Below, piece after piece: positions 1 to 64,000 of a DNA stretch of 64,000 bases. The DNA comes from Salipiger abyssi (GTDB taxonomy: Bacteria > Pseudomonadota > Alphaproteobacteria > Rhodobacterales > Rhodobacteraceae). Position numbers and translations under genes: made by a program. The DNA is taken from the NCBI RefSeq assembly GCF_001975705.1, contig NZ_CP015093.1, forward strand, positions 310,001-374,000, given 5' to 3'. The stretch's first letter is position 1, and each line of letters begins with the position of its first letter. The notes beneath the pieces are model-generated. The model had not been told where the DNA came from. It made no database searches and saw only the letters and a program-made list of their open reading frames with translations.

Positions 1-566
1 TCGCGCGCGGTCTCATAGCGCCAGTTGTGGCTGAGATCGGCGTTTTCATTGCCTTCGGACAACCCGCGCCCATCGGCAAAGGTGTTCTCGGTCACCGGCA
101 CCATGCCGTGCCCGTAGAGCCCCCGCACGCCGGAGGCCTTGAGCCCTTCGACGGAGGCGCGGGCATAGTCTTCGTTGATGATGTTGTGACAGTAATCCAC
201 CAGGCCGGTCACGCCGTTCTCAAGGCAATCGAGCCCGCCGGCATAGTTCGCGGCATACATGTCCTCGGGGCGATAGAGCGTCGCCATCTGAATGCGGAAG
301 CCGCGCAGATAATCGGGGATGCGGCCATCGGCGAGGATGCCGCGCAGCCCGGTCTGCCAGGTGTGGCGATGCGCGTCCCAGAGGCCGGGAATGGCGATCA
401 TGCCCTCGGCGTCGATCACCTCGGCGTCGATGCTCGCATCGGCATCCATATCGGGGCGGATCTCCTTGATCGCGCCGTCCTCGATCAGGATATCCGCCTT
501 TTCGAAATCGCCAAGCGCGTCATCCATGGTGACGGTGGCGGCATTCTTGATCAGAAGTCTTGTCAT
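1..566 (-). CDS. Amidohydrolase family protein (partial, C-terminus outside window)
   Basis: About 189 N-terminal residues are visible; the gene runs off the left edge. It starts MTRLLIKNAATVTMDD, the usual small beta-domain of amidohydrolases, followed by the strand that carries the metal-binding H-x-H, seen here as DAHRHTW near residue 67. A second region, LVDYCHNIINEDYA, resembles TRZ/ATZ and cytosine-deaminase-like hydrolases acting on N-heterocycles or ureido compounds. The metal ligands further along are outside the window, so the substrate cannot be assigned. It lies 107 bases downstream of the PanE-like reductase on the same strand and may be cotranscribed with it. Subfamily uncertain. 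Confidence 0.8.
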   Translation of the reverse strand, partial: MTRLLIKNAATVTMDDALGDFEKADILIEDGAIKEIRPDMDADASIDAEVIDAEGMIAIPGLWDAHRHTWQTGLRGILADGRIPDYLRGFRIQMATLYRPEDMYAANYAGGLDCLENGVTGLVDYCHNIINEDYARASVEGLKASGVRGLYGHGMVPVTENTFADGRGLSEGNENADLSHNWRYETAR

Positions 567-673
567 TCTCTCTCTCCCTTGAACATTCGGCCCCTCCTCC
601 GGGGGTGCGCGCAGAGGCGCACAGCGCGGCAAAGGCCGGCCGGTCTCTTTCACATGAAGCGGTGCGGAGGCGC

Positions 674-1765
674 CTACGCGCCGGCCAGATGCGGGGGCAG
701 TCCGGCGAGATTTCCCAGCTCCGGGTAATGCTCGGCCAGTGCCGCCGCCATCGCGTCACGATTGGTTTCGTCGAAGGGCAGCTCGCCGCGCTCGATGCGG
801 CGGGCCATCTCGACGGTAAAGATATTGAGCGGCGCCTTCAGCCCGTTGGTGCGGGCGATCCCGGCGACATAGCCGTTCAGCTCCTCGACCTCGTTGCGCC
901 GGCCCTTGCGCCAGTCCTGCAAACAGGTGGTTTCGGTGTCGGGCAGGCAGAAGGAGGACAGCACCTTGCCGAACAGCGCATCGGCAAAGGCCGCGGGATC
1001 GGTGGTGTCGACATCCTCGGGCATGCCGAGGATCGGCATCAGAACCGCGCCATCAGCCGCCGCCGCGGCAACCGCCTCGCGCCCGGTGGCCAGCATGAAG
1101 TTCAGCAGCGCGGGGTCTTTCGCCGCGTGCATCAGCGGCAGCCCGACCAGCGCCGAGGTCACCAGCTCGGCGGCGTTCACCGCGAGCTTCATCCATTTCG
1201 CCGAGTGGATATCAGCCACCACATCGACCCGCCCCGCCGCGCCCAGCACCTCGGCGGCGAGCGCCACGCGCTCCGGTCCGACGGCGGTGCTGTCTTCGAG
1301 CGCGAACCAGCTTTCCTCGCGCGGGCTCTGCCGGTCGACGCGGCCCGGCTTATACATGTTCGCGGTGACCTCGATCACCGCGCCAAGGCAGCGCTCCGGC
1401 CCGACAATGGAGGCGATGGTGCCCCGGGTCATGCCGTTCTGCATGCCGATCACCACGCCATCCTCGGCCAGCATCGGCTTGATCAGCTCGACCGCCCAGC
1501 GGGTGTCATAGGCCTTCATGCCGAGATAGACGAGATCGAAGGGCTGGCGCATCTCGGCCACTTCGCACAGATGCCGGACATGCACCTCGGAGGTCTCGGA
1601 GCGCCCGCCCGGCAGATCGACGATGATGCCATTGCGGCGCATCGCCTCCACATGGTCGGGCCATTGCTCGATCATGGTGACGTCATGGTCTGCATTGGTC
1701 ATGTCGGCGGCGATCCCGGCGCCGTTCGCGCCAGTGCCCAGATAGGCGATCCGCGGTTTGTTCAT
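674..1765 (-). CDS. 2-dehydropantoate 2-reductase family (ApbA/PanE-like) oxidoreductase
   Basis: 363 residues. The N-terminus MNKPRIAYLGTGANGAGIAA holds the Rossmann GxGxxG nucleotide-binding motif, followed by the PanE-like layout of NADP domain and helical C-terminal domain. The start at 1765 is chosen for the GGAGGAC ribosome site just upstream; longer open frame exists but has no good site. PanE reduces ketopantoate for CoA synthesis, but this copy is longer than typical PanE and sits beside an amidohydrolase and divergent from a maleylacetate reductase, so it may reduce another 2-oxo acid in a catabolic pathway. Family assignment is firm; the reaction is inferred. Confidence 0.75.
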   Translation of the reverse strand: MNKPRIAYLGTGANGAGIAADMTNADHDVTMIEQWPDHVEAMRRNGIIVDLPGGRSETSEVHVRHLCEVAEMRQPFDLVYLGMKAYDTRWAVELIKPMLAEDGVVIGMQNGMTRGTIASIVGPERCLGAVIEVTANMYKPGRVDRQSPREESWFALEDSTAVGPERVALAAEVLGAAGRVDVVADIHSAKWMKLAVNAAELVTSALVGLPLMHAAKDPALLNFMLATGREAVAAAAADGAVLMPILGMPEDVDTTDPAAFADALFGKVLSSFCLPDTETTCLQDWRKGRRNEVEELNGYVAGIARTNGLKAPLNIFTVEMARRIERGELPFDETNRDAMAAALAEHYPELGNLAGLPPHLAGA

Positions 1766-2275
1766 AGCTCGTCCTCCCCTTCCCCGGCGGCCCTCCGACC
1801 GGCATCGGCTGTGCGTCTTCCAGAAGGCGCCGCCGGGCATCGCCAGGCTGGCTCGATGCCCTCCGAGTGGCCATGATCCTAGGAGCGCGGTCCTTGCGCT
1901 GTCCAGATGCCCGGACCGCCACAAATCCGGTCAACCGCGCCATTCACCCGAATTTCGCACAAGTCCGGAAACGCTGCGGAAAGCGGCAAAACGGAGACGC
2001 GGCGCCATCGGGTACGCCCGATTATAATGCTTCAAAATCAGATAGTTGATCAGTAAAATATTATCAAAACCTCACATCTCATCCGATCTAAAACCGACAT
2101 TCATACGCCCCCGGAATGTCCTTTAACCGCAGGATATTTGCCGAATCCGCAAAGATGTTTCCCACCCTCCCGGCGTTCCAAGAGCCACGCGCAACTGCCA
2201 AGATTCCGGCTGTTCAACGCAACGCTCGCACCCGGATATCCCGCAGGAATCCGGCGCGAGATCGGGGAGGAACCC
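1766..2275. promoter_or_regulatory. Divergent intergenic region with AT-rich promoter patch
   Basis: About 510 bases separate the minus-strand PanE-like gene from the plus-strand maleylacetate reductase. The stretch 2020-2110 is strikingly AT-rich for this genome (attataatgc at 2031, aatattatca at 2057), as expected of a promoter and LysR-type operator zone. No coding sequence with normal codon use was found. No specific operator could be assigned. Confidence 0.4.
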
Positions 2276-3340
2276 ATGCACAACTTCACCTACACCGCGA
2301 ATCCCGGGCGCATCCTGTTCGGCTTCGGCACGCTCGACAAACTGGCCGACGAGATCCGCAATGCCGGCATGACCCGCGTGCTGCTGCTCTCGACGCCGCA
2401 GCAGGCCGAGCAGGTCGGCGCCGTGGCCAAAAGCCTCGGCGATCTCAGCGCCGGGATCTTCAGCGACGCCCGCATGCATACGCCGGCAGAAGTCACCGAA
2501 CAGGCGCTGAAATCGCTGAAATCGCTGGGCGCGGACGGCATCGTCTCGCTCGGCGGCGGATCGACCATCGGGCTGGGCAAGGCGCTGGCGCTGCGCACCA
2601 ACCTGGCGCAGATCGTCATCCCCACCACCTATGCCGGCTCCGAGATGACGCCGATCCTGGGCGAGACCACCGACGGGGTGAAACGCACCCTGCGCAGCGA
2701 AAAGGTGCTGCCGGAAACCGTGCTCTACGATGTCGAGCTGACCATGAGCCTGCCGGTCGAGATGTCGGGGCTCAGCGGAATGAACGCCGTCGCCCACGCG
2801 GTCGAGGCGCTCTATTGCAAGGAGGCCAATCCGATCACCGCGCTGATCGCCGCCGAAGGGGTGCGCGCGCTGACCGACGCCCTGCCGCGCATCGCGCAGG
2901 ATGGCGGCGACCGCGAGGCGCGCTCGGATGCGCTCTACGGGGCGTGGCTCTGCGGCACCTGCCTCGGCACGGTCGGCATGGCGCTGCACCACAAGCTCTG
3001 CCACGCCATAGGTGGCGCCTATGACACGCCGCATGCGGCCACCCATGCCATCATCCTGCCCCATGCGCTGGCCTATACGGCGCCCGCCATTCCCGAGGCG
3101 ATGGAGCGGCTACGCGCCGCGCTGAAGACCGACGATCCCGCCGGGCGGCTTTACGAGATCGGGCGCGAGATCGGGGCGCCCGAGGGGCTACAGGCGCTCG
3201 GCATGCCGGAGGACGGGATCGAGCATGTGGTCGAGCTGAGCCTCAGGGATCCCTACTGGAATCCCCGCCCGCTGGAACGCGAGGCGCTGACGCTGCTGCT
3301 CGGGGATGCCTTCCATGGCCGCCCGCCGTCCCGGCACTGA
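2276..3340 (+). CDS. Maleylacetate reductase (iron-containing alcohol dehydrogenase family)
   Basis: 354 residues. Maleylacetate reductase converts maleylacetate to 3-oxoadipate with NAD(P)H, the step after intradiol cleavage of hydroxyquinol or chlorocatechols. Visible marks are the nucleotide-binding LGGGSTIGLGKA near residue 90, the IPTTYAGSEMTP stretch characteristic of maleylacetate reductases, and GMNAVAHAVEALY plus MALHHKLCHAIGG with the histidines of the iron-dehydrogenase fold. The start at 2276 follows GGGGAGG by five bases. The matching dioxygenase is not in the window. The divergent AT-rich region upstream and the LysR gene at 3903 suggest inducible expression. Confidence 0.85.
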   Translation: MHNFTYTANPGRILFGFGTLDKLADEIRNAGMTRVLLLSTPQQAEQVGAVAKSLGDLSAGIFSDARMHTPAEVTEQALKSLKSLGADGIVSLGGGSTIGLGKALALRTNLAQIVIPTTYAGSEMTPILGETTDGVKRTLRSEKVLPETVLYDVELTMSLPVEMSGLSGMNAVAHAVEALYCKEANPITALIAAEGVRALTDALPRIAQDGGDREARSDALYGAWLCGTCLGTVGMALHHKLCHAIGGAYDTPHAATHAIILPHALAYTAPAIPEAMERLRAALKTDDPAGRLYEIGREIGAPEGLQALGMPEDGIEHVVELSLRDPYWNPRPLEREALTLLLGDAFHGRPPSRH

Positions 3341-3380
3341 CAAGACCGGATCCCGGCGGGCGCCCGCCTGCCGGGGGTGC

Positions 3381-3692
3381 TCAGAGCGCGCCGCCGGGAA
3401 CGTAATCCACCTGGTAACGGGCGATCCGCATATTGCCCAGCTCCTCGCGCACCTTGAGATGCAGCGGGTGGCTGGCATAGGCGGCCAGGGCCTCGCGCGA
3501 CCGGAACACGGAATAGAGTACCACGTCACAGGCATAGCCCACCTGGCTCTCGTCGATACCGATCTCGAGCTCGATCAGCCCGGGCACGGCGTCGCGCAGA
3601 CCCTCGAACTTCTCCTTGACGATCTGCGCCGCCGCGTCGCGCTCGGCCGCCGTCTCCCCCGACATGTTCCACATGACGATATGCTTGATCAT
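3381..3692 (-). CDS. Dabb (stress-responsive alpha/beta barrel) domain protein
   Basis: 103 residues. It begins MIKHIVMWNM, the signature opening of the dimeric Dabb ferredoxin-like barrel, and ends with YQVDYVPGGAL; the middle has the common SREALAAYASHPLH segment. Such proteins range from stress proteins of unknown activity to cyclases and monooxygenase-like enzymes. It is convergent with maleylacetate reductase and divergent from the LysR regulator, so it is probably part of the same aromatic or oxo-acid pathway. No catalytic role can be assigned from sequence alone. Confidence 0.8.
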   Translation of the reverse strand: MIKHIVMWNMSGETAAERDAAAQIVKEKFEGLRDAVPGLIELEIGIDESQVGYACDVVLYSVFRSREALAAYASHPLHLKVREELGNMRIARYQVDYVPGGAL

Positions 3693-3902
3693 GATCTTCC
3701 TTCCGGTGCGGCACCGATATGACCGGCAAGCCCCGCACCTGCTCCTCCAGCCAAATATCGGATCAGCCTACCTTTCCGGGTTCCGAAAGAAATCGGCCCC
3801 GGTGAAAAAAGAAATTTGCGAAATTCGCAATAATGAACTGCAATGCCAGCAATCGCGCCCGTATTTCTCAAAGACGGCGCCGGCCAGCGAAGAGGGAGGA
3901 AC
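3693..3902. promoter_or_regulatory. Shared control region between Dabb gene and LysR regulator
   Basis: A 210-base divergent gap with an AT-rich core (gaaaaaagaaatttgcgaaattcgcaataatga, 3801-3833, given here as its key elements: GAAATTTGCG and the partial inverted repeat TTGCGAAATTCGCAA at 3813-3827). The 15-base near-perfect palindrome fits a LysR-type T-N11-A operator, so the regulator may control its own and the Dabb promoter. Inferred from position and symmetry. Confidence 0.45.
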
Positions 3903-4817
3903 ATGGACAGGTTCACCGAGATCGAAGTGCTCGTGCAGATCGTCGAGCAGGGCAGCATCAGCAGGGCGGCGGAGGTGCTGGGCCAGTCCGTCTCGGCCAC
4001 CAGCCGCTACCTCGCCTCGCTGGAGGAGCGGCTGGGCGTGCGTCTGGTCAACCGCACCACGCGGCGCATCTCCTTCACCGAGGAAGGGGAGCTCTTCTGC
4101 TCCTACGGCAAGTCGATCCTCGCCGAGCTTCAGGACGCCGAGGCGCTGATCGGCAGCGTCTCGCATTCTCCCTCGGGCACACTGAAGCTGACCGCCTCGA
4201 CCTCGTTTTCGCTGCTTCACCTGATGCCGCTGATCCCGGAGTTCACCCGGAAATACCCCCGCATCCAGGTCGATGTGACCGCCTCCAACCGCTATCACGA
4301 CATCATCGAGACCGGCGTCGACCTCGCGATCCGCACCCGGCGGGTCGAGGAGGACAGCTCGATCACCATGCGCAAGCTGGCCAAGACCCGCCGCCGCCTC
4401 GTCGCCTCGCCGGAGTATATCGGCGAGATGGGGATGCCGCGCCATCCGGAGGATCTGGAGCGCCACCGGCTGCTGATCTACATGCTGGCCGACGACCCGA
4501 TGCGGCTGCACATGCACAAGGGGAAGTCCCGGACGACGATCAACGTGACGCCGGTGCTAGCCAGCAACGAGGGCCAGCTTCTGATGGCCGCCGCCCGCGA
4601 CGGCATGGGCATCATCGCGCAGCCCTCCTACATCGTGCAGAAGGATCTGGAAGCCGGCCGACTGGTGCGCGTGCTCGACGACTGGGATCTGCCGCAACTG
4701 ACGATCAACATGGCCTTCCCCGCCCGTCGCCACATGCCTGCCAAGACCCGGCTGTTTATCGAGTTCCTGTCGGACCACTTCAAGGCGAACAATTATGAGG
4801 ACATCTGGATGTCCTGA
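3903..4817 (+). CDS. LysR-family transcriptional regulator
   Basis: 304 residues. The winged helix-turn-helix covers about residues 1-60 (GSISRAAEVLGQSVSATSRY), then the linker helix and a periplasmic-binding-like effector domain (TLKLTASTSFSLLHLMPLIPEF onward). The residues DLAIRTRRVEEDSSITMRKL and DGMGIIAQPSYIV are normal landmarks of the CrgA/PtrR-like LysR group. The start at 3903 is set by GGGAGGA immediately upstream and by the conserved MDRFTEIE opening. It is divergent from the Dabb gene and likely regulates the maleylacetate reductase cluster, an inference from position. Confidence 0.9.
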   Translation: MDRFTEIEVLVQIVEQGSISRAAEVLGQSVSATSRYLASLEERLGVRLVNRTTRRISFTEEGELFCSYGKSILAELQDAEALIGSVSHSPSGTLKLTASTSFSLLHLMPLIPEFTRKYPRIQVDVTASNRYHDIIETGVDLAIRTRRVEEDSSITMRKLAKTRRRLVASPEYIGEMGMPRHPEDLERHRLLIYMLADDPMRLHMHKGKSRTTINVTPVLASNEGQLLMAAARDGMGIIAQPSYIVQKDLEAGRLVRVLDDWDLPQLTINMAFPARRHMPAKTRLFIEFLSDHFKANNYEDIWMS

Positions 4818-4946
4818 CAGCGTTTCTGTGCTTGCCGCTGCCGGGTGCGCCACTCCCCTGGCCACACGGTCATTCCGTCCGCATTTCAGGGTCGCCAAAG
4901 ACCGGCGCAGCCCCGATCTGCGCAACTGACTTGGCGATGAGAGGTC

Positions 4947-5744
4947 ATGCCGAACATCGCCCCTGCGGCCAGTGCCCCCTCTCCGCCACGTCTATGCCGC
5001 CATGCACCGAAAAGAGAGCCCATAGCAAGTGAAGGCGCCGAGTCCTTCAATCAGGACATCGGCTCTTGGGATACCAGCGGTGTCACATCGCTCGTCCGAA
5101 TGTTCTTCGAAGCCAGTTCTTTCGATCAAGACCTCGGCGCACGGGACATTTCCTCGATGGAAGACACAACGGACATTTTTGGCAATCGGGGCGACTCCGG
5201 CATGAGCATGGAGAGTTTCGATGCGACGCTTGCGGGATGGGCGCGGCTCGCCCCCGGAGAGGCGCGGATCGCAACGGGAATCGATCTGGCGGGTGTCGGC
5301 GTCGAACTCTCCAACGACGACGCTTTTCACATGCTGACGACACAATATGGCTGGACGATCCGCGCGGATTACCGACTGAGCGCGCCAAGTGACAGCGATG
5401 TGGTGGACGCCTCCAACGAGACACGGGCGGTCAACCTGATGGCGTTCCGCCAGATGCTGATCGGCTCTGATTTCGACGATATCTTGCGGACTGGCCGTCC
5501 TCCAGAGACCACAGTTCCGGGAGGGCTCGGGCAAGACACAATCATTGGCGACTATTTTGGCGAAACGCTCTATGGCGGCCTGCGCGACGATGACCTGGAA
5601 GATGACCTCGGAGACCGCATCTATGGCGGTGGCGGCAACGATTATATCGACGGTGGCTACGGCAATGACGAACTGCGTGGCGACGCACTGAACGATACCC
5701 TGATCGGCGGGTTCGGCGGCGACGTCTTCGATCTGTTCGGCTGA
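4947..5744 (+). pseudogene. Truncated BspA-like / RTX calcium-binding surface protein remnant
   Basis: An open frame of 265 residues whose first ~30 residues look non-homologous. From about 5037 it matches a BspA/DUF285 repeat ([19 protein letters not shown], then [15 protein letters not shown]), a repeat normally present many times. A linker follows, then a degraded RTX nonapeptide block ([31 protein letters not shown]). It stops just after GGDVFDLFG, where RTX proteins normally continue with a DxIxDF-type ending, and there is no signal peptide or convincing ribosome site. Only about one and a half BspA repeats remain. I read it as an internally deleted, end-truncated fragment of a secreted type I protein. 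Confidence 0.65.
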
Positions 5745-5944
5745 GGTTCCGGTTGAAGAGGCGATGCGGAGGGGCGCCTTGACGCGCCCTTCACTCGCTT
5801 TTCGGCACCACCCACCCAGGCCGACGATCCCGAGCCGCATCGGGGTCAGCGCAGCAGGACGTTGCCACCCCCAAGAACGGCGCCCAAAAGCCTGCGACGC
5901 GCTTCCCGCGACCGGCGTCATATTGTGAAATCCGGAAAAGTCGG

Positions 5945-6021
<77 letters not shown>

Positions 6022-6051
6022 CTGCGCGGTGGGTGATAGTGCAAAGAAACC

Positions 6052-6084
6052 GCGCCCGCAATCGGAATTCTCGCTTGCGGGCGC
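6052..6084 (-). terminator. Intrinsic terminator candidate of the DsyB-like gene
   Basis: A perfect ten-pair stem (GCGCCCGCAA / TTGCGGGCGC) with a 13-base loop lies ten bases past the stop of the methyltransferase gene. On the minus strand it is followed by GGTTTCTTTG, a weak T-rich tract. Confidence 0.6.
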
Positions 6085-6094
6085 TTTCGCAACC

Positions 6095-7108
6095 CTACTC
6101 GGGGCGCGTCGCCACGGCGAGCATGGTCATCTCGGGAATCATCGGATCGACGCTCACATCGGTGAAGCCCAGCGATGTCAGCTCGGAGGCCAGACCCTCC
6201 GCATCGACCGAGCGCGCCTCGGGGGTGAAGGCGGTGTGCTGGAGCTGCCAGAGCGCCGCGAGCGCCGGGCCGCTGCGGTCGGCATGGACCATGAAATCAT
6301 GGATCAGAAGCTTGCCACCCGGCGCAAGACAGTCGAAGGCGCGCTTCATCAGCCCTTCATGCGTATCGCCCGGCACGCCCGAGAACAGGTAGGACATCAG
6401 GATCACATCCTGCCCGCCCGGCCATTCGGTCTCCAGCGCGTTGCCGTCGATATAGGAGATCCGGTCGGAGAGCTCCGCCTTCTCCACATAGCTGCGCCCC
6501 AGCGCCGCGACATTGGGGAAATCGACAATGGTGGCCGAGAGCTCTGGGAAGGCCCGGCAGAAGGTGATCGCATAGGCCCCCGTGCCGCCGCCCACGTCGA
6601 GCAGCTTTTTCGCACCCGAAAGATCCACCCGCCGGGTCATCTGCCGGGCCGGACCGTGCGAGCCGGCGTGCTGGCTTTCGGAGTAAAGCCGGGCCTCTTC
6701 GGGATCCGAGAACCACTGTTCGTAAGACGCGGTGGCGCCCTCGTCGAGATCGCCCGAAACGGCGGCGCCCAGCTGGCCCATGAGCCCGTACATCTGCTTG
6801 CCGACCTGAAGCCGGATATAGTCGCCGAAATCGTATTTCGCGCCCTTGACCAGAAAGGCCTCGGCGGCGGGAGAGTTGGCAAAGCGCCCCTCCGCCACAT
6901 CGACGAGCCCCAGCCCTGCCAGCGCGGTCAGCAGCGTCTCCGCGCGGTCACGGTGCAGGCCGCTCTTGGCAGCGATCTCGTCGGCGGTCAGGGGGCCGTC
7001 GGCGAGATGGGTGAAGACCCCGTGATCAAGCGCCGTGAACAGCGCCTGCGATCCCATGAATCCAAAGGCAATTTGCGAGATTTCGTCGGCTTCCGTCAGC
7101 GGACCCAT
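6095..7108 (-). CDS. SAM-dependent methyltransferase, DsyB-like (candidate methylthiohydroxybutyrate S-methyltransferase)
   Basis: 337 residues. An N-terminal winged-helix dimerisation domain (residues ~5-95, ISQIAFGFMGSQALFTALDH) is followed by a methyltransferase domain with SAM motif I LLDVGGGTGAYAITF near residue 170 and GGKLLIHDF near residue 270. This is the acetylserotonin O-methyltransferase / COMT architecture. At the place where O-methyltransferases carry the catalytic histidine (HDW), this protein reads MSYLFSGVPGD with no histidine, which suits S-methylation, needing no base. DsyB of roseobacters is such a protein and makes DMSP precursor from MTHB. The assignment to DsyB is recalled likeness plus this residue argument, not a computed match. 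Start at 7108 follows GGAGAAG. It lies just after sufS. Confidence 0.6.
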   Translation of the reverse strand: MGPLTEADEISQIAFGFMGSQALFTALDHGVFTHLADGPLTADEIAAKSGLHRDRAETLLTALAGLGLVDVAEGRFANSPAAEAFLVKGAKYDFGDYIRLQVGKQMYGLMGQLGAAVSGDLDEGATASYEQWFSDPEEARLYSESQHAGSHGPARQMTRRVDLSGAKKLLDVGGGTGAYAITFCRAFPELSATIVDFPNVAALGRSYVEKAELSDRISYIDGNALETEWPGGQDVILMSYLFSGVPGDTHEGLMKRAFDCLAPGGKLLIHDFMVHADRSGPALAALWQLQHTAFTPEARSVDAEGLASELTSLGFTDVSVDPMIPEMTMLAVATRPE

Positions 7109-7212
7109 ACATCTTCTCCATGTGGTGAATGTTGTAGGGGAGGCTAACAGGCGCGAGTCGAGAGTCCAGCCGACAGGCGGAAACCGACAGGGAAATGTCG
7201 GTTTCCGACAGG

Positions 7213-8432
<1,220 letters not shown>

Positions 8433-8433
<1 letters not shown>

Positions 8434-9014
8434 CAGATGGACATCCCGTTCGGTGTGACCCCGAGAAGGGTAAAGACAAAGCTCAGCGCAAACACAAGGG
8501 CGACAGAGCCGAGGACCAGCAGCATCAGCGCCTTGCCCAGACTTTCGAACCCGTGCGCGACATCGAGAAAATTGATCATGATCCAGATCCCGGCGATCAG
8601 CGCCGCGATCACGAGAAGCGAGGCCAGCGCGCCGGAGACCGCCGCCGCCAGCGCCACGGCGACCTGCCCCAGCGCCCGCAGCGCCTGAAGCCAGATCAGC
8701 AGCAGCGCGATATCCTCCGCCCTGCCCTGCCCGCCCAGGATCCGGCCCAGCCAGGTCATGAACAGGATCGAGGCGGTCAGCATCGCTGCCAGCAGCGCCG
8801 CGATCACCCCGGGCGAGATCAGAAACGGCAGCGCCGCGCCCGGCAGGCCGCTCGCCTGGATGAGCCCGACGACCAGCGCGTTCAGCACCACGACCAGCGC
8901 CAGCGCGGTCAGCAGCGCCTCATGGCCGAGCCGCAGCGAGAGCAGCAGCTTCGCCACGTCGCGCGGCGCCACCAGCGTCTGCCAGGCGAGCCGGAGAAAC
9001 CCCGCCGCCGTCAT
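8433..9014 (-). CDS. Yip1-domain integral membrane protein, suf operon (second copy)
   Basis: 193 residues, predominantly hydrophobic, with about five membrane segments (for example ALVVVLNALVVGLIQASG, and GSVALVFALSFVFTLLG at the end). The N-terminus MTAAGFLRLAWQTLVAPRDVAK resembles Yip1-family openings. The start at 9014 is fixed by an ATGA overlap with the upstream gene, rather than a longer open frame. Its stop overlaps the sufS start by one base (TGATG). Yip1 proteins are membrane-organising factors in eukaryotes; the bacterial role is unknown, and placement in the suf operon of Rhodobacteraceae is the only functional hint. Confidence 0.75.
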
Positions 9015-9499
9015 GCCGCCGGCGCCTTCTGCGCGGCACGCATGCCGCTCAGCCAGAACCACAGGAAGACCGCGAACCAGATCAGCCCGACGAGTGTGAG
9101 CTGCGGCCCGGCGCCCATGAACCCGGCGACCAGCCCGTTCAGCAGCACCAGCGGCGAGGCCGCCAGCAGCGCCCAGAACAGCGCCAGCCGCGCGCCATAG
9201 CCGCTGCCCTTGCCGCCAAAGAGCTTGGCGACGATCTGCGCGACAAAGGCGAGCAGGTAGAACAGCAGCGGCGCGATCACCAGCCAGGCCAGCAGCGCGC
9301 CGCCCAGCAGCGGGTTCAGCTCAATCTCCTGCATATGCGCCTGACGCGCCAGCGCGGGCATCTGCGCGACGAAGAACAGCGCGCAGGCCGCCATGACCAG
9401 CACCAGCGCCCGGTCCTCGCGCGGACCCTGCGAGAGCAGGCGCGCGACGACCGCGCCCGGCCCCCGATAGGTGGCCAGGATCTCGCGCGAGAGCGACAT
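9011..9499 (-). CDS. Yip1-like membrane protein, suf operon (first copy)
   Basis: 162 residues with four strong hydrophobic segments (for example ALVLVMAACALFFVAQM, GALLAWLVIAPLLFYLLAF, LVGLIWFAVFLWFWLSGM). It starts by a one-base overlap with the sufD stop (TGATG) and ends with an ATGA overlap with the next Yip1-like gene. The two neighbours look like diverged paralogues by size and hydrophobic pattern. The function is unknown; tight coupling on both sides indicates coordinate expression with the Fe-S assembly proteins. Confidence 0.7.
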   Translation of the reverse strand: MSLSREILATYRGPGAVVARLLSQGPREDRALVLVMAACALFFVAQMPALARQAHMQEIELNPLLGGALLAWLVIAPLLFYLLAFVAQIVAKLFGGKGSGYGARLALFWALLAASPLVLLNGLVAGFMGAGPQLTLVGLIWFAVFLWFWLSGMRAAQKAPAA

Positions 9500-10776
9500 C
9501 AGCCGCGCCGCCGGGCCAGCCAGCCCTCGACGCGGGCGACGATCTCGTCCTGAAGGCGCTCGTCCTCGATCTCCTGCACCGCCTCGGCGATGAAGGCGAT
9601 GGTCAGAAGGTCTTCGGCGGCACCGCGCGGCAGGCCGCGGGCACGCAGGTAGAAGAGCCCTTCCTCGTCAATCGCGCCCGAGGTGGAGCCGTGTGAACAG
9701 GCGACATCGTCGGCATAGATCTCAAGCTCGGGCTTGGCGAGGAACTGACTGTCGCCGTCCAGCAGCAGCGATTGCGAGATCTGGTAACCGTCGGTCTGCT
9801 GGGCGCCGGGCTTGACCAGGATCTTGCCCTGGAACACGCCGGTCGCGCCGTTGCGCAGCACCTTCTTGAACACTTGACGGCTTTCGCAATTCACCGCGTC
9901 ATGGGTGATGAACACCGTGTCGTCATGGTGGAAATCGCCATCGCCCATGCAGGCGCCGGCGACATGCGCCACCGCGTCGTCGCCGGTCAGCTCGACCACG
10001 CATTCGTTGCGGGTCATCACGCCATTGGCGGTGAGCGTGAAGGTCTTGAAGGTGCTCTCGGTGCCGAGCCGCGCAAAGATATGCGTGGCGGCCTGGCGCT
10101 CGTGATCGCGGCCCTGGGCGCGGACATGGTGGAACCCGCCCCGGTCGGCCACATCGACCTCCATCACCTTGTTGAACCGCGCCGCCGCCGGGCCGTTCTC
10201 CAGAATGGTGACCTCGGCGCCCTCCTCGACCTTCACCACATGGTGCAGCGTCGCGTCGGAGGTCTCGGAGCGGTGGTAATAGACCAGGCTGATCGGCTTC
10301 TCGACCTTGCCGGTCACCCGCATCAGCAGCCCGTCGCTGGCAAAGGCGGTGTTCAGCGCCGCCAGCGGCCGCTCCACCGGGCTCTGCCCCGCCTCTTCGA
10401 GCTTGCCGTAAAGATCCTGCGCCCAGTGGATATCGGCGCCGTCGGAGAGACGGGCGAATTCCACGCCCTCAAGCTCCAGCGCATCCGAGGCCTCCGGGTC
10501 GAAGACACCGTCGACAAAGACGATCTTGAGTCGGTCGACATTGCCGAAAAACGGCCCCTCATCGGCATCGAACACCGCCGCCGGCGCCGGTTCCGGCGCG
10601 TTGAGGCTGTGCGGACGGGTGAATTTCCAGTATTCGTCGCGCGCACCGGGCAGCCCCATGGCACGCAGCCGCGCCAGCGCGGCCTTGCGCGCCGGCACCG
10701 ACCAGCCCGTCTCGGGCATGCTCAGCGTGGCGAGCCGCGCCTCGGTGGCGTCGATCTTGGGTTGCGGAAGTGCCAT
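9499..10776 (-). CDS. sufD: SufD, Fe-S cluster assembly scaffold subunit
   Basis: 425 residues. SufD pairs with SufB on the SufBC2D scaffold, where Fe-S clusters are built. Marks seen are the N-terminal helical region with DEYWKFTRPHSL, a long beta-helix core, and the C-terminal CSHGSTSGAIDEEGLFYLRARG (residues 350-372 region) that carries the conserved cysteine and histidine of the SufB/SufD fold. The start ATG at 10776 overlaps the sufC stop by one base (TAATG). The following Yip1-like gene starts on its stop codon. Confidence 0.95.
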   Translation of the reverse strand: MALPQPKIDATEARLATLSMPETGWSVPARKAALARLRAMGLPGARDEYWKFTRPHSLNAPEPAPAAVFDADEGPFFGNVDRLKIVFVDGVFDPEASDALELEGVEFARLSDGADIHWAQDLYGKLEEAGQSPVERPLAALNTAFASDGLLMRVTGKVEKPISLVYYHRSETSDATLHHVVKVEEGAEVTILENGPAAARFNKVMEVDVADRGGFHHVRAQGRDHERQAATHIFARLGTESTFKTFTLTANGVMTRNECVVELTGDDAVAHVAGACMGDGDFHHDDTVFITHDAVNCESRQVFKKVLRNGATGVFQGKILVKPGAQQTDGYQISQSLLLDGDSQFLAKPELEIYADDVACSHGSTSGAIDEEGLFYLRARGLPRGAAEDLLTIAFIAEAVQEIEDERLQDEIVARVEGWLARRRG

Positions 10777-11531
10777 TACGCCTGCTCCTCGATCAGATGC
10801 GCGTAGCCCTCGTTTTCGACTTCGAGCGCCAGCTCGGGGCCGCCGGTCTTGATGATGCGGCCATTCGACATGATGTGCACCACGTCCGGTTTGATGTGGT
10901 CGAGCAGGCGCTGGTAGTGGGTGATCACCAGAAAGCCCCGACCCTCCGAGCGAAGCGCATTCACACCGTCGGCCACCAGCCGCATGGCATCGACGTCGAG
11001 ACCCGAGTCGGTCTCGTCGAGGATGCACATCTTGGGCTCCAGCATCGCCATCTGGAGGATCTCGTTGCGCTTCTTCTCACCGCCGGAAAAGCCGACATTG
11101 ACCGGGCGCTTCAGCATCTCGGCGTCGATCTGGAGGCTTTTCGCCTTTTCGCGCACCAGCTTGAGGAACTCGGTGGAGGACATCTCCTCCTCGCCGCGCG
11201 CCTTGCGCTGAGAGTTCACCGCGGTGCGCAGGAAGGTCATGTTGCCGACGCCGGGGATCTCCACCGGGTACTGGAAGGCCAGGAACAGGCCGGCGGCGGC
11301 ACGTTCCTCGGGGTCCATGTCGAGCAGGTCCTTGCCGTCGAGCGTCGCTTCGCCGCCGGTGACCTCATAGCCCTCCTTGCCGGAGAGCACATAGGACAGC
11401 GTCGACTTGCCCGAGCCGTTCGGGCCCATGATCGCATGCACCTTGCCCGCCTCGACGGTCAGGTCCACACCCTTGAGGATCTGCTTGTCCTCTTCTTCAA
11501 GTTTCACTTGCAGGTTTTTGATTTCCAGCAT
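10776..11531 (-). CDS. sufC: SufC, Fe-S assembly ATPase
   Basis: 251 residues, the normal length. It is an ABC-type ATPase without membrane partner that drives SufB-SufD conformational changes. Walker A GPNGSGKST (about residue 36), signature FSGGEKKRNEI (about residue 150), Walker B CILDETDSGLD and switch VITHYQRLL are all present. Its stop overlaps the sufD start by one base. It is separated by 23 bases from the methyltransferase-like gene upstream. Confidence 0.97.
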   Translation of the reverse strand: MLEIKNLQVKLEEEDKQILKGVDLTVEAGKVHAIMGPNGSGKSTLSYVLSGKEGYEVTGGEATLDGKDLLDMDPEERAAAGLFLAFQYPVEIPGVGNMTFLRTAVNSQRKARGEEEMSSTEFLKLVREKAKSLQIDAEMLKRPVNVGFSGGEKKRNEILQMAMLEPKMCILDETDSGLDVDAMRLVADGVNALRSEGRGFLVITHYQRLLDHIKPDVVHIMSNGRIIKTGGPELALEVENEGYAHLIEEQA

Positions 11532-11554
11532 CTTTTTCTCTCCTCACGGGCCGC

Positions 11555-12157
11555 TCAGGGCCGCATGGTCAATTGCATGATCCGCAGCAGCCGATGCGCC
11601 GGCACGGGCTGCGGGGCGATGTCGAACCGGGCCATGCGCCCGGTCAGTTGCGGGGTGCCGAGGAATTCCTCGACCTTGTGATATTGCCTGCGCTGCTCGT
11701 AATCGTCGAAGAGCAGCACCAGCGGCTTTTCGGTCAGAAAGGCGGTGGCCAGCGCACAGCCCTCGCGGAACCGCCCGTCGACCAGCACCAGATCGGGCTG
11801 GCGGAACTCGGGCAGGCTCCAGACCTCCAGCGGATAGCGCGGCCAGCGCCGCCATTCGCGCTCGTCGACGGGCCGCCCCCATTCCTTGGTGGGGCCGATA
11901 TCCGACCAGATCACATCCACCTCTGTGCCCGCGACAGGCGGGTTCTCGTCGAACCAGCGGCGCATCATCTGCGCCCAGTCGCGGTCGCTCTCGACGGAAA
12001 ACACCGTCTTTCCGGGCTGTTCCGAGGCATGGACCGTCGAGCCGCCGGAGCCGTATTCGAGGATGACCTCGGCACGCCCGTAGAGATCGCGCAAGAGCGC
12101 GGCCTCGGCCTCGGGCATGGTCAGCTCGGGGCGCGATATGGGCGCCGCGCCGGTCAC
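11555..12157 (-). CDS. Methyltransferase-like protein of the suf operon
   Basis: 200 residues. [16 protein letters not shown] near residue 33 resembles a SAM-binding glycine motif, followed by [14 protein letters not shown] and [13 protein letters not shown], as in class I Rossmann methyltransferases. The start is GTG at 12157, forming a GTGA overlap with the ybjQ stop; an internal ATG at 12118 (MPEAEAALL) is an alternative. The substrate is unknown. It lies inside the suf gene order between ybjQ and sufC and is probably translationally coupled to them. Confidence 0.65.
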
Positions 12158-12468
12158 GCGATCACCACCGCCGTTCCGGAGGCGGAGACCATCAGCATCG
12201 AGTTGCCGACCACCTCGTAATCGAGATCGACGCCGACCACCGCGTTGGCACCGAGCGCGGCGGCGCGCTGCTCAAGCTCGCGCAGCGCGGTCTCGCGGCC
12301 TTCCTGAAGCTTGCTCTCATAGGCGCCCGAACGGCCGCCGATGATATCGGTGACCTGCGCAAAGAGATCGCGCACCACATTGGCGCCCATGATCGCCTCG
12401 CCCACCACGATGCCCTTGTAGGCGGTGATGGAATGGCCCTCAATCGTATTGGTCGTGGTGACGATCAT
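12154..12468 (-). CDS. YbjQ/UPF0145 family protein
   Basis: 104 residues. It starts [19 protein letters not shown] and contains ARE-type glycine motif [15 protein letters not shown], followed by [15 protein letters not shown]; this pattern identifies the YbjQ (heavy-metal-binding-like, homopentameric) family. Its biochemical role is unknown. The start at 12468 follows GGGAGAAAAGC; a longer frame adding eight residues lacks support. Four bases overlap the next gene of the suf operon. Confidence 0.85.
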
Positions 12469-12505
12469 GCTTTTCTCCCAGGGGTTTGCCACGCGTTCCT
12501 CAGGT

Positions 12506-12700
12506 TCAGCCGGTGAAATACTTCATCGCCATCATGACGATCATGGCGAGCCCCGCCGCAGCGCTCGCGGTGACGAAGACCGAGCCGGCGAGAAGCCCGT
12601 CGGTCTTGCCCTTGCGCTTGCGCATGCCGAGCCCGATGAGCACGCCGATAAACACACCGACGCCGGTGCCGAGCGATTGCAGTGCCAGCTGCTGGATCAT
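12506..12700 (-). CDS. Small two-segment membrane protein in suf operon
   Basis: 64 residues. A first hydrophobic helix ([17 protein letters not shown]), a basic loop RKRKGKTD, then a second helix ([19 protein letters not shown]) ending KYFTG. The start MIQQLALQS at 12700 is chosen because the upstream in-frame codons read through the dispersed 27-base repeat. It is 45 bases downstream of sufB. No family recognised; a small inner-membrane protein of unknown role. Confidence 0.6.
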
Positions 12701-12712
12701 AGCGTTTCCCCG

Positions 12713-12739
12713 CGTAGGGTGGGCAATCCTGCCCACCGC
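12713..12739. repeat. Dispersed 27-base palindromic repeat, copy 1
   Basis: CGTAGGGTGGGCAATCCTGC plus CCACCGC; the core forms GGTGGGCA-ATCC-TGCCCACC. An exact 27-base copy is at 37613-37639. Here it lies between sufB and the small membrane gene, six bases past the sufB stop in the transcript. Confidence 0.85.
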
Positions 12740-12745
12740 CGCCCG

Positions 12746-14278
12746 TCAGCCCACCGAGCCTTCGAGCGAGATCGCAACCAGCTGCTGCGCTTCCATGGCG
12801 AATTCCATCGGCAGCGCCTGAAGCACCTCCTTGGCAAAGCCGTTGACGATCAGCGCCACGGCCTCCTCCTCGTCCATACCGCGCTGGCGGCAGTAGAAGA
12901 GCTGCTCGTCATCCACCTTGGAGGTCGTCGCCTCGTGCTCGCAGCGCGAGGAATTGTTCTTCACCTCGATATAGGGCACCGTGTGCGCGCCGCATTTGTC
13001 GCCGATCAAAAGGCTGTCGCACTGGGTGTAGTTGCGCGAGTTCTTGGCCTTCGGGTGCATCGAGACAAGCCCGCGATAGGTGTTCTGCGCCACCCCCGCC
13101 GAGATCCCCTTGGAGACGATCCGCGACTTGGTGTTCTTGCCCAGATGGGTCATCTTGGTGCCGGTATCGGCCTGCTGGTGGTTGTTGGCGATGGCGATGG
13201 AATAGAACTCGCCCTGGCTGTCGTCGCCGCGCAGCAGGCAGGACGGGTATTTCCACGTCACCGCCGAGCCGGTCTCGACCTGCGTCCACATCACCTTGGC
13301 CCGGTCGCCACGGCAATCGGCGCGCTTGGTGACGAAGTTGTAGATGCCGCCCTTGCCGTTCTCGTCGCCCGGGAACCAGTTCTGCACGGTGGAATATTTC
13401 ACCTCCGCGTCTTCCTCGATGACGATCTCGACCACGGCGGCATGCAGCTGCGCGGTGTCGCGCTGCGGCGCGGTGCAGCCTTCGAGATAGCTGACATAGC
13501 TGCCCTTATCGGCGATGATCAGCGTGCGCTCGAACTGGCCGGTGTTTTCCGCGTTGATGCGGAAATAGGTCGACAGCTCCATCGGGCAGCGCACGCCCGG
13601 CGGCACGTAGACAAAGGAGCCGTCGGAGAACACCGCAGAGTTCAGCGTCGCGTAGAAATTGTCCGAGACCGGCACCACGGAGCCGAGATATTTCTTCACC
13701 AGCTCCGGATACTCGCGGATCGCCTCGGAGATCGAGCAGAAGATCACCCCTGCCGCCTCCAGCTCCTTCTGGAAGGTGGTGCCGACGGAGACGCTGTCGA
13801 ACACCGCATCGACGGCAACCTTGCGGTCGCTCTCTTTCGCCTCTGCCGGGGCCGCCTCGGCGCCCTCGACACCGGCGAGGATCATCTGTTCCTTCAGCGG
13901 GATGCCCAGCTTTTCATAGGTGGCGAGCAGCTTGGGATCGACCTCGTCGAGCGATTTCGGCTTTTCCGCCATGCTCTTGGGGCGGGCGTAATAATACTGC
14001 TCCTGAAAGTCGATCTCGGGATAGGTGACCATCGCCCAGGTGGGCTCTTTCATATTGGTCCAGCGCTCATAGGCCTTGAGCCGCCATTCGGTCATCCACT
14101 CCGGCTCGCCGTTCTTTTCCGAGATCAGGCGCACGATGTCGGGATTGATGCCCTTGGGGGCATATTCCATCTCGATATCCGTGTCCCAGCCGTATTTGTA
14201 GGTCGAGACGGCCTCGACCGCATCCACGGTTTCCTTCTCCACCCCTTCCTTGACGGTCACGTTGTCGAAGGCTGCCAT
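12746..14278 (-). CDS. sufB: SufB, Fe-S cluster scaffold protein
   Basis: 510 residues, slightly longer than most SufB (about 480). It is the scaffold subunit that receives sulfur from SufS and builds the cluster with SufC and SufD. Visible hallmarks are [17 protein letters not shown] at the start, [29 protein letters not shown] (residue ~268), and C-terminal [15 protein letters not shown] with the conserved cysteine, glutamate and histidine. An acidic insert [15 protein letters not shown] near residue 145 explains the extra length. The start at 14278 follows AGGAGAGAGCAC. The 246 bases upstream hold five short hairpin repeats. Confidence 0.97.
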
Positions 14279-14296
14279 GTGCTCTCTCCTGTCATC

Positions 14297-14424
14297 GCAC
14301 CGAAGGTGCGTCTCGTATCACAACACACCGAAGGTGCGTCTCATTGCAAAGCGCACCCAAGGTGCGTCTCATATCCATCGGCACCAGAGGTGCGTCTCAT
14401 GCGTTCCGGCACCCGGGGTGCCTG
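14297..14424. repeat. Five tandem mini-hairpins GCACC-NNN-GGTGC-GTCTCAT
   Basis: Copies begin at about 14297, 14325, 14353, 14381 and 14409, spaced exactly 28 bases. Each has inverted arms (CACC/GGTG) around three or four variable bases (GAA, GAA, CAA, AGA, CGG), and the first four are followed by GTCTC(AT or GT). They lie in the 246-base gap between the cysteine desulfurase stop and the sufB start, so they are transcribed in the operon and read ATGAGACGCACC on the minus strand. Confidence 0.85.
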
Positions 14425-14523
14425 CTGTTCCGCGGGCGGCGCCGGTGCCTCCGCCCCTGTCTCAAGCTGCATCTGCGATACAGCTTATCCGGCAAACCGG
14501 CGCCGGCGGCGCCTCTTATCCTG

Positions 14524-15573
14524 TCACGCATGCCGCGCGCGGTGTTTCTCGTACTGGCGCAGCCAGGCGTCGGCAAAGCGCATCACGTCCTCTTCCGTCA
14601 CACCCGGCCCCAGGCTCACGCGGATTGCGCTGCGGGCGATGTCGTCGTCATGTCCCATCGCCTGCAACACCCGCGAGGGGCGCAGCTTGCCGCTGGAACA
14701 GGCCGAGCCCGCGCTGATCGCGAACCCCGCCAGATCCATCTGCATCACCTGCGTCTCTCCCTTCCAGCCCGGCAGGGCAAAACAGGAGGTATTCGGCAGG
14801 CGCGGCGCATCATTCCCGACAAAAATAGTCTCTTTTGCGCGCTCCGCAATGGCATTTTCTAGAATGTTTCTAAGTTTTTCCACCTCTGTCCAGTGGCCTT
14901 GCTCCAATTCGCGGATCGCCGCCTCTGCCGCGGCGGCAAACCCCGCTATTCCAAGGATATTTTCCGTCCCTGCCCGGCGCCCCATTTCCTGCCCGCCGCC
15001 CTTCAGCATGGCGTCGAGATCGGTGCCGCGCCGGATCACCAGCGCGCCGATTCCCTTCGGGCCGCCGAGCTTATGCGCCGAAACCAGCGCCGCCGTACAG
15101 CCCACCCAGTTGAAGGCAAAGGGGATCTTGCCGAAGGCCTGGGTCGCATCGACCACGGCGAGCCCCTGCGGCAGTGCCTGAATCACCCCGGTCTCGGAAT
15201 TGGCCGCCTGCAACGCGGTCTCCTCCGGCACCGCGACCTGCACCTGCCCGTGCGCATCGACCGGCAGCACCGGATCGACCCAGGCCGCCAGCGCGTCATG
15301 CTCGACCCAGGCGCCCTTGAGCCCGCGCCCGGCACAGGCCAGCGCCGCCGCCTCGGTGGCGCCCGAGACAAAGATCACATCGGCCCCGTCCGCCCCCAAC
15401 GCAGTGGCGACCTGCGCCCGGGCGCGCTCCATCAGCGCCTTGGCCGCACGGCCCTCCGCATGCACCGAGGACGGATTGCCCACCACGTCCATGGCGCCGA
15501 TCATCGCCTCGCGCGCCTCGGGCCGCAGCGGCGCGGTGGCGTTCCAGTCGAGATAGCTCCGCCTCACCGCCAT
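14524..15573 (-). CDS. Cysteine desulfurase, NifS/IscS-like (second desulfurase of the operon)
   Basis: 349 residues, short compared with about 400 for IscS. Class V PLP enzyme: SYLDWNATAPLRPEA at the start, NPSSVHAEGR, PLP lysine in VSAHKLGGPKGIGAL (about residue 178), and the persulfide cysteine in ISAGSACSSGKLRPS (about residue 303). It sits between iscR and sufB, the normal place in Rhodobacterales, and presumably supplies sulfur alongside SufS. Bases 14815-14880 are AT-rich with unusual codons for this genome. The start at 15573 follows AAAGG. It carries an upstream copy of the dispersed GAGTATTT motif. Confidence 0.9.
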   Translation of the reverse strand: MAVRRSYLDWNATAPLRPEAREAMIGAMDVVGNPSSVHAEGRAAKALMERARAQVATALGADGADVIFVSGATEAAALACAGRGLKGAWVEHDALAAWVDPVLPVDAHGQVQVAVPEETALQAANSETGVIQALPQGLAVVDATQAFGKIPFAFNWVGCTAALVSAHKLGGPKGIGALVIRRGTDLDAMLKGGGQEMGRRAGTENILGIAGFAAAAEAAIRELEQGHWTEVEKLRNILENAIAERAKETIFVGNDAPRLPNTSCFALPGWKGETQVMQMDLAGFAISAGSACSSGKLRPSRVLQAMGHDDDIARSAIRVSLGPGVTEEDVMRFADAWLRQYEKHRARHA

Positions 15574-15579
15574 CTGCCT

Positions 15580-15601
15580 TTCATCTTTCCCATAAATACT
15601 C
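15580..15601 (-). repeat. Dispersed GAGTATTT-AAAGATGAA motif, copy 1
   Basis: Reads GAGTATTTATGGGAAAGATG then AA on the minus strand, directly upstream of the desulfurase start. Related copies are at 32246-32268, 47074-47095 and 61500-61522. Confidence 0.7.
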
Positions 15602-15642
15602 CGGGGTCCGGGGCAGCGCCCCGAATATCGCGGCGCCGGGCC

Positions 15643-16104
15643 TCAGGCGTCATCCACCACCGAGAACAGCGTGGGCACCGCCGGACAGGGCGCCAGCGAG
15701 TTGTCGACAACATCCGACAGGCGCGTCTGGTGCAGGAACACATAGACATGCGCCGAAAGGCTCTGCCACAACCGATTGCTCAGCGACTGCGCCCGGCTGC
15801 CCGAAGCGCCGCCGCTGGCGCCAGCCCCCTTGTGCATGGCGTTCACCGTCTCGTCGACGGCGGCAAGGATATCCACCACCCGGATCTCGGACGCCGGGCG
15901 CGCCAGCCGGTAACCGCCGCCCGGGCCGCGCACCGAGGCCACCAGCCCGGCCCGACGCAGCTTGACGAAGAGTTGCTCCAGATAGGGCAGCGACACGTCC
16001 TGCCGCTTCGAGATATCGCCCAGCGTCACAAGGTCGCCCTCGGGCTGGAGGGCGATATCCGCCAGTGCCACCATCGCATAGCGGCCTTTGGTACTCAATT
16101 TCAC
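15643..16104 (-). CDS. iscR: Rrf2-family regulator IscR, lacking the three cluster cysteines
   Basis: 153 residues. The winged helix-turn-helix MKLSTKGRYAMVALADIA, PYLEQLFVKLRRAGLV and VRGPGGGYRLARP are typical IscR. Where Escherichia coli IscR has Cys92, Cys98 and Cys104, this protein reads HKGAGASGGASGSRAQS with no cysteine; the only cysteine is Cys140. A single-cysteine IscR with an unusual cluster is known from Rhodobacter sphaeroides, where it represses iron-responsive genes, so this fits the family in this order. It heads the suf operon and faces the palindrome at 16199-16213, suggesting autoregulation. Confidence 0.92.
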   Translation of the reverse strand: MKLSTKGRYAMVALADIALQPEGDLVTLGDISKRQDVSLPYLEQLFVKLRRAGLVASVRGPGGGYRLARPASEIRVVDILAAVDETVNAMHKGAGASGGASGSRAQSLSNRLWQSLSAHVYVFLHQTRLSDVVDNSLAPCPAVPTLFSVVDDA

Positions 16105-16198
16105 AACGCACCTCCCGGGCCCGCACAGCCCTGACGATTGACCTTGCCGGGGCGATTGCCTATCTGCAATTCAGCCCGCCCGGAGCCGCCTCCGGGTT

Positions 16199-16213
16199 TT
16201 AGAACCGTTCTAA
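16199..16213. promoter_or_regulatory. Probable IscR operator upstream of iscR
   Basis: TTAGAACCGTTCTAA is a perfect 15-base palindrome located 95 bases before the iscR start and 60 bases before the divergent hydrolase gene. IscR-type sites (Iron-Rhodo-box) are expected upstream of iscR-suf in Rhodobacterales. The assignment rests on position and symmetry. Confidence 0.6.
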
Positions 16214-16272
16214 GGTGCCTGAGAAGTTTCGTCAAGAAACCCCGGGTGCCCTTACAGGAGCCCACTGCACCG

Positions 16273-16926
16273 ATGCCCGAGGTCATTTTCCCAGGACCCG
16301 AAGGCCGCCTCGAAGGCCGCTATCACCCCCAGAAAGAAAACGACGCACCGATCGCGATCATCCTGCACCCGCATCCGCAGTTTGGCGGAACGATGAACAA
16401 CAAGGTCGTCTATAACCTTCACTACGCCTTTTACAATATGGGCTTTACGGTGCTGCGGTTCAATTTCCGCGGCGTCGGACGCAGCCAGGGCGAATACGAC
16501 CAGGGCATCGGCGAGCTTTCCGATGCCGCCTCGGCGCTCGACTACCTCCAGTCGATGAACAACAATTCCAAGCATTGCTGGGTCGCGGGCTTCTCCTTCG
16601 GCGCCTGGATCGGCATGCAGCTGCTGATGCGGCGACCGGAGATCACCGGATTCGTCTCGGTCTCGCCGCCGGCGAACATGTACGATTTTTCGTTCCTCGC
16701 CCCCTGCCCCTCCTCGGGCCTGATCATCAACGGCACCGCCGACCGCGTGGCGCCGCCCGCCGATACCACGGCACTGGTGAACAAGCTCAAGGAGCAGAAA
16801 GGCATCACCATCACCCACGAAGAGGTCGAGGGCTCGGGGCATTTCTTCGAAGAGCCGCATATGGATACGATGATCGGCGGCGTGACCTCCTATGTGAAGC
16901 GCCGCCTCACCGAAACCTCGCGCTGA
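16273..16926 (+). CDS. Alpha/beta-hydrolase family protein
   Basis: 217 residues, the COG2945-like small serine-hydrolase type. Visible are HPHPQFGGTMNNKV (oxyanion region), RFNFRGVGRSQG, nucleophile elbow GFSFGAWIG (serine about residue 106), the acidic residue in INGTADRVAP and histidine in GSGHFFEEP. Substrate unknown. The start at 16273 is the only ATG before MPEVIFPGPEG; an AGGAG lies 13 bases upstream, longer than usual. It is divergent from iscR, a neighbourhood often kept in Rhodobacteraceae. Confidence 0.88.
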   Translation: MPEVIFPGPEGRLEGRYHPQKENDAPIAIILHPHPQFGGTMNNKVVYNLHYAFYNMGFTVLRFNFRGVGRSQGEYDQGIGELSDAASALDYLQSMNNNSKHCWVAGFSFGAWIGMQLLMRRPEITGFVSVSPPANMYDFSFLAPCPSSGLIINGTADRVAPPADTTALVNKLKEQKGITITHEEVEGSGHFFEEPHMDTMIGGVTSYVKRRLTETSR

Positions 16927-16936
16927 GCGCAGCGGT

Positions 16937-18112
16937 TCAGGACGTCTCCGCAGCGTCGTCTCGTGGCGGCGTCCGGTCCAGCGCATCGGCCAGGTGCATC
17001 AGCGGCTTCGGGCGATAGGCCGAGGGCGCGTGATGCCAGCGCTGCTGCGCCGGTTTCGAGACATCCCAGATATAGGGCGGCGCATAGGCGCCCACGCGGT
17101 CCAGCACATTGCGCCGCAACAGCCGGGCGACAAAGCCCGGCTTTTTCGTCTGATTGCAGAGCGGCGCCGAAAAGCACTCTTCGGCCACGCAGGCCTCCAG
17201 CTGCGCCGTATCAAAGCCCAGCCCCTGCTCCGCCGCGCCCTCCGCCACCCAGGCCAGCGCGATATTGGACAGGCCGACAATATCGCCGCCGCCGCCCACC
17301 GAACCGTGATCGCCCGGAAACCAGTGCTGGAGATAATAGCGCTTGCGGTCGGGATCGTCCTGATTGAGATCGCCGAGATTCTCCCAGATCGTCGGTGGGA
17401 AGGTCTTGCGCGTTTCGTCGATCGACACCGCGTGCCGCGCCGCCTTGACGCTGCTCGACAGCTTGAGATCGTGGAAGCCGTGGCTGCCGTTGAAGATCCG
17501 CGCGAGGATCCGGTAGTGGCCCGGCACGCCCATGGCGCCCACCGTGTCCCATACCCCCATATACGTGATGCTCAGCAGCGGCGGTCGCGCCATCCCCTGC
17601 GCCTCGCGCCAGTCCTGCTCTTCGGGGCTGGTGGCGAGATGCGGGCAGAACTCCGCCCGGAAGGCAAAGCTCTCCGGCGTGTCGGGCCGGGTCTCGGGCG
17701 CATCGTCGCGGTAGCGCTTCAGCGCCTCGCCCTCGCGATAGGCCTGATCGTGCCGCGGCAGGCCCGAGGCGCGGATCAGCCCCGCCAGCGAGCGCGCGGT
17801 AAAGGCGCCGCGCGAAAAGCCGAAGATGAAGATCTGGTCGCCCGGCTCGTATTGCTCTGCAATGAAGCGGTAGGCGGTCATGATATTGCGCGTCACGCCA
17901 GCGCCGAACACGCCGCCCCGGATCTTGTCCCAGGTCTTGGCAAAGCCGGTCATGCCAAAGCCCGTGCCGACCCCCGGGATGTATTTCGGCAGTTGCGTCA
18001 CCCCGTCCCCGGCGGTCTGCCGGGTGGCACGGTGCAGCTTGTAGACATTGGTGGCAAAGGCCGCGTCTGGCCGGTTCCACGTTCCATCACAGAATATCGC
18101 GATGCGCTTCAT
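16937..18112 (-). CDS. DUF2235 (T6SS phospholipase-effector-like) alpha/beta-hydrolase domain protein
   Basis: 391 residues. It begins MKRIAIFCDGTWNRPD, the diagnostic opening of DUF2235, with IFGFSRGAFTARSLAGLI (serine hydrolase elbow GFSRG, about residue 96) and GVWDTVGAMGVPG further on. Family members include secreted phospholipase effectors of type VI secretion, but here no VgrG, PAAR or immunity gene is near and no signal peptide is present, so a housekeeping role is equally possible. The start at 18112 follows AGGAGATATTTTC. Confidence 0.85.
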   Translation of the reverse strand: MKRIAIFCDGTWNRPDAAFATNVYKLHRATRQTAGDGVTQLPKYIPGVGTGFGMTGFAKTWDKIRGGVFGAGVTRNIMTAYRFIAEQYEPGDQIFIFGFSRGAFTARSLAGLIRASGLPRHDQAYREGEALKRYRDDAPETRPDTPESFAFRAEFCPHLATSPEEQDWREAQGMARPPLLSITYMGVWDTVGAMGVPGHYRILARIFNGSHGFHDLKLSSSVKAARHAVSIDETRKTFPPTIWENLGDLNQDDPDRKRYYLQHWFPGDHGSVGGGGDIVGLSNIALAWVAEGAAEQGLGFDTAQLEACVAEECFSAPLCNQTKKPGFVARLLRRNVLDRVGAYAPPYIWDVSKPAQQRWHHAPSAYRPKPLMHLADALDRTPPRDDAAETS

Positions 18113-18288
18113 GAAAATATCTCCTGAAAAATCGTCTGCCATACGGGTGTCAAACCGGACGACGCAACCACAGATAGCACAGTTCCGCAAACGAGTCCCG
18201 GCGGGACAAAACCCTACGCCGCATGCTTTCCTCCAGCCCGCCCATTCCGCTATGAGGGGTCAGGACCGAAAATGTGCGCGAGGGAACC

Positions 18289-18531
18289 ATGTCGCTGACG
18301 CAGGAGCTGGCCGAGAAACTGGCCGAAGACACCTTCAAGGTGATGGACGCCACCGGCGACGACCGGTTTTTCATGGAGGTCGCCAAGGTGATCGGCGCCT
18401 CCTCGACCACGCTGGAAGAGGCCTATCTGACCGCGGTGCGCGTGCGTATGGCGGAACGCAGGGCGCGCGCCTTTCTGGTCGAACGGCTGAAACAGGTGCA
18501 GGCCGATGGCGCCGGGGGTGATCAGGCATGA
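18289..18531 (+). CDS. Small conserved hypothetical protein upstream of HD phosphohydrolase
   Basis: 80 residues, mostly helical and charged (MSLTQELAEKLAEDTFKVMD, then RVRMAERRARAFLVERLKQ). No recognised domain. The start ATG at 18289 follows GCGAGGGAACC; a GTG at 18274 would add five residues. It overlaps the next gene by four bases (ATGA), so the two are coupled and probably act together. Confidence 0.65.
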   Translation: MSLTQELAEKLAEDTFKVMDATGDDRFFMEVAKVIGASSTTLEEAYLTAVRVRMAERRARAFLVERLKQVQADGAGGDQA

Positions 18532-19103
18532 GCGCGCGGCTCGATGCGCAGATGGCCTTTCTGATGGAGGCCGACCGGCTGAAGGCAATCACCCGCGCCA
18601 CCCGCAATCACGACGGGCGCCGCGAGAACTCCGCCGAACACAGCTGGCATCTGGCGCTCTTTGCGCTGGTGCTGGAGGAGCACGCGCCGGAGCCGGTGGA
18701 TATTCACCGGGTGATCCGGATGCTGCTGATCCACGATCTGGTGGAGATCGACGCCGGCGATGCGCCGATTTACGGCAAGACCGACGCCGCGGCGCAGGCC
18801 GCCGACGAACGCGCCGCGGCAGAGCGGCTCTTCGGCCTTTTGCCGCAGGCACAGGGCGCCGAGCTGCTAAAGCTCTGGGAGGAGTTCGAGGCGAACGAGA
18901 CCCCGGATGCGCGGTTTGCGAAATCGCTCGACCGATTCCAGCCACCCAATCTGAACCTGCTGAATGGCGGCGGCAGCTGGACCGAGTACAACGTCACCCA
19001 GGATCTTTTCGAGAAACGCGTCGGCACCAAGGTCGCGCGCGGCGCCCCGGCGCTCTGGGCCTGGCTGCAACCGCGCGTCGCGGCGTTTTTCGGCAAGGCC
19101 TGA
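18528..19103 (+). CDS. HD-domain phosphohydrolase (YfbR/HDDC2 type)
   Basis: 191 residues. Metal ligands of the HD superfamily are visible: NSAEHSWHLALFAL (H near residue 37), LLIHDLVEIDAGD (HD at about residue 70) and a later aspartate in KSLDRFQPP. HDDC2/YfbR proteins remove the phosphate of 5'-deoxynucleotides, a likely but unproved role. It is translationally coupled to the upstream small gene and convergent with lpd, from which it is separated by a strong palindrome. Confidence 0.85.
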   Translation: MSARLDAQMAFLMEADRLKAITRATRNHDGRRENSAEHSWHLALFALVLEEHAPEPVDIHRVIRMLLIHDLVEIDAGDAPIYGKTDAAAQAADERAAAERLFGLLPQAQGAELLKLWEEFEANETPDARFAKSLDRFQPPNLNLLNGGGSWTEYNVTQDLFEKRVGTKVARGAPALWAWLQPRVAAFFGKA

Positions 19104-19120
19104 GCCCCGACCGGCGGCCC

Positions 19121-19152
19121 CGCCAAGATTTTTCGTACGAAAAATCTTGGCG
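19121..19152. terminator. Bidirectional terminator between HD gene and lpd
   Basis: A perfect 32-base palindrome (half-site CGCCAAGATTTTTCGT) separates two convergent genes. As RNA each strand forms a 15-pair-scale hairpin containing a run of five U or A residues. Confidence 0.75.
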
Positions 19153-19165
19153 CCCGTGTCAACGC

Positions 19166-20560
19166 TCAGTAGTGGATCGCCCGGCCCCAGGCGTCGAGCA
19201 CGCTTTCATGCATCATCTCTGACAGGGTCGGGTGCGGGAAGACGGTGTTCATCAGGTCTTCCTCGGTGGTCTCGAGCTGACGGCCCACCACGTAGCCCTG
19301 AATGAGTTCGGTCACCTCGGCGCCCACCATATGCGCGCCAAGCAGCGCCCCGGTCTTGGCGTCGAACACGGTTTTCACCATGCCCTCCGGCTCGCCCAGA
19401 GCGATGGCCTTGCCGTTGCCGATGAAGGGGAAGCGGCCGACCTTGATGTCATAGCCTTTCTCCTTCGCCTGCGCCTCGGTAAGGCCGACGCTGGCCACCT
19501 GCGGGTGGCAATAGGTGCAGCCGGCGATGCTGTCGGGATCGACCGCATGCGGATGCCCGCCCGCGATCAGCTCGGCCACCATCACGCCCTCATGGCTCGC
19601 CTTGTGCGCCAGCCAGGGCGCGCCGGCGAGATCGCCGATGGCATAGACCCCCTCGACGCCGGTGCGGCAATATTTGTCGGTGACCACATGGGTGCGGTCG
19701 ACCTTGATGCCCTGCTCTTCGAGCCCCAGGCCTTCGGTATTACCGACGATGCCCACGGCGGAGATCACCGTGTCGAACTCTTCGGTGGTGGTCTTGCCGC
19801 CCTGCTCGATATGCGCGGTCACCTTGCCCTGGCCGCGGTCGAGCTTTTTCACCATGGCCTTTTCGCGGATCTTCATGCCCTGCTTCTCGAACTGCTTCTT
19901 GGCGAATTTCGAGATCTCCTCGTCTTCCACCGGCAGGATGCGGTCCATCACCTCGACCACGGTCGTGTCGGCACCGAGCGTGTGGTAGAAGCTGGCGAAT
20001 TCGATGCCGATAGCGCCGGAGCCGATCACCAGCAGCTTCTTGGGCATGCGCTTGGGCGCCAGCGCGGCCTTGTAGGTCCAGACCAGATCGCCATCCGCCT
20101 CCAGCCCCGGCAGTTCGCGGGCGCGGGCGCCAGTGGCCAGCACGATGGATTTGGCGGTCAGCTCCTCGGTGCCCTTGTCGGTTTTCACCGACACCTTGCC
20201 CTTGCCGGTGAGTTTCGCCTCGCCCATGATCGCCGTCACCTTGTTCTTCTTCAGAAGATGCGTGACGCCGGAATTGAGCTGCTTGGCCACCCCGCGCGAG
20301 CGCTTGACCACCGCGTCGAGATCGAAGCCGATCTTCTCCGCCGTCAGCCCGTATTCCTTGGCGCGGTGCATGTAATGGAAGATCTCGGAGCTGCGCAGCA
20401 GCGCCTTGGTGGGGATGCAGCCCCAGTTGAGGCAGATCCCGCCCATGTGTTCGCGCTCCACACAGGCCACTTTCAGCCCGAGCTGGGCGCCGCGGATCGC
20501 GGCCACATAGCCGCCGGGTCCGGCGCCGATCACGATCATGTCGAAGCTTTGCGAAGCCAT
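19166..20560 (-). CDS. lpdA: Dihydrolipoyl dehydrogenase (E3)
   Basis: 464 residues. FAD-binding IGAGPGGYVAAIRGAQLG at the start, the redox disulfide in GICLNWGCIPTKALLRS, the NAD-binding IGSGAIGIEFASFYHTLG near residue 182, and the C-terminal catalytic HPHPTLSEMMHES (interface histidine-glutamate). It reoxidises lipoamide in 2-oxo-acid dehydrogenase and glycine cleavage complexes. No E1 or E2 gene adjoins it here; the gene upstream is DUF924, so it appears as a stand-alone copy that could serve several complexes. The stop is followed by a 32-base palindrome. Confidence 0.97.
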   Translation of the reverse strand: MASQSFDMIVIGAGPGGYVAAIRGAQLGLKVACVEREHMGGICLNWGCIPTKALLRSSEIFHYMHRAKEYGLTAEKIGFDLDAVVKRSRGVAKQLNSGVTHLLKKNKVTAIMGEAKLTGKGKVSVKTDKGTEELTAKSIVLATGARARELPGLEADGDLVWTYKAALAPKRMPKKLLVIGSGAIGIEFASFYHTLGADTTVVEVMDRILPVEDEEISKFAKKQFEKQGMKIREKAMVKKLDRGQGKVTAHIEQGGKTTTEEFDTVISAVGIVGNTEGLGLEEQGIKVDRTHVVTDKYCRTGVEGVYAIGDLAGAPWLAHKASHEGVMVAELIAGGHPHAVDPDSIAGCTYCHPQVASVGLTEAQAKEKGYDIKVGRFPFIGNGKAIALGEPEGMVKTVFDAKTGALLGAHMVGAEVTELIQGYVVGRQLETTEEDLMNTVFPHPTLSEMMHESVLDAWGRAIHY

Positions 20561-20676
20561 GGCTCTCTCCGTCGAGTTAAATTAGTTTGGCATTAAACCA
20601 TTTTCCGGAACGGTTCAACGGCAAGCAGGTTCCGGAGGCAGGTTTCCCTCCCCTCCCGACCTAGCGCTTCGGCGTG

Positions 20677-20711
20677 AAAAGGCCCGCGCGAATGTCTCCG
20701 CGCGGGCCTTT
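20677..20711 (-). terminator. Intrinsic terminator after DUF924 gene
   Basis: Stem AAAGGCCCGCGCG / CGCGCGGGCCTTT, 13 pairs with an eight-base loop, located 29 bases past the DUF924 stop. On the minus strand it is followed by a T. Confidence 0.8.
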
Positions 20712-20739
20712 GTCAAAGAGATCAGCATCTTGGACGGGA

Positions 20740-21321
20740 TCAGGCCGCCTCCGCCTGCAATTTGCGCAGGGTCGCGCCATAGCCGCCGGCATCCACATAG
20801 GCGCGTTCGGCGGCGGTGGAGGCCCGCTCCAGCGCGGCGTTGCGCGTCGGGAAGCGGCCGAAATCGCGGATCACCTCGCGATGGGCGCGGGCATGCAGCA
20901 GGTTGGGCGCGCCGGTCTCGGGCATGCGCTCCTTGACCAGCCGGATGCAGCGGTCCTGATCGCAAAGGTTTTCCGAATGCATCAGCGGCAGGTAGAAGAA
21001 CTGCCGTGCCGGCTCGTCGATCTTGAGATCCCAGCCGCGCCAGATCGCCTGCTTGGCCGCGGCCAGCGCGATCTCGTCCGAGCCAAAGGCCCTGCCGTCG
21101 CCGCGGAACATGTTGCGCGGAAACTGGTCCATCAGGATGATATAGGCCAGAGCGCCGCTGGGATAGGTCAGCCACAGGCCGAAACGGCCCTCCATCGCCG
21201 CCTCCCAGGTCTCCATGAATTGCTCGCGGATGCGGGCGTCGAGCGCCTCATCCACCGCGTACCATTTGTCCCGCCCGACCTCGTCGAGCCAGAACGCCAG
21301 AATGTCTTCGGGCCCTTTCAT
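20740..21321 (-). CDS. DUF924 family protein
   Basis: 193 residues. The opening EDILAFWLDEVGRDKWYAVDEALDARI and the region MDQFPRNMFRGDGRAFGSD are the standard landmarks of DUF924, a helical family of unknown function (TPR-like fold). FFYLPLMHSENLCDQDRCI is a second conserved block. Length is normal for the family. It has its own terminator and lies between an MFS transporter and lpd on the same strand. Confidence 0.88.
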   Translation of the reverse strand: MKGPEDILAFWLDEVGRDKWYAVDEALDARIREQFMETWEAAMEGRFGLWLTYPSGALAYIILMDQFPRNMFRGDGRAFGSDEIALAAAKQAIWRGWDLKIDEPARQFFYLPLMHSENLCDQDRCIRLVKERMPETGAPNLLHARAHREVIRDFGRFPTRNAALERASTAAERAYVDAGGYGATLRKLQAEAA

Positions 21322-21437
21322 GGCCTCATGCTCCTCTCACCGGTCCCACTCCGCGTGCGTCACAGGAAGGTTACAATCCCCCCCGAGACGAACAAAAGTA
21401 AAAAATTCTGTCAATTACGACATTCCGCCAGCGGCGA

Positions 21438-22733
21438 TTATCCGACCGCTCCCTGTCGGCGTGCCTCCGATTCGGCCTCTGCCTCGGCTTCTGCCGCCTC
21501 GATGGCCTCGATCACCACCTCCTGGGCGGCCTCCATGGCCACCGGGGTGACGGTGGGACTCATCGCGGTATAGGCGCTGGTCTCGTCCACCGAGGGCGCC
21601 GGGCGCCGAGTCATCCGCCAGCCCGCGTAGCCGGTGAGGCTGAGCAGCAGCACCGCGATCAGCGCGAAATAGCCGCCCGGCCCGAAGGTCTCGATCGCCC
21701 AGCCGGTGACGATGGGGCCGGCGATGGCACCAACCCCGTTCACAAAGAGCAGCCCCGCCGAGGCGGCGGCCATGTTTTCGAGGTCGAGAAAGTCGTTGGT
21801 ATAGGCAATGAGCAGCGAATAGAGCGGATTGGCCGCGCCCCCGATCAGGAAGGCCGCGCCGAGCAGCACATAGAACCGGTCGGGCATCACCGCCGCCAGA
21901 CAGGCGGCGAGCCCGCCCATCAGCGCCACGCCGGCGACGAGCTGGCGACGGTCCATCCGGTCGGAGAGCCAGCCCAGCGGGTATTGCGTGACCAGCGCGC
22001 CGACATAAAAGGCCGCGACGAACATCGAGATCTGCGTCAGCCGCAGCCCCGCCTCGGCGGCGAACACCGCCGCCATGCCGAACTGCGCGGCGAAAACGCC
22101 ACCGAGCAGGATCATACCGACGACCCCCAGCGGCGAGGCGGCGTAAAGCTCGCGCAGGCTCATCCGCTTGGTGGTGTCGAAGGCCGGGGTCGGCGAGACC
22201 GAGAGCAGAATCGGCGCGAAGGCCACCGAGACCAGCACCGAGGGGATCACGAAGAGCAGGAAGCCCGAAGGGTCTGGCACCAGCAGCATCGCCTGCGCGG
22301 CGATGATCCCCAGCATCTGCACGATCATGTAGGCCGAGAGCGTCTGGCCCCGCGACTCGTTCGAGGAGGCGTTGTTGAGCCAGCTCTCGGCGGTGACGTA
22401 AACGCCGCAATAGCAAAAGCCGATGATCATCCGCTCGATCGTCCAGGCGATGGGATGCGGGAAAGCCGGGTAGAGGATCAGCACCGCCGAGACGAAAGAA
22501 CCCAGCGCCGCGAAGACCCGCACATGGCCGACGCGGCGAATCATGCCGGGCGTCAGGCGGGAGGCAAGCAGGAAGCCGGCGAAATAGGCCGACATGACCA
22601 CAGACATCTCGAAGGCGGAAAACCCCGCGCCGCTGCCGCGCACGCCCAAAAGCGAGCCCTGAAGGCCATTGCCCAGCATCAAAAGCAGCATGCCGAGAAG
22701 CAGCGCCCAGGAATGTCTCAGAACCTCGAGCAT
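21438..22733 (-). CDS. Major facilitator superfamily transporter (YcaD-like)
   Basis: 431 residues with twelve predicted membrane helices. The first helix WALLLGMLLLMLGNGLQGSLL and FEMSVVMSAYFAGFLLASRL are followed by the MFS loop-2 region RLTPGMIRRVGH. The charged C-terminal tail (EAIEAAEAEAEAESEARRQ) is an Ala/Glu-rich helix. The start at 22733 follows GGAGGAG with seven-base spacing; longer frames to 23030 are out of keeping with this. Substrate unknown. The shape matches YcaD-like transporters of Rhodobacteraceae. Confidence 0.9.
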   Translation of the reverse strand: MLEVLRHSWALLLGMLLLMLGNGLQGSLLGVRGSGAGFSAFEMSVVMSAYFAGFLLASRLTPGMIRRVGHVRVFAALGSFVSAVLILYPAFPHPIAWTIERMIIGFCYCGVYVTAESWLNNASSNESRGQTLSAYMIVQMLGIIAAQAMLLVPDPSGFLLFVIPSVLVSVAFAPILLSVSPTPAFDTTKRMSLRELYAASPLGVVGMILLGGVFAAQFGMAAVFAAEAGLRLTQISMFVAAFYVGALVTQYPLGWLSDRMDRRQLVAGVALMGGLAACLAAVMPDRFYVLLGAAFLIGGAANPLYSLLIAYTNDFLDLENMAAASAGLLFVNGVGAIAGPIVTGWAIETFGPGGYFALIAVLLLSLTGYAGWRMTRRPAPSVDETSAYTAMSPTVTPVAMEAAQEVVIEAIEAAEAEAEAESEARRQGAVG

Positions 22734-22962
22734 GCGGGGGCTCCTCCTTCGTCGTGCCGGTTCGCGTGAGTGCGAGTCGGTTCGGCGCACCCGTGCCATT
22801 GGTCCGGGACAAAGGCAACTATCCAGTAAAGGCCGGTTGACGATCCCTCTTGCACACGGGCAATGGGCGGCCGTTTTATCTTTGGACATTCGAGCACAGT
22901 CTGCGCGGAACAAGGCGATGGCGCGGCTGCCGTTGCGTGCGGACAGGCCCCTCACCCAACCG

Positions 22963-24012
22963 TCACGGCAGCAGCAGCGACGAATCCCCATAGGAGAAGA
23001 ACCGGTAACGCTCCGCCACCGCATGGGCATAGATCCGCTTTATCCGTTCCTGCCCCATCAGCGCCGAGACCAGCATCATCAGCGTCGATTTCGGAAGGTG
23101 GAAATTGGTCATCAGCGCATCGGTCACCCGGAACTCGAAACCGGGATAGATGAAGATCTCCGTCACCCCCGTCCAGGGGACGATGGCACCGGTCTCGCGC
23201 GCCGCCGTCTCGATCAGCCGCAGCGCCGTGGTGCCGACCGGGATCACCCGCCCGCCGGCGGCCTTGGTCGCCGCGATCTCGGCGGCGGCGGCGGCAGAGA
23301 CCTCGCCCCATTCGCCATGCATCTTGTGGGTGGTCACGTCGTCGACCTTCACCGGCAGGAAGGTGCCCGCGCCCACATGCAGCGTCACATGGGTGAACGC
23401 CACGCCCCGTTCGCGCAGCGCCGCCAACAGCGGCGCGTCGAAATGCAGCGAGGCGGTGGGGGCCGCCACCGCACCGGAATGCTTTGCCCAGACGGTCTGG
23501 TAATCCTGCTTGTCGCGCGCATCGGCGGCGCGCTTGGCAGCAATATAGGGCGGCAGCGGCATGGCGCCGGCCTCGGCCAGCGCGGCGTCGAAATCCTCAC
23601 CCGCAAGATTGAAGCGGAACAGCCCCTGCCCCTCCTCGCGCGCCTCCAGCGTCGCCGAGAGCGCGTCGGAAAACACCACCGTCTCGCCTTCGCGCAGCTT
23701 CTTCAGCGGCTTGACCAGCGCCGCCCAGAGCCCGCCGGCGCGCGGTTCGAGCAGCGTCACCTCGATCTGCGCCCGCGTCAGCCCCTGCGCGCTCTGCCGG
23801 CTGCGGGTGCCGAAGAGCCGCGCCGGGATCACCTTGGTGTCGTTCAGCACCAGCCGGTCGCCGGGGCGCAGCCAGTTGCCCAGATCCGAGACCACCGCAT
23901 CGGTGATCCGCTCGCCCTCCGCCACCAGCAGCCGCGCAGAGGAGCGCGGTTGCGCCGGCCGCGTGGCGATCAGCGCCTCGGGCAGATCGAAATCGAAATC
24001 GCTGAGTTTCAT
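22963..24012 (-). CDS. queA: QueA, S-adenosylmethionine:tRNA ribosyltransferase-isomerase
   Basis: 349 residues, the usual length. It transfers the ribose of SAM to preQ1 in tRNA, giving epoxyqueuosine. The opening [23 protein letters not shown] and the following [13 protein letters not shown], together with [15 protein letters not shown] and [15 protein letters not shown], are characteristic QueA blocks. It is preceded by the AsmA-like gene with an eight-base gap, so the two are probably cotranscribed. Confidence 0.97.
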
Positions 24013-24019
24013 GATGTCC

Positions 24020-27000
24020 CTACTGGCTCAGGCTGGGAGGCGGGCGGCGGAAGATGTCACGGAACATCCCCGGGGTGAAGGCCGAAAGCGGGTTCACCGA
24101 GACCGCCGGATCGTCCACCGAGCCCGCGAGATTGAAGTTGAAGCCGATCAGCCCCTCGCCCTTGCGCGAGAACAGCCGCCCGATGCCGTTGAGGATATAG
24201 ACCGGCGACAGCACCCCCTGCATGTCCATGCGGCGGCTGGCGAGATCGTAATAGCCATCCATCGAGATGCCCATCGACGGCCCCACCGCGCTCGACCGGG
24301 AAAGCACCACCTGCGACGGTGTCAGCCGGAACCGCGCCTCGACCTCGGAGAAAAAGATCCCCGCGCCGTTCAGCTCGTCGAGCAGCCCGACGACAGAGAC
24401 CGCATCGAGCAGCCCGGTGATCGCCGGCGCGTCCTGCAAGCGCGCGCCCTCGATGGCCAGCGTGCCATCGTATTCGCCCGCCCGCCCGCGCACCGGCACC
24501 AGCGTCAGATCGAAGGTGCCGTCCTGCACATTGCGGAACACCCCCGCCCCGGCGAGCACGTCGCCCGCGTCGCGGCTGCGAATGCGCACGGCGCTGCCGC
24601 CGCGCTGCGGCACGATCTCGCCGGTGACCGGGGCGCGGTCGCCCACCCGCGCGCGGAACTCGCCGTTGATGCCCCCCGCCGAAGAGAAATCCCCCTCGAA
24701 ATCCGCCAGATAGATCGCATCGCTCACCTGCAACCGGTCGAGCGCGATGCTCAGCGGGCCGCCGCCACCGGCAGCGCCGCCCGCGCCGCCGCCCATGCCG
24801 AAGGGCGCGCGGCGCAGATCCAGCCAGCCGCCGTTCAGCGCCACCGCCAGCGCGGCGCCACGTCCGCGCGGGGTCAGCACCGCCGCGCTGTCGAGCCAGT
24901 TGCCGACCTTGAGCTCCGGCAGGTCGAGCCGCGTCAAACCGCCGTCATTGCCCAGCGTGACCGAGCCGCGCGCCTCCAGCCCGGCGCCGCTCAGCGCCAG
25001 CCGGTCGATGCGCACCGGCTGCGCCAGGCTGCCCGCCAGATCCAGCGCGCCGGTGCCCGCCTCCGAAAGCCGCCAGCCGATCTGCGGCAGCGAGATGCCC
25101 AGCCCCGCCAGCGACGATGTGAGGGTAAAGCGCGGCGCCGTACCCGGCTCCAGCGCGATGCTCACCTTGCCGGTGCCCCGCCCCGACAACACGCCCGGCG
25201 CCAGCCGCAGCCCCAGCGCCTCGGCCACCGACCCCGAGAGCACGATCTCGCCCTCGACCCGGCTGCCCGCCCCGGGCGGGGTCAGCGGCTGGGTCCAGCT
25301 GCCGCGGAACGGCACGCCCGACAGATCCGCCGAGCCGGAGATCACCAGTTGATCGTCGGTCAGGTCGAAGCCGAGCCGCGTGGCGCTCAGGATCTTGCCC
25401 GGCACGATCTCTTCGCTGCGCACATCCTCCAGCGTGCCGGTGCCGCGGATCCGGATATCCTCGCGCTTCACGCCCCGGACCAAGGGCACGTCGATCCGGC
25501 CCGAGACCGCAACCCGCCCCTCGCCGAGCTGCACCGGCTTGCCCGCCTTGCGCATCAGCTCAAGCTTCGGGCTGTCGAGATAGGAGAGCGCCGCCACCAG
25601 CGGCCCGCGGGCGCGCAAGGACAGCTCACCCATCAGCGGACGGGCGCGCAGATCGGGGATGACGAACCGGGTGCCGGCACCGTCGATGGCGCCGCCCTCG
25701 GGCGGGGTGGCCTGCCCGGCCTCCATCGTCACCGCCAGCCGGTTGTCGTAGATGGTAAGCTGCCCCGCCGCATCGGTGACGCGCGGGAGCGTGCGCGAAT
25801 AGGTCAGCTCGATCCCTTCGAGCCTTGTGTCCAGATAGGGCACCAGGCCGCCGCCCGGCGCCAGGCGCAGCGCAAAGACCGTGTCGCGCAGCCCGCCGGC
25901 ATAGATATTGTCCGCCACCCATTTGCGCGGCTTCTCGGCCAGCGCCTCGGGCCAGTAGGAGAGCAGCTCTTCATGGCCGACGGCGTCGAGCCTGCCGTCG
26001 AGCGCCAGCCGCCAGCCCTCGCGTTCGGCGGCCAGCGTGCCGGACAGCCGCAGCGGCAGCGCCGGGTCGGTGCTGCGGAAGCGGCCCAGATCGAGCCGGA
26101 ACGGATCGAAATCGAGCTGCCAGTCGAGCTCGGCGCCGCTGAGCCGGACCGGGCTGTCGAGAAAGCCCCTGGGATCGGCCTCGAACCGGGTGACGCGGAA
26201 CTGCCCGGTCATGCCGCGCGGCCAGCCGCCCTCGGCCCCGCGCAGCACCGCGCGCCCGTCCGAGACGATGGTGCCGAGGCGGCTCGTCACCGAGATCTCG
26301 TCGAAGCGCAGGCTGGCGCTGGCCGGGTCGTAGGAGAAATAGGTGCGCGCGCGGTCGAAGGGGATGGGCCGGGTGCGCGGATTGGGCTGCACCGCGCCGG
26401 CGCCGATCTGGAGCGTGGCGCTGAGCGCACCGAGCCGGCCGCCGGAACTGACGGAGCCGCGCAGCGCCCCGGAGATCGGCGCCCGCAGCGCGTTGAGCCA
26501 GGCCAGCGCGGGGCTCTGCGTGGCGATGTCCTGCGCGTCGAGCCCGCTGAGATTGAGGCCGAAACTGCCGCTGGTCTCGCCGATCGGGCTTTCGGCATTG
26601 AGCGCCAGCGTCGCCGCCACGTCGCCGCGCCCGAGCAGCGCCATGTCGCCGGCGAGCCGCAGCGCGCCGCCCTCGCGGGTGAGGCTGAGCCGGCCGCCAT
26701 CGGCGGTCCAGCCGCGCCCGGCGCGGGCGTCCTCGTAGCGGATGGTCAGCGCGTCGGCCTGCACCTCGCGCAGCCCGGCGAGGCGCGGATCCGACATCGC
26801 CTCGTCCACCCGCGCGATGATCGTGGGAATGTCGGGCGTTGGCGTGTCGGAGGCGAACACATCCCCGAGCGCCAGCCCCAGCTCGCCCTCGGCATTGCGG
26901 CGCAGGGTCAGCACCGCGCCGGAGAGCCGCGCGGCGCGCAGCTCCGCCTCGCCGAAGAGCAGCTTGCCGGGGGTTACGCCGATCTCCACATCCGAGAGCG

Positions 27001-27310
27001 TCGCCACCTGCGCCCCGGTCTCGGCACGGATATCCACATCCGTCAGCACAAACCGCGCCAGCCCATCGGGCTGCACCAGCAGCCGCAGGTCGCCGAAACG
27101 GATGTCGAGCCCGGGCACCATGGCGCCCAGCCGCGACTCGATCCGCTCGCGCAGCCAGTCCGGCGCGGCAATCGCCCGGCCCTGCGCATACCAGAGCCCG
27201 CCGGCCAGCAGCAGCGCCACGAGCGTCAGCGGCAGCAATATGGCGGCCAGCCAGCGGCGCGTTCTGCGCCCTGCCCGCGTGGCCGCCGGGTCTTCGTTCT
27301 CGGATGTCAC
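24020..27310 (-). CDS. Giant AsmA-like / YhdP-type (DUF3971) membrane-anchored protein
   Basis: 1096 residues. A basic N-terminus (RAGRRTRRW) is followed by one membrane helix ([22 protein letters not shown], residues ~18-38) and a very long beta-rich periplasmic body with repeats such as [20 protein letters not shown]. The C-terminal AsmA-like region ([24 protein letters not shown]) is typical. Members of this superfamily are thought to span the periplasm and move phospholipid to the outer membrane. No ATG fits, so GTG at 27310 is taken as start; its ribosome site is weak and the true start could be earlier. Head-to-tail with queA, divergent from the peroxiredoxin gene. Confidence 0.8.
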
Positions 27311-27398
27311 TGCCTGTCGTGTCTCTCGGTTTGCTTTGCCGCTCCGGCGTTCTACACCCTCTCCAGGGAATTGAGAAACGCAAGAATGGAGCGCCCCC

Positions 27399-27851
27399 AT
27401 GGCCGAGACCGCCCCCGATTTCACCCTGCCCGCCACCAACGGAGAGGAGGTGACGCTCTCCGCCCTGCGCCCGGCCCCGGTGGTGCTGTTCTTTTATCCG
27501 CGCGACGACACCTCGGGCTGCACGAAGGAGAACCAGGATTTCTCTGCCCTGCTGCCCGAGTTCGAGGCGGCGGGCGTGAAGGTCTTCGGCCTGTCGAAGG
27601 ATAGCCTCGCGAGCCATGAAAAATTCATGACGAAGAAAGAACTCACCGTGCCGCTGCTCTCCGACGAGGGCTCGGAGGTCTGCGAGGCCTTCGGCGTCTG
27701 GAAGGAGAAGAAGATGTATGGCAAGACCTTCATGGGGATCGAGCGCAGCACCTTCCTGATCGACGCCAGTGGCGCGATTGCAAGGGAATGGCGCAAGGTG
27801 AAGGTGCCCGGCCACGCAGAAGAAGTGCTGGAGGCGGCAAAGGCATTGTGA
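27399..27851 (+). CDS. bcp: Peroxiredoxin, Bcp/PrxQ type
   Basis: 150 residues. Thioredoxin-dependent peroxidase. The peroxidatic cysteine is Cys41 in RDDTSGCTKENQDF. The resolving cysteine usually five residues later in Bcp is absent; the only other cysteine is in EGSEVCEAFG (about residue 92), so it may use a different disulfide or act as a one-Cys enzyme. GIERSTFLIDASGAI is another family landmark. Two adjacent palindromes follow the stop. Confidence 0.93.
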   Translation: MAETAPDFTLPATNGEEVTLSALRPAPVVLFFYPRDDTSGCTKENQDFSALLPEFEAAGVKVFGLSKDSLASHEKFMTKKELTVPLLSDEGSEVCEAFGVWKEKKMYGKTFMGIERSTFLIDASGAIAREWRKVKVPGHAEEVLEAAKAL

Positions 27852-27860
27852 GCCCGCGCC

Positions 27861-27905
27861 GCAAATCTCTTGCAAGAGATTTGCAATGTCCTTCGAAGGA
27901 CATTG
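27861..27905. repeat. Two abutting perfect palindromes between bcp and DUF455 gene
   Basis: The first is 24 bases (half-site GCAAATCTCTTG, 27861-27884), the second 22 bases (half-site CAATGTCCTTC, 27884-27905); they share one base. They begin 10 bases after the bcp stop. The first likely ends bcp transcripts. The second contains an ATG at 27886 that is a possible start of the next gene. Confidence 0.8.
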
Positions 27906-27936
27906 GCCCGGCGGAGAGGAACGGGACGACGCGGCG

Positions 27937-28755
27937 ATGATGAGCTTGAGCGAAATGGCGGTGGATGTGCTGACCACCGCCGACGGGCGCGAGAAGACCG
28001 CCAAATCCCATGCCCACGCGGCGGCGTGGTTCGCCGCGCGCGCCGCCGGCGAGACGATCCCGCTCGGCGAGGCGAGCCCGCCGCTGCGCCCGGCGCGCCC
28101 CGCCCGGCCCGAGCTGCTCGACCCGCGCGAGGTGCCCAAGCGCAAGCCCGGCTCGCCCGCGGGCCGCATCGCGCTTTTGCACGCGGTGGCGCATATCGAG
28201 CTGAACGCGGTGGATCTGCACTGGGACATCATCGCGCGTTTCACCGATGTGCCTTTCCCGCCGGGCTTCTACGACGACTGGGTCAAGGCCGCCGACGAGG
28301 AATCCAAGCACTTCAACCTCATCTGCGACTGTCTCGAAAGCCTCGACAGCTTCTATGGCGCCCTGCCCGCCCATGCCGGCATGTGGCGCGCCGCCGAGGA
28401 CACGGTGGACGATCTCATGGGCCGGCTCGCCGTGGTGCCCATGGTGCTGGAGGCGCGCGGGCTCGACGTGACGCCGGGCATGATCGAGATCTTCCGCCGC
28501 GCCGGGGTGGACAACGCCGTCGCCGCGCTGGAGACGATCTATGCCGAAGAGGTCGGCCATGTCGCCTATGGCTCCAAGTGGTTCCACTTCCTCTGCGGTC
28601 GTCACGATCTGGACCCCAAGGAGGTGTTCCACGATCTCGTGCAGACCTATTTCCATGGCGCGCTGAAACCGCCCTTCAACGAGGAAAAGCGCGCCGAAGC
28701 CGGATTGCCGCCGGATTTCTACTGGCCGCTGGCGGACGAGCGCGGCGCCCGATGA
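27937..28755 (+). CDS. DUF455 family ferritin-like diiron protein
   Basis: 272 residues from this start. Four-helix metal-binding pattern: HIELNAVDLHWD (Glu/His), DEESKHFNLI (Glu/His), EARGLDVTPG and EEVGHVAYG. These carboxylate-histidine pairs match DUF455, a MiaE-related ferritin-like family of unknown substrate. The start is uncertain: ATG at 27937 or 27940 gives the conserved MSLSEMAVDVL, while an ATG at 27886 adds 17 residues and lies inside a palindrome. Ribosome sites for all are weak. Confidence 0.8.
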   Translation: MMSLSEMAVDVLTTADGREKTAKSHAHAAAWFAARAAGETIPLGEASPPLRPARPARPELLDPREVPKRKPGSPAGRIALLHAVAHIELNAVDLHWDIIARFTDVPFPPGFYDDWVKAADEESKHFNLICDCLESLDSFYGALPAHAGMWRAAEDTVDDLMGRLAVVPMVLEARGLDVTPGMIEIFRRAGVDNAVAALETIYAEEVGHVAYGSKWFHFLCGRHDLDPKEVFHDLVQTYFHGALKPPFNEEKRAEAGLPPDFYWPLADERGAR

Positions 28756-28949
28756 CGCGGAAATAGGCGCACCGAACCTATTGGCGTCGGCGGTTTTTCG
28801 CCATTTTGGCGGAGATTCGCGGCATGCCGCCGGGGCAAAGCCCAAAAATGTTGCGATCATGTCGGGCTCTGGGTAAGGCCCTTTGACAGGACGCCGGGTG
28901 TTTTGGGGAACCGAGCGTCGTTGTTGGGACGGGAACAAAGGACAGACAG

Positions 28950-30260
28950 GTGAGAACGCGTCTCGCGATCAGAACCCATGCGCTCATGGAGCGCTTTTTT
29001 CCGGAACGTCGGCTGTTTCTGAAATCGGATACCGACACACGTTTCATCCGCCTGCGCTCGGAAACGCAGCTGGTGGCTTTTCTTGGCGGCGCCCTTCTGG
29101 TCGCCTGGGCGATCATCGCCACCGCGATCCTGCTCATGGACAGCATCAGCGCCGGCAATTTCCGCGAACAGGCCAAGCGCGACCAGATCACCTATCAGCG
29201 CCGGCTGAACGAGCTCTCCGCCGAGCGCGACGCGCGCGCCTCCGAGGCGCTGGCCGCGCAGGAACGGTTCAACACGGCGCTGGCGCAGGTCTCCTCCATG
29301 CAGTCCAAGCTGCTCGATTCCGAGACCCAGCGCCGCGAGCTGGAAACCGGCATCGACGTGATCCAGACCACCCTGCGCACCACCATGGAAGAGCGCGAGG
29401 CGATCGGTGAGCGTCTGGCCAGCCTACAGACCCAGATCGAAGGCGGCGCGGTGCAGAGCGCCGGCAATGGCGAGAGCGACAGCACGCTCGATCTGCTGGC
29501 CGAGGCGCTGGCCCGCACCGCCGAGGAGCGCGACCAGGTCGTGGCCGATGCCCAGGACGCGCTGGTGCGCGCCGACGAGATGGCCACCGAGCTGCGCCTG
29601 ATGGAAGAGAAGAACGACCGCATCTTCCGCCAGCTCGAGGAGGCGATGACCGTCTCGGTCAAACCGCTCGACAAGATGTTCTCCGCCGCCGGCATGGACC
29701 CGGACCGCATCATCGACCAGGTGCGCAAGGGCTATTCCGGACAGGGCGGGCCGCTGACGCCGATCACCTTCTCGACCCGTGGCGAAGAGCCCTCCGCCGA
29801 TATGGAGCGCGCCAACCGCATCCTTGGCGAGATGGACAAGCTGAACCTCTACCGCATCGCCGCGCAGAAGGCGCCCTTCGCGGTGCCGCTCAAGGATCCG
29901 TTCCGCTTCACCAGCGGCTTCGGGCGCCGCTGGGGCCGCCTGCATGCGGGCACCGATTTCGCCGCGCCGCACGGCACGCCGATCTATGCCACCGCCGACG
30001 GTGTCGTCACCCATGCGGACTGGATGTCAGGTTATGGCCGTCTGGTGAAAATCCAGCACGAGTTCGGCATCGAGACCCGCTATGCGCATATGTCCAAAAT
30101 CCGCGTGAAGGTGGGTCAAAGGGTCTCGCGCGGGGACCGTGTTGGTGATATGGGGAATACCGGACGGTCGACCGGAACGCATCTTCACTACGAGGTTCGC
30201 GTCGGAGGTGAGCCCGTAAACCCCATGACCTACATCAAGGCTGCAAACGATGTTTTCTAA
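28950..30260 (+). CDS. M23/LytM metallopeptidase with coiled coil (membrane-anchored)
   Basis: 436 residues. One transmembrane helix (FLGGALLVAWAIIATAILLM, about residues 45-65), then a long coiled coil (residues 70-220, rich in EERDARASEALAAQE-type heptads), then a LytM domain. The zinc ligands are seen as HAGTDFAAPHG and GTHLHYEV near the C-terminus. This is a peptidoglycan DD-endopeptidase or an EnvC-like activator. The start is GTG at 28950 after AAAGGA; an ATG 12 residues later is an alternative. It overlaps the bactofilin start by 11 bases, so the pair is an operon for cell-shape control. Confidence 0.9.
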   Translation: MRTRLAIRTHALMERFFPERRLFLKSDTDTRFIRLRSETQLVAFLGGALLVAWAIIATAILLMDSISAGNFREQAKRDQITYQRRLNELSAERDARASEALAAQERFNTALAQVSSMQSKLLDSETQRRELETGIDVIQTTLRTTMEEREAIGERLASLQTQIEGGAVQSAGNGESDSTLDLLAEALARTAEERDQVVADAQDALVRADEMATELRLMEEKNDRIFRQLEEAMTVSVKPLDKMFSAAGMDPDRIIDQVRKGYSGQGGPLTPITFSTRGEEPSADMERANRILGEMDKLNLYRIAAQKAPFAVPLKDPFRFTSGFGRRWGRLHAGTDFAAPHGTPIYATADGVVTHADWMSGYGRLVKIQHEFGIETRYAHMSKIRVKVGQRVSRGDRVGDMGNTGRSTGTHLHYEVRVGGEPVNPMTYIKAANDVF

Positions 30261-30768
30261 AAGCAAGATCAACGAGCCCGGCCCCAAGGCCGAGGACACA
30301 GCACCGAAGCCGGCCGCGCCGGAAGCACCGCGTCAGCCGAGCGGCGAGTTCAAGCCGTCGACCCCGCCCAAGGCAAAGCCCCCGGCATCGGTGCTGTCGA
30401 GCGATCTTCACATCACCGGCAACCTCAAGACCACCGGCGACATTCAGGTCGAGGGCACGGTCGAGGGCGACATCCGCGCCCATCTGCTGACCATCGGCGA
30501 GACCGCCACCATCAAGGGCGAGGTCGTCGCCGATGACGTGGTGATCAATGGCCGCATCGTCGGTCGTGTGCGCGGCCTCAAGGTCCGCCTGACCGCAACC
30601 GCCCGCGTCGAGGGCGACATTATCCACAAGACCATCGCCATCGAGAGCGGCGCGCATTTCGAAGGTTCGGTGCAGCGCCAGGACGATCCTCTCTCGACGC
30701 GCGGCAAGGGCGCAGCCGCTGCCCCGGCCCCGCAGCCGAAACCGGCCGCCGAAGGTCAGGCCGGCTAA
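30250..30768 (+). CDS. Bactofilin
   Basis: 172 residues. Proline-rich N-terminus (~residues 1-45), bactofilin beta-helix core with repeating hydrophobic-Gly pattern (ITGNLKTTGDIQVEGTVEGD, GEVVADDVVINGRIVGRV), and a proline/alanine-rich tail (GAAAAPAPQPKPAA). Bactofilins polymerise at membranes and localise peptidoglycan enzymes; the coding overlap with the M23 peptidase supports a joint morphogenesis role, as known in other bacteria with this gene pair. A strong terminator follows. Confidence 0.93.
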   Translation: MFSKSKINEPGPKAEDTAPKPAAPEAPRQPSGEFKPSTPPKAKPPASVLSSDLHITGNLKTTGDIQVEGTVEGDIRAHLLTIGETATIKGEVVADDVVINGRIVGRVRGLKVRLTATARVEGDIIHKTIAIESGAHFEGSVQRQDDPLSTRGKGAAAAPAPQPKPAAEGQAG

Positions 30769-30795
30769 GCGCCGCCGCCTTTCATCGCTTTTCGA

Positions 30796-30827
30796 AACGC
30801 CGGGCCTTACGCCCGGCGTTTTCGTTT
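30796..30827 (+). terminator. Intrinsic terminator after bactofilin
   Basis: Stem AACGCCGGGC / GCCCGGCGTT with loop CTTAC, then TTCGTTT. It is 28 bases downstream of the stop. Confidence 0.85.
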
Positions 30828-30941
30828 CCGGCCGGCTTGGCACCGCCGTCCGGAGAGATATCGCCTGGCACGGGCGGGCTTCGCAGGGAAACGCCAGCTG
30901 GCGTACATAAAGCGCCGCCCTCTGCTCTCTCGTGTCCCCCG

Positions 30942-31015
30942 CCCCCGACGTGATCCGGGGCCTCCAAGCCTCCTCACCGCACACACGCAGAGGCCCCGGA
31001 CCAGGTCCGGGGCGG
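30942..31015. repeat. REP-like inverted palindromes upstream of ABC operon
   Basis: Two GC-rich palindromic boxes, CCCCGACGTGATCCGGGG near 30943 and the perfect CCCCGGACCAGGTCCGGGG at 30994-31012, flank a ~25-base spacer and themselves pair through GGGGCCTC / GAGGCCCC. The whole 30769-31157 gap otherwise holds no coding sequence; resembles REP or BIME-type elements common in alphaproteobacteria. Confidence 0.6.
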
Positions 31016-31157
31016 GTATCCGCCAACCGCTGCCCGCGCGTCCCCTCTCGCGATGTCATAAAATCATCACCGATCCGTCGCCCGGCTGTTGCGCCCTGCC
31101 CGCATCCATCGCCGCAACGCTGCACAGCTGTGCAGCCCATCGTGTAGGGGACGGATC

Positions 31158-32243
31158 GTGAGCGACATCGCCATCGACGCATTGGACAAGCAGTTCGGCC
31201 AGACGCAGGTGCTGCATCAGGTCTCGCTCGCCATCGCCGACGGCGAGTTCGTCGCGGTGCTCGGCCCCTCGGGATGCGGCAAGACCACGCTGCTGCGCTG
31301 CCTCGCAGGGTTTGAGCGGCTCGACGGCGGCCGCATCGCCATCGGCGGCGAAACCGTCTCCGGCCCTGGCCGTCACCTGCCGCCCGAGAAACGCGGCATC
31401 GGCGTGGTGTTCCAGAACTACGCGCTCTGGCCGCATATGAGCGTGGCGCAGAACGTCGCCTACGGGCTGAAGATCGCCGGCCTGCCGAAACCCGACCGCG
31501 ACAGGCGTGTCGCCCATGTGCTGGATCTCGTCGAACTGGGCCCGCTCGCCAAACGCCGCCCCGCCGATCTTTCCGGTGGCCAGCGCCAGCGCGTGGCGCT
31601 CGCCCGCTGCCTCGCCATGGAAAGCCGCGTGGTGCTGCTCGACGAGCCGCTGGCCAATCTCGACGTGCATCTGCGCGGCACGCTGGAAGAGGAATTCGCC
31701 CGCTTCCACGCCCGCTCGGGCGCTACCATGTTCTACATCACCCACGATCAGGCCGAGGCGCTGGCGCTCGCCGACCGCGTCGCCGTCATGGACCGGGGCC
31801 GCATCCTGCAATTCGCCCCGCCGCAGGCGCTGTTCCGCCAGCCCGCCAGCGAGGCGGTCGCGGGCTTCATCGGCGAGGGCCGCGTGCTCGACGGCGAGCA
31901 CCTGCACCCGACCGGCGCCGGGCTCGCCCGCGCCTCCGTGCTGGGGCATCCTGCGAGGCTGCGCTGCGCCCCTGACGAGCGCCCGCGCCATCGCGCCCGC
32001 ATCTCTATTCACCCCGGCGATCTCGACCTTGTGCCCGAGGGCACCGACAACGCCATCACCGCCCATGTCACCCGCGCCAGCTTTCGCGGCGCCTATCTGC
32101 GCGCCGAGGTCATGGCCGGCCCCGCGGGCGACGTGCCGCTCTCCCTCAACATCGCCGCGCCCGCCTCGCTGGGGCAAGGGCAGCGGATCTCTCTCGCCCT
32201 GCGCGACGGCTGGGTCATCCCCGACACGGCCGCCACCTCCTGA
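31158..32243 (+). CDS. ABC transporter ATP-binding protein (FbpC/PotA-like, phosphorylated-solute candidate)
   Basis: 361 residues. Walker A GPSGCGKTTLL, Q-loop FQNYALWPHM, signature LSGGQRQRVALARCL, Walker B VVLLDEPLANLD, H-loop THDQAEALALA, and a C-terminal TOBE-like region. This is the CUT2/FbpC class. The start GTG at 31158 is chosen because the upstream open frame lacks conservation and AGGGGACGG precedes it. It drives the importer with the next two genes. The same operon carries an MBL-fold hydrolase and a CX5R phosphatase, hinting at a phosphorylated substrate. Confidence 0.88.
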   Translation: MSDIAIDALDKQFGQTQVLHQVSLAIADGEFVAVLGPSGCGKTTLLRCLAGFERLDGGRIAIGGETVSGPGRHLPPEKRGIGVVFQNYALWPHMSVAQNVAYGLKIAGLPKPDRDRRVAHVLDLVELGPLAKRRPADLSGGQRQRVALARCLAMESRVVLLDEPLANLDVHLRGTLEEEFARFHARSGATMFYITHDQAEALALADRVAVMDRGRILQFAPPQALFRQPASEAVAGFIGEGRVLDGEHLHPTGAGLARASVLGHPARLRCAPDERPRHRARISIHPGDLDLVPEGTDNAITAHVTRASFRGAYLRAEVMAGPAGDVPLSLNIAAPASLGQGQRISLALRDGWVIPDTAATS

Positions 32244-32245
32244 CC

Positions 32246-32268
32246 CTTCATCTTTCTTCAAATACTCA
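32246..32268. repeat. Dispersed GAGTATTT-AAAGATGAA motif, copy 2
   Basis: CTTCATCTTTCTTCAAATAC then TCA, in the 38-base gap between the ATPase and binding-protein genes. 23 bases are identical to the copy at 61500-61522, but it is oriented opposite to the genes here. Confidence 0.75.
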
Positions 32269-32281
32269 AAGGACGGATCCC

Positions 32282-33250
32282 ATGAAGCTTCTCCCCATGA
32301 CGCTCGCCGCGGCCCTGCTCTCCAGCGCCGCCTATGCGGAAACCACCCTCACCCTCTACACCAGCCAGGCGCCCGAGCAGGCGCAGCAGACCGTCGATGC
32401 CTTTGAAGCGGCGCATCCCGACATCAAGGTCGAATGGACCCGCAACGGCACCTCGGCGCTGATGAACGTGATGCGCGCCGAGATCGAGGCCGGCCAGGTG
32501 CAGCCCGACGTGCTTCTGGTCGCCGATGTGATCAACCTCGGCGAGCTTAAGGTCGGCGGCCACCTGATGGCCTACCCGGAGGCCCCCGTGGCCGAGTACG
32601 CGCCGGAAACCTACGATCCCGACATGACCTTTTTCGGCACCAAGGCAATCACCACCGGCATCGCCTATAACACCCAGATCGCCGAGCCGGTCGAAACCTG
32701 GGCCGAGCTGCTGACCGAAGACAATCGCGGCATGATCGCCGTGCCCTCGCCGCTCTATTCCGGCGCCGCGCTGAACCACCTGCACGCGCTGATCAACGCC
32801 GACGGCATCGGCTGGGGCTTCTACGAAGGGCTGAACGATCTCGACATCGTGCCTGAGGGCGGCAACGGTCCGGCCACAAAGGCGGTCGCCTCGGGCATGG
32901 CGAAATACGCCATCATCGTCGATGCCAACACGCTGCGCGCCAAGGCCGACGGCTCGCCGGTCGACTATATCGCGCCCAAGGACGGCGTCAGCTTCATCAC
33001 CGAGCCGGCGGCGATCATGGCCACCACCCAGCACCCGGATGAAGCCAAGATCTTCATCGACTTCCTGCTCAGCCGCGAAGGTCAGGAGCTGGTGGCCGAG
33101 CAGGGCAACCTGCCGATCCTGCCCGGCGTCGCAGGCCCCGAGGGCTACCCCGCCATCGAGGACATGAAGCTGCTGGGCTACAATGTCGAAGCGGCGGTCG
33201 AGACCAATGACGCGGTCCGCGCCAAATTCGCCGACATCTTCGGGCTCTGA
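32282..33250 (+). CDS. ABC transporter substrate-binding protein, FbpA/AfuA fold but lacking iron tyrosines
   Basis: 322 residues with a signal peptide (MKLLPMTLAAALLSSAAYA, cleavage near residue 20). The extracellular solute-binding type 1/6 fold is seen in TLYTSQAPEQAQQTVDAFE and SALMNVMRAEIEAG. In ferric-binding homologues a Tyr-Tyr pair binds iron near residue 200; here the aligned stretch reads AKYAIIVDANTLRAKADG, without the pair. So it is unlikely to bind Fe(III). The phosphosugar binder AfuA and putative 2-aminoethylphosphonate binders share this fold, and phosphonate genes follow, so an anionic phosphorus compound is the better guess. Confidence 0.8.
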   Translation: MKLLPMTLAAALLSSAAYAETTLTLYTSQAPEQAQQTVDAFEAAHPDIKVEWTRNGTSALMNVMRAEIEAGQVQPDVLLVADVINLGELKVGGHLMAYPEAPVAEYAPETYDPDMTFFGTKAITTGIAYNTQIAEPVETWAELLTEDNRGMIAVPSPLYSGAALNHLHALINADGIGWGFYEGLNDLDIVPEGGNGPATKAVASGMAKYAIIVDANTLRAKADGSPVDYIAPKDGVSFITEPAAIMATTQHPDEAKIFIDFLLSREGQELVAEQGNLPILPGVAGPEGYPAIEDMKLLGYNVEAAVETNDAVRAKFADIFGL

Positions 33251-33254
33251 CCCC

Positions 33255-34991
33255 TTGAGCCTCGCCGACAACACCCCGAAGCGCCCCTACCGGGCGCTTC
33301 GTCTCCCCCGGGCTCCGGGCGGCGAGCGGCTGTTGCTGCTCGCGCTGGTGCTGTTCGTAGGGGTGCTTTCCATCGTGCCGCTGGGGCGTCTGGCCTATGC
33401 GGCGCTCTTCCCGCAGGGCAGTTTCGACGCGGCCCGCATCGCCGATATCCTCGGCGGACGCCGGGTGGCCGAAGCGGTGGTCAACACGATCTGGATCTCC
33501 GTCGCCGCCACCCTGCTCGCCACGGTGACCGGCACGCTCGCGGCGCTGATGACCGGGCTCACCGACATGCGCAACCGCACGCTCTGGGTCTTCGGCTTCG
33601 TGCTGCCGCTGATGATCCCGCCGCAGGTCACAGCCCTTGCCTGGATCCAGGCCTTCTCGCCCGCGAGCCCCATTCTCGGCCCGCTCGGCCTGTCGCTGCC
33701 GCCGGGCACCCGCCATCCGCTCTATTCCATGGGCGGCATCATCTTTCTGCTCGGGCTCTACAACGCGCCGCTTGTGTTCCTGTCGGTCCGCGCCAGCCTG
33801 CAACGCCTGCCCGCCTCGCTGCTCGAAGCTGCCCGCGCCAATGGCGCCGGTGGCGTCGCCCTGACCCGGGACATCGTGCTGCCGTTGATCCGGGGCGGCA
33901 TCTTTGCCGGAGCGGCGCTGGCCTTTGTCTCGGCCATCGGCAATTTCGGCATTCAGGCGATGCTGGGCATTCCCGCCCGCGTCTCCACGCTGATCACGCT
34001 CATCTATCGCCGGCTCAGCTCCTACGGCCCCTCGGCGCTCAACGACATGGCGCTGCTGGCGCTGCTTCTGGCGGCACTGACGGTGCTGGGTATGGCGGTC
34101 ACCGCCTGGCTCGGGCGGCGCGGCGACCAGCGGGTCGATGCGGCGCAGCGCCCGCCGCGCATGGCGCTGGGGCGCTGGCGCCTGCCCATCGAGGCGACCG
34201 CCTGGGCCTATCTGCTCGCCTGCCTCGTGCTGCCGCTCTCGGCGCTGTTCGGCACGGCGCTGGTGCGCGGCTACGGCCAGCCGCTGAACGCCGAGACCAT
34301 CACCTTCGAAAATTTCGCCAATGCGCTCTTTCACCACGAGGGCATCCGCGAGGCCTTTGCCACCAGCCTCTGGCTGACGCTGCTCACCGTGGCCGTATTG
34401 ATCCCGGTGGCGGTGGCGCTCGGCTATGTGCTGGTCTGGCGCAAGGGCTGGGTGGCGCGGATGCTGCGGCTTGCCTCCGAGCTTGCCTACGCCCTGCCCG
34501 GCATCATCATCGGCGTGGCGATGATCCTGTTTTTCCTACGCCCCCTGCCGCTGATCGGCACCGGGCTTTACGGCACGGTCTGGGTTATCCTCGCGGCCTA
34601 TCTCTCGAACTACCTCGCCCTCGCCCTGCGCCCGATCCTCGGCGGCTATGCCCAGATCGAGCGCGGGCTCGACGAGGCGGCGCAACTCGCCGGCGCGGGC
34701 ATCTTCGCGCGGCTGCGCGACATCGTGCTGCCCGCGCTCGCGCCCTCGGCCATGGCCGCCGGCATCCTCGTCTTCATGACGGCGATCAACGAGATCCAGA
34801 CCTCGGTGCTGCTGGTCTCGTCGCGCGCCCAGACCATCGGGCCGATGATCATCTTTCTCGAAGAGGCGGGGTCGTCGACGCTGGCCGCCGCTGTCGGCTG
34901 CCTGATGGTGCTCCTGGTGCTGGTGCTGATGGGGCTGAGCCTGATCGTCGGGCGCCGTCTGCCCGAGGGGGTGCTGCCATGGCGCGACTGA
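33255..34991 (+). CDS. ABC transporter permease, double-domain (PhnU2/FbpB-like)
   Basis: 578 residues from a TTG at 33255, five bases after the binding-protein stop. About twelve membrane helices in two halves, each with an EAA loop: LLEAARANGAGGVALTRDIVLP (near residue 190) and EAAQLAGAGIFARLRDIVLP (near residue 475), showing a fusion of two permeases. The TTG start is inferred; earlier in-frame codons read through the previous gene. It overlaps the MBL-fold gene by 13 bases. Together with ATPase and binding protein it forms a complete importer. Confidence 0.85.
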   Translation: MSLADNTPKRPYRALRLPRAPGGERLLLLALVLFVGVLSIVPLGRLAYAALFPQGSFDAARIADILGGRRVAEAVVNTIWISVAATLLATVTGTLAALMTGLTDMRNRTLWVFGFVLPLMIPPQVTALAWIQAFSPASPILGPLGLSLPPGTRHPLYSMGGIIFLLGLYNAPLVFLSVRASLQRLPASLLEAARANGAGGVALTRDIVLPLIRGGIFAGAALAFVSAIGNFGIQAMLGIPARVSTLITLIYRRLSSYGPSALNDMALLALLLAALTVLGMAVTAWLGRRGDQRVDAAQRPPRMALGRWRLPIEATAWAYLLACLVLPLSALFGTALVRGYGQPLNAETITFENFANALFHHEGIREAFATSLWLTLLTVAVLIPVAVALGYVLVWRKGWVARMLRLASELAYALPGIIIGVAMILFFLRPLPLIGTGLYGTVWVILAAYLSNYLALALRPILGGYAQIERGLDEAAQLAGAGIFARLRDIVLPALAPSAMAAGILVFMTAINEIQTSVLLVSSRAQTIGPMIIFLEEAGSSTLAAAVGCLMVLLVLVLMGLSLIVGRRLPEGVLPWRD

Positions 34992-36004
34992 CCGCCCTGA
35001 GCGGGCTGGGGCGCAAGAGCGCCGCCGTGTTCCTGCTGGAGATCGCGGGCAAGCGGCTGCTGCTCGACATGGGCACCGGGCTGGAGGCGGGCGAGCGCCC
35101 CGACCTCTCCGGCGCGGGCCGCATCGACGCGGTCCTGCTGAGCCACGCCCATGGCGACCATATCGGCGCGCTCGACCGGCTGGACGAGATCGGCGCGCCG
35201 CCGGTCTTTGCCTCCGCCGAGACCCTGCGCCAGCTGCCCCCCGCGCTGCGCCCGGCGCAGACCCATGCCCTGCCCGAACGGGGATGCACCCACGTGCTGG
35301 GTGTCACCGTAGAAACGGGCCGAGCCGGGCACGCTCCGGGCGGGATCTGGATGCGGTTCGAGACGAGTCGCGGCGGTTTCCTCTACACCGGCGATTTCAG
35401 CACCGAAACGGCGCTGCTGGTCTGCGATCCGTTTCCGCGTGCGGCCACCGTGCTGGCGGATGCCTCCTATGGCGACCGCGAAGAGGCGCTCTCCGATCAG
35501 GTCGCCGCGCTGGCAGACGCCGCAGAAGGCGGCGCCGTGCTGCCCTGCCCGGCGGACGGGCGCGGGCCGGACATGGTTGCGGCGCTCTCCGCGCGGGGGC
35601 TGGAGGTCCACGCCTGCGCGCAGGTCGCCGAGGAGATGCTGCGGCTCACCGGTTCCCGCCCGCCCGAGGCGAGTGCGGACACCGCCCGCCCCGGACAGAT
35701 CATCGTTGCTTCGGGGCCGAATGCCGAAGAAGGCCTGCCCGCCGCGCTACGCGACCGGGGCGGGTTTCGCTTTGTCTTCTCCGGCCATGTGCCGCAGACA
35801 AGCCCGGCGCACGCGATGATCGCCGAGGGCCGCGCCCGCTGGATGGGCTGGAACGTGCATCCGCGCCGCTCCGACGTGGTTGCTTTGGCCGACAGCACCG
35901 GCGCGACCCGTGTCCTGCCCGCCTTCGTCGATCTCGATACCGCGCCGAACCTCGTGGCCGCGCTCGGTCCCCGGCTCTGCCGCGCCCCCTCTCTGGAGGT
36001 CTGA
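34979..36004 (+). CDS. MBL-fold metallohydrolase
   Basis: 341 residues. The metal-binding HxHxDH is VLLSHAHGDHIGALDRL (about residue 52-58), with FLYTGDFSTET as the second metal site and ALSDQVAA downstream. It resembles beta-CASP-free metallo-beta-lactamase folds, such as PhnP-like or cyclic phosphodiesterases, though no specific substrate motif is evident. It is embedded in the importer operon between permease and phosphatase, so it probably acts on the imported compound. Confidence in fold is high, in substrate low. Confidence 0.85.
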   Translation: MARLTALSGLGRKSAAVFLLEIAGKRLLLDMGTGLEAGERPDLSGAGRIDAVLLSHAHGDHIGALDRLDEIGAPPVFASAETLRQLPPALRPAQTHALPERGCTHVLGVTVETGRAGHAPGGIWMRFETSRGGFLYTGDFSTETALLVCDPFPRAATVLADASYGDREEALSDQVAALADAAEGGAVLPCPADGRGPDMVAALSARGLEVHACAQVAEEMLRLTGSRPPEASADTARPGQIIVASGPNAEEGLPAALRDRGGFRFVFSGHVPQTSPAHAMIAEGRARWMGWNVHPRRSDVVALADSTGATRVLPAFVDLDTAPNLVAALGPRLCRAPSLEV

Positions 36005-36007
36005 CAC

Positions 36008-36589
36008 ATGACCCGCCATGCCCTGCCAACCGATACCCCCGCCCATGAGGCGCGCGAGGATGCGCGCCCGCTGCTCTATCGCGCAAGCGAGACGCCCGGT
36101 CCGGGGCTGGGCACGCTCTGGCTCGGCAACCTGCCCGCCGCCGAGGATGCGCAGGCGCTGCATAAGAACGGCATCACCGCCACACTGAACCTGGCGATGA
36201 ACATCTTTCCCGGCCCGCTCGTCCTGTCCGACGGCACGCAGGTGCGGCGTTATCAGATCGGCATGATCGACGGGGCGGGCAACGCGCCGCAGACGCTGGC
36301 CGCCGCCGTGCAGCTGATCGACGGGCTGGCGGCGGGCTATACACCGGGCAAGCCGCACTACCCCGCCCACCGTCCCGGCGGGCTGCTGGTGCATTGCCGG
36401 GGCGGGCGTTCGCGTTCCGTCACCGTGCTGGCGCTCTGGCTGCATCTGCGCCGTCCCGCCACATACCCCGATCTTGCCACAGCCCTTGCGCATCTGCGTG
36501 CACTGCGCGGCACGGACGACACCTATCCCCTGCCGCCGATGCTGGCGCTGGCGCAGGAGGTGCTCGACCGGGGGCTCTGCGCGCGATGA
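36008..36589 (+). CDS. Protein-tyrosine/dual-specificity-like phosphatase (CX5R)
   Basis: 193 residues. The active-site loop is VHCRGGRSRSVTVLALWLH, i.e. HCX5R with cysteine near residue 131. Upstream LYRASETPGPGLGTLWLGNLP and TATLNLAM fit the dual-specificity phosphatase fold. It could dephosphorylate a small imported molecule rather than a protein, given the operon of importer, hydrolase and LacI regulator. It overlaps the regulator start by four bases. Confidence 0.85.
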   Translation: MTRHALPTDTPAHEAREDARPLLYRASETPGPGLGTLWLGNLPAAEDAQALHKNGITATLNLAMNIFPGPLVLSDGTQVRRYQIGMIDGAGNAPQTLAAAVQLIDGLAAGYTPGKPHYPAHRPGGLLVHCRGGRSRSVTVLALWLHLRRPATYPDLATALAHLRALRGTDDTYPLPPMLALAQEVLDRGLCAR

Positions 36590-37578
36590 GCGACCGGCGG
36601 CGCTTTGTCTCTGCGGCGGATGTGGCGCGGCGCGCGGGTGTATCGCGCTCGGCGGTGTCGCGGGCGTTTACACCTGGCGCGCAGGTCTCGGCCACTGCGC
36701 GCACGCGCATCCTCGCCGCCGCCGAAGAGCTGGGGTATCGCGTCAACCGGCTGGCACAGACGCTGCATCAGGCGCGCTCGGATCTGGTGGGCGTGGTCGG
36801 CGGCAATCTCGGCAACCCCTATATCTCGGCACAGCTCGACGCGCTGAGCGCCGGGCTGCACGCGCGCGGGCTGCAATGCCTGCTGATGAACAGCGCGCAG
36901 GGCGGCGCGGCGGATCTGGCGCGGCTGCTGGATTACCGGGTGCGCACGGTGGTGCTGCTGTCGGGCGCGGCGCCGGACGATCTGATCCGGCTTTGCGCTC
37001 GTAACGGGGCGCGCATGGTGCTGATCAACCGCCCCGCCCCGCCCAAAGGCACGCTCGCCGATCTGATCCAGGCGGATTCCACGCAGGGCGGCCGGCTGGC
37101 CGCAGAACGGCTGATCGCGGCAGGCTGCCGCAATGTGGCGGTGGTGATCTCGGGCTCTCGCACCTCGGCCAAGACCGAACGCGCCGAGGCCTTCGAGGCG
37201 GAGATGGCCCGCCACGGCATCCCGGTGACCCGGTGGGCGGAAGGCCCCAACCGCTATGAGACCGGCTGCGCGGCGGCGCGGGCGCTGCTGACCCGGCCCG
37301 GGCTCGACGGTGTGTTCGGCGTCACCGACGAACTGGCGCTCGGCGTGCTAAACACTGCGCGGGCCGAGCTGGGGCGTGCGGTGCCGGGGGATCTGTCGGT
37401 GATCGGGTTTGACGATGCACCGGTCTCGGGCTGGGCTTCGCACCGGCTGACCACGATCCGCCAATCGCTCGACGCGCTGACCCGCGCCACGCTGGAGGCA
37501 GTGGACCGCCCCGCCGAAGCGGCATCCACCTGCGAGCATATCCCGGTGACGCTGGTGGAGCGGGACAGCGTGGCGTGA
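36586..37578 (+). CDS. LacI-family transcriptional regulator
   Basis: 330 residues. The N-terminal HTH is SAADVARRAGVSRSAVSRAF, hinge ILAAAEELGYRVNRLAQTL, then a sugar-binding-like effector domain (LVGVVGGNLGNPYISAQLDAL). Start fixed by ATGA overlap with the phosphatase. As last gene of the operon it likely senses the transported solute or its product and represses the promoter upstream of 31158. Confidence 0.92.
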   Translation: MSDRRRFVSAADVARRAGVSRSAVSRAFTPGAQVSATARTRILAAAEELGYRVNRLAQTLHQARSDLVGVVGGNLGNPYISAQLDALSAGLHARGLQCLLMNSAQGGAADLARLLDYRVRTVVLLSGAAPDDLIRLCARNGARMVLINRPAPPKGTLADLIQADSTQGGRLAAERLIAAGCRNVAVVISGSRTSAKTERAEAFEAEMARHGIPVTRWAEGPNRYETGCAAARALLTRPGLDGVFGVTDELALGVLNTARAELGRAVPGDLSVIGFDDAPVSGWASHRLTTIRQSLDALTRATLEAVDRPAEAASTCEHIPVTLVERDSVA

Positions 37579-37612
37579 TCTCTTCGCACGGCTCCTGAAA
37601 ATGCCAATGCCT

Positions 37613-37639
37613 CGTAGGGTGGGCAATCCTGCCCACCGC
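37613..37639. repeat. Dispersed 27-base palindromic repeat, copy 2
   Basis: Identical to 12713-12739. It lies between two convergent genes (LacI regulator and the acyltransferase), where its hairpin GGTGGGCA-ATCC-TGCCCACC could end transcription from either side. Confidence 0.85.
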
Positions 37640-37643
37640 TCTC

Positions 37644-38255
37644 TCACCGCCGATATTTCTCGATAAACGCGTCGATGCTCAGCCGCCGGATATCCGGCAG
37701 CGCCGCGCGCAGCGCCTCGTGCGACCAGTCCCACCAGGCGATCTCCTGCAAGGCCATGCCCTGCGCCTCGGTGAAGCGGCGCTTGATCGGCTGCGCCGCG
37801 ACACCGCCGACGATGGTGTAGGGTGCCACATCCTTCGACACCACCGCCCCCGCGCCCACCACGGCGCCGTCGCCAATGCGCACCCCCGGCAGCACCGTCA
37901 CGCCATGGCCGATCCACACGTCATGACCGATGCTCACCCAGTGATCCCGGCGCCACTGAAAGAACGCCTCGTCATCCTCGCCCAGCCCGAACTGCGCCGC
38001 GCGATAGGTGAAATGATGCTGCGCCGCGCGCCAGGTGGCGTGGTTGCCCGGGTTGATCCGCGCGCCCTCGGCAATCGAGCAGAACTTGCCGATGCTCGAC
38101 CAGACGACATTGCCGTGTTTGACGATATAGGAATAGTCGCCGAATTCCACTTCACGCATCGAGACATGCGCCTGCACCTCGGTCCACCTCCCCAGCGTGC
38201 AATCGACGACGCTGGAGGTCTCGTGGATCGTCGGCGCCTCTGACAGCATTTTCAT
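37644..38255 (-). CDS. Hexapeptide-repeat acyltransferase of phosphonate cluster (DapH-like)
   Basis: 203 residues. Left-handed beta-helix hexads such as [48 protein letters not shown], and [26 protein letters not shown] are the xenobiotic/chloramphenicol-type acyltransferase pattern. It overlaps phnE by four bases. This gene is the usual last member of phn clusters in alphaproteobacteria, termed the phosphonate-metabolism hexapeptide transferase; its acceptor is unknown. Confidence 0.88.
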
Positions 38256-39109
38256 TTTGCGCTTCCCCAGTCGCCGATGATGCGCGCGCGGATCTTGGCC
38301 GAGAGAAAGTCGATCACATAGACCATGAGGATGATCAGGAAGATGATCGACCAGGCCTCGTCCCAGCGATAGGCGCTGATGCGGTCGGAGAGCAGGAAGC
38401 CGATGCCGCCGGCACCGACGATGCCCAGAATGGTGCCCGAGCGCACATTGGATTCGAAATTGTAGAGCAGGATCGAGAACAGCACCGGCAGCACCTGCGG
38501 CAAGGTGCCGAAACGGATCTGCTGGGCGCGCGAGCCGCCCGAGGCCTTCACCCCTTCGACCGGCTTTTCCGACGTGTTCTCAATCGCTTCCGAAAAGAGT
38601 TTGGCAAAGGTGCCGATCTCGCTGACGGCAATCGCAAGGATGCCCGGCAGCGGCCCCAGCCCGAAGGCGCGAATGAAGATCAGCGCCAGGATCAGCGTCT
38701 CGAAGGCGCGTATGATGTCATAGCCGCGCCGCACCGAGAGCCGCAGAAACGGCAGCCGGTTGATGTTCTTCGCCCCCAGAAAACTCAGCGGAAAGGCAAA
38801 GACCGCGCCCAGCAGCGTCCCGAGAAAGGCCATGGAGAGCGTCTCGCCCAGCCCTTTCAGGATCTCGGAAAACGCCTCCCAGCTTTTCCAGACATAGGGC
38901 GGGAACATGAAGCCCGCGACATCGCCAAAGCGCTGCATGCCGGTCCAGATCCGCGCCGGCGTGATGTCGAAGGCCCAGATGCAATAGACAATGAGCCCCA
39001 GAAATCCCGCCCAGAGCGCCGCCCGGCGCAGGCGCACGGATAGCGGCGCGCGGAAGGCCAGCGGCATCGTGGCCTTGGCCCGCGCGATATCGAGATCGGT
39101 GACGCTCAT
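38252..39109 (-). CDS. phnE: Phosphonate ABC transporter permease PhnE (second)
   Basis: 285 residues. Six membrane helices with EAA loop [20 protein letters not shown] (residue ~190) and [21 protein letters not shown] near the end, both PhnE-specific. The start at 39109 is fixed by an ATGA overlap with the upstream phnE. It is followed by the acyltransferase at four-base overlap. Confidence 0.95.
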
Positions 39110-40050
39110 GACCGTCCCTCCAGCCCGATGATCCGGTGGCGCAGCTTTTCCGAGCCGAAGTCGATTACGACCACGGTTACGAAGATGATGACGAAAAGCG
39201 CCGACAGATCGGTATATTCCTGAAAACTCATGGCGGTGCGGAACTCCTGCCCCAGCCCGCCGGCGCCGACATAGCCGATGATCGAGGAGGAGCGGACATT
39301 GATCTCGAACCGCAGCAGCGTGTAGCTGATGATATTGGGCAGCACCTGCGGCACCGCGCCATAGCGGATCTGATCGAACCAGCTGCCGCCCGCCGCCTTG
39401 ACGCCTTCGAGCGGCGCCATGTCGATGTTCTCGTTCACTTCCGAATAAAGCTTGCCGAGCGCGCCGGTGGCGTGCAGCCCCACGGCCATGACACCGGCCA
39501 TCGGCCCGACCGAAAAGCAGAAGACAAAGATCAGCGCCCAGACCAGCTCGGGCACGGTGCGGGCGATCTCGAGATAGCGCCGGCAGATCCACAGCACCCA
39601 GCGGTTGGGCGCAAGGTTGCGCGAGGCGGGAAAGCTCAACAGAAACCCGCCGATCACCCCCAGCGTGGTGGCCATGAAGGCGATGAGAATGGTTTCCACC
39701 AGCAGCCGCAGCCAGATCCGCCAGCGCCAGAACCATTCCGCCAGATCGGCGCCGAGGCTCTCCCAGCGCAGCACTGGCAGGGTTTTCTCGATATATTCGC
39801 CCAGTCGCGGGATGCCCGCCGGGACGATCCAGCGCCAGTCGCGCGAGCCGTCCGGCAGCGTCACCTGCGTGACCTTGAAGAAATCGCCCAGCCAGGCTGT
39901 GGCAATAAACAGCGCCACGAACACCGCCGTGCCAAGCGCCCAGTTGATCCGCGCCGCCTTGCGTTTGGCGGTGAAATCGCGCTCGAACGCCGAAATCGCG
40001 CTCGGTCCGCTGACCGGCGGATAGGCGGTCAGCTCCGCTACATCGCTCAT
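39106..40050 (-). CDS. phnE: Phosphonate ABC transporter permease PhnE (first)
   Basis: 314 residues. Begins with a cytoplasmic tail, one helix (NWALGTAVFVALFIATAWLG), then a core with EAA loop EGVKAAGGSWFDQIRYGAVP and INVRSSSIIGYVGAGGLGQEF. Membrane component with its partner phnE of the phosphonate importer. A 63-base gap separates it from phnD upstream. Confidence 0.95.
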   Translation of the reverse strand: MSDVAELTAYPPVSGPSAISAFERDFTAKRKAARINWALGTAVFVALFIATAWLGDFFKVTQVTLPDGSRDWRWIVPAGIPRLGEYIEKTLPVLRWESLGADLAEWFWRWRIWLRLLVETILIAFMATTLGVIGGFLLSFPASRNLAPNRWVLWICRRYLEIARTVPELVWALIFVFCFSVGPMAGVMAVGLHATGALGKLYSEVNENIDMAPLEGVKAAGGSWFDQIRYGAVPQVLPNIISYTLLRFEINVRSSSIIGYVGAGGLGQEFRTAMSFQEYTDLSALFVIIFVTVVVIDFGSEKLRHRIIGLEGRS

Positions 40051-40113
40051 GCCTGCCCCCTCACAAAAGAACCGGGGCGCATGATGCGCCCCGGTCTGCC
40101 TGTCTGCCCTGGC

Positions 40114-41031
40114 TTACGAGCCGCGGCGCTGTTCCTTGATCCACTGACGCATGTCGACGATCCACTGATAGCGGTCGTGATCGACGCGGATGTAATCGCT
40201 GTCGGGGTTGGCATCCTCGGGGTCGAAGGAGGTCACCAGCTTGAAGCCTTCGGGATCGTTCTCGGCAAAGTTCTCCAGCGCGACGGTGATGTCTTCGACC
40301 ATCTCGTCGGGCAGGTTGTTGCGCACGGCCCAGGGGCCAACGGTGATCTCGGGGCTTTCCCAGATGGTGCAGATCACACCATCCTCGATCATGCCCTTGG
40401 AGACCATGCGCTGCGGGATGCCGTCGACCTCGTTGTTCTGATAGGTCGATGCGGTGTCGAAGGTGCCGTTGACGACACCCTGCACACCGGCCTCATGCGA
40501 ACCGGAAAACGGCGTGGCGGCGAAATAGCTGGCCGGGTCGATGCCCAGCTTTTCCTTCATGTTGAAGAAGGGCACCGCATAGCCCGAGGTGCTGTCGGGA
40601 TCGGCAAAGGCATGGACCTTGCCCTTGGCGTCGTCGAGCGACTTGATGCCGCTGTCGCAGCGGGTCACGACGATGGAGTTGTAGCCGGTGTTGCCGTCTT
40701 TCTTGGTGGTGGTGAGGATCGGGCGCACGCCGCCCTCGGTCGCGGTATAGGCGGCCGCGTAGGAGGAGGAGCCGAAGCGCGCGATCTCGATCTGGTCGGC
40801 GGCCATGGCCTGCACCACGCCATCGTAGTTACCGGCGGTGAAGATCTCGACCTTCACGCCAAGTTGGCTTTCGAGATACGTGCGCAGCGGCTCGTTGCGC
40901 ATCAGGCGGTCTTTCTCGTTCTCGCCCGAGAGGATGCCGAACTTGATGACCTGATAGTCATCCTTCCAGCCCTCGGCCATGGCGGGGGCGGCGATGAGCG
41001 CCACAAGGGCGGCAGTGGTGAAGAGTTTCAT
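40114..41031 (-). CDS. phnD: Phosphonate ABC transporter substrate-binding protein PhnD
   Basis: 305 residues with signal peptide MKLFTTAALVALIAAPAMAEG. PhnD landmarks: KFGILSGENEKDRLMRNEPLRTYLESQLG, ADQIEIARFGSSSYAAAYTATEGG, SSTSGYAVPFF-like DPDSTSGYAVPFFN and GSHEAGVQGVVNGTFDTA. The aromatic and Ser/Thr pocket for phosphonate is retained. The start at 41031 follows AGGGAGACACCC. Delivers alkylphosphonates to PhnE. Confidence 0.95.
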   Translation of the reverse strand: MKLFTTAALVALIAAPAMAEGWKDDYQVIKFGILSGENEKDRLMRNEPLRTYLESQLGVKVEIFTAGNYDGVVQAMAADQIEIARFGSSSYAAAYTATEGGVRPILTTTKKDGNTGYNSIVVTRCDSGIKSLDDAKGKVHAFADPDSTSGYAVPFFNMKEKLGIDPASYFAATPFSGSHEAGVQGVVNGTFDTASTYQNNEVDGIPQRMVSKGMIEDGVICTIWESPEITVGPWAVRNNLPDEMVEDITVALENFAENDPEGFKLVTSFDPEDANPDSDYIRVDHDRYQWIVDMRQWIKEQRRGS

Positions 41032-41078
41032 AACGGGTGTCTCCCTGAGATATGTCAGAAGCTGTGAGGGGGCCACAA

Positions 41079-41894
41079 TCACGCCGGCGTCAGGGCCGGG
41101 TTGCGCGTGACCGTGGTCGAGGTGACGGCCTCGTTGAACTCGGCGAGTCCCTCCGAGCCGTAGATGTCGCGCACCACATCGTCGGTGAGCTGGTGCGCGG
41201 TGCCGTCGAACATCACACGGCCCTCGCGCATCGCGATGATGCGGTCGCAATAGGCGCGCGCGGTGTCGAGCGTGTGCAGGTTCACAAGAACGGTCAGCCC
41301 GTCCTCATGGTTGATATTGCGCAGCGCCTCCATCACGCGGGTGGCGTTGCCCGGATCGAGCGAGGCGATTGGCTCGTCCGCCAGCATGATGCGCGGGCGC
41401 TGCACCAATGCGCGGGCGATGGCCACGCGCTGCTGCTGCCCGCCCGAGAGCGTGCCGGCGCGTTGCAATGCCTTGGGCGCCATATCCAGCCGGTCGAGCG
41501 CCTGGATCGCCAGCGTGCGCTCTTCGTCGGTGAAGTTCATCGCCATCGAGGCGAGGAACCCGCGCTCCGCCAGCCGCCCGACCAGCACGTTGGTCAGCAC
41601 ATCCAGCCGGTCGACCAGGTTGAACTGCTGAAAGATCATCGCGCAGTCGCGGCGCCATTGCCGCAGCGCCTTGCCACGGAGCGCCGTCACGTCGGTGTCA
41701 CCGTGATGGATCTGGCCCTCGCTGCGGTCGATCAGCCGGTTGATCAGCCGCAACAAGGTGGATTTGCCCGCGCCGGAGCGTCCGATGACGCCTACGAACT
41801 GGCCCTGCGGGATATCGAGCGTCACGCGGTCGACGGCGGTGTTGCCGCCGAAACGGCGCGTGAGCGAGGTGAGGCGAAGCGATGCGTGTTCCAT
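41079..41894 (-). CDS. phnC: Phosphonate ABC transporter ATPase PhnC
   Basis: 271 residues. Walker [17 protein letters not shown]-loop [17 protein letters not shown], signature [16 protein letters not shown], Walker [15 protein letters not shown]-loop NLHTLDTA (an Asn-Leu-His form, as in PhnC). First gene of the phnC-D-E-E-acyltransferase operon. Start ATG at 41894; the longer frame to 41984 is not supported by conservation. Confidence 0.95.
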
Positions 41895-42203
41895 GAGGCC
41901 GGAGCATCGCCGTGCGAGATGACGGCTTGAACACATCCGGATGAATTTTGTATCGCCGCTTCTTGTCGCTTTCGTGAAGGCCATCGCCCCGGGTGACGGA
42001 AAATCAAGCGCTTGCCGGTTTCACGCTGTTTCCATGCCTGGAAACCGTCCCACACGGGCTTTGCCACGTCACGTTTGCATCATAGAAGCGCAGCAAAACC
42101 GTCACAAAACCGAAATGCGCCGGTCACCTGCCAGCGCCAGAAATTCATTCGGATCAATCCGCGTCGGGGTGCTGCTCCGGACGCACTCAGGGAGCCCCCG
42201 ACG
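41895..42203. promoter_or_regulatory. Divergent phn control region with possible Pho box
   Basis: The 309-base gap between phnC (minus) and phnM (plus) has AT-richer tracts. CCGTCACAAAACCGAAAT at about 42099-42116 resembles the two 11-base direct repeats of alphaproteobacterial Pho boxes (CTGTCA-like), which would place both promoters under phosphate starvation control. Motif match judged by eye; not decisive. No other coding found. Confidence 0.35.
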
Positions 42204-43418
42204 ATGGCCATGATTTTCGAAGGCGCCGAGGTTGTCCTGCCCGATAGCACCGCGCGCGTGTCGCTGCGTGTCGAGAACGGGCATATCACCGGGCTCGACA
42301 GTACTCCGGACGGCGCAAACCGCATCGACGCGCGCGGGCTGACACTGGCCCCCGCGCTGGTGGATGTGCATGGCGACGCTTTCGAGCGCCAGCTCATGCC
42401 GCGTCCGGGCGTGTTCTTTCCGCTCGACATGGCGCTGATGGAGACCGACCGGCAGCTTGCCGCCAACGGCATCGCCACCGCCTATCACGCGCTGACGCTC
42501 TCGTGGGAGCCCGGGCTGCGCTCGGTGGATCAGGCAACGCGCATCCTTGATCGGCTGGCGGCGCTGGAACCACGGCTGGCGGCGGAGAACCGGCTGCAAC
42601 TGCGCTGGGAGACCTTCTGTTTCGAGGCGCGGTCGCTGATCGCGCGGGCCCTTTCGGGCGCGCTGACCCCCTCGGTGGCGTTCAACGATCACACCTCCAT
42701 GGCGATGCTCGACCCGGCGATTCCCTTGCAGGAGCGGCCCTTCGACCTCGTGGCCGATTACCCGTCCATCGACCTCACGCTGATGGCCACCGCCGGAAAG
42801 TTCGAGAAACGCGCCGCGCGCGCCGGCATCGACGCCGCCGCCTATCTGCGGCTGCTGGGCGAGGTCTGGGAGCGGCGCCCGCAGGTGGCGGGCGCCATCG
42901 CCGAGGTCGGCGGCCAGGCGCGCGCGGTGGCGGCGCCGATGCTCAGCCATGACGACACCCAGATCGAGACCCGCGATTTCTATCGCGGCCATGGCGCGCG
43001 GATCAGCGAATTTCCAATGAACGAGACCGTTGCGCGGGCGGCGCGCGAGGCCGGCGACTGGATCGTCTTCGGCGCGCCCAACGCGGCGCGCGGCGGCAGC
43101 CATCTCGGCTCGCCCGGCGCCGCCGACATGGCCGCGCGCGGGCTCTGCGATATCCTCGCCTCCGATTACTACTACCCCGCGATGCTCGCCGCCGTGGCGC
43201 GGATGCGCGCCGAGGGCCTGGCACCGCTGCACGCGCTGTGGAAGCTGGTCAGTGCTAACCCGGCAAAGGCCTCCGGGCTGCACGACCGGGGCGAGATCGC
43301 GCCGGGCAAGCGCGCCGATCTGGTGCTGCTCGACTGGCCCGAGGGCAGCGCGCCGGCGCCGGTTCTGACGCTCCGGGCCGGGCGCGTGGCGCATGCGGCG
43401 CGGGGCTTCGGGCTGTGA
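42204..43418 (+). CDS. phnM: PhnM, alpha-D-ribose 1-methylphosphonate 5-triphosphate diphosphatase
   Basis: 404 residues. An amidohydrolase-fold enzyme that releases pyrophosphate in the C-P lyase pathway. PhnM marks: LAPALVDVHGDAFERQLMPRPG with the metal-binding VHGD, ALMETDRQLAANGIATAYHAL, AFNDHTSMAML, and AEVGGQARAVAAPMLSHDD. ASDYYYPAML is the last active-site block. Start at 42204 after GGGAG (9-base spacing); 42210 is an alternative. Other C-P lyase genes phnGHIJKL are not in the window. It overlaps the next gene by four bases (GTGA). Confidence 0.95.
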   Translation: MAMIFEGAEVVLPDSTARVSLRVENGHITGLDSTPDGANRIDARGLTLAPALVDVHGDAFERQLMPRPGVFFPLDMALMETDRQLAANGIATAYHALTLSWEPGLRSVDQATRILDRLAALEPRLAAENRLQLRWETFCFEARSLIARALSGALTPSVAFNDHTSMAMLDPAIPLQERPFDLVADYPSIDLTLMATAGKFEKRAARAGIDAAAYLRLLGEVWERRPQVAGAIAEVGGQARAVAAPMLSHDDTQIETRDFYRGHGARISEFPMNETVARAAREAGDWIVFGAPNAARGGSHLGSPGAADMAARGLCDILASDYYYPAMLAAVARMRAEGLAPLHALWKLVSANPAKASGLHDRGEIAPGKRADLVLLDWPEGSAPAPVLTLRAGRVAHAARGFGL

Positions 43419-44194
43419 TCTGCGAGGCCGCCGAACGCTTCGAGGGTCTGGCAGAGACCTATGCGCTGCACAGGCCCGGCTATCCGGTGGCGGCGTTTTC
43501 CGATCTGGCGACACAGGTGGACAGCCCGGCCCGCATCGCGGTCGATGTCGGCGCGGGCCCCGGCAATTCCACCCGCGCGCTGCGCGCGGCGCTGCCGCAG
43601 GACTGGCTGGTGATGGCGGTGGAGCCCGGGCGCGACATGCGCCGGGTGCTGGCGCGCAGCTTTCGCGACGAACCAAGGGTGCAGGTCGATGAGGGCGCCG
43701 CCGAGGCGCTGCCCCTGCCCAATGGCTCCGCCGGGCTGCTCACCGCCTGCGCCGCCTTTCACTGGTTCGACCGCGCGGCATTTTTCACCGAGGCCGCGCG
43801 GGTGCTCGCCCCGGGCGGTGTGCTGGCGCTGCTGCGCAATCGCCGGGTGCCCTGCCCGCTGGTCGCGGCTTTTGACGCCTATGTCGCCGAGCAATCGGTC
43901 GAGGTGTCGGATTTCCAGGCGCGCGAACGCTCCAAGGAGCCCACGGTGCGCGATCTGGGCGCGCTCGAGGCGTTCCGCTCGGGCAAGTCGCGCACCTATT
44001 CATGGCAGCAGGAGATGGAGGCTCACGGGCTGATAGATCTCTACCTGACCCGTGCCACGGTCTGGGCGCTGGTGCGCCGCATGGGGCTGGGCCGGGTGCT
44101 GGAGGATCTGCGCGCGCTCTGCGAGATCCATGGCGGCGCGGGGCGCTTTACGCTGGAGTGGGAAACCACGGTGAAATGGACCCGGCGGCGCTGA
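43415..44194 (+). CDS. Class I SAM-dependent methyltransferase of phn cluster
   Basis: 259 residues from a GTG that overlaps the phnM stop (GTGA). Motif I is AVDVGAGPGNSTRAL (residue ~42), then GLLTACAAFHWFDRAAFF and RVLAPGGVLALL (motifs II-III); a normal Ubie/Methyltransf_11-like domain. A helical C-terminal extension (ALCEIHGGAGRFTLEWETT) follows. Translational coupling with phnM suggests a role in phosphonate metabolism, but no such activity is known to me. Confidence 0.8.
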   Translation: MICEAAERFEGLAETYALHRPGYPVAAFSDLATQVDSPARIAVDVGAGPGNSTRALRAALPQDWLVMAVEPGRDMRRVLARSFRDEPRVQVDEGAAEALPLPNGSAGLLTACAAFHWFDRAAFFTEAARVLAPGGVLALLRNRRVPCPLVAAFDAYVAEQSVEVSDFQARERSKEPTVRDLGALEAFRSGKSRTYSWQQEMEAHGLIDLYLTRATVWALVRRMGLGRVLEDLRALCEIHGGAGRFTLEWETTVKWTRRR

Positions 44195-44227
44195 GGCGGA
44201 GGCCGTAGCGGCCCCCGCCATGAGAGG

Positions 44228-45298
44228 TCAGACGATACCGCCCTTGATCAGACGGTCGGCGAGCTGGGCATAGGCCTGCGCCATCACGCCATCGCCAAGC
44301 GCCACCGGTGTGCCGGCATCGCCGCCGAGCCGGGTTTCCAGGTCGATGGGCAGATTGGCCAGCACCGGCAGGCCAAGCCGCTCCGCCTCTGCCGCCACGC
44401 CGCCCTCGCCGAAGAGATGCGCCTCGTGGCCGCAATTGGGACATTTATATAGAGACATGTTCTCGATCAGCCCGAGCACCGGCACTTTCAGCGTCTCGAA
44501 AGCGTCAAGCGCCTTCTTGGCGTCGAGCATCGCCACGTCCTGCGGCGTCGAGACCACGATGGCGCCGGCAAGATCGCTCTTTTGCCCCAGCGTGAGCTGC
44601 ACATCGCCGGTTCCCGGCGGCAGATCGACGATCAGCACGTCGAGCTCGCCCCACTCCACCTGCATCATCATCTGCTGAAGCGCGCCCATCAGCATCGGCC
44701 CGCGCCAGACCACCGCCTTGTCCTCGGGCAGCATGAGCCCGATCGACATCAGGGTCACCCCATGCGCGTGCAGCGGAATGATGGTCTTGCCGTCCGGGCT
44801 CGCCGGGCGCTTCGACACGCCGAACATGCGCGGCTGCGAGGGACCGTGGATATCTGCATCGAGCAGACCGACCTTCTTGCCCGCCCTGGCCAGCGCCACG
44901 GCGAGATTCGACGACACCGTGGATTTGCCCACCCCGCCCTTGCCGGAGCCGATGGCGATCACCGCCTTGACGCCCGGCGGGTTCATCCGGCCCTCCTGCG
45001 GCTGCGGATGGCCGCCGACCTTCAGCGAGGGCGGCTTGGGCGCGGCCGCCGGCGTATGCGCGGTGAGCGCCACGCGAACGGATTGCACACCGGGAATCGC
45101 CGCGACGAGCTTTTCCGCCGCCAAGCGCAACGGCTCCATCTGGCCGGCGATCTGGGGACTCGGCGCCTCGATGACAAAGCGGACATCGCCGCCCTCGACG
45201 CTCAAAGCTCGAATCATGTCTCTGGAAATCAGGTTTCCCCCGTCGGGCAGCGGCAGCCGTTCCAGCTCGGCCTTCACCGCCTCGATTGTCCGGCTCAT
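44228..45298 (-). CDS. mrp: Mrp/ApbC P-loop ATPase, Fe-S cluster carrier
   Basis: 356 residues. N-terminal MIP18-like domain (residues ~1-90, [17 protein letters not shown]), then a ParA/MinD-like domain with deviant Walker [20 protein letters not shown] (about residue 120). The cluster-binding CXXC is [17 protein letters not shown] near residue 280. It transfers 4Fe-4S clusters to apo-proteins. Start at 45298 follows AAAGGACGAGAC. It is divergent from ccaF1. Confidence 0.95.
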
Positions 45299-45534
45299 GT
45301 CTCGTCCTTTCCCTATACGCAAACCGACGTAAGGTCACATTGCGGTGGATGCAATCCTCGCCCAGATTGCGCCTAATTATTACGCTTAACGCCTTGCTTT
45401 CGCTCAGCTCCCCGCCAAAAACCCTATGCGTTTTCCGCATAGCGGCATTGTGGCTTAGCGGGATTGTGCACTTGCAGCATTTGCCCCAGATTGATCCCAA
45501 CAACGCAATAGACCGACGCAGGCAAGTTAAGCAA

Positions 45535-45753
45535 ATGGCATACGCAACCGAACAGACCTCCCGCAGCCAAAGCGCTGTGACCGGACGCTTCGCCAATCTC
45601 GCCGCAGGTCTTCGCGAACATCTGGCACGGCGCCGTCTCTACAAGGAGACGTTCCGCGAACTCGCGGCGCTGAGCAACCGGGAACTTGGCGATCTGGGGC
45701 TGAACCGCTCGATGATCCGCCGGATCTCCTGGCAGGCCGCCTACGGGGCCTGA
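45535..45753 (+). CDS. ccaF1: CcaF1-like DUF1127 small RNA-binding protein
   Basis: 72 residues, highly basic C-terminal half. It carries the DUF1127 pattern YKETFRELAALSNRELGDLG and LNRSMIRRISWQAAYG. In Rhodobacter sphaeroides the homologue CcaF1 (RSP_6037) is encoded just before four CcsR small RNAs, is induced by stress sigma factors RpoHI/RpoHII, binds RNA and affects maturation of those RNAs. Here the same order is present, with five RNA units starting 17 bases after the stop, so cotranscription is likely. No clear ribosome site is visible (AGTTAAGCAA before ATG). Confidence 0.88.
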   Translation: MAYATEQTSRSQSAVTGRFANLAAGLREHLARRRLYKETFRELAALSNRELGDLGLNRSMIRRISWQAAYGA

Positions 45754-45770
45754 GACATAGGAATTGGTTT

Positions 45771-45847
45771 CGAAGGGCTCTCTCCTCCTCCCTGAGCCCT
45801 TCGGATATCGGCGGCGGCCTCACTCCTCCTCCCGAGGCCGCCGCCGC
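45771..45847 (+). ncRNA. CcsR-like small RNA, unit 1
   Basis: Two adjacent hairpins. First: stem CGAAGGGCTC / GAGCCCTTCG (45771-45803) with loop TCTCCTCCTCCCT. Second: perfect 12-pair stem GGCGGCGGCCTC / GAGGCCGCCGCC (45810-45845) with loop ACTCCTCCTCCC. The loop contains CCTCCTCCC, the named motif of CcsR RNAs. Ends inferred from structure. Confidence 0.85.
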
Positions 45848-45881
45848 AAAGATCAAGGGGCAGAAATGCCCTAGACGACAT

Positions 45882-45953
45882 CGAAGGCCCTCTCCTCCTC
45901 CCTGGGTCTTTCGTGTCAGCGACGGTGCCTCTCCTCCTCCCTGGCATCGTCGC
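45882..45953 (+). ncRNA. CcsR-like small RNA, unit 2
   Basis: First hairpin 45882-45913 (CGAAGGCCC / GGGTCTTTCG), second 45919-45953 (GCGACGGTGCC / GGCATCGTCGC, ten pairs and one G-U); both loops TCTCCTCCTCCCT. Preceded by a mini-hairpin GGGCA-GAAA-TGCCC (45858-45871). Confidence 0.88.
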
Positions 45954-45985
45954 ACCCTACATCCGGGCTGAACGCCCGACAGTTT

Positions 45986-46057
45986 CGGAGCCCCCTCTCC
46001 TCCTCCCTGGGGCCTTCGATACGCGGCGGGGTCTCTCCTCCTCCCTGACCCCGCCGC
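45986..46057 (+). ncRNA. CcsR-like small RNA, unit 3
   Basis: First hairpin 45986-46018 (GGAGCCCC / GGGGCCTTC), second perfect 11-pair stem GCGGCGGGGTC / GACCCCGCCGC (46023-46057); both loops TCTCCTCCTCCCT. Preceded by CGGGC-TGAAC-GCCCG (45964-45978). Confidence 0.9.
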
Positions 46058-46089
46058 ACCGAACATAGGGGCCCGATGCCCCACCGGAA

Positions 46090-46161
46090 CGAAGACCCTC
46101 TCCTCCTCCCTGGGTCTTTCGTGACCGCGACGGGGCCTCTCCTCCTCCCTGGCCCCGTCGC
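46090..46161 (+). ncRNA. CcsR-like small RNA, unit 4
   Basis: First hairpin 46090-46121 (CGAAGACCC / GGGTCTTTCG), second perfect 11-pair stem GCGACGGGGCC / GGCCCCGTCGC (46127-46161); loops TCTCCTCCTCCCT. Preceded by GGGGC-CCGAT-GCCCC (46068-46082). Confidence 0.9.
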
Positions 46162-46194
46162 ACACCACAACAAGAGCCGCGAGGCTCACCAGTT

Positions 46195-46276
46195 TCTGGA
46201 CCCCCTCTCCTCCTCCCTGGGGTGTCCGGAAAATCGACGGCGGTGCCCTCTCCTCCTCCCTGGGCACCGCCGTTTC
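46195..46276 (+). ncRNA. CcsR-like small RNA, unit 5
   Basis: First hairpin 46195-46230 (TCTGGACCCCC / GGGGTGTCCGGA), second 46237-46273 (ACGGCGGTGCCC / GGGCACCGCCGT); loops TCTCCTCCTCCCT. Preceded by mini-hairpin GAGCC-GCGA-GGCTC (46174-46187). It is the last unit and runs into the array terminator. Confidence 0.88.
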
Positions 46277-46284
46277 CTTTTCTC
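46237..46284 (+). terminator. Intrinsic terminator of the ccaF1-ccsR array
   Basis: The perfect 12-pair stem of the last hairpin is followed directly by TTTCCTTTTCTCC. No T tract follows the earlier hairpins, so this is the single end of the array transcript. The 117 bases beyond it, to valS, hold no other gene. Confidence 0.8.
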
Positions 46285-46401
46285 CCCCCCTGCTCATGAC
46301 CGCTCATCCGCCGGAGGACGGCCCGGATTCGCGGCCTTCCCCTTCCCCACGGCTTTCGATAGACGAGACGGGACGACAGATGCAGGCACGGGAAGACACC
46401 C

Positions 46402-49400
46402 ATGGCGATGGAAAAGACATTCGACGCAGGCCAGGCCGAGGCGCGGATCTACGAGGCATGGGAGAAGGCGGGCGCCTTCAAGGCCGGGGCCAACGCCTCG
46501 CGCTCTGAAACCTTCAGCATCATGATCCCGCCGCCCAATGTGACGGGCTCGCTGCATATGGGCCATGCGTTCAACAACACCTTGCAGGATATCCTGATCC
46601 GCTGGCACCGCATGCGCGGCTTCGACACGCTGTGGCAGCCCGGTCAGGACCATGCGGGCATCGCCACCCAGATGGTGGTCGAGCGCGAACTGGCCAGGGA
46701 CGCCTCCAACGCCACCCGCCGCGAGATGGGGCGCGAGGCCTTTACCGCGAAGATCTGGGAATGGAAGCAGCAATCCGGCGGCACCATCATCAACCAGCTC
46801 AAGCGGCTGGGCGCCTCCTGCGACTGGTCGCGCAACGCCTTCACCATGTCCGGCGCCGAAGGGGCGCCCGCGGGCGAAGAGGGCAATTTCCACGATGCGG
46901 TGATCAAGGTCTTTGTCGACATGTACGACAAGGGGCTGATCTATCGCGGCAAGCGGCTGGTGAACTGGGATCCGCATTTCGAGACCGCGATCTCCGATCT
47001 CGAGGTCGAGAATATCGAGGTGCCGGGCCATATGTGGCACTTCAAATACCCGCTCGCCGGAGGCGAGACCTATGAGTATTTGGAGAAAGATGAAGACGGC
47101 AACGTGCTCTTCCGCGAGGAGCGCGATTACATCTCCATCGCCACCACCCGCCCCGAGACCATGCTGGGCGACGGCGCCGTCGCGGTGCACCCTTCGGACG
47201 AACGCTATGCGCCCATCGTCGGCAAGCTCTGCGAGATCCCGGTGGGGCCGAAGGAACACCGCCGGCTGATTCCCATCATCACCGACGACTATCCCGATCC
47301 CGATTTCGGCTCGGGCGCGGTGAAGATCACCGGCGCGCATGATTTCAACGACTATCAGGTCGCCAAGCGCGGCGGCATCCCGATGTACCGGCTGATGGAC
47401 ACGCGCGGCACCATGCGCGAGGACGGCAAGCCCTATGCGGATTGCGCCGAAATCGCGCAGCAGGTCGCGCGCGGCGAGCTGGAGCTGACCGAGGCCGAGG
47501 CGGATGCGATCAACCTGGTGCCCGACCATCTGCGCGGGCTCGACCGGTTCGACGCGCGCGAGGCGGTGATCCGCGAGATCACCGAAGAGGGTCTCGCGGT
47601 GATGACCGAGGTGACCGACCCGCGGCTCGGCGCTGCGGCGGGCAAAGCGCCGGTCGCCCCCGAAGAGGGCGGCGAGGCGCGCGACGAAGAGGCGCAATGG
47701 GTGCCCCTGGTCGAGTCGAAACCGATCATGCAGCCCTTTGGCGACCGCTCCAAGGTGGTGATCGAGCCGATGCTCACCGACCAGTGGTTCGTCGACACCG
47801 CCAAGATCGTCGGGCCCGCGCTCGACGCGGTGAAGGACGGCACGGTGAAGATCCTGCCCGAGAGTGGCGAGAAGACCTATTACCACTGGCTGGAGAATAT
47901 CGAGCCCTGGTGCATCTCGCGTCAGCTCTGGTGGGGGCATCAGATCCCGGTCTGGCACACCCCCGGCTTTGGCGGCGAATGGCGCAGCTTCTGTGCCGCG
48001 ACCGAGGAAGAGGCGCTGGCCAAGATGCGCGATTTCTTCGGATTCTTCGGCGAGGATACCGAGTTCCTCCTCGTCGAGGATGCGGCGGCTGCCGAGGATC
48101 TGCTCGCCGATCTGCTGTCGCAGGGCACCGATTACACCGGCGTCGATCAGCGTCAGCGCGCGCAGGCGATCCCGGTCTTCCGCGATCCGGACGTTCTCGA
48201 CACCTGGTTCAGCTCGGGCCTCTGGCCGATCGGCACGCTGGGCTGGCCGGAAAAGACCCCCGAGCTGGAGAAATACTTCCCCACCGACGTGCTGGTGACC
48301 GGGCAGGACATCCTGTTCTTCTGGGTTGCGCGCATGATGATGATGCAGCTCGCCGTGGTGGACGAGATCCCGTTCCACACGGTCTATCTGCATGGGCTCG
48401 TGCGCGACGCCAAGGGAAAGAAGATGTCCAAGTCGCTCGGCAATGTGGTCGATCCGCTTGAGATCATCGACGAATACGGCGCCGACGCGCTGCGCTTTAC
48501 CAATGCCGCCATGGCAAGCCTCGGCGGCGTGCTGAAGCTCGATATGCAGCGCATCGCCGGCTACCGGAATTTCGGCACCAAGCTGTGGAACGCCGCGCGC
48601 TTTGCCGAGATGAATGAGGCGGTGGGGCTCGGGGGCGGCATGCCGCAACCGCAGGCCACGGTGAACAAATGGATCCTGGGCGAGACCGCCCGTGTCCGCG
48701 AGACCGTCGATGCGGCGCTGGAGGAATACCGGTTCAACGACGCGGCGCAGGCGCTTTACGCCTTTGTCTGGGGTGTGGTCTGCGACTGGTATGTCGAGTT
48801 CTCCAAACCCCTCCTGCAAGGCGAGGATGCGGCGGCTAGGGCCGAGACGCAGGCCACCATGTCCTGGGTCATCGACCAGTGCCTGATCCTGCTGCACCCG
48901 ATCATGCCCTTCATCACCGAAGAGCTCTGGGGCACGCTGGGCGAACGCTCCAAGATGCTGATCCATGCCGACTGGCCGGTCTACACCACCGAAGACCTGC
49001 TCGACCCGGCGGCGGATGCGGAGATGACCTGGGTGATCTCGCTGATCGAGGGCGTGCGCTCGGCGCGGGCGCAGATGCATGTGCCGGTGGGGCTCTATGT
49101 GCCGGTGCTGGTGAGTGAGATCGACGCCGCCGGCGAGGCCGCCTGGGCCAATAACGAGACGCTGATCAAGCGGCTGGCGCGGCTCGAAAGCCTCACCAAG
49201 GTCGAGAGCTTCCCCAAGGGCACGGTCACCGTGCCGGTGGGCGGCGCGGTCTTTGGCCTGCCGCTGGCCGATATCATCGACGTCGAGGAGGAAAAGGCCC
49301 GGCTCGAAAAGGGACTCGCCAAGCTCGCCAAGGAGCTGGGCGGGCTGCGCGGCCGGCTGAAGAACCCGAAATTCATCGAAAGCGCCCCCGAGGAGGTGGT

Positions 49401-49488
49401 CGAGGAGACCCGCGACAACCTCGCCGCGCGCGAAGAGGAAGAGGCCAAGCTCAAGGACGCGCTGGCGCGGCTCCAGGAGATTGGCTGA
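46402..49488 (+). CDS. valS: Valyl-tRNA synthetase
   Basis: 1028 residues, class I aminoacyl-tRNA synthetase. HIGH-type motif [17 protein letters not shown] near residue 48, [12 protein letters not shown], and KMSKSLGN (about residue 675) are seen; the editing domain contains [17 protein letters not shown] and [22 protein letters not shown]-terminal coiled coil [20 protein letters not shown] matches ValRS. Residues 225-232 (EYLEKDED, bases 47074-47097) use codons unusual for this gene, coinciding with a copy of a dispersed motif. Start at 46402 after GGAAGAC. Confidence 0.98.
47074..47095 (+). repeat. Dispersed GAGTATTT-AAAGATGAA motif, copy 3 (inside valS)
   Basis: GAGTATTTGGAGAAAGATGA then AG, in frame, encoding EYLEKDE. 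It differs from copies 2 and 4 at only one central position. Confidence 0.6.
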
Positions 49489-49518
49489 CATGGCGCCGCC
49501 GTCCCGCGGCGCGCGCCG

Positions 49519-50688
49519 ATGAGAGGCCTTCTCATGGCCCTCGCGATGCTGCTCGGCACAGGCGCGGCCTCTGCCGAGCCGGCGCCCGCGCCGGATGCGG
49601 TGCTGCGCGCCCTGCTGGATGACGGTGCGGCGGCGACGGAGTTCACCCCGGATTTTCTGCAACAGGTGCCGCGCCCGGCGCTGGAGCAGGTGCTTGGCGG
49701 GCTGCGCGAACAGCTCGGCCCGGTGACCGGAATCGAGACCTCGGGCGACGGCTATACGGTGCTCACCGAAACGCACCGCGTGCCGGCGCGGATCGGCCTC
49801 GATGCCGGGGGCCGCGTGGCGCTGCTCTGGTTCGGTACACCCGAGCCGCGCGTCGCCGATCTCGCGGCAGCGGAGGCGCTGCTGTCGGAGCTCGGGCAGG
49901 ACGTGGCCTGGCTGGCGCTGCGCGAGGGTGAAACGCTGGCCGCACATCGCGCCGGAGAGGCGCTGGCGGTGGGCTCGGCCTTCAAGCTCGGCGTGCTCTC
50001 GGTGCTGGCCGACCAGATCGCCGCCGGGCGCCGCGACTGGGCGGATGTGCTGCGGATCGGGGCCCACCACCGCTCGCTGCCCAGCGGGCGGATGCAGGAT
50101 TTCCCCGAAGACGCGCCTGTGACGCTGCACACGGCGGCGCTGGCGATGATCGCCGAGAGCGACAACACCGCCACCGATCTGCTGCTCGATACGCTGGGGC
50201 GCGATGCGGTGGCGGCGCGGCTGGGGCTCGCCCCCGGCGATCTGCTGAGCACGCGGGAATTCTTCGGGCTCAAGGCGGATGCCGATCTGCGCAGGGAGTG
50301 GCTGGCGGCAGAGGTCTCAGACCGCCCTGCCCTCGCCGCGCGCGCCGCCCGCACGCTGCCGCCGGTCGCGGCGGTCACCGGGCCGCATGTGGACGGGCTG
50401 GAATGGACCCTGCCGCTGGAACGGCTCTGCGCGCTCGGCGCGCCACTGGCGGAGCTGCCGCTGATGCAGGTCAATCCCGGCCCGGTGCCCCCGGGCGCGC
50501 CCTGGACGCGCATCGCCTACAAGGGCGGCTCGGAGACCGGGGTGCTGAATTTCACCGCCTTGCTGCGCGACGCGGACGGGCGCGACTATTGCGCAGCGCT
50601 CACGGTGAACGACCCCGGCATGGTGGCGCTCGACACCGCGATCAGCGCCTTTGGCGCCTTTCTGCGCAGCCTTACCGCCACGCCCTGA
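49519..50688 (+). CDS. Serine hydrolase (class A beta-lactamase / PBP-like), exported
   Basis: 389 residues. Signal peptide MRGLLMALAMLLGTGAASAEP. An N-terminal ~100-residue domain of unknown type precedes a serine beta-lactamase-fold domain. Active-site SXXK is VGSAFKLGVLS (about residue 155), SDN-type motif IAESDNTATDLL (about residue 214), and KTG-type AYKGGSETGVLN near residue 335. The omega-loop glutamate of class A lactamases is not obvious, so a penicillin-recognising or esterase-like enzyme is more likely than a resistance enzyme. Only 30 bases after valS, probably cotranscribed. Confidence 0.85.
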   Translation: MRGLLMALAMLLGTGAASAEPAPAPDAVLRALLDDGAAATEFTPDFLQQVPRPALEQVLGGLREQLGPVTGIETSGDGYTVLTETHRVPARIGLDAGGRVALLWFGTPEPRVADLAAAEALLSELGQDVAWLALREGETLAAHRAGEALAVGSAFKLGVLSVLADQIAAGRRDWADVLRIGAHHRSLPSGRMQDFPEDAPVTLHTAALAMIAESDNTATDLLLDTLGRDAVAARLGLAPGDLLSTREFFGLKADADLRREWLAAEVSDRPALAARAARTLPPVAAVTGPHVDGLEWTLPLERLCALGAPLAELPLMQVNPGPVPPGAPWTRIAYKGGSETGVLNFTALLRDADGRDYCAALTVNDPGMVALDTAISAFGAFLRSLTATP

Positions 50689-50755
50689 GCAGCGGCTTTC
50701 CATCGCGCGCCGCAACGGGTAGAGCGGAGCGGGCAGAAACGGGCGGGGACGAGCG

Positions 50756-51235
50756 ATGCGGACAGTGGCGCTGGTGGCGGCGATCACCTTTGTGATCGAC
50801 CAGCTGACAAAATGGCTGGTGGTGCATGTGATGTCGCTCGACACGCGGCTGGCCATCGACGTCTGGCCTCCTTTCGTCAATTTCCGCATGGCGTGGAATG
50901 ACGGCATCAATTTCGGCCTGCTGGGCAGCGGGGACGAAGCGGCGAAGTGGATCCTGATCTCGGTCGCGCTCGGCATCGTGCTCTTTGTGCTGGTCTGGCT
51001 GCGCCGCGATCCGCCGGGCTGGCCCGGGCTGGTGGCCGGCGGGCTGCTGATCGGCGGCGCGCTCGGCAATGTGGTCGACCGGCTGCTCTATGGCGCGGTG
51101 GCGGATTTTCTCAACATGTCCTGCTGCGGCATCGACAACCCCTTTGCCTTCAACGTCGCGGATATCGCGATCTTTGCCGGGGCGCTGGGGCTGGTGCTGC
51201 TGCCCGGGCGCAAACCGGGGAAAAAGGGCTCGTGA
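50756..51235 (+). CDS. lspA: Lipoprotein signal peptidase LspA
   Basis: 159 residues with four membrane helices. Catalytic aspartates in GNVVDRLLYGAVADFL and FNVADIAIFAG; the ITFVIDQLTKWLV opening and FRMAWNDGINFGLL are family blocks. It cleaves prolipoproteins at the lipobox cysteine. It precedes a lipoprotein gene by 53 bases, giving a natural substrate next door. Confidence 0.96.
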   Translation: MRTVALVAAITFVIDQLTKWLVVHVMSLDTRLAIDVWPPFVNFRMAWNDGINFGLLGSGDEAAKWILISVALGIVLFVLVWLRRDPPGWPGLVAGGLLIGGALGNVVDRLLYGAVADFLNMSCCGIDNPFAFNVADIAIFAGALGLVLLPGRKPGKKGS

Positions 51236-51288
51236 CGCGGCGGATCACATGCGTTAAAGCAGGACAAGGCAAGAACCGGAGGGTGGCA

Positions 51289-51816
51289 ATGAAGCTGTCG
51301 CACATGGTGCTGATGATCGGGCTGGTCGGGCTCTCCGCCTGTTCCGGGCGCGAGCGGGATATCCGTCTGCACTATCTCAAGACCAATAGCGGCACGCCCG
51401 AGGAATTCGCCATTCTTCCCAACAAGCCGCTGGAAACGCCCAACGATCTGAACGCGCTGCCGGCGCCCACGCCCGGCGCGACGAACCGCACCGCGCAGAC
51501 GCCGCGCTCCGACGCGGTGGCCGCGCTCGGCGGCAATCCCGCGCGGCTCGACGAAAGCGGCACCCCGCGCGGCGACGGGGCTCTGATCAACCGCGCCTCG
51601 CGTTTCGGGCGCGATGCCGGCATCCGCCAGCAGCTCGCCGCCGAGGATCTGGAATTCCGCAAGCGCAAGTCGCTGTTCAGCTGGAAGATCGTGCCGGAAG
51701 ACGAGTATTACAAAGCCTATCGCGCGCAGTGGCTCGACACCTACGGTGTGCTCGACGCGTTCCGCCGCGCCGGCGTGCGCACGCCCTCCGCCCCGCCCGA
51801 AGGCTGGGACGACTGA
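51289..51816 (+). CDS. DUF3035 lipoprotein
   Basis: 175 residues. Signal and lipobox MKLSHMVLMIGLVGLSACSG (LSAC, cysteine about residue 18). PNDLNALPAPTPGATNR and a later KIVPEDEYYKAYRAQWLDTY are typical DUF3035 blocks (beta-barrel assembly-enhancing-like conserved alphaproteobacterial family of unknown role). Start at 51289 after GGAGGG. It is probably processed by the adjacent LspA. Confidence 0.88.
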   Translation: MKLSHMVLMIGLVGLSACSGRERDIRLHYLKTNSGTPEEFAILPNKPLETPNDLNALPAPTPGATNRTAQTPRSDAVAALGGNPARLDESGTPRGDGALINRASRFGRDAGIRQQLAAEDLEFRKRKSLFSWKIVPEDEYYKAYRAQWLDTYGVLDAFRRAGVRTPSAPPEGWDD

Positions 51817-52015
51817 CGAGCGGCTCTCAAAGCCCAGATATCGCAGGATTATCGCATGCGCGCCCCGATCCGGGGCGGCATGGCGATCATGCTCGGGACA
51901 GACAGGTTCCCGGAGGGACCGGGCACCGCACTCCGATACGCTTCGGGAGCGGCGTCAAAGCGCCGGCGCTCCGCCCCATCCTCTCAGCGTAAGCGCGACG
52001 TGTAGCACGACCGGC

Positions 52016-52804
52016 TCAGCCGCGCAGGCGCCGCAGCACCGAGGCCCCGGCAAAGAGGATCGCCGCGGCGCAGACCATCGACGGCCCGGCGGGCGTGTCG
52101 AGTACGAAGGCGCCCCAGAGCCCTCCCAGCGCCGACAAAGCCCCCAGCACGGCGGCGCTCAGCGCCATGGCCTCGGGGCTGCGCGCGAAGTGGCGCGCGG
52201 CGGCGGCGGGAATCAGCAGCATGGCGCTGACCAGAAGCGCCCCCACCACCTTGATCGCCACTGCGACCGCCAGCGCCAGCGCCAGCGTCAGGATGCGCTG
52301 CTCGCGGCGCGGGTCGATGCCGCTGGCCCAGGCCAGATCCGGCGAGACCGTCGCGGTCAGCAGCGCCTGCCAGCGCCAGCCGATCAGCGCGATCACCGCC
52401 GCAGCCCCGCCCCAGATCACCGCCAGATCGCCACGGGTCACCGCCAGGATGTCGCCGAAGAGATAGGCGGAGAGATCCAGCCGCGCGCCCGGCACGAAGG
52501 TCACCGCCACCAGCCCGAAGGCCAGCGCGCTATGCGCCAGCACGCCAAGCAGCGTGTCCATCGCCAGCCCGCGCTCGGACAGGGTGGCCACCAGCAGCGC
52601 CATGACCAGCGCCACCGCCAGCGTGCCCGCCACCACCGGCAGCGACAACGCCAGGGCCAGCGCCACGCCCAGCAGCGCCGCATGCGCCGTGGCGTCGCCG
52701 AAATAGGCCATGCGGCGCCAGGCCACGAAACAGCCCAGCGGTGCCGTGGCCAGCGCCAGGCCCAGCCCGGCCAAAGCCGCGCGGATCAGGAAATCGTCGA
52801 GCAT
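52016..52804 (-). CDS. znuB: Zinc ABC transporter permease ZnuB
   Basis: 262 residues, about eight membrane helices (AALAGLGLALATAPLGCFVAW, IKVVGALLVSAMLLIPAAAAR). GDATAHAALLGVALAL is the conserved family block. The start at 52804 lies one base past the znuC stop. Imports Zn(II) with ZnuA and ZnuC. Last gene of the zur-znuC-znuB unit. Confidence 0.95.
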   Translation of the reverse strand: MLDDFLIRAALAGLGLALATAPLGCFVAWRRMAYFGDATAHAALLGVALALALSLPVVAGTLAVALVMALLVATLSERGLAMDTLLGVLAHSALAFGLVAVTFVPGARLDLSAYLFGDILAVTRGDLAVIWGGAAAVIALIGWRWQALLTATVSPDLAWASGIDPRREQRILTLALALAVAVAIKVVGALLVSAMLLIPAAAARHFARSPEAMALSAAVLGALSALGGLWGAFVLDTPAGPSMVCAAAILFAGASVLRRLRG

Positions 52805-52805
52805 C

Positions 52806-53569
<764 letters not shown>

Positions 53570-53573
<4 letters not shown>

Positions 53574-54049
53574 GCCCGCGCCTCCCGGCAGGCCGGGCAC
53601 AGCCCCTCGGCCTCGATCACCATGCGGGAGACCTCGAAATTCAGCTCTCCGGCCGCGGCGCGCACCGCCTGCGCGATCCCGCGCGAGGGCATCTCGGCGA
53701 CCGCGCCGCAGCCTGAACAGATCAGGAAGGCCGGGGCGTGGCGTTCGCCGGGATGGGCGCAGGCGACAAAGGCGTTCAGCCGCTCGATCTTGTGAGCGAA
53801 TCCGTGGCTGACGAGGAAATCCAGCGCCCGGTAGACGGTGGGCGGCTGCGCCCCCTGCCCCTCGTCGCGCAGCACGTCGAGCAGCTCATAGGCGCCCATG
53901 GCCCGATGCTCGCGCAGCAGGATCTCCAGCACCCGCCGGCGCTGCGGCGTCAGTTGCAGACCCTGCGCCGAGCAGGTCTCCTCCGCGGCGCCGAGCGCCT
54001 GTGAAATGCAGTGACGATGATCGTGCGAGGCAAACCCGAGCGTGTCCAT
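53570..54049 (-). CDS. zur: Zinc uptake regulator Zur (Fur family)
   Basis: 159 residues. Winged helix with LTPQRRRVLEILL and PPTVYRALDFLVSHGFAHKIE, then the structural zinc site FLICSGCGAVAEM and GLCPACREARA (two CXXC). The N-terminal HDHRHCIS fits a sensory site region. Represses znu genes when zinc is bound. It leads znuC-znuB and faces znuA across an AT-rich control region. Confidence 0.94.
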
Positions 54050-54113
54050 GACAACCTCCGTAATCCGGGGGTTGATATGTTATAGTATCCCGATTATCAA
54101 CCCTTCCCACAAT

Positions 54114-54126
54114 GTTATATCATAAC
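54114..54126. promoter_or_regulatory. Zur box in zur-znuA divergent region
   Basis: GTTATATCATAAC, a perfect 13-base palindrome (GTTAT-ATC-ATAAC), 13 bases before the znuA start. A weaker relative GTTATAGTATCCC is at 54079-54091, nearer zur. Such GTTAT-N3-ATAAC sites are the recognised Zur pattern, so both divergent promoters are likely zinc-repressed. Confidence 0.78.
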
Positions 54127-54138
54127 GGGATTCCCACC

Positions 54139-55149
54139 ATGCTGAAACCGCTGCTTCCCGCCGCGCTGCTGCTGGCCACGCCGCTCTGGGCCGAGGCCCC
54201 GCGCACCGTCACCGATATCGGCCCCGTGCAGGGGCTTGTCGCCTCGGTGATGGGCGATCTCGGCACGCCGGAGCTGCTGGTGCCGCAGGGCGCCTCGCCG
54301 CATAGCCACGCGCTGACACCCTCGCAGGCGCGCGCGCTCCAGCAGGCGGAGCTGGTGTTCTGGATCGGGCCAGACCTGACCCCGGGAATCGGCCGCAAGA
54401 TCGAGGCGATCGCCGGCGAGGCCACGGTTCTGGAGCTCTCCGAGCAGCCGGGCGTCATGCATCTCGCCGCCCGCGACAATGCGATTTTCGACACCCGCGC
54501 CGAGGCCGATACCGGTCATGAGCACGATGAGCACGACCACGACGAAGACGCGCATGACGATCATGGTCACGACGATCATGACGACCACGCTGACGACGAT
54601 CATGACGACCATGCGCATGATCACGACCATGACGGCGACGACCCGCATCTGTGGCTCTCGCCCGACAATGCCGCCGCCTGGCTGCCGGTCATCGCCGAGG
54701 CGCTGGCCGAGGCGGATCCGGAGAACGCCGAGACCTACCGCGCCAACGCCGCCGCCGCAGGCACGGCGCTGGAAGAGGCCGTGTCGGACGCCCGCGATAT
54801 GCTGGCGCCGGTGCAGGAGGATCGGTTCGTGGTCTTCCACGACGCCTATCAGTACTACGAGCAGGCGTTCGGTCTGCATGTGATCGGCGCGATCAAGCTC
54901 TCCGACGCCTCCGATCCCAGCCCGGCCCGGCTCGACGCGCTGCGCGACGTCATCACCGACAGCGGCGCCACCTGCGTCTTTGCCGAGCCGCAATTCGACC
55001 CGCGCCTGATCGCCGCCGTCACCGAGGGCACGGAGATCGGCGTCGCCGATCTCGACCCGCTGGGCATGGCGCTGGAGCCGGGCGCCGGCTTCTACCCCGC
55101 GCTGATCAAGGATCTGGCGAGCCGCATCTCGGCCTGCGCAGAGGGCTGA
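54139..55149 (+). CDS. znuA: Zinc ABC transporter substrate-binding protein ZnuA
   Basis: 336 residues with signal peptide (LLPAALLLATPLWA). Metal-binding cluster A-I fold; the ligand histidine in GASPHSHALTP. A His/Asp-rich loop, residues ~127-170, is longer than in many ZnuA and includes about 17 histidines in motifs such as HDDHDDHADDDHDDHAH. The DNA shows repeated gacgatcatgac units, prone to length change. FHDAYQYYEQAF and PQFDPRLIAAVTEG are the other ligands' regions. Start at 54139; Zur-regulated. Confidence 0.95.
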   Translation: MLKPLLPAALLLATPLWAEAPRTVTDIGPVQGLVASVMGDLGTPELLVPQGASPHSHALTPSQARALQQAELVFWIGPDLTPGIGRKIEAIAGEATVLELSEQPGVMHLAARDNAIFDTRAEADTGHEHDEHDHDEDAHDDHGHDDHDDHADDDHDDHAHDHDHDGDDPHLWLSPDNAAAWLPVIAEALAEADPENAETYRANAAAAGTALEEAVSDARDMLAPVQEDRFVVFHDAYQYYEQAFGLHVIGAIKLSDASDPSPARLDALRDVITDSGATCVFAEPQFDPRLIAAVTEGTEIGVADLDPLGMALEPGAGFYPALIKDLASRISACAEG

Positions 55150-55271
55150 CAGCCGCATCGGCGGGGCGCGGCAGGGCCGCGCGCCGCCCCATGCGTCCAG
55201 ACAGGGTCTCCCCACCGGCGCGCTGGACAGGCGCGCCGCTCTTTGTCAGGCTGGCCGCAAGGAGACGCGCT

Positions 55272-55643
55272 ATGATCGAAAAAGAGCCTGCCATCAATGT
55301 GCTGGGCGAGCCGCTCTCGCCCTGCTCGACAGAGCCGCTGACCGGCTTTTTCCGCGACGGTCATTGCAACACCTGCGCCGAGGATCACGGCAGCCACACG
55401 GTCTGCGCGGTGATGACGGCGGAGTTCCTGGCCTTCTCGGCCTATGTCGGAAACGATCTCTCGACCCCGCGCCCCGGCTTGCGCTTTCCCGGGCTGAAGC
55501 CCGGCGACCGCTGGTGCCTCTGCGCCATGCGGTTCCTTCAGGCACATGACGAGGGCTGTGCGCCGAACGTGGCGCTGGAGGCCACGCATCTGCGCGCGCT
55601 GGAAGTGGTGCCGCTGGAGGTGTTGCAGGGCCACGCGGTCTGA
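55272..55643 (+). CDS. DUF2237 family protein
   Basis: 123 residues. NVLGEPLSPCSTEPLTGFFRDGHC and CNTCAEDHGSHTVCAVMT, with several conserved cysteines, then CLCAMRFLQAHDEGCAPNVAL: the standard DUF2237 pattern, function unknown. Placed downstream of znuA but with a 122-base gap, so an independent promoter is possible. The cysteine-rich sequence could bind metal (inference). Confidence 0.9.
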   Translation: MIEKEPAINVLGEPLSPCSTEPLTGFFRDGHCNTCAEDHGSHTVCAVMTAEFLAFSAYVGNDLSTPRPGLRFPGLKPGDRWCLCAMRFLQAHDEGCAPNVALEATHLRALEVVPLEVLQGHAV

Positions 55644-55657
55644 CCCCAAAGAGACAA

Positions 55658-55683
55658 GGGGCGCGGCCTTCTCAGCCGCGCCC
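55658..55683. terminator. Stem-loop between DUF2237 gene and trpB
   Basis: GGGCGCGGC / GCCGCGCCC around loop CTTCTCA between two convergent genes. There is no long T tract on either strand, so it is a weak bidirectional terminator candidate. Confidence 0.55.
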
Positions 55684-55691
55684 GCCCTGTT

Positions 55692-56918
55692 TCAGCCCAT
55701 ATCGAAGCCCAGATGCTTCGCCACGGTGAAGATGTCCTTGTCGCCGCGCCCGCACATGTTCATCACGAGGATGTGGTCCTTGGGCAGCGTCGGCGCCAGC
55801 TTCATCACATGGCCAAGCGCGTGGCAGGGCTCCAGCGCCGGGATGATGCCCTCGGTGCGGCAGGAGAACTGGAACGCCTCCAGCGCCTCCTTGTCGGTGA
55901 TCGAGACATATTCCGCGCGGCCGGTATCGTGCAGCCATGCATGTTCCGGCCCGATGCCGGGATAGTCGAGCCCCGCCGAAATCGAGAAGCCTTCGAGGAT
56001 CTGGCCGTCATCGTCCTGAAGCAGATAGGTGCGGTTGCCATGCAGCACGCCCGGGCGCCCGCCGGTGAGCGAAGCGCAATGCTCCATCTTTTCGTTGACG
56101 CCCTTGCCGCCGGCTTCGACGCCGATGATCTTCACCGACGGGTCGTCGAGGAACGGGTAGAAGAGCCCCATGGCGTTGGAGCCGCCGCCGATTGCGGCGA
56201 TGATCGTGTCGGGCAGACGGCCCTCGCCCTCCTGCTCGGGGAGCTGCCAGCGCACCTCCTTGCCGATGATCGACTGGAAATCGCGCACCATCGCCGGGTA
56301 AGGCGCGGGGCCGGCCACCGTGCCGATGCAGTAGAACGTGTCGCGCACATTGGTCACCCAGTCGCGCAGCGCATCGTTCATAGCGTCCTTGAGCGTGCCG
56401 CGCCCGGAGGTCACCGGCACCACCTCGGCGCCCAGAAGGCGCATGCGGAAGACGTTGGGCTGCTGGCGCTCGACATCATGCGCGCCCATATAGACCACGC
56501 ATTTCAGCCCGAACTTGGCACAGACCGTGGCAGTGGCCACGCCGTGCTGACCGGCGCCGGTCTCCGCGATGATGCGGGTCTTGCCCATGCGCTTGGCGAG
56601 GATGATCTGCCCCAGCACATTGTTGATCTTGTGCGCGCCGGTGTGGTTCAGCTCGTCGCGCTTGAGATAGATCTTGGCCCCGCCCAGCTCTTCGGTCATG
56701 CGCGCGGCATAATAGAGCGGCGAGGGGCGACCCACGTAATGGGTCCAGAGATCGTTCATCTCGTCCCAGAAGCTCTGGTCGGTCTTGGCCTTTTCGTATT
56801 CCTCTTCCAGCGAGAGGATCAGCGGCATCAGGGTTTCCGATACGAAACGCCCGCCATAGATGCCGAAACGCCCCTTTTCGTCGGGGCCGTTCATGAAGGA
56901 ATTGACCAGATCGTCCAT
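55692..56918 (-). CDS. trpB: Tryptophan synthase beta subunit
   Basis: 408 residues. Condenses indole and serine to tryptophan using PLP. The PLP lysine is in [15 protein letters not shown] (about residue 90); the phosphate-binding [13 protein letters not shown] (residue ~230) and the helix [22 protein letters not shown] are characteristic. [18 protein letters not shown] is another landmark. No trpA or trpF is adjacent within the window. Confidence 0.97.
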
Positions 56919-57100
56919 CGCGCTTCTCCGTGTCGCAGCGGCCTCTGTCTAAGGCATCATACGGGCGCTTGACCAGCCCGCGCGGCCACCTTTCGCGCGG
57001 AAAAGCGGCGTGGGACGACACGCCGGGCTTGTCTTGCGGTGCGGCCTGCCGTTTCCTATACGCGTCGCACCGCATTCCGACAGTCAGGACACCCATCGCC

Positions 57101-58189
57101 ATGCACAGACGCCGTCTCTTGCAAGCCGGGGCCGCCGCCGCCCTCTTCGCCACCGCGCCGCGCCTCGCAACCGCCGCCTATGCGCCCCGCCCCGAGGGCT
57201 GGCGCCGCTTCGAGCTGACCACGCGGGTCGAGCTGCCCCGCGCCGGCAAGGCGGCGCAGGCCTGGGTGCCGGTGCCCTCGCTGAGCCAGAGCCTCTGGAC
57301 CCAGCCGGGCGAGACCGGCTTCGACGGCAGCGCCGCGCAGGCCGAGCTGATCGACGATCCGACGCAGGGCATCGCCTTTGTGCATGCGATCTGGCCCGAG
57401 GGCGAGGCGCCGGCGGTGCTGGAGGTGGTCTCGCAGGTCGCCACGCAGAGCCGCAAGATCGACCTCTCTGCCGCCCCCGGCGACGCCACCCTGTCGCCCG
57501 GGGAGCGCGCGAAACACACCGCCGCCACCGATCTCATTCCCACCGACGGCATCGTGCGCGACACGGCCGAGGCGATCACCCGCGGCGCCTCCAGCGATCT
57601 CGACCGCGCCCGCCGGATCTATGACTGGGTGGTCGAGCGCTCGCAGCGCAACCCCGAGACGCGCGGCTGCGGCCTCGGCGATGTGGCGACCATGCTGCAT
57701 TCCGGCGATCTCTCGGGCAAATGCGCCGATCTCAACGCGCTCTTCGTGGGCCTCGCCCGTGCCGCCGGCCTGCCCGCACGCGACCTTTACGGGCTGCGCG
57801 TGGCGCCCTCGGCCTTCGGCTACAAGAGCCTCGGCGCCGGATCGTCCGACGTGACCAAGGCGCAGCATTGCCGCGCCGAGGTCTTCCTGGAGGGCTATGG
57901 CTGGGTGCCCGCAGACCCGGCGGATGTGCGCAAGGTCGTGCTGGAAGAGCCGCCGAAAACCCTCACGCTGGACGACCGGGAGGTCGAGGACGTGCGCGCC
58001 GCGCTGTTCGGCGCCTCCGAGGGCAACTGGCTCTGCTATAACGACGCCCATGACGTCACCCTGCCCGGCGCCTCCTTCGGCACCCTGCCCTTCCTGATGT
58101 ATCCGCAGGCGGAAATCGGCGGCGTCGAGCAGGATTCGCTCAGCCCCGCCGATTTCGTCTACAGCATCACCACGCGCGAGATCGTCTGA
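57101..58189 (+). CDS. Transglutaminase-like exported protein
   Basis: 362 residues. The N-terminus MHRRRLLQAGAAAALFATAPRLATA resembles a Tat signal (R-R-R-L-L). The transglutaminase core has GKCADLNALFVGLARAAGLPARD (catalytic Cys about residue 208), a His in AQHCRAEVFLEGYGWVPADPAD, and Asp further on. Such proteins are cysteine peptidases or cross-linkers of unknown substrate. Divergent from trpB. Confidence 0.88.
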   Translation: MHRRRLLQAGAAAALFATAPRLATAAYAPRPEGWRRFELTTRVELPRAGKAAQAWVPVPSLSQSLWTQPGETGFDGSAAQAELIDDPTQGIAFVHAIWPEGEAPAVLEVVSQVATQSRKIDLSAAPGDATLSPGERAKHTAATDLIPTDGIVRDTAEAITRGASSDLDRARRIYDWVVERSQRNPETRGCGLGDVATMLHSGDLSGKCADLNALFVGLARAAGLPARDLYGLRVAPSAFGYKSLGAGSSDVTKAQHCRAEVFLEGYGWVPADPADVRKVVLEEPPKTLTLDDREVEDVRAALFGASEGNWLCYNDAHDVTLPGASFGTLPFLMYPQAEIGGVEQDSLSPADFVYSITTREIV

Positions 58190-58215
58190 ACAGTCTGAAC
58201 AGACAGCGCGCCGGC

Positions 58216-58767
58216 TCAGACCGTGCCGGCGCGCACCGCCTCGGCAAAGCCCGCCACGAACCCCGCGAGCCGCTCGCGGGTTTTCCCGTCGGTGAGGTTG
58301 CCCGCCTCGTCGAATTTCCCCGGCGCCTTCGACACCATCAGCCGCTGCCCGTTCCAGGGCCTTGTGCCAAGCGCCCGCAGCACCGGCAGCCAGGCGTTCT
58401 GCGACAGGATCGTGCCGAAGCCCATGGGCGAGGCGCCGAGCAGCGTCACCGGCTTGCCGGCGAAGAGATCCGCGCCGGGGCCGGACGACATCCAGTCGAT
58501 GGCGTTCTTGAAGACGCCCGGAAGGCTATTGTTGTATTCCGGCGTGAAGAGGATGAGCCCGTCGCAGGCCTTCAGCGCGGCGCGCAGCGCGGTCACCGCC
58601 TGCGGGTCGCCCTCGGCCTCCAGATCGGCGTCATAGAGCGGCACGCCATGCACCGTATGCGCGTCGATCCCGACGCCCTCGGGCGCCTCTTCCACTGCCG
58701 CGCGCATCAGCCCGGTGTTGAAAGACCCGCGCCGCAGGCTGCCCGATAGGCCCATAAGTCGTGTCAT
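58216..58767 (-). CDS. NADPH-dependent FMN reductase
   Basis: 183 residues. Flavodoxin-like fold: GLSGSLRRGSFNTGLMRAA (FMN phosphate loop) and LFTPEYNNSLPGVFKNAIDW are the canonical blocks of the NADPH-FMN reductase (ArsH/ChrR/azoreductase-like) family. Reduces quinones or flavins. Single gene, bordered by a promoter-sized gap upstream. Confidence 0.9.
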   Translation of the reverse strand: MTRLMGLSGSLRRGSFNTGLMRAAVEEAPEGVGIDAHTVHGVPLYDADLEAEGDPQAVTALRAALKACDGLILFTPEYNNSLPGVFKNAIDWMSSGPGADLFAGKPVTLLGASPMGFGTILSQNAWLPVLRALGTRPWNGQRLMVSKAPGKFDEAGNLTDGKTRERLAGFVAGFAEAVRAGTV

Positions 58768-58867
58768 GATGCTCTCCGCGTTTCTGTCTGGCTGCGGAAG
58801 AACCTAGGCGACGCCCGCCATTCCGCAACGCCGATCTGCGGCGCGCGCGCCAAAACCTGGCGCCGCC

Positions 58868-59635
58868 CTATCCGCGCCCGGGAAACACCTCCAGCGCAAT
58901 CCCCGCCGCCTCGAGCGCCCCGCGCACCGTCCGCGCGATCTCGAGCGCGGTCTTGCCGTCGCCATGCAGGCAGATCGTGTCCACCGGCGCCGGGATGCGC
59001 TTGCCGCTCTCGGCGATGATCGCGCCTTCGCGCACCATCGCCACCATGCGCTCCGCCGCCAGCGCCGGGTCGTGGATCACCGCCCCCGGCTGCGACCGGT
59101 CTACCAGCGTGGCGTCGTCGTTATAGGCGCGGTCGGCAAAGATCTCGCCCGCCCAGCGGCAGCCCAGAGCCTCCACCGCCTCCTGCTGCGCCGTCGCCGC
59201 CAGCACCATGACAATGATCTCCGGATCGACCGACAGCGCCCCCTCATAGGCCGCCCGCGCCAGCGCAGCGTCCTCGGCGCTCATGTTCGACAGCGCCCCG
59301 TGCAGCTTGAGATGCCGCACAGCGCCGCCCGCCGCGCGCGCCATCGCCTGCGCCGCGCCCAGCTGATAGGCCACGAGGTTGCGCAGGCTGTCGCCGGATA
59401 TCTGCATGCGCCGCCGTCCAAAGCCCTGAAGATCGGGAAAGCCCGGATGCGCACCGATCCCGGTGCCGCGCGCCACCGCCTGTCTCATGGTCGCGGCCAT
59501 AACGTCCCAGTCGCCGGCATGAAAGCCGCAGGCGATATTGGCCGAGGTGATGACGTCGAGCAGCGCGCTATCCTGCCCCATCACCCAGGGGCCGTGGCTT
59601 TCGCCCATATCCGCGTTCAGATCGACCGATGCCAT
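58868..59635 (-). CDS. pxpA: 5-oxoprolinase subunit PxpA (LamB/YcsF)
   Basis: 255 residues. Opens ASVDLNADMGESHGPWVMGQD, the family landmark, with NIACGFHAGDWDVM and GAHPGFPDLQGFGRR, and ends with a phosphate-like TICLHGDGKTALEIA. Works with PxpB and PxpC to hydrolyse 5-oxoproline to glutamate with ATP. Start at 59635 after AAAGGACATGCC. Order here: pxpB-pxpC-pxpA. Confidence 0.95.
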   Translation of the reverse strand: MASVDLNADMGESHGPWVMGQDSALLDVITSANIACGFHAGDWDVMAATMRQAVARGTGIGAHPGFPDLQGFGRRRMQISGDSLRNLVAYQLGAAQAMARAAGGAVRHLKLHGALSNMSAEDAALARAAYEGALSVDPEIIVMVLAATAQQEAVEALGCRWAGEIFADRAYNDDATLVDRSQPGAVIHDPALAAERMVAMVREGAIIAESGKRIPAPVDTICLHGDGKTALEIARTVRGALEAAGIALEVFPGRG

Positions 59636-59646
59636 GGCATGTCCTT

Positions 59647-60660
59647 TCAATGATCGTGGTGGTCGCCGCTGGAAAAGCCGCTGACCAGCTTCAGCGATAG
59701 CAGGTCCGGCACATCCGCCGGGTCGCGGATCAGCGGCGCGATACGGCGCGGCAGCTCCGCGATCTCTTTGCGATAGGCGGCTTCCGCCTCCAGCGCCGCG
59801 TCGAGCGAGATCCAGCGGAACGACAGCCGCGCCCCCGCCGGCGCCTGCGCGACACACGGCAGATCGGCGGGAATCACCGTGGCCAGCCGGGGATAGCCGC
59901 CGGTGGTCTGGCAATCCGCCATCAGCACAAAGGGCGCGCCGTCGCCGGTCACCTGGATATCGCCGGGCGCGATCACTTCCGAGACCACCGACAGCCCGCC
60001 CTCGACGCCATAGCCCGCCCCCTCGGGGGTGAGCTTCACCCCCATGCGATTGGCGCGCATGTCGCGCACGAAGGCTTCCTCGCCGAAACGCCTGCGCTGC
60101 TCCTCGGGAAAGAGCCCGGTTTGCAGGCTTTCCACCACGCGCAGCACGCCGCCGGAGAACCGCTCCGCCACCGCCAGCTTGCGCCCGGTCTCGCCGCCCT
60201 TGTCAGGGCCGACCGCCAAGCGCGCGCCCGCTCTCACCGGCGCCCCCAGACCCGCCGTCAGATGCGCCGATTGCGCGCCGAGGATTTCCTTCTCGGCAAA
60301 GCCGCCGCCCACATGCAGATAGCCATAAGCGCCGCTCAGGGCCGGGCCGATCTCCAGCCTTGCCCCCGCCGGCAGCAGATGCGAGGCCTGCCAGAGCAGC
60401 GGCTGCCCGTCGAGCGTGGCGCGCATCGGTGCGCCCGTGAGCGCGATGCGCATCTCCTCGCTCGCCTCGAAGAGCCCGCCGACGCCGGCCATTTCCAGCG
60501 CCACGCCCGGGCGCGTGCCCAGCAGCGCCGCGCCCTCTTCCAGCGCCAGCCGGTCCATGGCGCCGCCGCGCGAGAGCCCGTAGGCGATCCAGCCGGGCCG
60601 CCCCATATCCTGCAAGGTCATCGCCGGCCCGGCGCGGTGCACGATCAGCGCCCGGCTCAT
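59647..60660 (-). CDS. pxpC: 5-oxoprolinase subunit PxpC
   Basis: 337 residues. Biotin-dependent carboxyltransferase-like fold: MTLQDMGRPGWIAYGLSRGGAMDR at the start, then AYGYLHVGGGFAEKEILG, and MADCQTTGGYPRLATV near the end. Start fixed by an ATGA overlap with the pxpB stop. The C-terminus is histidine-rich (SGDHHDH), probably not functional. Confidence 0.94.
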   Translation of the reverse strand: MSRALIVHRAGPAMTLQDMGRPGWIAYGLSRGGAMDRLALEEGAALLGTRPGVALEMAGVGGLFEASEEMRIALTGAPMRATLDGQPLLWQASHLLPAGARLEIGPALSGAYGYLHVGGGFAEKEILGAQSAHLTAGLGAPVRAGARLAVGPDKGGETGRKLAVAERFSGGVLRVVESLQTGLFPEEQRRRFGEEAFVRDMRANRMGVKLTPEGAGYGVEGGLSVVSEVIAPGDIQVTGDGAPFVLMADCQTTGGYPRLATVIPADLPCVAQAPAGARLSFRWISLDAALEAEAAYRKEIAELPRRIAPLIRDPADVPDLLSLKLVSGFSSGDHHDH

Positions 60661-61394
60661 GCCAATGCCTCCCAGCTTGCGCCGCCCTCGGCATCGCCCT
60701 GCATCCTGGCAAACACCTCTTCGGAGACCGAGGGGAATGTCACCTCGTCTCCCGGCGCCAGCAGAAAGGGACGCGCCTCGCCCAGCCGCACCAGCTTTGC
60801 TGCGGTCTGGCCGACATGGCGCCAGCCGGTCTGCGCCTGCACGGTGAAGAGCACGAATTGCCTTATCGCCAGCACCAGAGCGCCGGGTTGGACCTGCGGC
60901 GTCAGCGCCTGCTGGCGCGGGATGTCCCAGCACTCGGGCAGCTCGCCCAGATAGGGCTGCCCCGGCGCGAATCCCAGCGCCGTCACCCGCACCCGCGCAC
61001 CGCTCAGCGAGTCCAGCGCCTCGCGCTCGGACAAGCCCGCCGCCGCCGCCGCCTCGCCGAATTGCGGCGCCAGCGCACCACCGTAGACCGTGGGAATGCG
61101 ATGCAGCCGCCGCCCGCCCGGCAGCGGCGCCTGCATCCAGTCGCGGCTCTCGATCAGCCCGCGCAGCTTCGCCGCCAGATCCGCGTGGCGCAGATAGAGC
61201 GGATCGAAGCGCAGATAGCAGGAGACCAGCGAGGAGGCGCTCTCCTCGACCCCGTCCCAGCTTTCGCGCTCCACCTCGGCCCGAAAGGCCAGCGCGGCGC
61301 GGTTCGCGGGTTCGCTCAGCCGGTCGCCGAAGCTCACCAGCATGCCGTCGATCCCGACGGTGCGAATCTCCGGATATCCGGCCTCCAGCGCCAT
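60657..61394 (-). CDS. pxpB: 5-oxoprolinase subunit PxpB
   Basis: 245 residues. The allophanate-hydrolase subunit 1-like fold shows LVSFGDRLSEPANRAALAFR, IPTVYGGALAPQFGEAA and TALGFAPGQPYLGELPECWDIPR, the last being diagnostic. Start at 61394 after AAGGAG. It partners with PxpC, overlapping its start by four bases. A copy of the dispersed motif lies in its upstream gap. Confidence 0.92.
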   Translation of the reverse strand: MALEAGYPEIRTVGIDGMLVSFGDRLSEPANRAALAFRAEVERESWDGVEESASSLVSCYLRFDPLYLRHADLAAKLRGLIESRDWMQAPLPGGRRLHRIPTVYGGALAPQFGEAAAAAGLSEREALDSLSGARVRVTALGFAPGQPYLGELPECWDIPRQQALTPQVQPGALVLAIRQFVLFTVQAQTGWRHVGQTAAKLVRLGEARPFLLAPGDEVTFPSVSEEVFARMQGDAEGGASWEALA

Positions 61395-61499
61395 GCGCCT
61401 CACTCCTTCGACACTCCCTGCCGCAGTGTTACCACGCGCCCCCCGCATCGCAAGCGGACGCGCCGATAGAAGCGGCCCGCCGAGGCAAAGCGCCCGCCT

Positions 61500-61522
61500 C
61501 TTCATCTTTCTTCAAATACTCA
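61500..61522. repeat. Dispersed GAGTATTT-AAAGATGAA motif, copy 4
   Basis: CTTCATCTTTCTTCAAATAC then TCA on the plus strand, identical over 23 bases to 32246-32268. It lies in the 181-base gap between the aminotransferase stop and pxpB start, in the same sense as those genes when read on the minus strand. Confidence 0.75.
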
Positions 61523-61575
61523 CAAAAATCCCGCCCTCTCCGCCGGCACCATCGCCGGCAGCAGGGCGCCCGGAA

Positions 61576-62826
61576 CTACCCCAGGATCCGCTGCATCGCC
61601 GCCAGAAACGCCGCCACCTCTGCCTCTGTGTTGTAATGGCAGAGCGACACGCGCACGCAATCGGCCTGCCCCAGCGGCGCAAGGATATTGCCCGAATAGT
61701 GATCGGCCTTGCGGGTGTGCACCCGGATGCCCTGATCCGCCAGCGCCGCCACCAGATCCGGCGAGGCCTGCCCGTCGGCATAAAAGCTCACCAGCCCCTC
61801 GCGCGCCGGGTTGTCCACGCCGCCGACGACGGTAACGCCCGCCATCTCCGCAAGCCCCGGCAGGTTGCCGGTGCCGTGCAGCATGGCGCGGGTCAGCGCT
61901 GCCTCGTGATCGTGGATCGCGCGGCCCGCCGCGGCGATCCGCGCGCGCGGATCGCTCTCGCCCGAGACCTCGCCGCCCAGCCATTCGAAATATTCCACCA
62001 CATCGGAGAAGGTGGCATAGGCGCCGGTATCGCGGGTGCCGAGCTCCCAGTTGCCCTCCGGCGCGCCGATCAGCGCGTCGTGGCGCAGCCCGCTCAGCCG
62101 GTCGGAGGCCCAGGCCAGACCGTAGCCGTGACGCGAGAACACCTTGTAGGGCGAGATCACATAGCCGTCGATGTCGTAGGAGGCTATGTCGATGCCGCCG
62201 TGACAGGCGTGCTGGATACCGTCCACCACGATCAGCGCCTCTGGCGCCTTCGCGCGGATCGCCGCGACGATGCCGGGCACATCCATGCTCATGCCGGTCA
62301 CCGGCGAGGTGTGCAGGATCGTCGCCACGCGCACATCCCCGGTCACCGCCGCCGCATAGGCCTCGGGCGTGACCGTGCCGGTGGCGTCGTCATGCGGCAC
62401 CAGCACATGGCGTTTGCCCGACACCTCCGCCCAGCGGGCGCAGGCGCTGCGCGAGGCGGGATGCTCCACCGTCGAGCCCAGCACCACGCCGCCGGGCGTG
62501 CCGAGGCAGGCATCGGCGATCAGCCGGAACAGCAGCTCCGTGCCGCTCTCCCCGACAAACACCTTGCCCGCATCCGCGCCCAGAAACAGCGCCGCATCCT
62601 CGCGCGCCTTGGCGATGATCTCTCCCAGCGCCGCCGAGGCCGGGTTGTCGCGGCCCTGATTGTCGGGGATCGCGGCGAAGCGTGCCGAGGTCTCGACCAC
62701 GGAAGTCAGCGTCAGCGCGCCGCCGGCATTCTCGAAGAACACCCGCGGCCCGGTGAAGGGGCAGGTCTCGACATGGGCAAAGCGGGCGCGGATCTCGGTC
62801 AGCAGTTCGGGGGTGATGGCGGTCAA
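61576..62826 (-). CDS. Class V aminotransferase-fold PLP protein
   Basis: 416 residues. FFENAGGALTLTSVVE, GRDNPASAALGEII, a PLP-lysine region VISPYKVFSRHGYG, and ILHTSPVTGMSMDVPGIV with IVVDGIQHACHGG are class V features (cysteine-desulfurase-like fold). No catalytic cysteine of desulfurases is seen in the expected loop, so it is another PLP enzyme. The start is TTG at 62826, set by a TTGA overlap with yacG and GAGGACAC upstream. Substrate unknown. Confidence 0.8.
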   Translation of the reverse strand: MTAITPELLTEIRARFAHVETCPFTGPRVFFENAGGALTLTSVVETSARFAAIPDNQGRDNPASAALGEIIAKAREDAALFLGADAGKVFVGESGTELLFRLIADACLGTPGGVVLGSTVEHPASRSACARWAEVSGKRHVLVPHDDATGTVTPEAYAAAVTGDVRVATILHTSPVTGMSMDVPGIVAAIRAKAPEALIVVDGIQHACHGGIDIASYDIDGYVISPYKVFSRHGYGLAWASDRLSGLRHDALIGAPEGNWELGTRDTGAYATFSDVVEYFEWLGGEVSGESDPRARIAAAGRAIHDHEAALTRAMLHGTGNLPGLAEMAGVTVVGGVDNPAREGLVSFYADGQASPDLVAALADQGIRVHTRKADHYSGNILAPLGQADCVRVSLCHYNTEAEVAAFLAAMQRILG

Positions 62827-63011
62827 TGTTTCGTGTCCTCTTGCCGGGCCTTCTCGGCGGCCTCAATGGCCTCCTCCACATCCTCGGGATCGGTCGAGGG
62901 GATGGCGTAGCTGCCCGACATCCATTTCGCCAGGTCGATATCGGCGCAGCGCTTCGAGCAGAAGGGGCGGAATTTGGCATCGGTCGCGCGACCACAGATC
63001 GGGCAGCTCAT
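62823..63011 (-). CDS. yacG: YacG, DNA gyrase inhibitor (zinc ribbon)
   Basis: 62 residues. Zinc-binding CPICGRATDAKFRPFCSKRCADIDL, with the pattern C-X2-C-X11-C-X3-C. Inhibits gyrase in Escherichia coli. The stop overlaps the next gene, and the start overlaps the RNase E/G stop by four bases (ATGA), the order usual in alphaproteobacteria. Confidence 0.93.
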   Translation of the reverse strand: MSCPICGRATDAKFRPFCSKRCADIDLAKWMSGSYAIPSTDPEDVEEAIEAAEKARQEDTKH

Positions 63012-64000
63012 TTCAGCACCTCCCGCAGCGGAACGCGCTCGCGCTTGCGCTGCAACTCCATCAGGCCGAGCTGCGTCCAGCCGGCGAGGATGGTATCCGT
63101 ATCGTCCTGCTTGAGCGCGGCGCGCAGCACCTGCTCCATCTGGCGGCGCTCCTTCTTCGGCGCCGGCGCCGGATCGACCAGCACCTGCCCGCCCAGGCCC
63201 CGCAGCCGCAACTGGCGCGGCAGCTCGCGCAGCGCCGCCATATTGGCCTTGAGCCCCGCCGCGGGCGAGGTGTCACCGCCGGTGTTGATGTCGACCGCGA
63301 CCAGCGCGCGGGTCGGCTCGATGCACATGGAGCCGCCGCCCGAGAGCGGCACCAGCGGGCTGCGCAGCGCCTCGATCAGGTCGTGCACATTGTGGCGCTC
63401 GAAGCTGCCGGGCTCGGCATCGACCTCTTCCGCCTGCCATTCCCGCCAGGCCAGCGCCTGCGGCCCGTCGCCCTCGACCAGCGTCTCGGCCTCGCCCGTG
63501 GTGTCGGCCAGCACCGTTGTCGCGAGCTGCACCATGGCGTCGATATCCTCGGCGATGTCCTGGGCGTCGGCACCGGCGCAGGAGGAGCGCAGGATCAGCC
63601 CGTGATCGCCCTCCATCACGTCATGGGCGATGGCCAGCAGCTCGTCGCGCAGATCGTCATCCTTTATCTGGCGCGAGATGTTGATGCCCGGCGCGCCCGG
63701 GGTGACGATGGCATAGCGCGACTTGAAGAGCAGCCGCGTGGTGACCGGAATCGCCTTGCCCGGCTCGGCATAGCCCGTGACCTGCACCAGCAGCGCATCG
63801 CCCGGCGCCAGCCCCTTGACCTGCCGCAGAAAGGCATTGCCGTCAGGGGTTTGCAGGAACATCCCGCCCTGCCCCTTCATCGGGCGCAGCGCGGTGGCGC
63901 GATAGATCGTGCCCGGTCGCGGATGGTCGCTGTCGATCAGCAGATCGTGTAGCTGACCATCGACGATCAGCGCCGCGGCCTCGGTGCCGTCCAGCGCGTC
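63008..64000 (-). CDS. Ribonuclease E/G family protein (partial, N-terminus outside window)
   Basis: 331 residues visible; the 5' end is beyond the right edge. An S1-like domain (GTIYRATALRPMKGQGGMFLQT), then the DNase I-like domain with the catalytic ALVAVDINTGGD and a later acidic residue in QVLVDPAPAPKKERRQ. It stops after VPLREVLK without the CPXC zinc link or C-terminal scaffold of long RNase E, so it is a short single-domain type, as often found next to maf and yacG. Whether catalysis is full cannot be told. Confidence 0.85.
   Translation of the reverse strand, partial: DALDGTEAAALIVDGQLHDLLIDSDHPRPGTIYRATALRPMKGQGGMFLQTPDGNAFLRQVKGLAPGDALLVQVTGYAEPGKAIPVTTRLLFKSRYAIVTPGAPGINISRQIKDDDLRDELLAIAHDVMEGDHGLILRSSCAGADAQDIAEDIDAMVQLATTVLADTTGEAETLVEGDGPQALAWREWQAEEVDAEPGSFERHNVHDLIEALRSPLVPLSGGGSMCIEPTRALVAVDINTGGDTSPAAGLKANMAALRELPRQLRLRGLGGQVLVDPAPAPKKERRQMEQVLRAALKQDDTDTILAGWTQLGLMELQRKRERVPLREVLK

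What the first reader, a model, noticed from the sequence alone, without database searches (positions are those of the whole stretch)
45535..46284. ccaF1 followed by five tandem two-hairpin CcsR-type RNAs with anti-Shine-Dalgarno loops
Seen directly: ten hairpins, all with loop TCTCCTCCTCCCT or a near form, arranged as five pairs at 104-111-base steps, with stems that change by compensating substitution (for example GGGGTC/GACCCC, GGGGCC/GGCCCC, GTGCC/GGCAT). Each pair is set off by a small unrelated hairpin. A DUF1127 gene (ccaF1 homologue) precedes it and one terminator ends it. Known: in Rhodobacter sphaeroides four CcsR RNAs follow CcaF1 and act under stress. Here there are five units, and the loops are complementary to ribosome-binding sequences, so they may act as translational sponges. 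Copy number and covarying spacer hairpins look under-described.
Basis: partly seen in the sequence, partly recalled or inferred. Interest (0 to 1): 0.85.

Follow-up and report, generated by a model that had tools for sequence, protein, structure and literature searches.

The report
Five-unit CcsR stress RNA array
A bacterium whose closest named relatives are Salipiger carries a known kind of stress-RNA gene cluster, a small protein gene followed by five tandem regulatory RNAs whose loops match ribosome-binding sites, and its likely targets include formaldehyde-detoxification genes of the kind that the related cluster controls in Rhodobacter.

Summary
Ten hairpins with loop TCCTCCTCCC form five pairs at 45769-46274 behind a DUF1127 gene; the motif is expected 0.2 times in the window and occurs ten times, all here. 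It is a CcsR/'cuckoo' (CIN1) locus, a system already described in Rhodobacter sphaeroides.

Five units is ordinary: among 80 ccaF1-like loci ten hairpins is the commonest count (15 of 80; range 0-17), and three genomes labelled S. bermudensis have 4, 5 and 7 units. Stems covary. The last hairpin probably doubles as terminator. Spacer hairpins are real as a class: 146 of 170 unique spacers hold a stem of 5 bp or more, against 51 on average in shuffles.

New support for function: a start-site match of 7 nt or more to the loop (mostly GGGAGGA) is kept in 10 of 12 FlhR-like regulator orthologues, against 1 of 18 paralogues and 0 of 28 parsed fghA genes. FlhR mRNA is the published R. sphaeroides target (PMC8307010). 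Anti-Shine-Dalgarno control of formaldehyde/C1 genes is therefore the likeliest role; nothing was shown experimentally.

Verdict: new member of a known kind, with two under-explored features (spacer hairpins, expandable middle units).

The parts
45464..45492 (+). Conserved promoter element TTGTGCAnnTGCAGCATTT followed by CCCCAGATT, read as an RpoH-type promoter (TTG at -35; CCCCATnTT-like -10 in many relatives)
   Evidence: Exact core TTGTGCAnnnGCAGCA within 300 nt upstream of ccaF1 in 73 of 81 loci (window included); 2 of 1069 control windows; sequences
45535..45753 (+). ccaF1-like gene, 72-aa DUF1127 protein
   Evidence: Pfam PF06568 E 5.9e-13; 94% identical protein in Salipiger abyssi
45769..45846 (+). 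CcsR-type unit 1: anti-SD hairpins 45769-45805 and 45809-45846
45857..45872 (+). Spacer hairpin 1
45877..45953 (+). CcsR-type unit 2: anti-SD hairpins 45877-45917 and 45919-45953
45964..45978 (+). Spacer hairpin 2
45982..46057 (+). CcsR-type unit 3: anti-SD hairpins 45982-46022 and 46023-46057
46068..46082 (+). Spacer hairpin 3
46086..46161 (+). CcsR-type unit 4: anti-SD hairpins 46086-46126 and 46127-46161
46174..46187 (+). Spacer hairpin 4
46198..46274 (+). CcsR-type unit 5: anti-SD hairpins 46198-46227 and 46236-46274
46236..46285 (+). Tenth hairpin plus T-rich tail, acting as intrinsic terminator (inferred)
   Evidence: Last hairpin followed by at least 5 T in 8 in 62 of 78 arrays, other hairpins 27 of 614

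Best explanation
This is a CIN1/CcsR locus. One stress-type (RpoH-like) promoter makes a ccaF1-CcsR1-5 precursor that ends at the tenth hairpin. RNase E, with the DUF1127 protein helping or tuning it, cuts in the unpaired stretches around the spacer hairpins and releases five RNAs of about 80 nt. Each shows two CUCCUCCUCCC loops that pair with purine-rich GGGAGGA Shine-Dalgarno sites and lower translation or stability of a set of mRNAs, foremost an FlhR-like regulator, gfa and a cytochrome c gene of the methanol/formaldehyde (C1) cluster on contig 2. Shown here: anatomy, conservation of the arrangement, stem covariation, target-site conservation. Carried over from R. sphaeroides literature: stress induction, RNase E and CcaF1 dependence, flhR as target. 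Inferred: all of these in this organism, and the role of the spacer hairpins as processing marks.
For: Rfam CcsR1 hits on all five units; DUF1127 gene. Of 80 ccaF1-like loci, found by the protein alone, 77 have anti-SD hairpin chains by my rule (loops within 2 mismatches), one more (L064) has the motif further downstream and the other two contigs end within 230 nt of the gene. 11 of 14 consensus pairs show two-sided changes that keep the pair in 58 units. Promoter core in 73 of 81 loci. GGGAGGAG-N3..11-ATG: 74 matches in the genome against 7 for the reversed control; of 30 fetched, 24 open a frame of at least 60 aa. Four of the 74 lie in a 28-kb C1 cluster with an xoxF-type dehydrogenase, gfa and fghA. 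A loop match of 7 nt or more at a start codon: FlhR-like orthologues 10 of 12, gfa 5 of 9 parsed, RR paralogues 1 of 18, fghA 0 of 28 parsed. Loop:leader duplex -23.5 kcal/mol for cyt c, stronger than the first percentile (-20.8) of 114 leaders.
Against: No expression data. All units score below Rfam's gathering cut-off. Loop conservation among the aligned units is partly by construction, since the units were found by that motif; only the 77 of 80 is independent. The FlhR-like and gfa duplexes (-17.5) are stronger than the mean of 114 leaders (-10.5) but weaker than their fifth percentile (-19.0), and 9 of those 114 leaders hold GGGAGGA; other leaders of the cluster (kinase -19.8, 165263 -19.4, xoxF -16.8) pair about as well. 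A long SD is also simply a strong ribosome site. Two of 12 FlhR-like orthologues lack the match; one of them (G111) has an Rfam-grade four-unit array. The -10 in the window (CCCCAGATT) departs from the CCCCATnTT of many relatives, and a sigma-70 scan found nothing. 'FlhR-like' rests on neighbours; no curated model reaches its cut-off. Agrobacterium DUF1127 proteins act through protein contacts, Salmonella YjiS shows no RNA binding, and R. sphaeroides CcaF1 complements the Agrobacterium mutant (PMC12501420, passages).
Confidence: 0.7

Rival explanations
1. The array is mainly a protein- or RNA-titrating sponge: many identical loops soak up CcaF1, Hfq or GA-rich RNAs, and unit number sets capacity; specific mRNA targets are secondary.
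For: Two loops per unit, 2 to 17 hairpins per array where present, with an expandable middle; many leaders of the C1 cluster and elsewhere can pair; raised CcaF1 interferes with CcsR maturation and shortens CcsR1 half-life in R. sphaeroides (PMC8307010, passages).
Against: A loop match is kept at FlhR-like leaders but not at paralogues or fghA, which points to chosen mRNAs; no sponge partner is identified here.
Confidence: 0.15
2. The hairpins mainly stabilise or punctuate the ccaF1 mRNA 3' end (decay barriers, terminator), with the loops conserved for a protein such as CcaF1 that reads CUCCUCC.
For: Last hairpin has a terminator-like tail; strong stems; position directly behind ccaF1.
Against: Loop matches at leaders of a known target class; an orphan promoter-plus-unit copy lacks ccaF1; in R. 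sphaeroides the CcsR RNAs are released from the co-transcript (PMC7866481, PMC8625941, passages).
Confidence: 0.08
3. A degenerate or unexpressed tandem repeat kept by slippage alone.
For: Middle units in one S. bermudensis-labelled genome are 99-100% identical, a sign of recent duplication.
Against: Compensating stem changes, conserved promoter, terminator-like tail at the last hairpin.
Confidence: 0.02

Closest known systems
ccaF1 (RSP_6037)-CcsR1-4, Rhodobacter sphaeroides (CIN1 locus)
   Same: DUF1127 gene, tandem two-hairpin RNAs with CCUCCUCCC loops, RpoH-like promoter, terminator at the end; the published target flhR has a likely counterpart here with a GGGAGGAG leader
   Different: Five units instead of four; Rfam CcsR1 score 45-50 bits, below gathering 65.3. 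I could not compare with R. sphaeroides DNA directly
Cuckoo RNAs / SmelA075, SmelA099 of Sinorhizobium; Rfam ar14 (RF02344) and ar7 (RF02342)
   Same: Consecutive hairpins with CCUCCUCCC anti-SD loops and variable stems and number (PMC3927594, passages); ar14 matches at 42.9-53.6 bits and ar7 at 33.6, both below their gathering scores. That ar14/ar7 are the same family as the Smel RNAs is recalled
   Different: The Smel examples named there have two to four hairpins and copies on several replicons; here ten hairpins in one operon with spacer hairpins
Anti-SD regulators such as RNAIII, CyaR, AbcR1
   Same: Loops with at least partial anti-SD motifs (comparison made in PMC3927594, passages)
   Different: Single RNAs without tandem units or a DUF1127 partner gene (recalled)

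Membership tests
CIN1 / CcsR locus | DUF1127 gene directly upstream, same strand | tested here: met
   Pfam PF06568, 45535-45753; 15 nt between its stop and the first hairpin
CIN1 / CcsR locus | Tandem units of two hairpins, each loop CCUCCUCCC | tested here: met
   10 of 10 loops TCCTCCTCCC, five pairs
CIN1 / CcsR locus | RpoHI/RpoHII promoter | tested here: inconclusive
   Conserved TTGTGCAnnnGCAGCA plus CC-rich -10; sigma factor not testable
CIN1 / CcsR locus | Processing of the precursor by RNase E and CcaF1 into separate RNAs | not testable with these tools
   Needs RNA; reported for R. sphaeroides (PMC10253847, PMC7866481, passages)
CIN1 / CcsR locus | Induction by oxidative stress | not testable with these tools
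   No expression data
CIN1 / CcsR locus | Pairing with flhR mRNA | tested here: inconclusive
   8-nt loop complement at the FlhR-like SD; a match of 7 nt or more kept in 10 of 12 orthologues; duplex energy not extreme; no binding test
Rfam RF02791 (CcsR1) | Score at or above gathering 65.3 bits | tested here: not met
   44.7-49.8 bits for the five units; 17 of 394 family genomes pass (strict filters). I do not file it under RF02791
Rfam RF02344 (ar14) | Score at or above gathering 58.8 bits | tested here: not met
   42.9-53.6 bits for three matches

The most novel reading that the evidence does not exclude
CcsR arrays are an evolvable dosage device: first and last units are fixed, middle units expand and contract by unequal exchange so that the number of anti-SD loops made per transcript tunes repression of a conserved formaldehyde/C1 regulon, and a hairpin between units, conserved in shape but not in sequence, is a dedicated processing mark (perhaps the CcaF1/RNase E landing site) that keeps array output proportional to unit number.
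Probability: 0.3. Interest if true: 0.6.

Novelty: new member of a known kind. Interest (0 to 1): 0.4.

Why it matters
The papers I could see treat this operon in one model species. The comparison here makes three things directly testable: whether unit number tunes stress regulation, whether the inter-unit hairpins direct RNase E/CcaF1 processing, and whether control of formaldehyde oxidation by anti-SD loops is an old job of these RNAs in Rhodobacteraceae. It also suggests that Rfam's CcsR1 model is narrow: 17 of 394 family genomes pass its cut-off (strict filters), while 61 of 149 show a strict pair of loop motifs (pattern only; the reversed control pattern occurs in 7 of 149).

Tried and rejected
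Rejected: chance repeats; five units as a novelty in itself; a separate terminator (the tenth hairpin has the tail).

Negative or weak: RNAalifold found no consensus pair for the spacer hairpins on the sequence alignment of 64 of 86 spacers, apparently because the stems sit in different registers; I therefore tested spacers one by one against shuffles. In one search own-arm pairing is 100% by construction and arms dealt among spacers still pair 56%, so spacer covariation is suggestive, not proven. The alignment for stem covariation used 58 of the 203 units picked (270 unique, 281 in all), and units were found by their loops, so fixed loops there are partly by construction. The 74 GGGAGGAG sites include one site counted twice (two ATGs) and one antisense match inside the orphan unit itself. 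The four-hit concentration in the C1 cluster (about 0.4 expected by my arithmetic) was noticed after the fact and carries no fair p-value. The background leaders include some cluster leaders and imprecise starts. In one search, 4 of 13 gfa and 2 of 30 fghA loci were not parsed; its own count of GGGAGGA at best sites of FlhR-like genes is 8 of 12 (9 if the second start of L206 is counted), the 10 of 12 being matches of 7 nt or more. In one search, 30 of 52 promoter places became loci and 28 were checked. A promoter pattern with a fixed -10 position missed the orphan copy. In one search, 8 of 14 unrelated control genomes give a CcsR1 match at E up to 1, so the weakest own-genome matches (L007, L008 and below) are unsafe; at E 1e-13 no control matches. 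I did not run the count of structure pairs, structure prediction of CcaF1, or a phylogenetic tree. Unit counts from draft assemblies may be too low where identical units collapse.

Literature: passages only (find) in PMC10253847, PMC3927594, PMC7143759 (a reference-list entry), PMC8625941, PMC7074977, PMC7866481, PMC8307010, PMC12501420, PMC10673084, PMC12218461, PMC11354728. Searches were. Not held: Gruetzner 2021, Reinkensmeier and Giegerich 2015, Billenkamp 2015, so I cannot say that the spacer hairpins are unpublished. The names FlhS/FlhR, XoxF and pqq are partly recalled.

Full report
What is there. Between 45535 and 46285 lies a 72-aa DUF1127 gene and, 15 nt after its stop, ten hairpins whose loops all hold TCCTCCTCCC. 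The motif is found ten times in the window, all here, where 0.2 is expected. The hairpins form five pairs with steps of 103-110 and 104-111 bases, and the stretch folds far better than shuffled sequence (z -15.7). Rfam's CcsR1 model matches each pair at 44.7-49.8 bits, significant but below its gathering score of 65.3; ar14 also matches, below its own cut-off. A divergent Mrp/ApbC-type gene lies upstream and ValS downstream; within the stretches held, the same neighbours are found in 56 and 28 of 80 relatives.

Relatives. One scan of species genomes with an alignment of three ccaF1 proteins gave 80 loci, the best of 431; the nearest are Salipiger abyssi (94% protein identity) and other Salipiger. 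By a fixed rule (loops within 2 mismatches), 77 of 80 have chains of anti-SD hairpins after the gene; one further locus has the motif further downstream, and two contigs end within 230 nt. Hairpin counts run from 2 to 17 where present; ten is the commonest (15 of 80). So five units is ordinary. In three genomes labelled S. bermudensis there are 4, 5 and 7 units; first units match first units and last match last (98% and 96% between the 4- and 7-unit genomes), while three middle units of the 7-unit array are 99-100% alike. Over 16 loci of Salipiger and near kin, middle units are more alike within a locus (mean 0.881, 62 pairs) than between loci (0.834, 1204 pairs), and first units differ from other loci's middle units (0.747). 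This is the pattern of an array that grows and shrinks in the middle. Draft assemblies may hide identical units.

Structure. In 58 aligned units RNAalifold finds 14 pairs, 11 with changes on both sides that keep the pair. Loop columns are near invariant, but the units were found by their loops, so the independent evidence for loop conservation is the 77 of 80 loci found by protein alone. The last hairpin is followed by a T-rich tail in 62 of 78 arrays, the others in 27 of 614: the final anti-SD hairpin is probably also the terminator. The spacer hairpins are real as a class: 210 long spacers fold at a mean of -10.8 kcal/mol against -6.9 for shuffles, and 119 of 210 reach p 0.05 or less against 60 shuffles each; 146 of 170 unique spacers hold a stem of 5 bp or more, against a mean of 51 (largest 63) in 20 shuffle rounds. 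In ten loci that pass Rfam's CcsR1 cut-off, 26 of the 27 spacers printed fold at -6.6 or better (no shuffle control there). A sequence-based consensus fold found none, apparently because register varies. Three of the five window units begin with GTTTC, as the Rfam CcsR1 model does, which suggests that cleavage leaves the spacer hairpin out of the mature RNA; this is inference.

Promoter and an orphan copy. The core TTGTGCAnnnGCAGCA lies within 300 nt upstream of ccaF1 in 73 of 81 loci, against 2 of 1069 other 300-nt windows, often followed by a CCCCATnTT-like box. In the window's genome the fuller element TTGTGCAnnTGCAGCATTT has two exact places: this locus and a single orphan CcsR-type unit 961 kb away on the same contig, with its own T-rich end and no ccaF1; the shorter core has a third place. 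Promoter core directly followed by a CTCCTCC motif occurs in 3 of 295 family genomes; one, of another genus, shares a block around the orphan at 92% identity over 9.7 kb, so it may have moved horizontally.

Targets. Matches of the form GGGAGGAG-N3..11-ATG number 74 in the genome, 7 for the reversed control; of 30 fetched, 24 open a frame of 60 aa or more. Four lie in a 28-kb cluster on contig 2 that holds S-formylglutathione hydrolase, a cytochrome c, a PQQ-dependent methanol/ethanol-type dehydrogenase (xoxF by my reading), a hybrid histidine kinase, a FIST protein, a LuxR-type response regulator next to gfa (S-(hydroxymethyl)glutathione synthase) and, by sequence impression only, pqq genes. 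The response regulator, gfa, the cytochrome and a further gene at 168140 carry the match. I take the regulator for an FlhR counterpart from its neighbours; no curated model reaches its cut-off. [quoted passage not shown] As a test, of the 30 best regulator loci fetched, the 12 with at least 51% identity carry a loop match of 7 nt or more at a start codon in 10 cases (GGGAGGA itself in 9), the 18 below 50% in 1 case (Fisher p 2e-5); gfa 5 of 9 parsed, fghA 0 of 28 parsed. The groups were split at the identity gap before the leaders were read. The loop:leader duplex is -23.5 kcal/mol for the cytochrome and -21.7 for 168140, beyond the first percentile (-20.8) of 114 leaders; it is -17.5 for the regulator and gfa, better than the mean (-10.5) but not beyond the fifth percentile (-19.0). 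Two regulator orthologues lack the match, including G111, which has a four-unit Rfam-grade array.

Mechanism. In R. sphaeroides the operon has an RpoHI/HII promoter and the precursor is cut by RNase E, with CcaF1 involved (PMC10253847, passages; PMC8307010 says that raised CcaF1 interferes with maturation), and PNPase degrades the products (PMC7866481, passages). The anatomy here is the same, so the best account is stress-driven release of five two-loop RNAs that occupy GGGAGGA ribosome sites, notably of formaldehyde/C1 genes. None of these steps was observed in this organism. Agrobacterium DUF1127 proteins act by protein contacts and CcaF1 can replace them there (PMC12501420, passages), so the protein's part is the least certain.

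Judgement. A new member of a known kind. The spacer hairpin as a conserved third element, the expandable middle, and the conserved FlhR-like leader are the parts worth following; I cannot rule out that the unheld primary papers describe some of them.

Noticed in passing
L006 / L153 / L199 (G000:C5:1316958-1317071): Orphan two-hairpin CcsR-type unit with the same promoter core and its own T-rich end, without ccaF1; the surrounding block is 92% identical to one in a genome of another genus (G269), which has three promoter-plus-motif places.
   Followed up: partly
L007 1500-1610 (G000:C5:546288): Two CTCTCCTCCC hairpins and a terminator follow a coding region that I take, by eye, for a phasin-like protein: a possible 3'-UTR sRNA (weak ar14 and CcsR1 matches).
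   Followed up: no
L042 about 1500-1900: A second DUF1127-like gene (by eye) lies behind a two-mismatch copy of the CIN1 promoter element, suggesting a shared regulon.
   Followed up: no
window 45424-45450 and the ccaF1 loci: A second, upstream GCATAGCrGCATTG element recurs in front of the promoter in many loci (by eye); it may serve the divergent mrp gene.
   Followed up: no
L204 8712-8740 and relatives L209, L213: The SD of the FlhR-like gene lies in a short CTCCC-NNN-GGGAG hairpin in the window's genome, and something like it appears in some orthologues, so CcsR loops might compete with self-sequestration (by eye).
   Followed up: no
G000:C2 (188,936 bases): GGGAGGAG-type start sites are dense on this contig: 13 of the 74 in the 5.26-Mb genome.
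   Followed up: no
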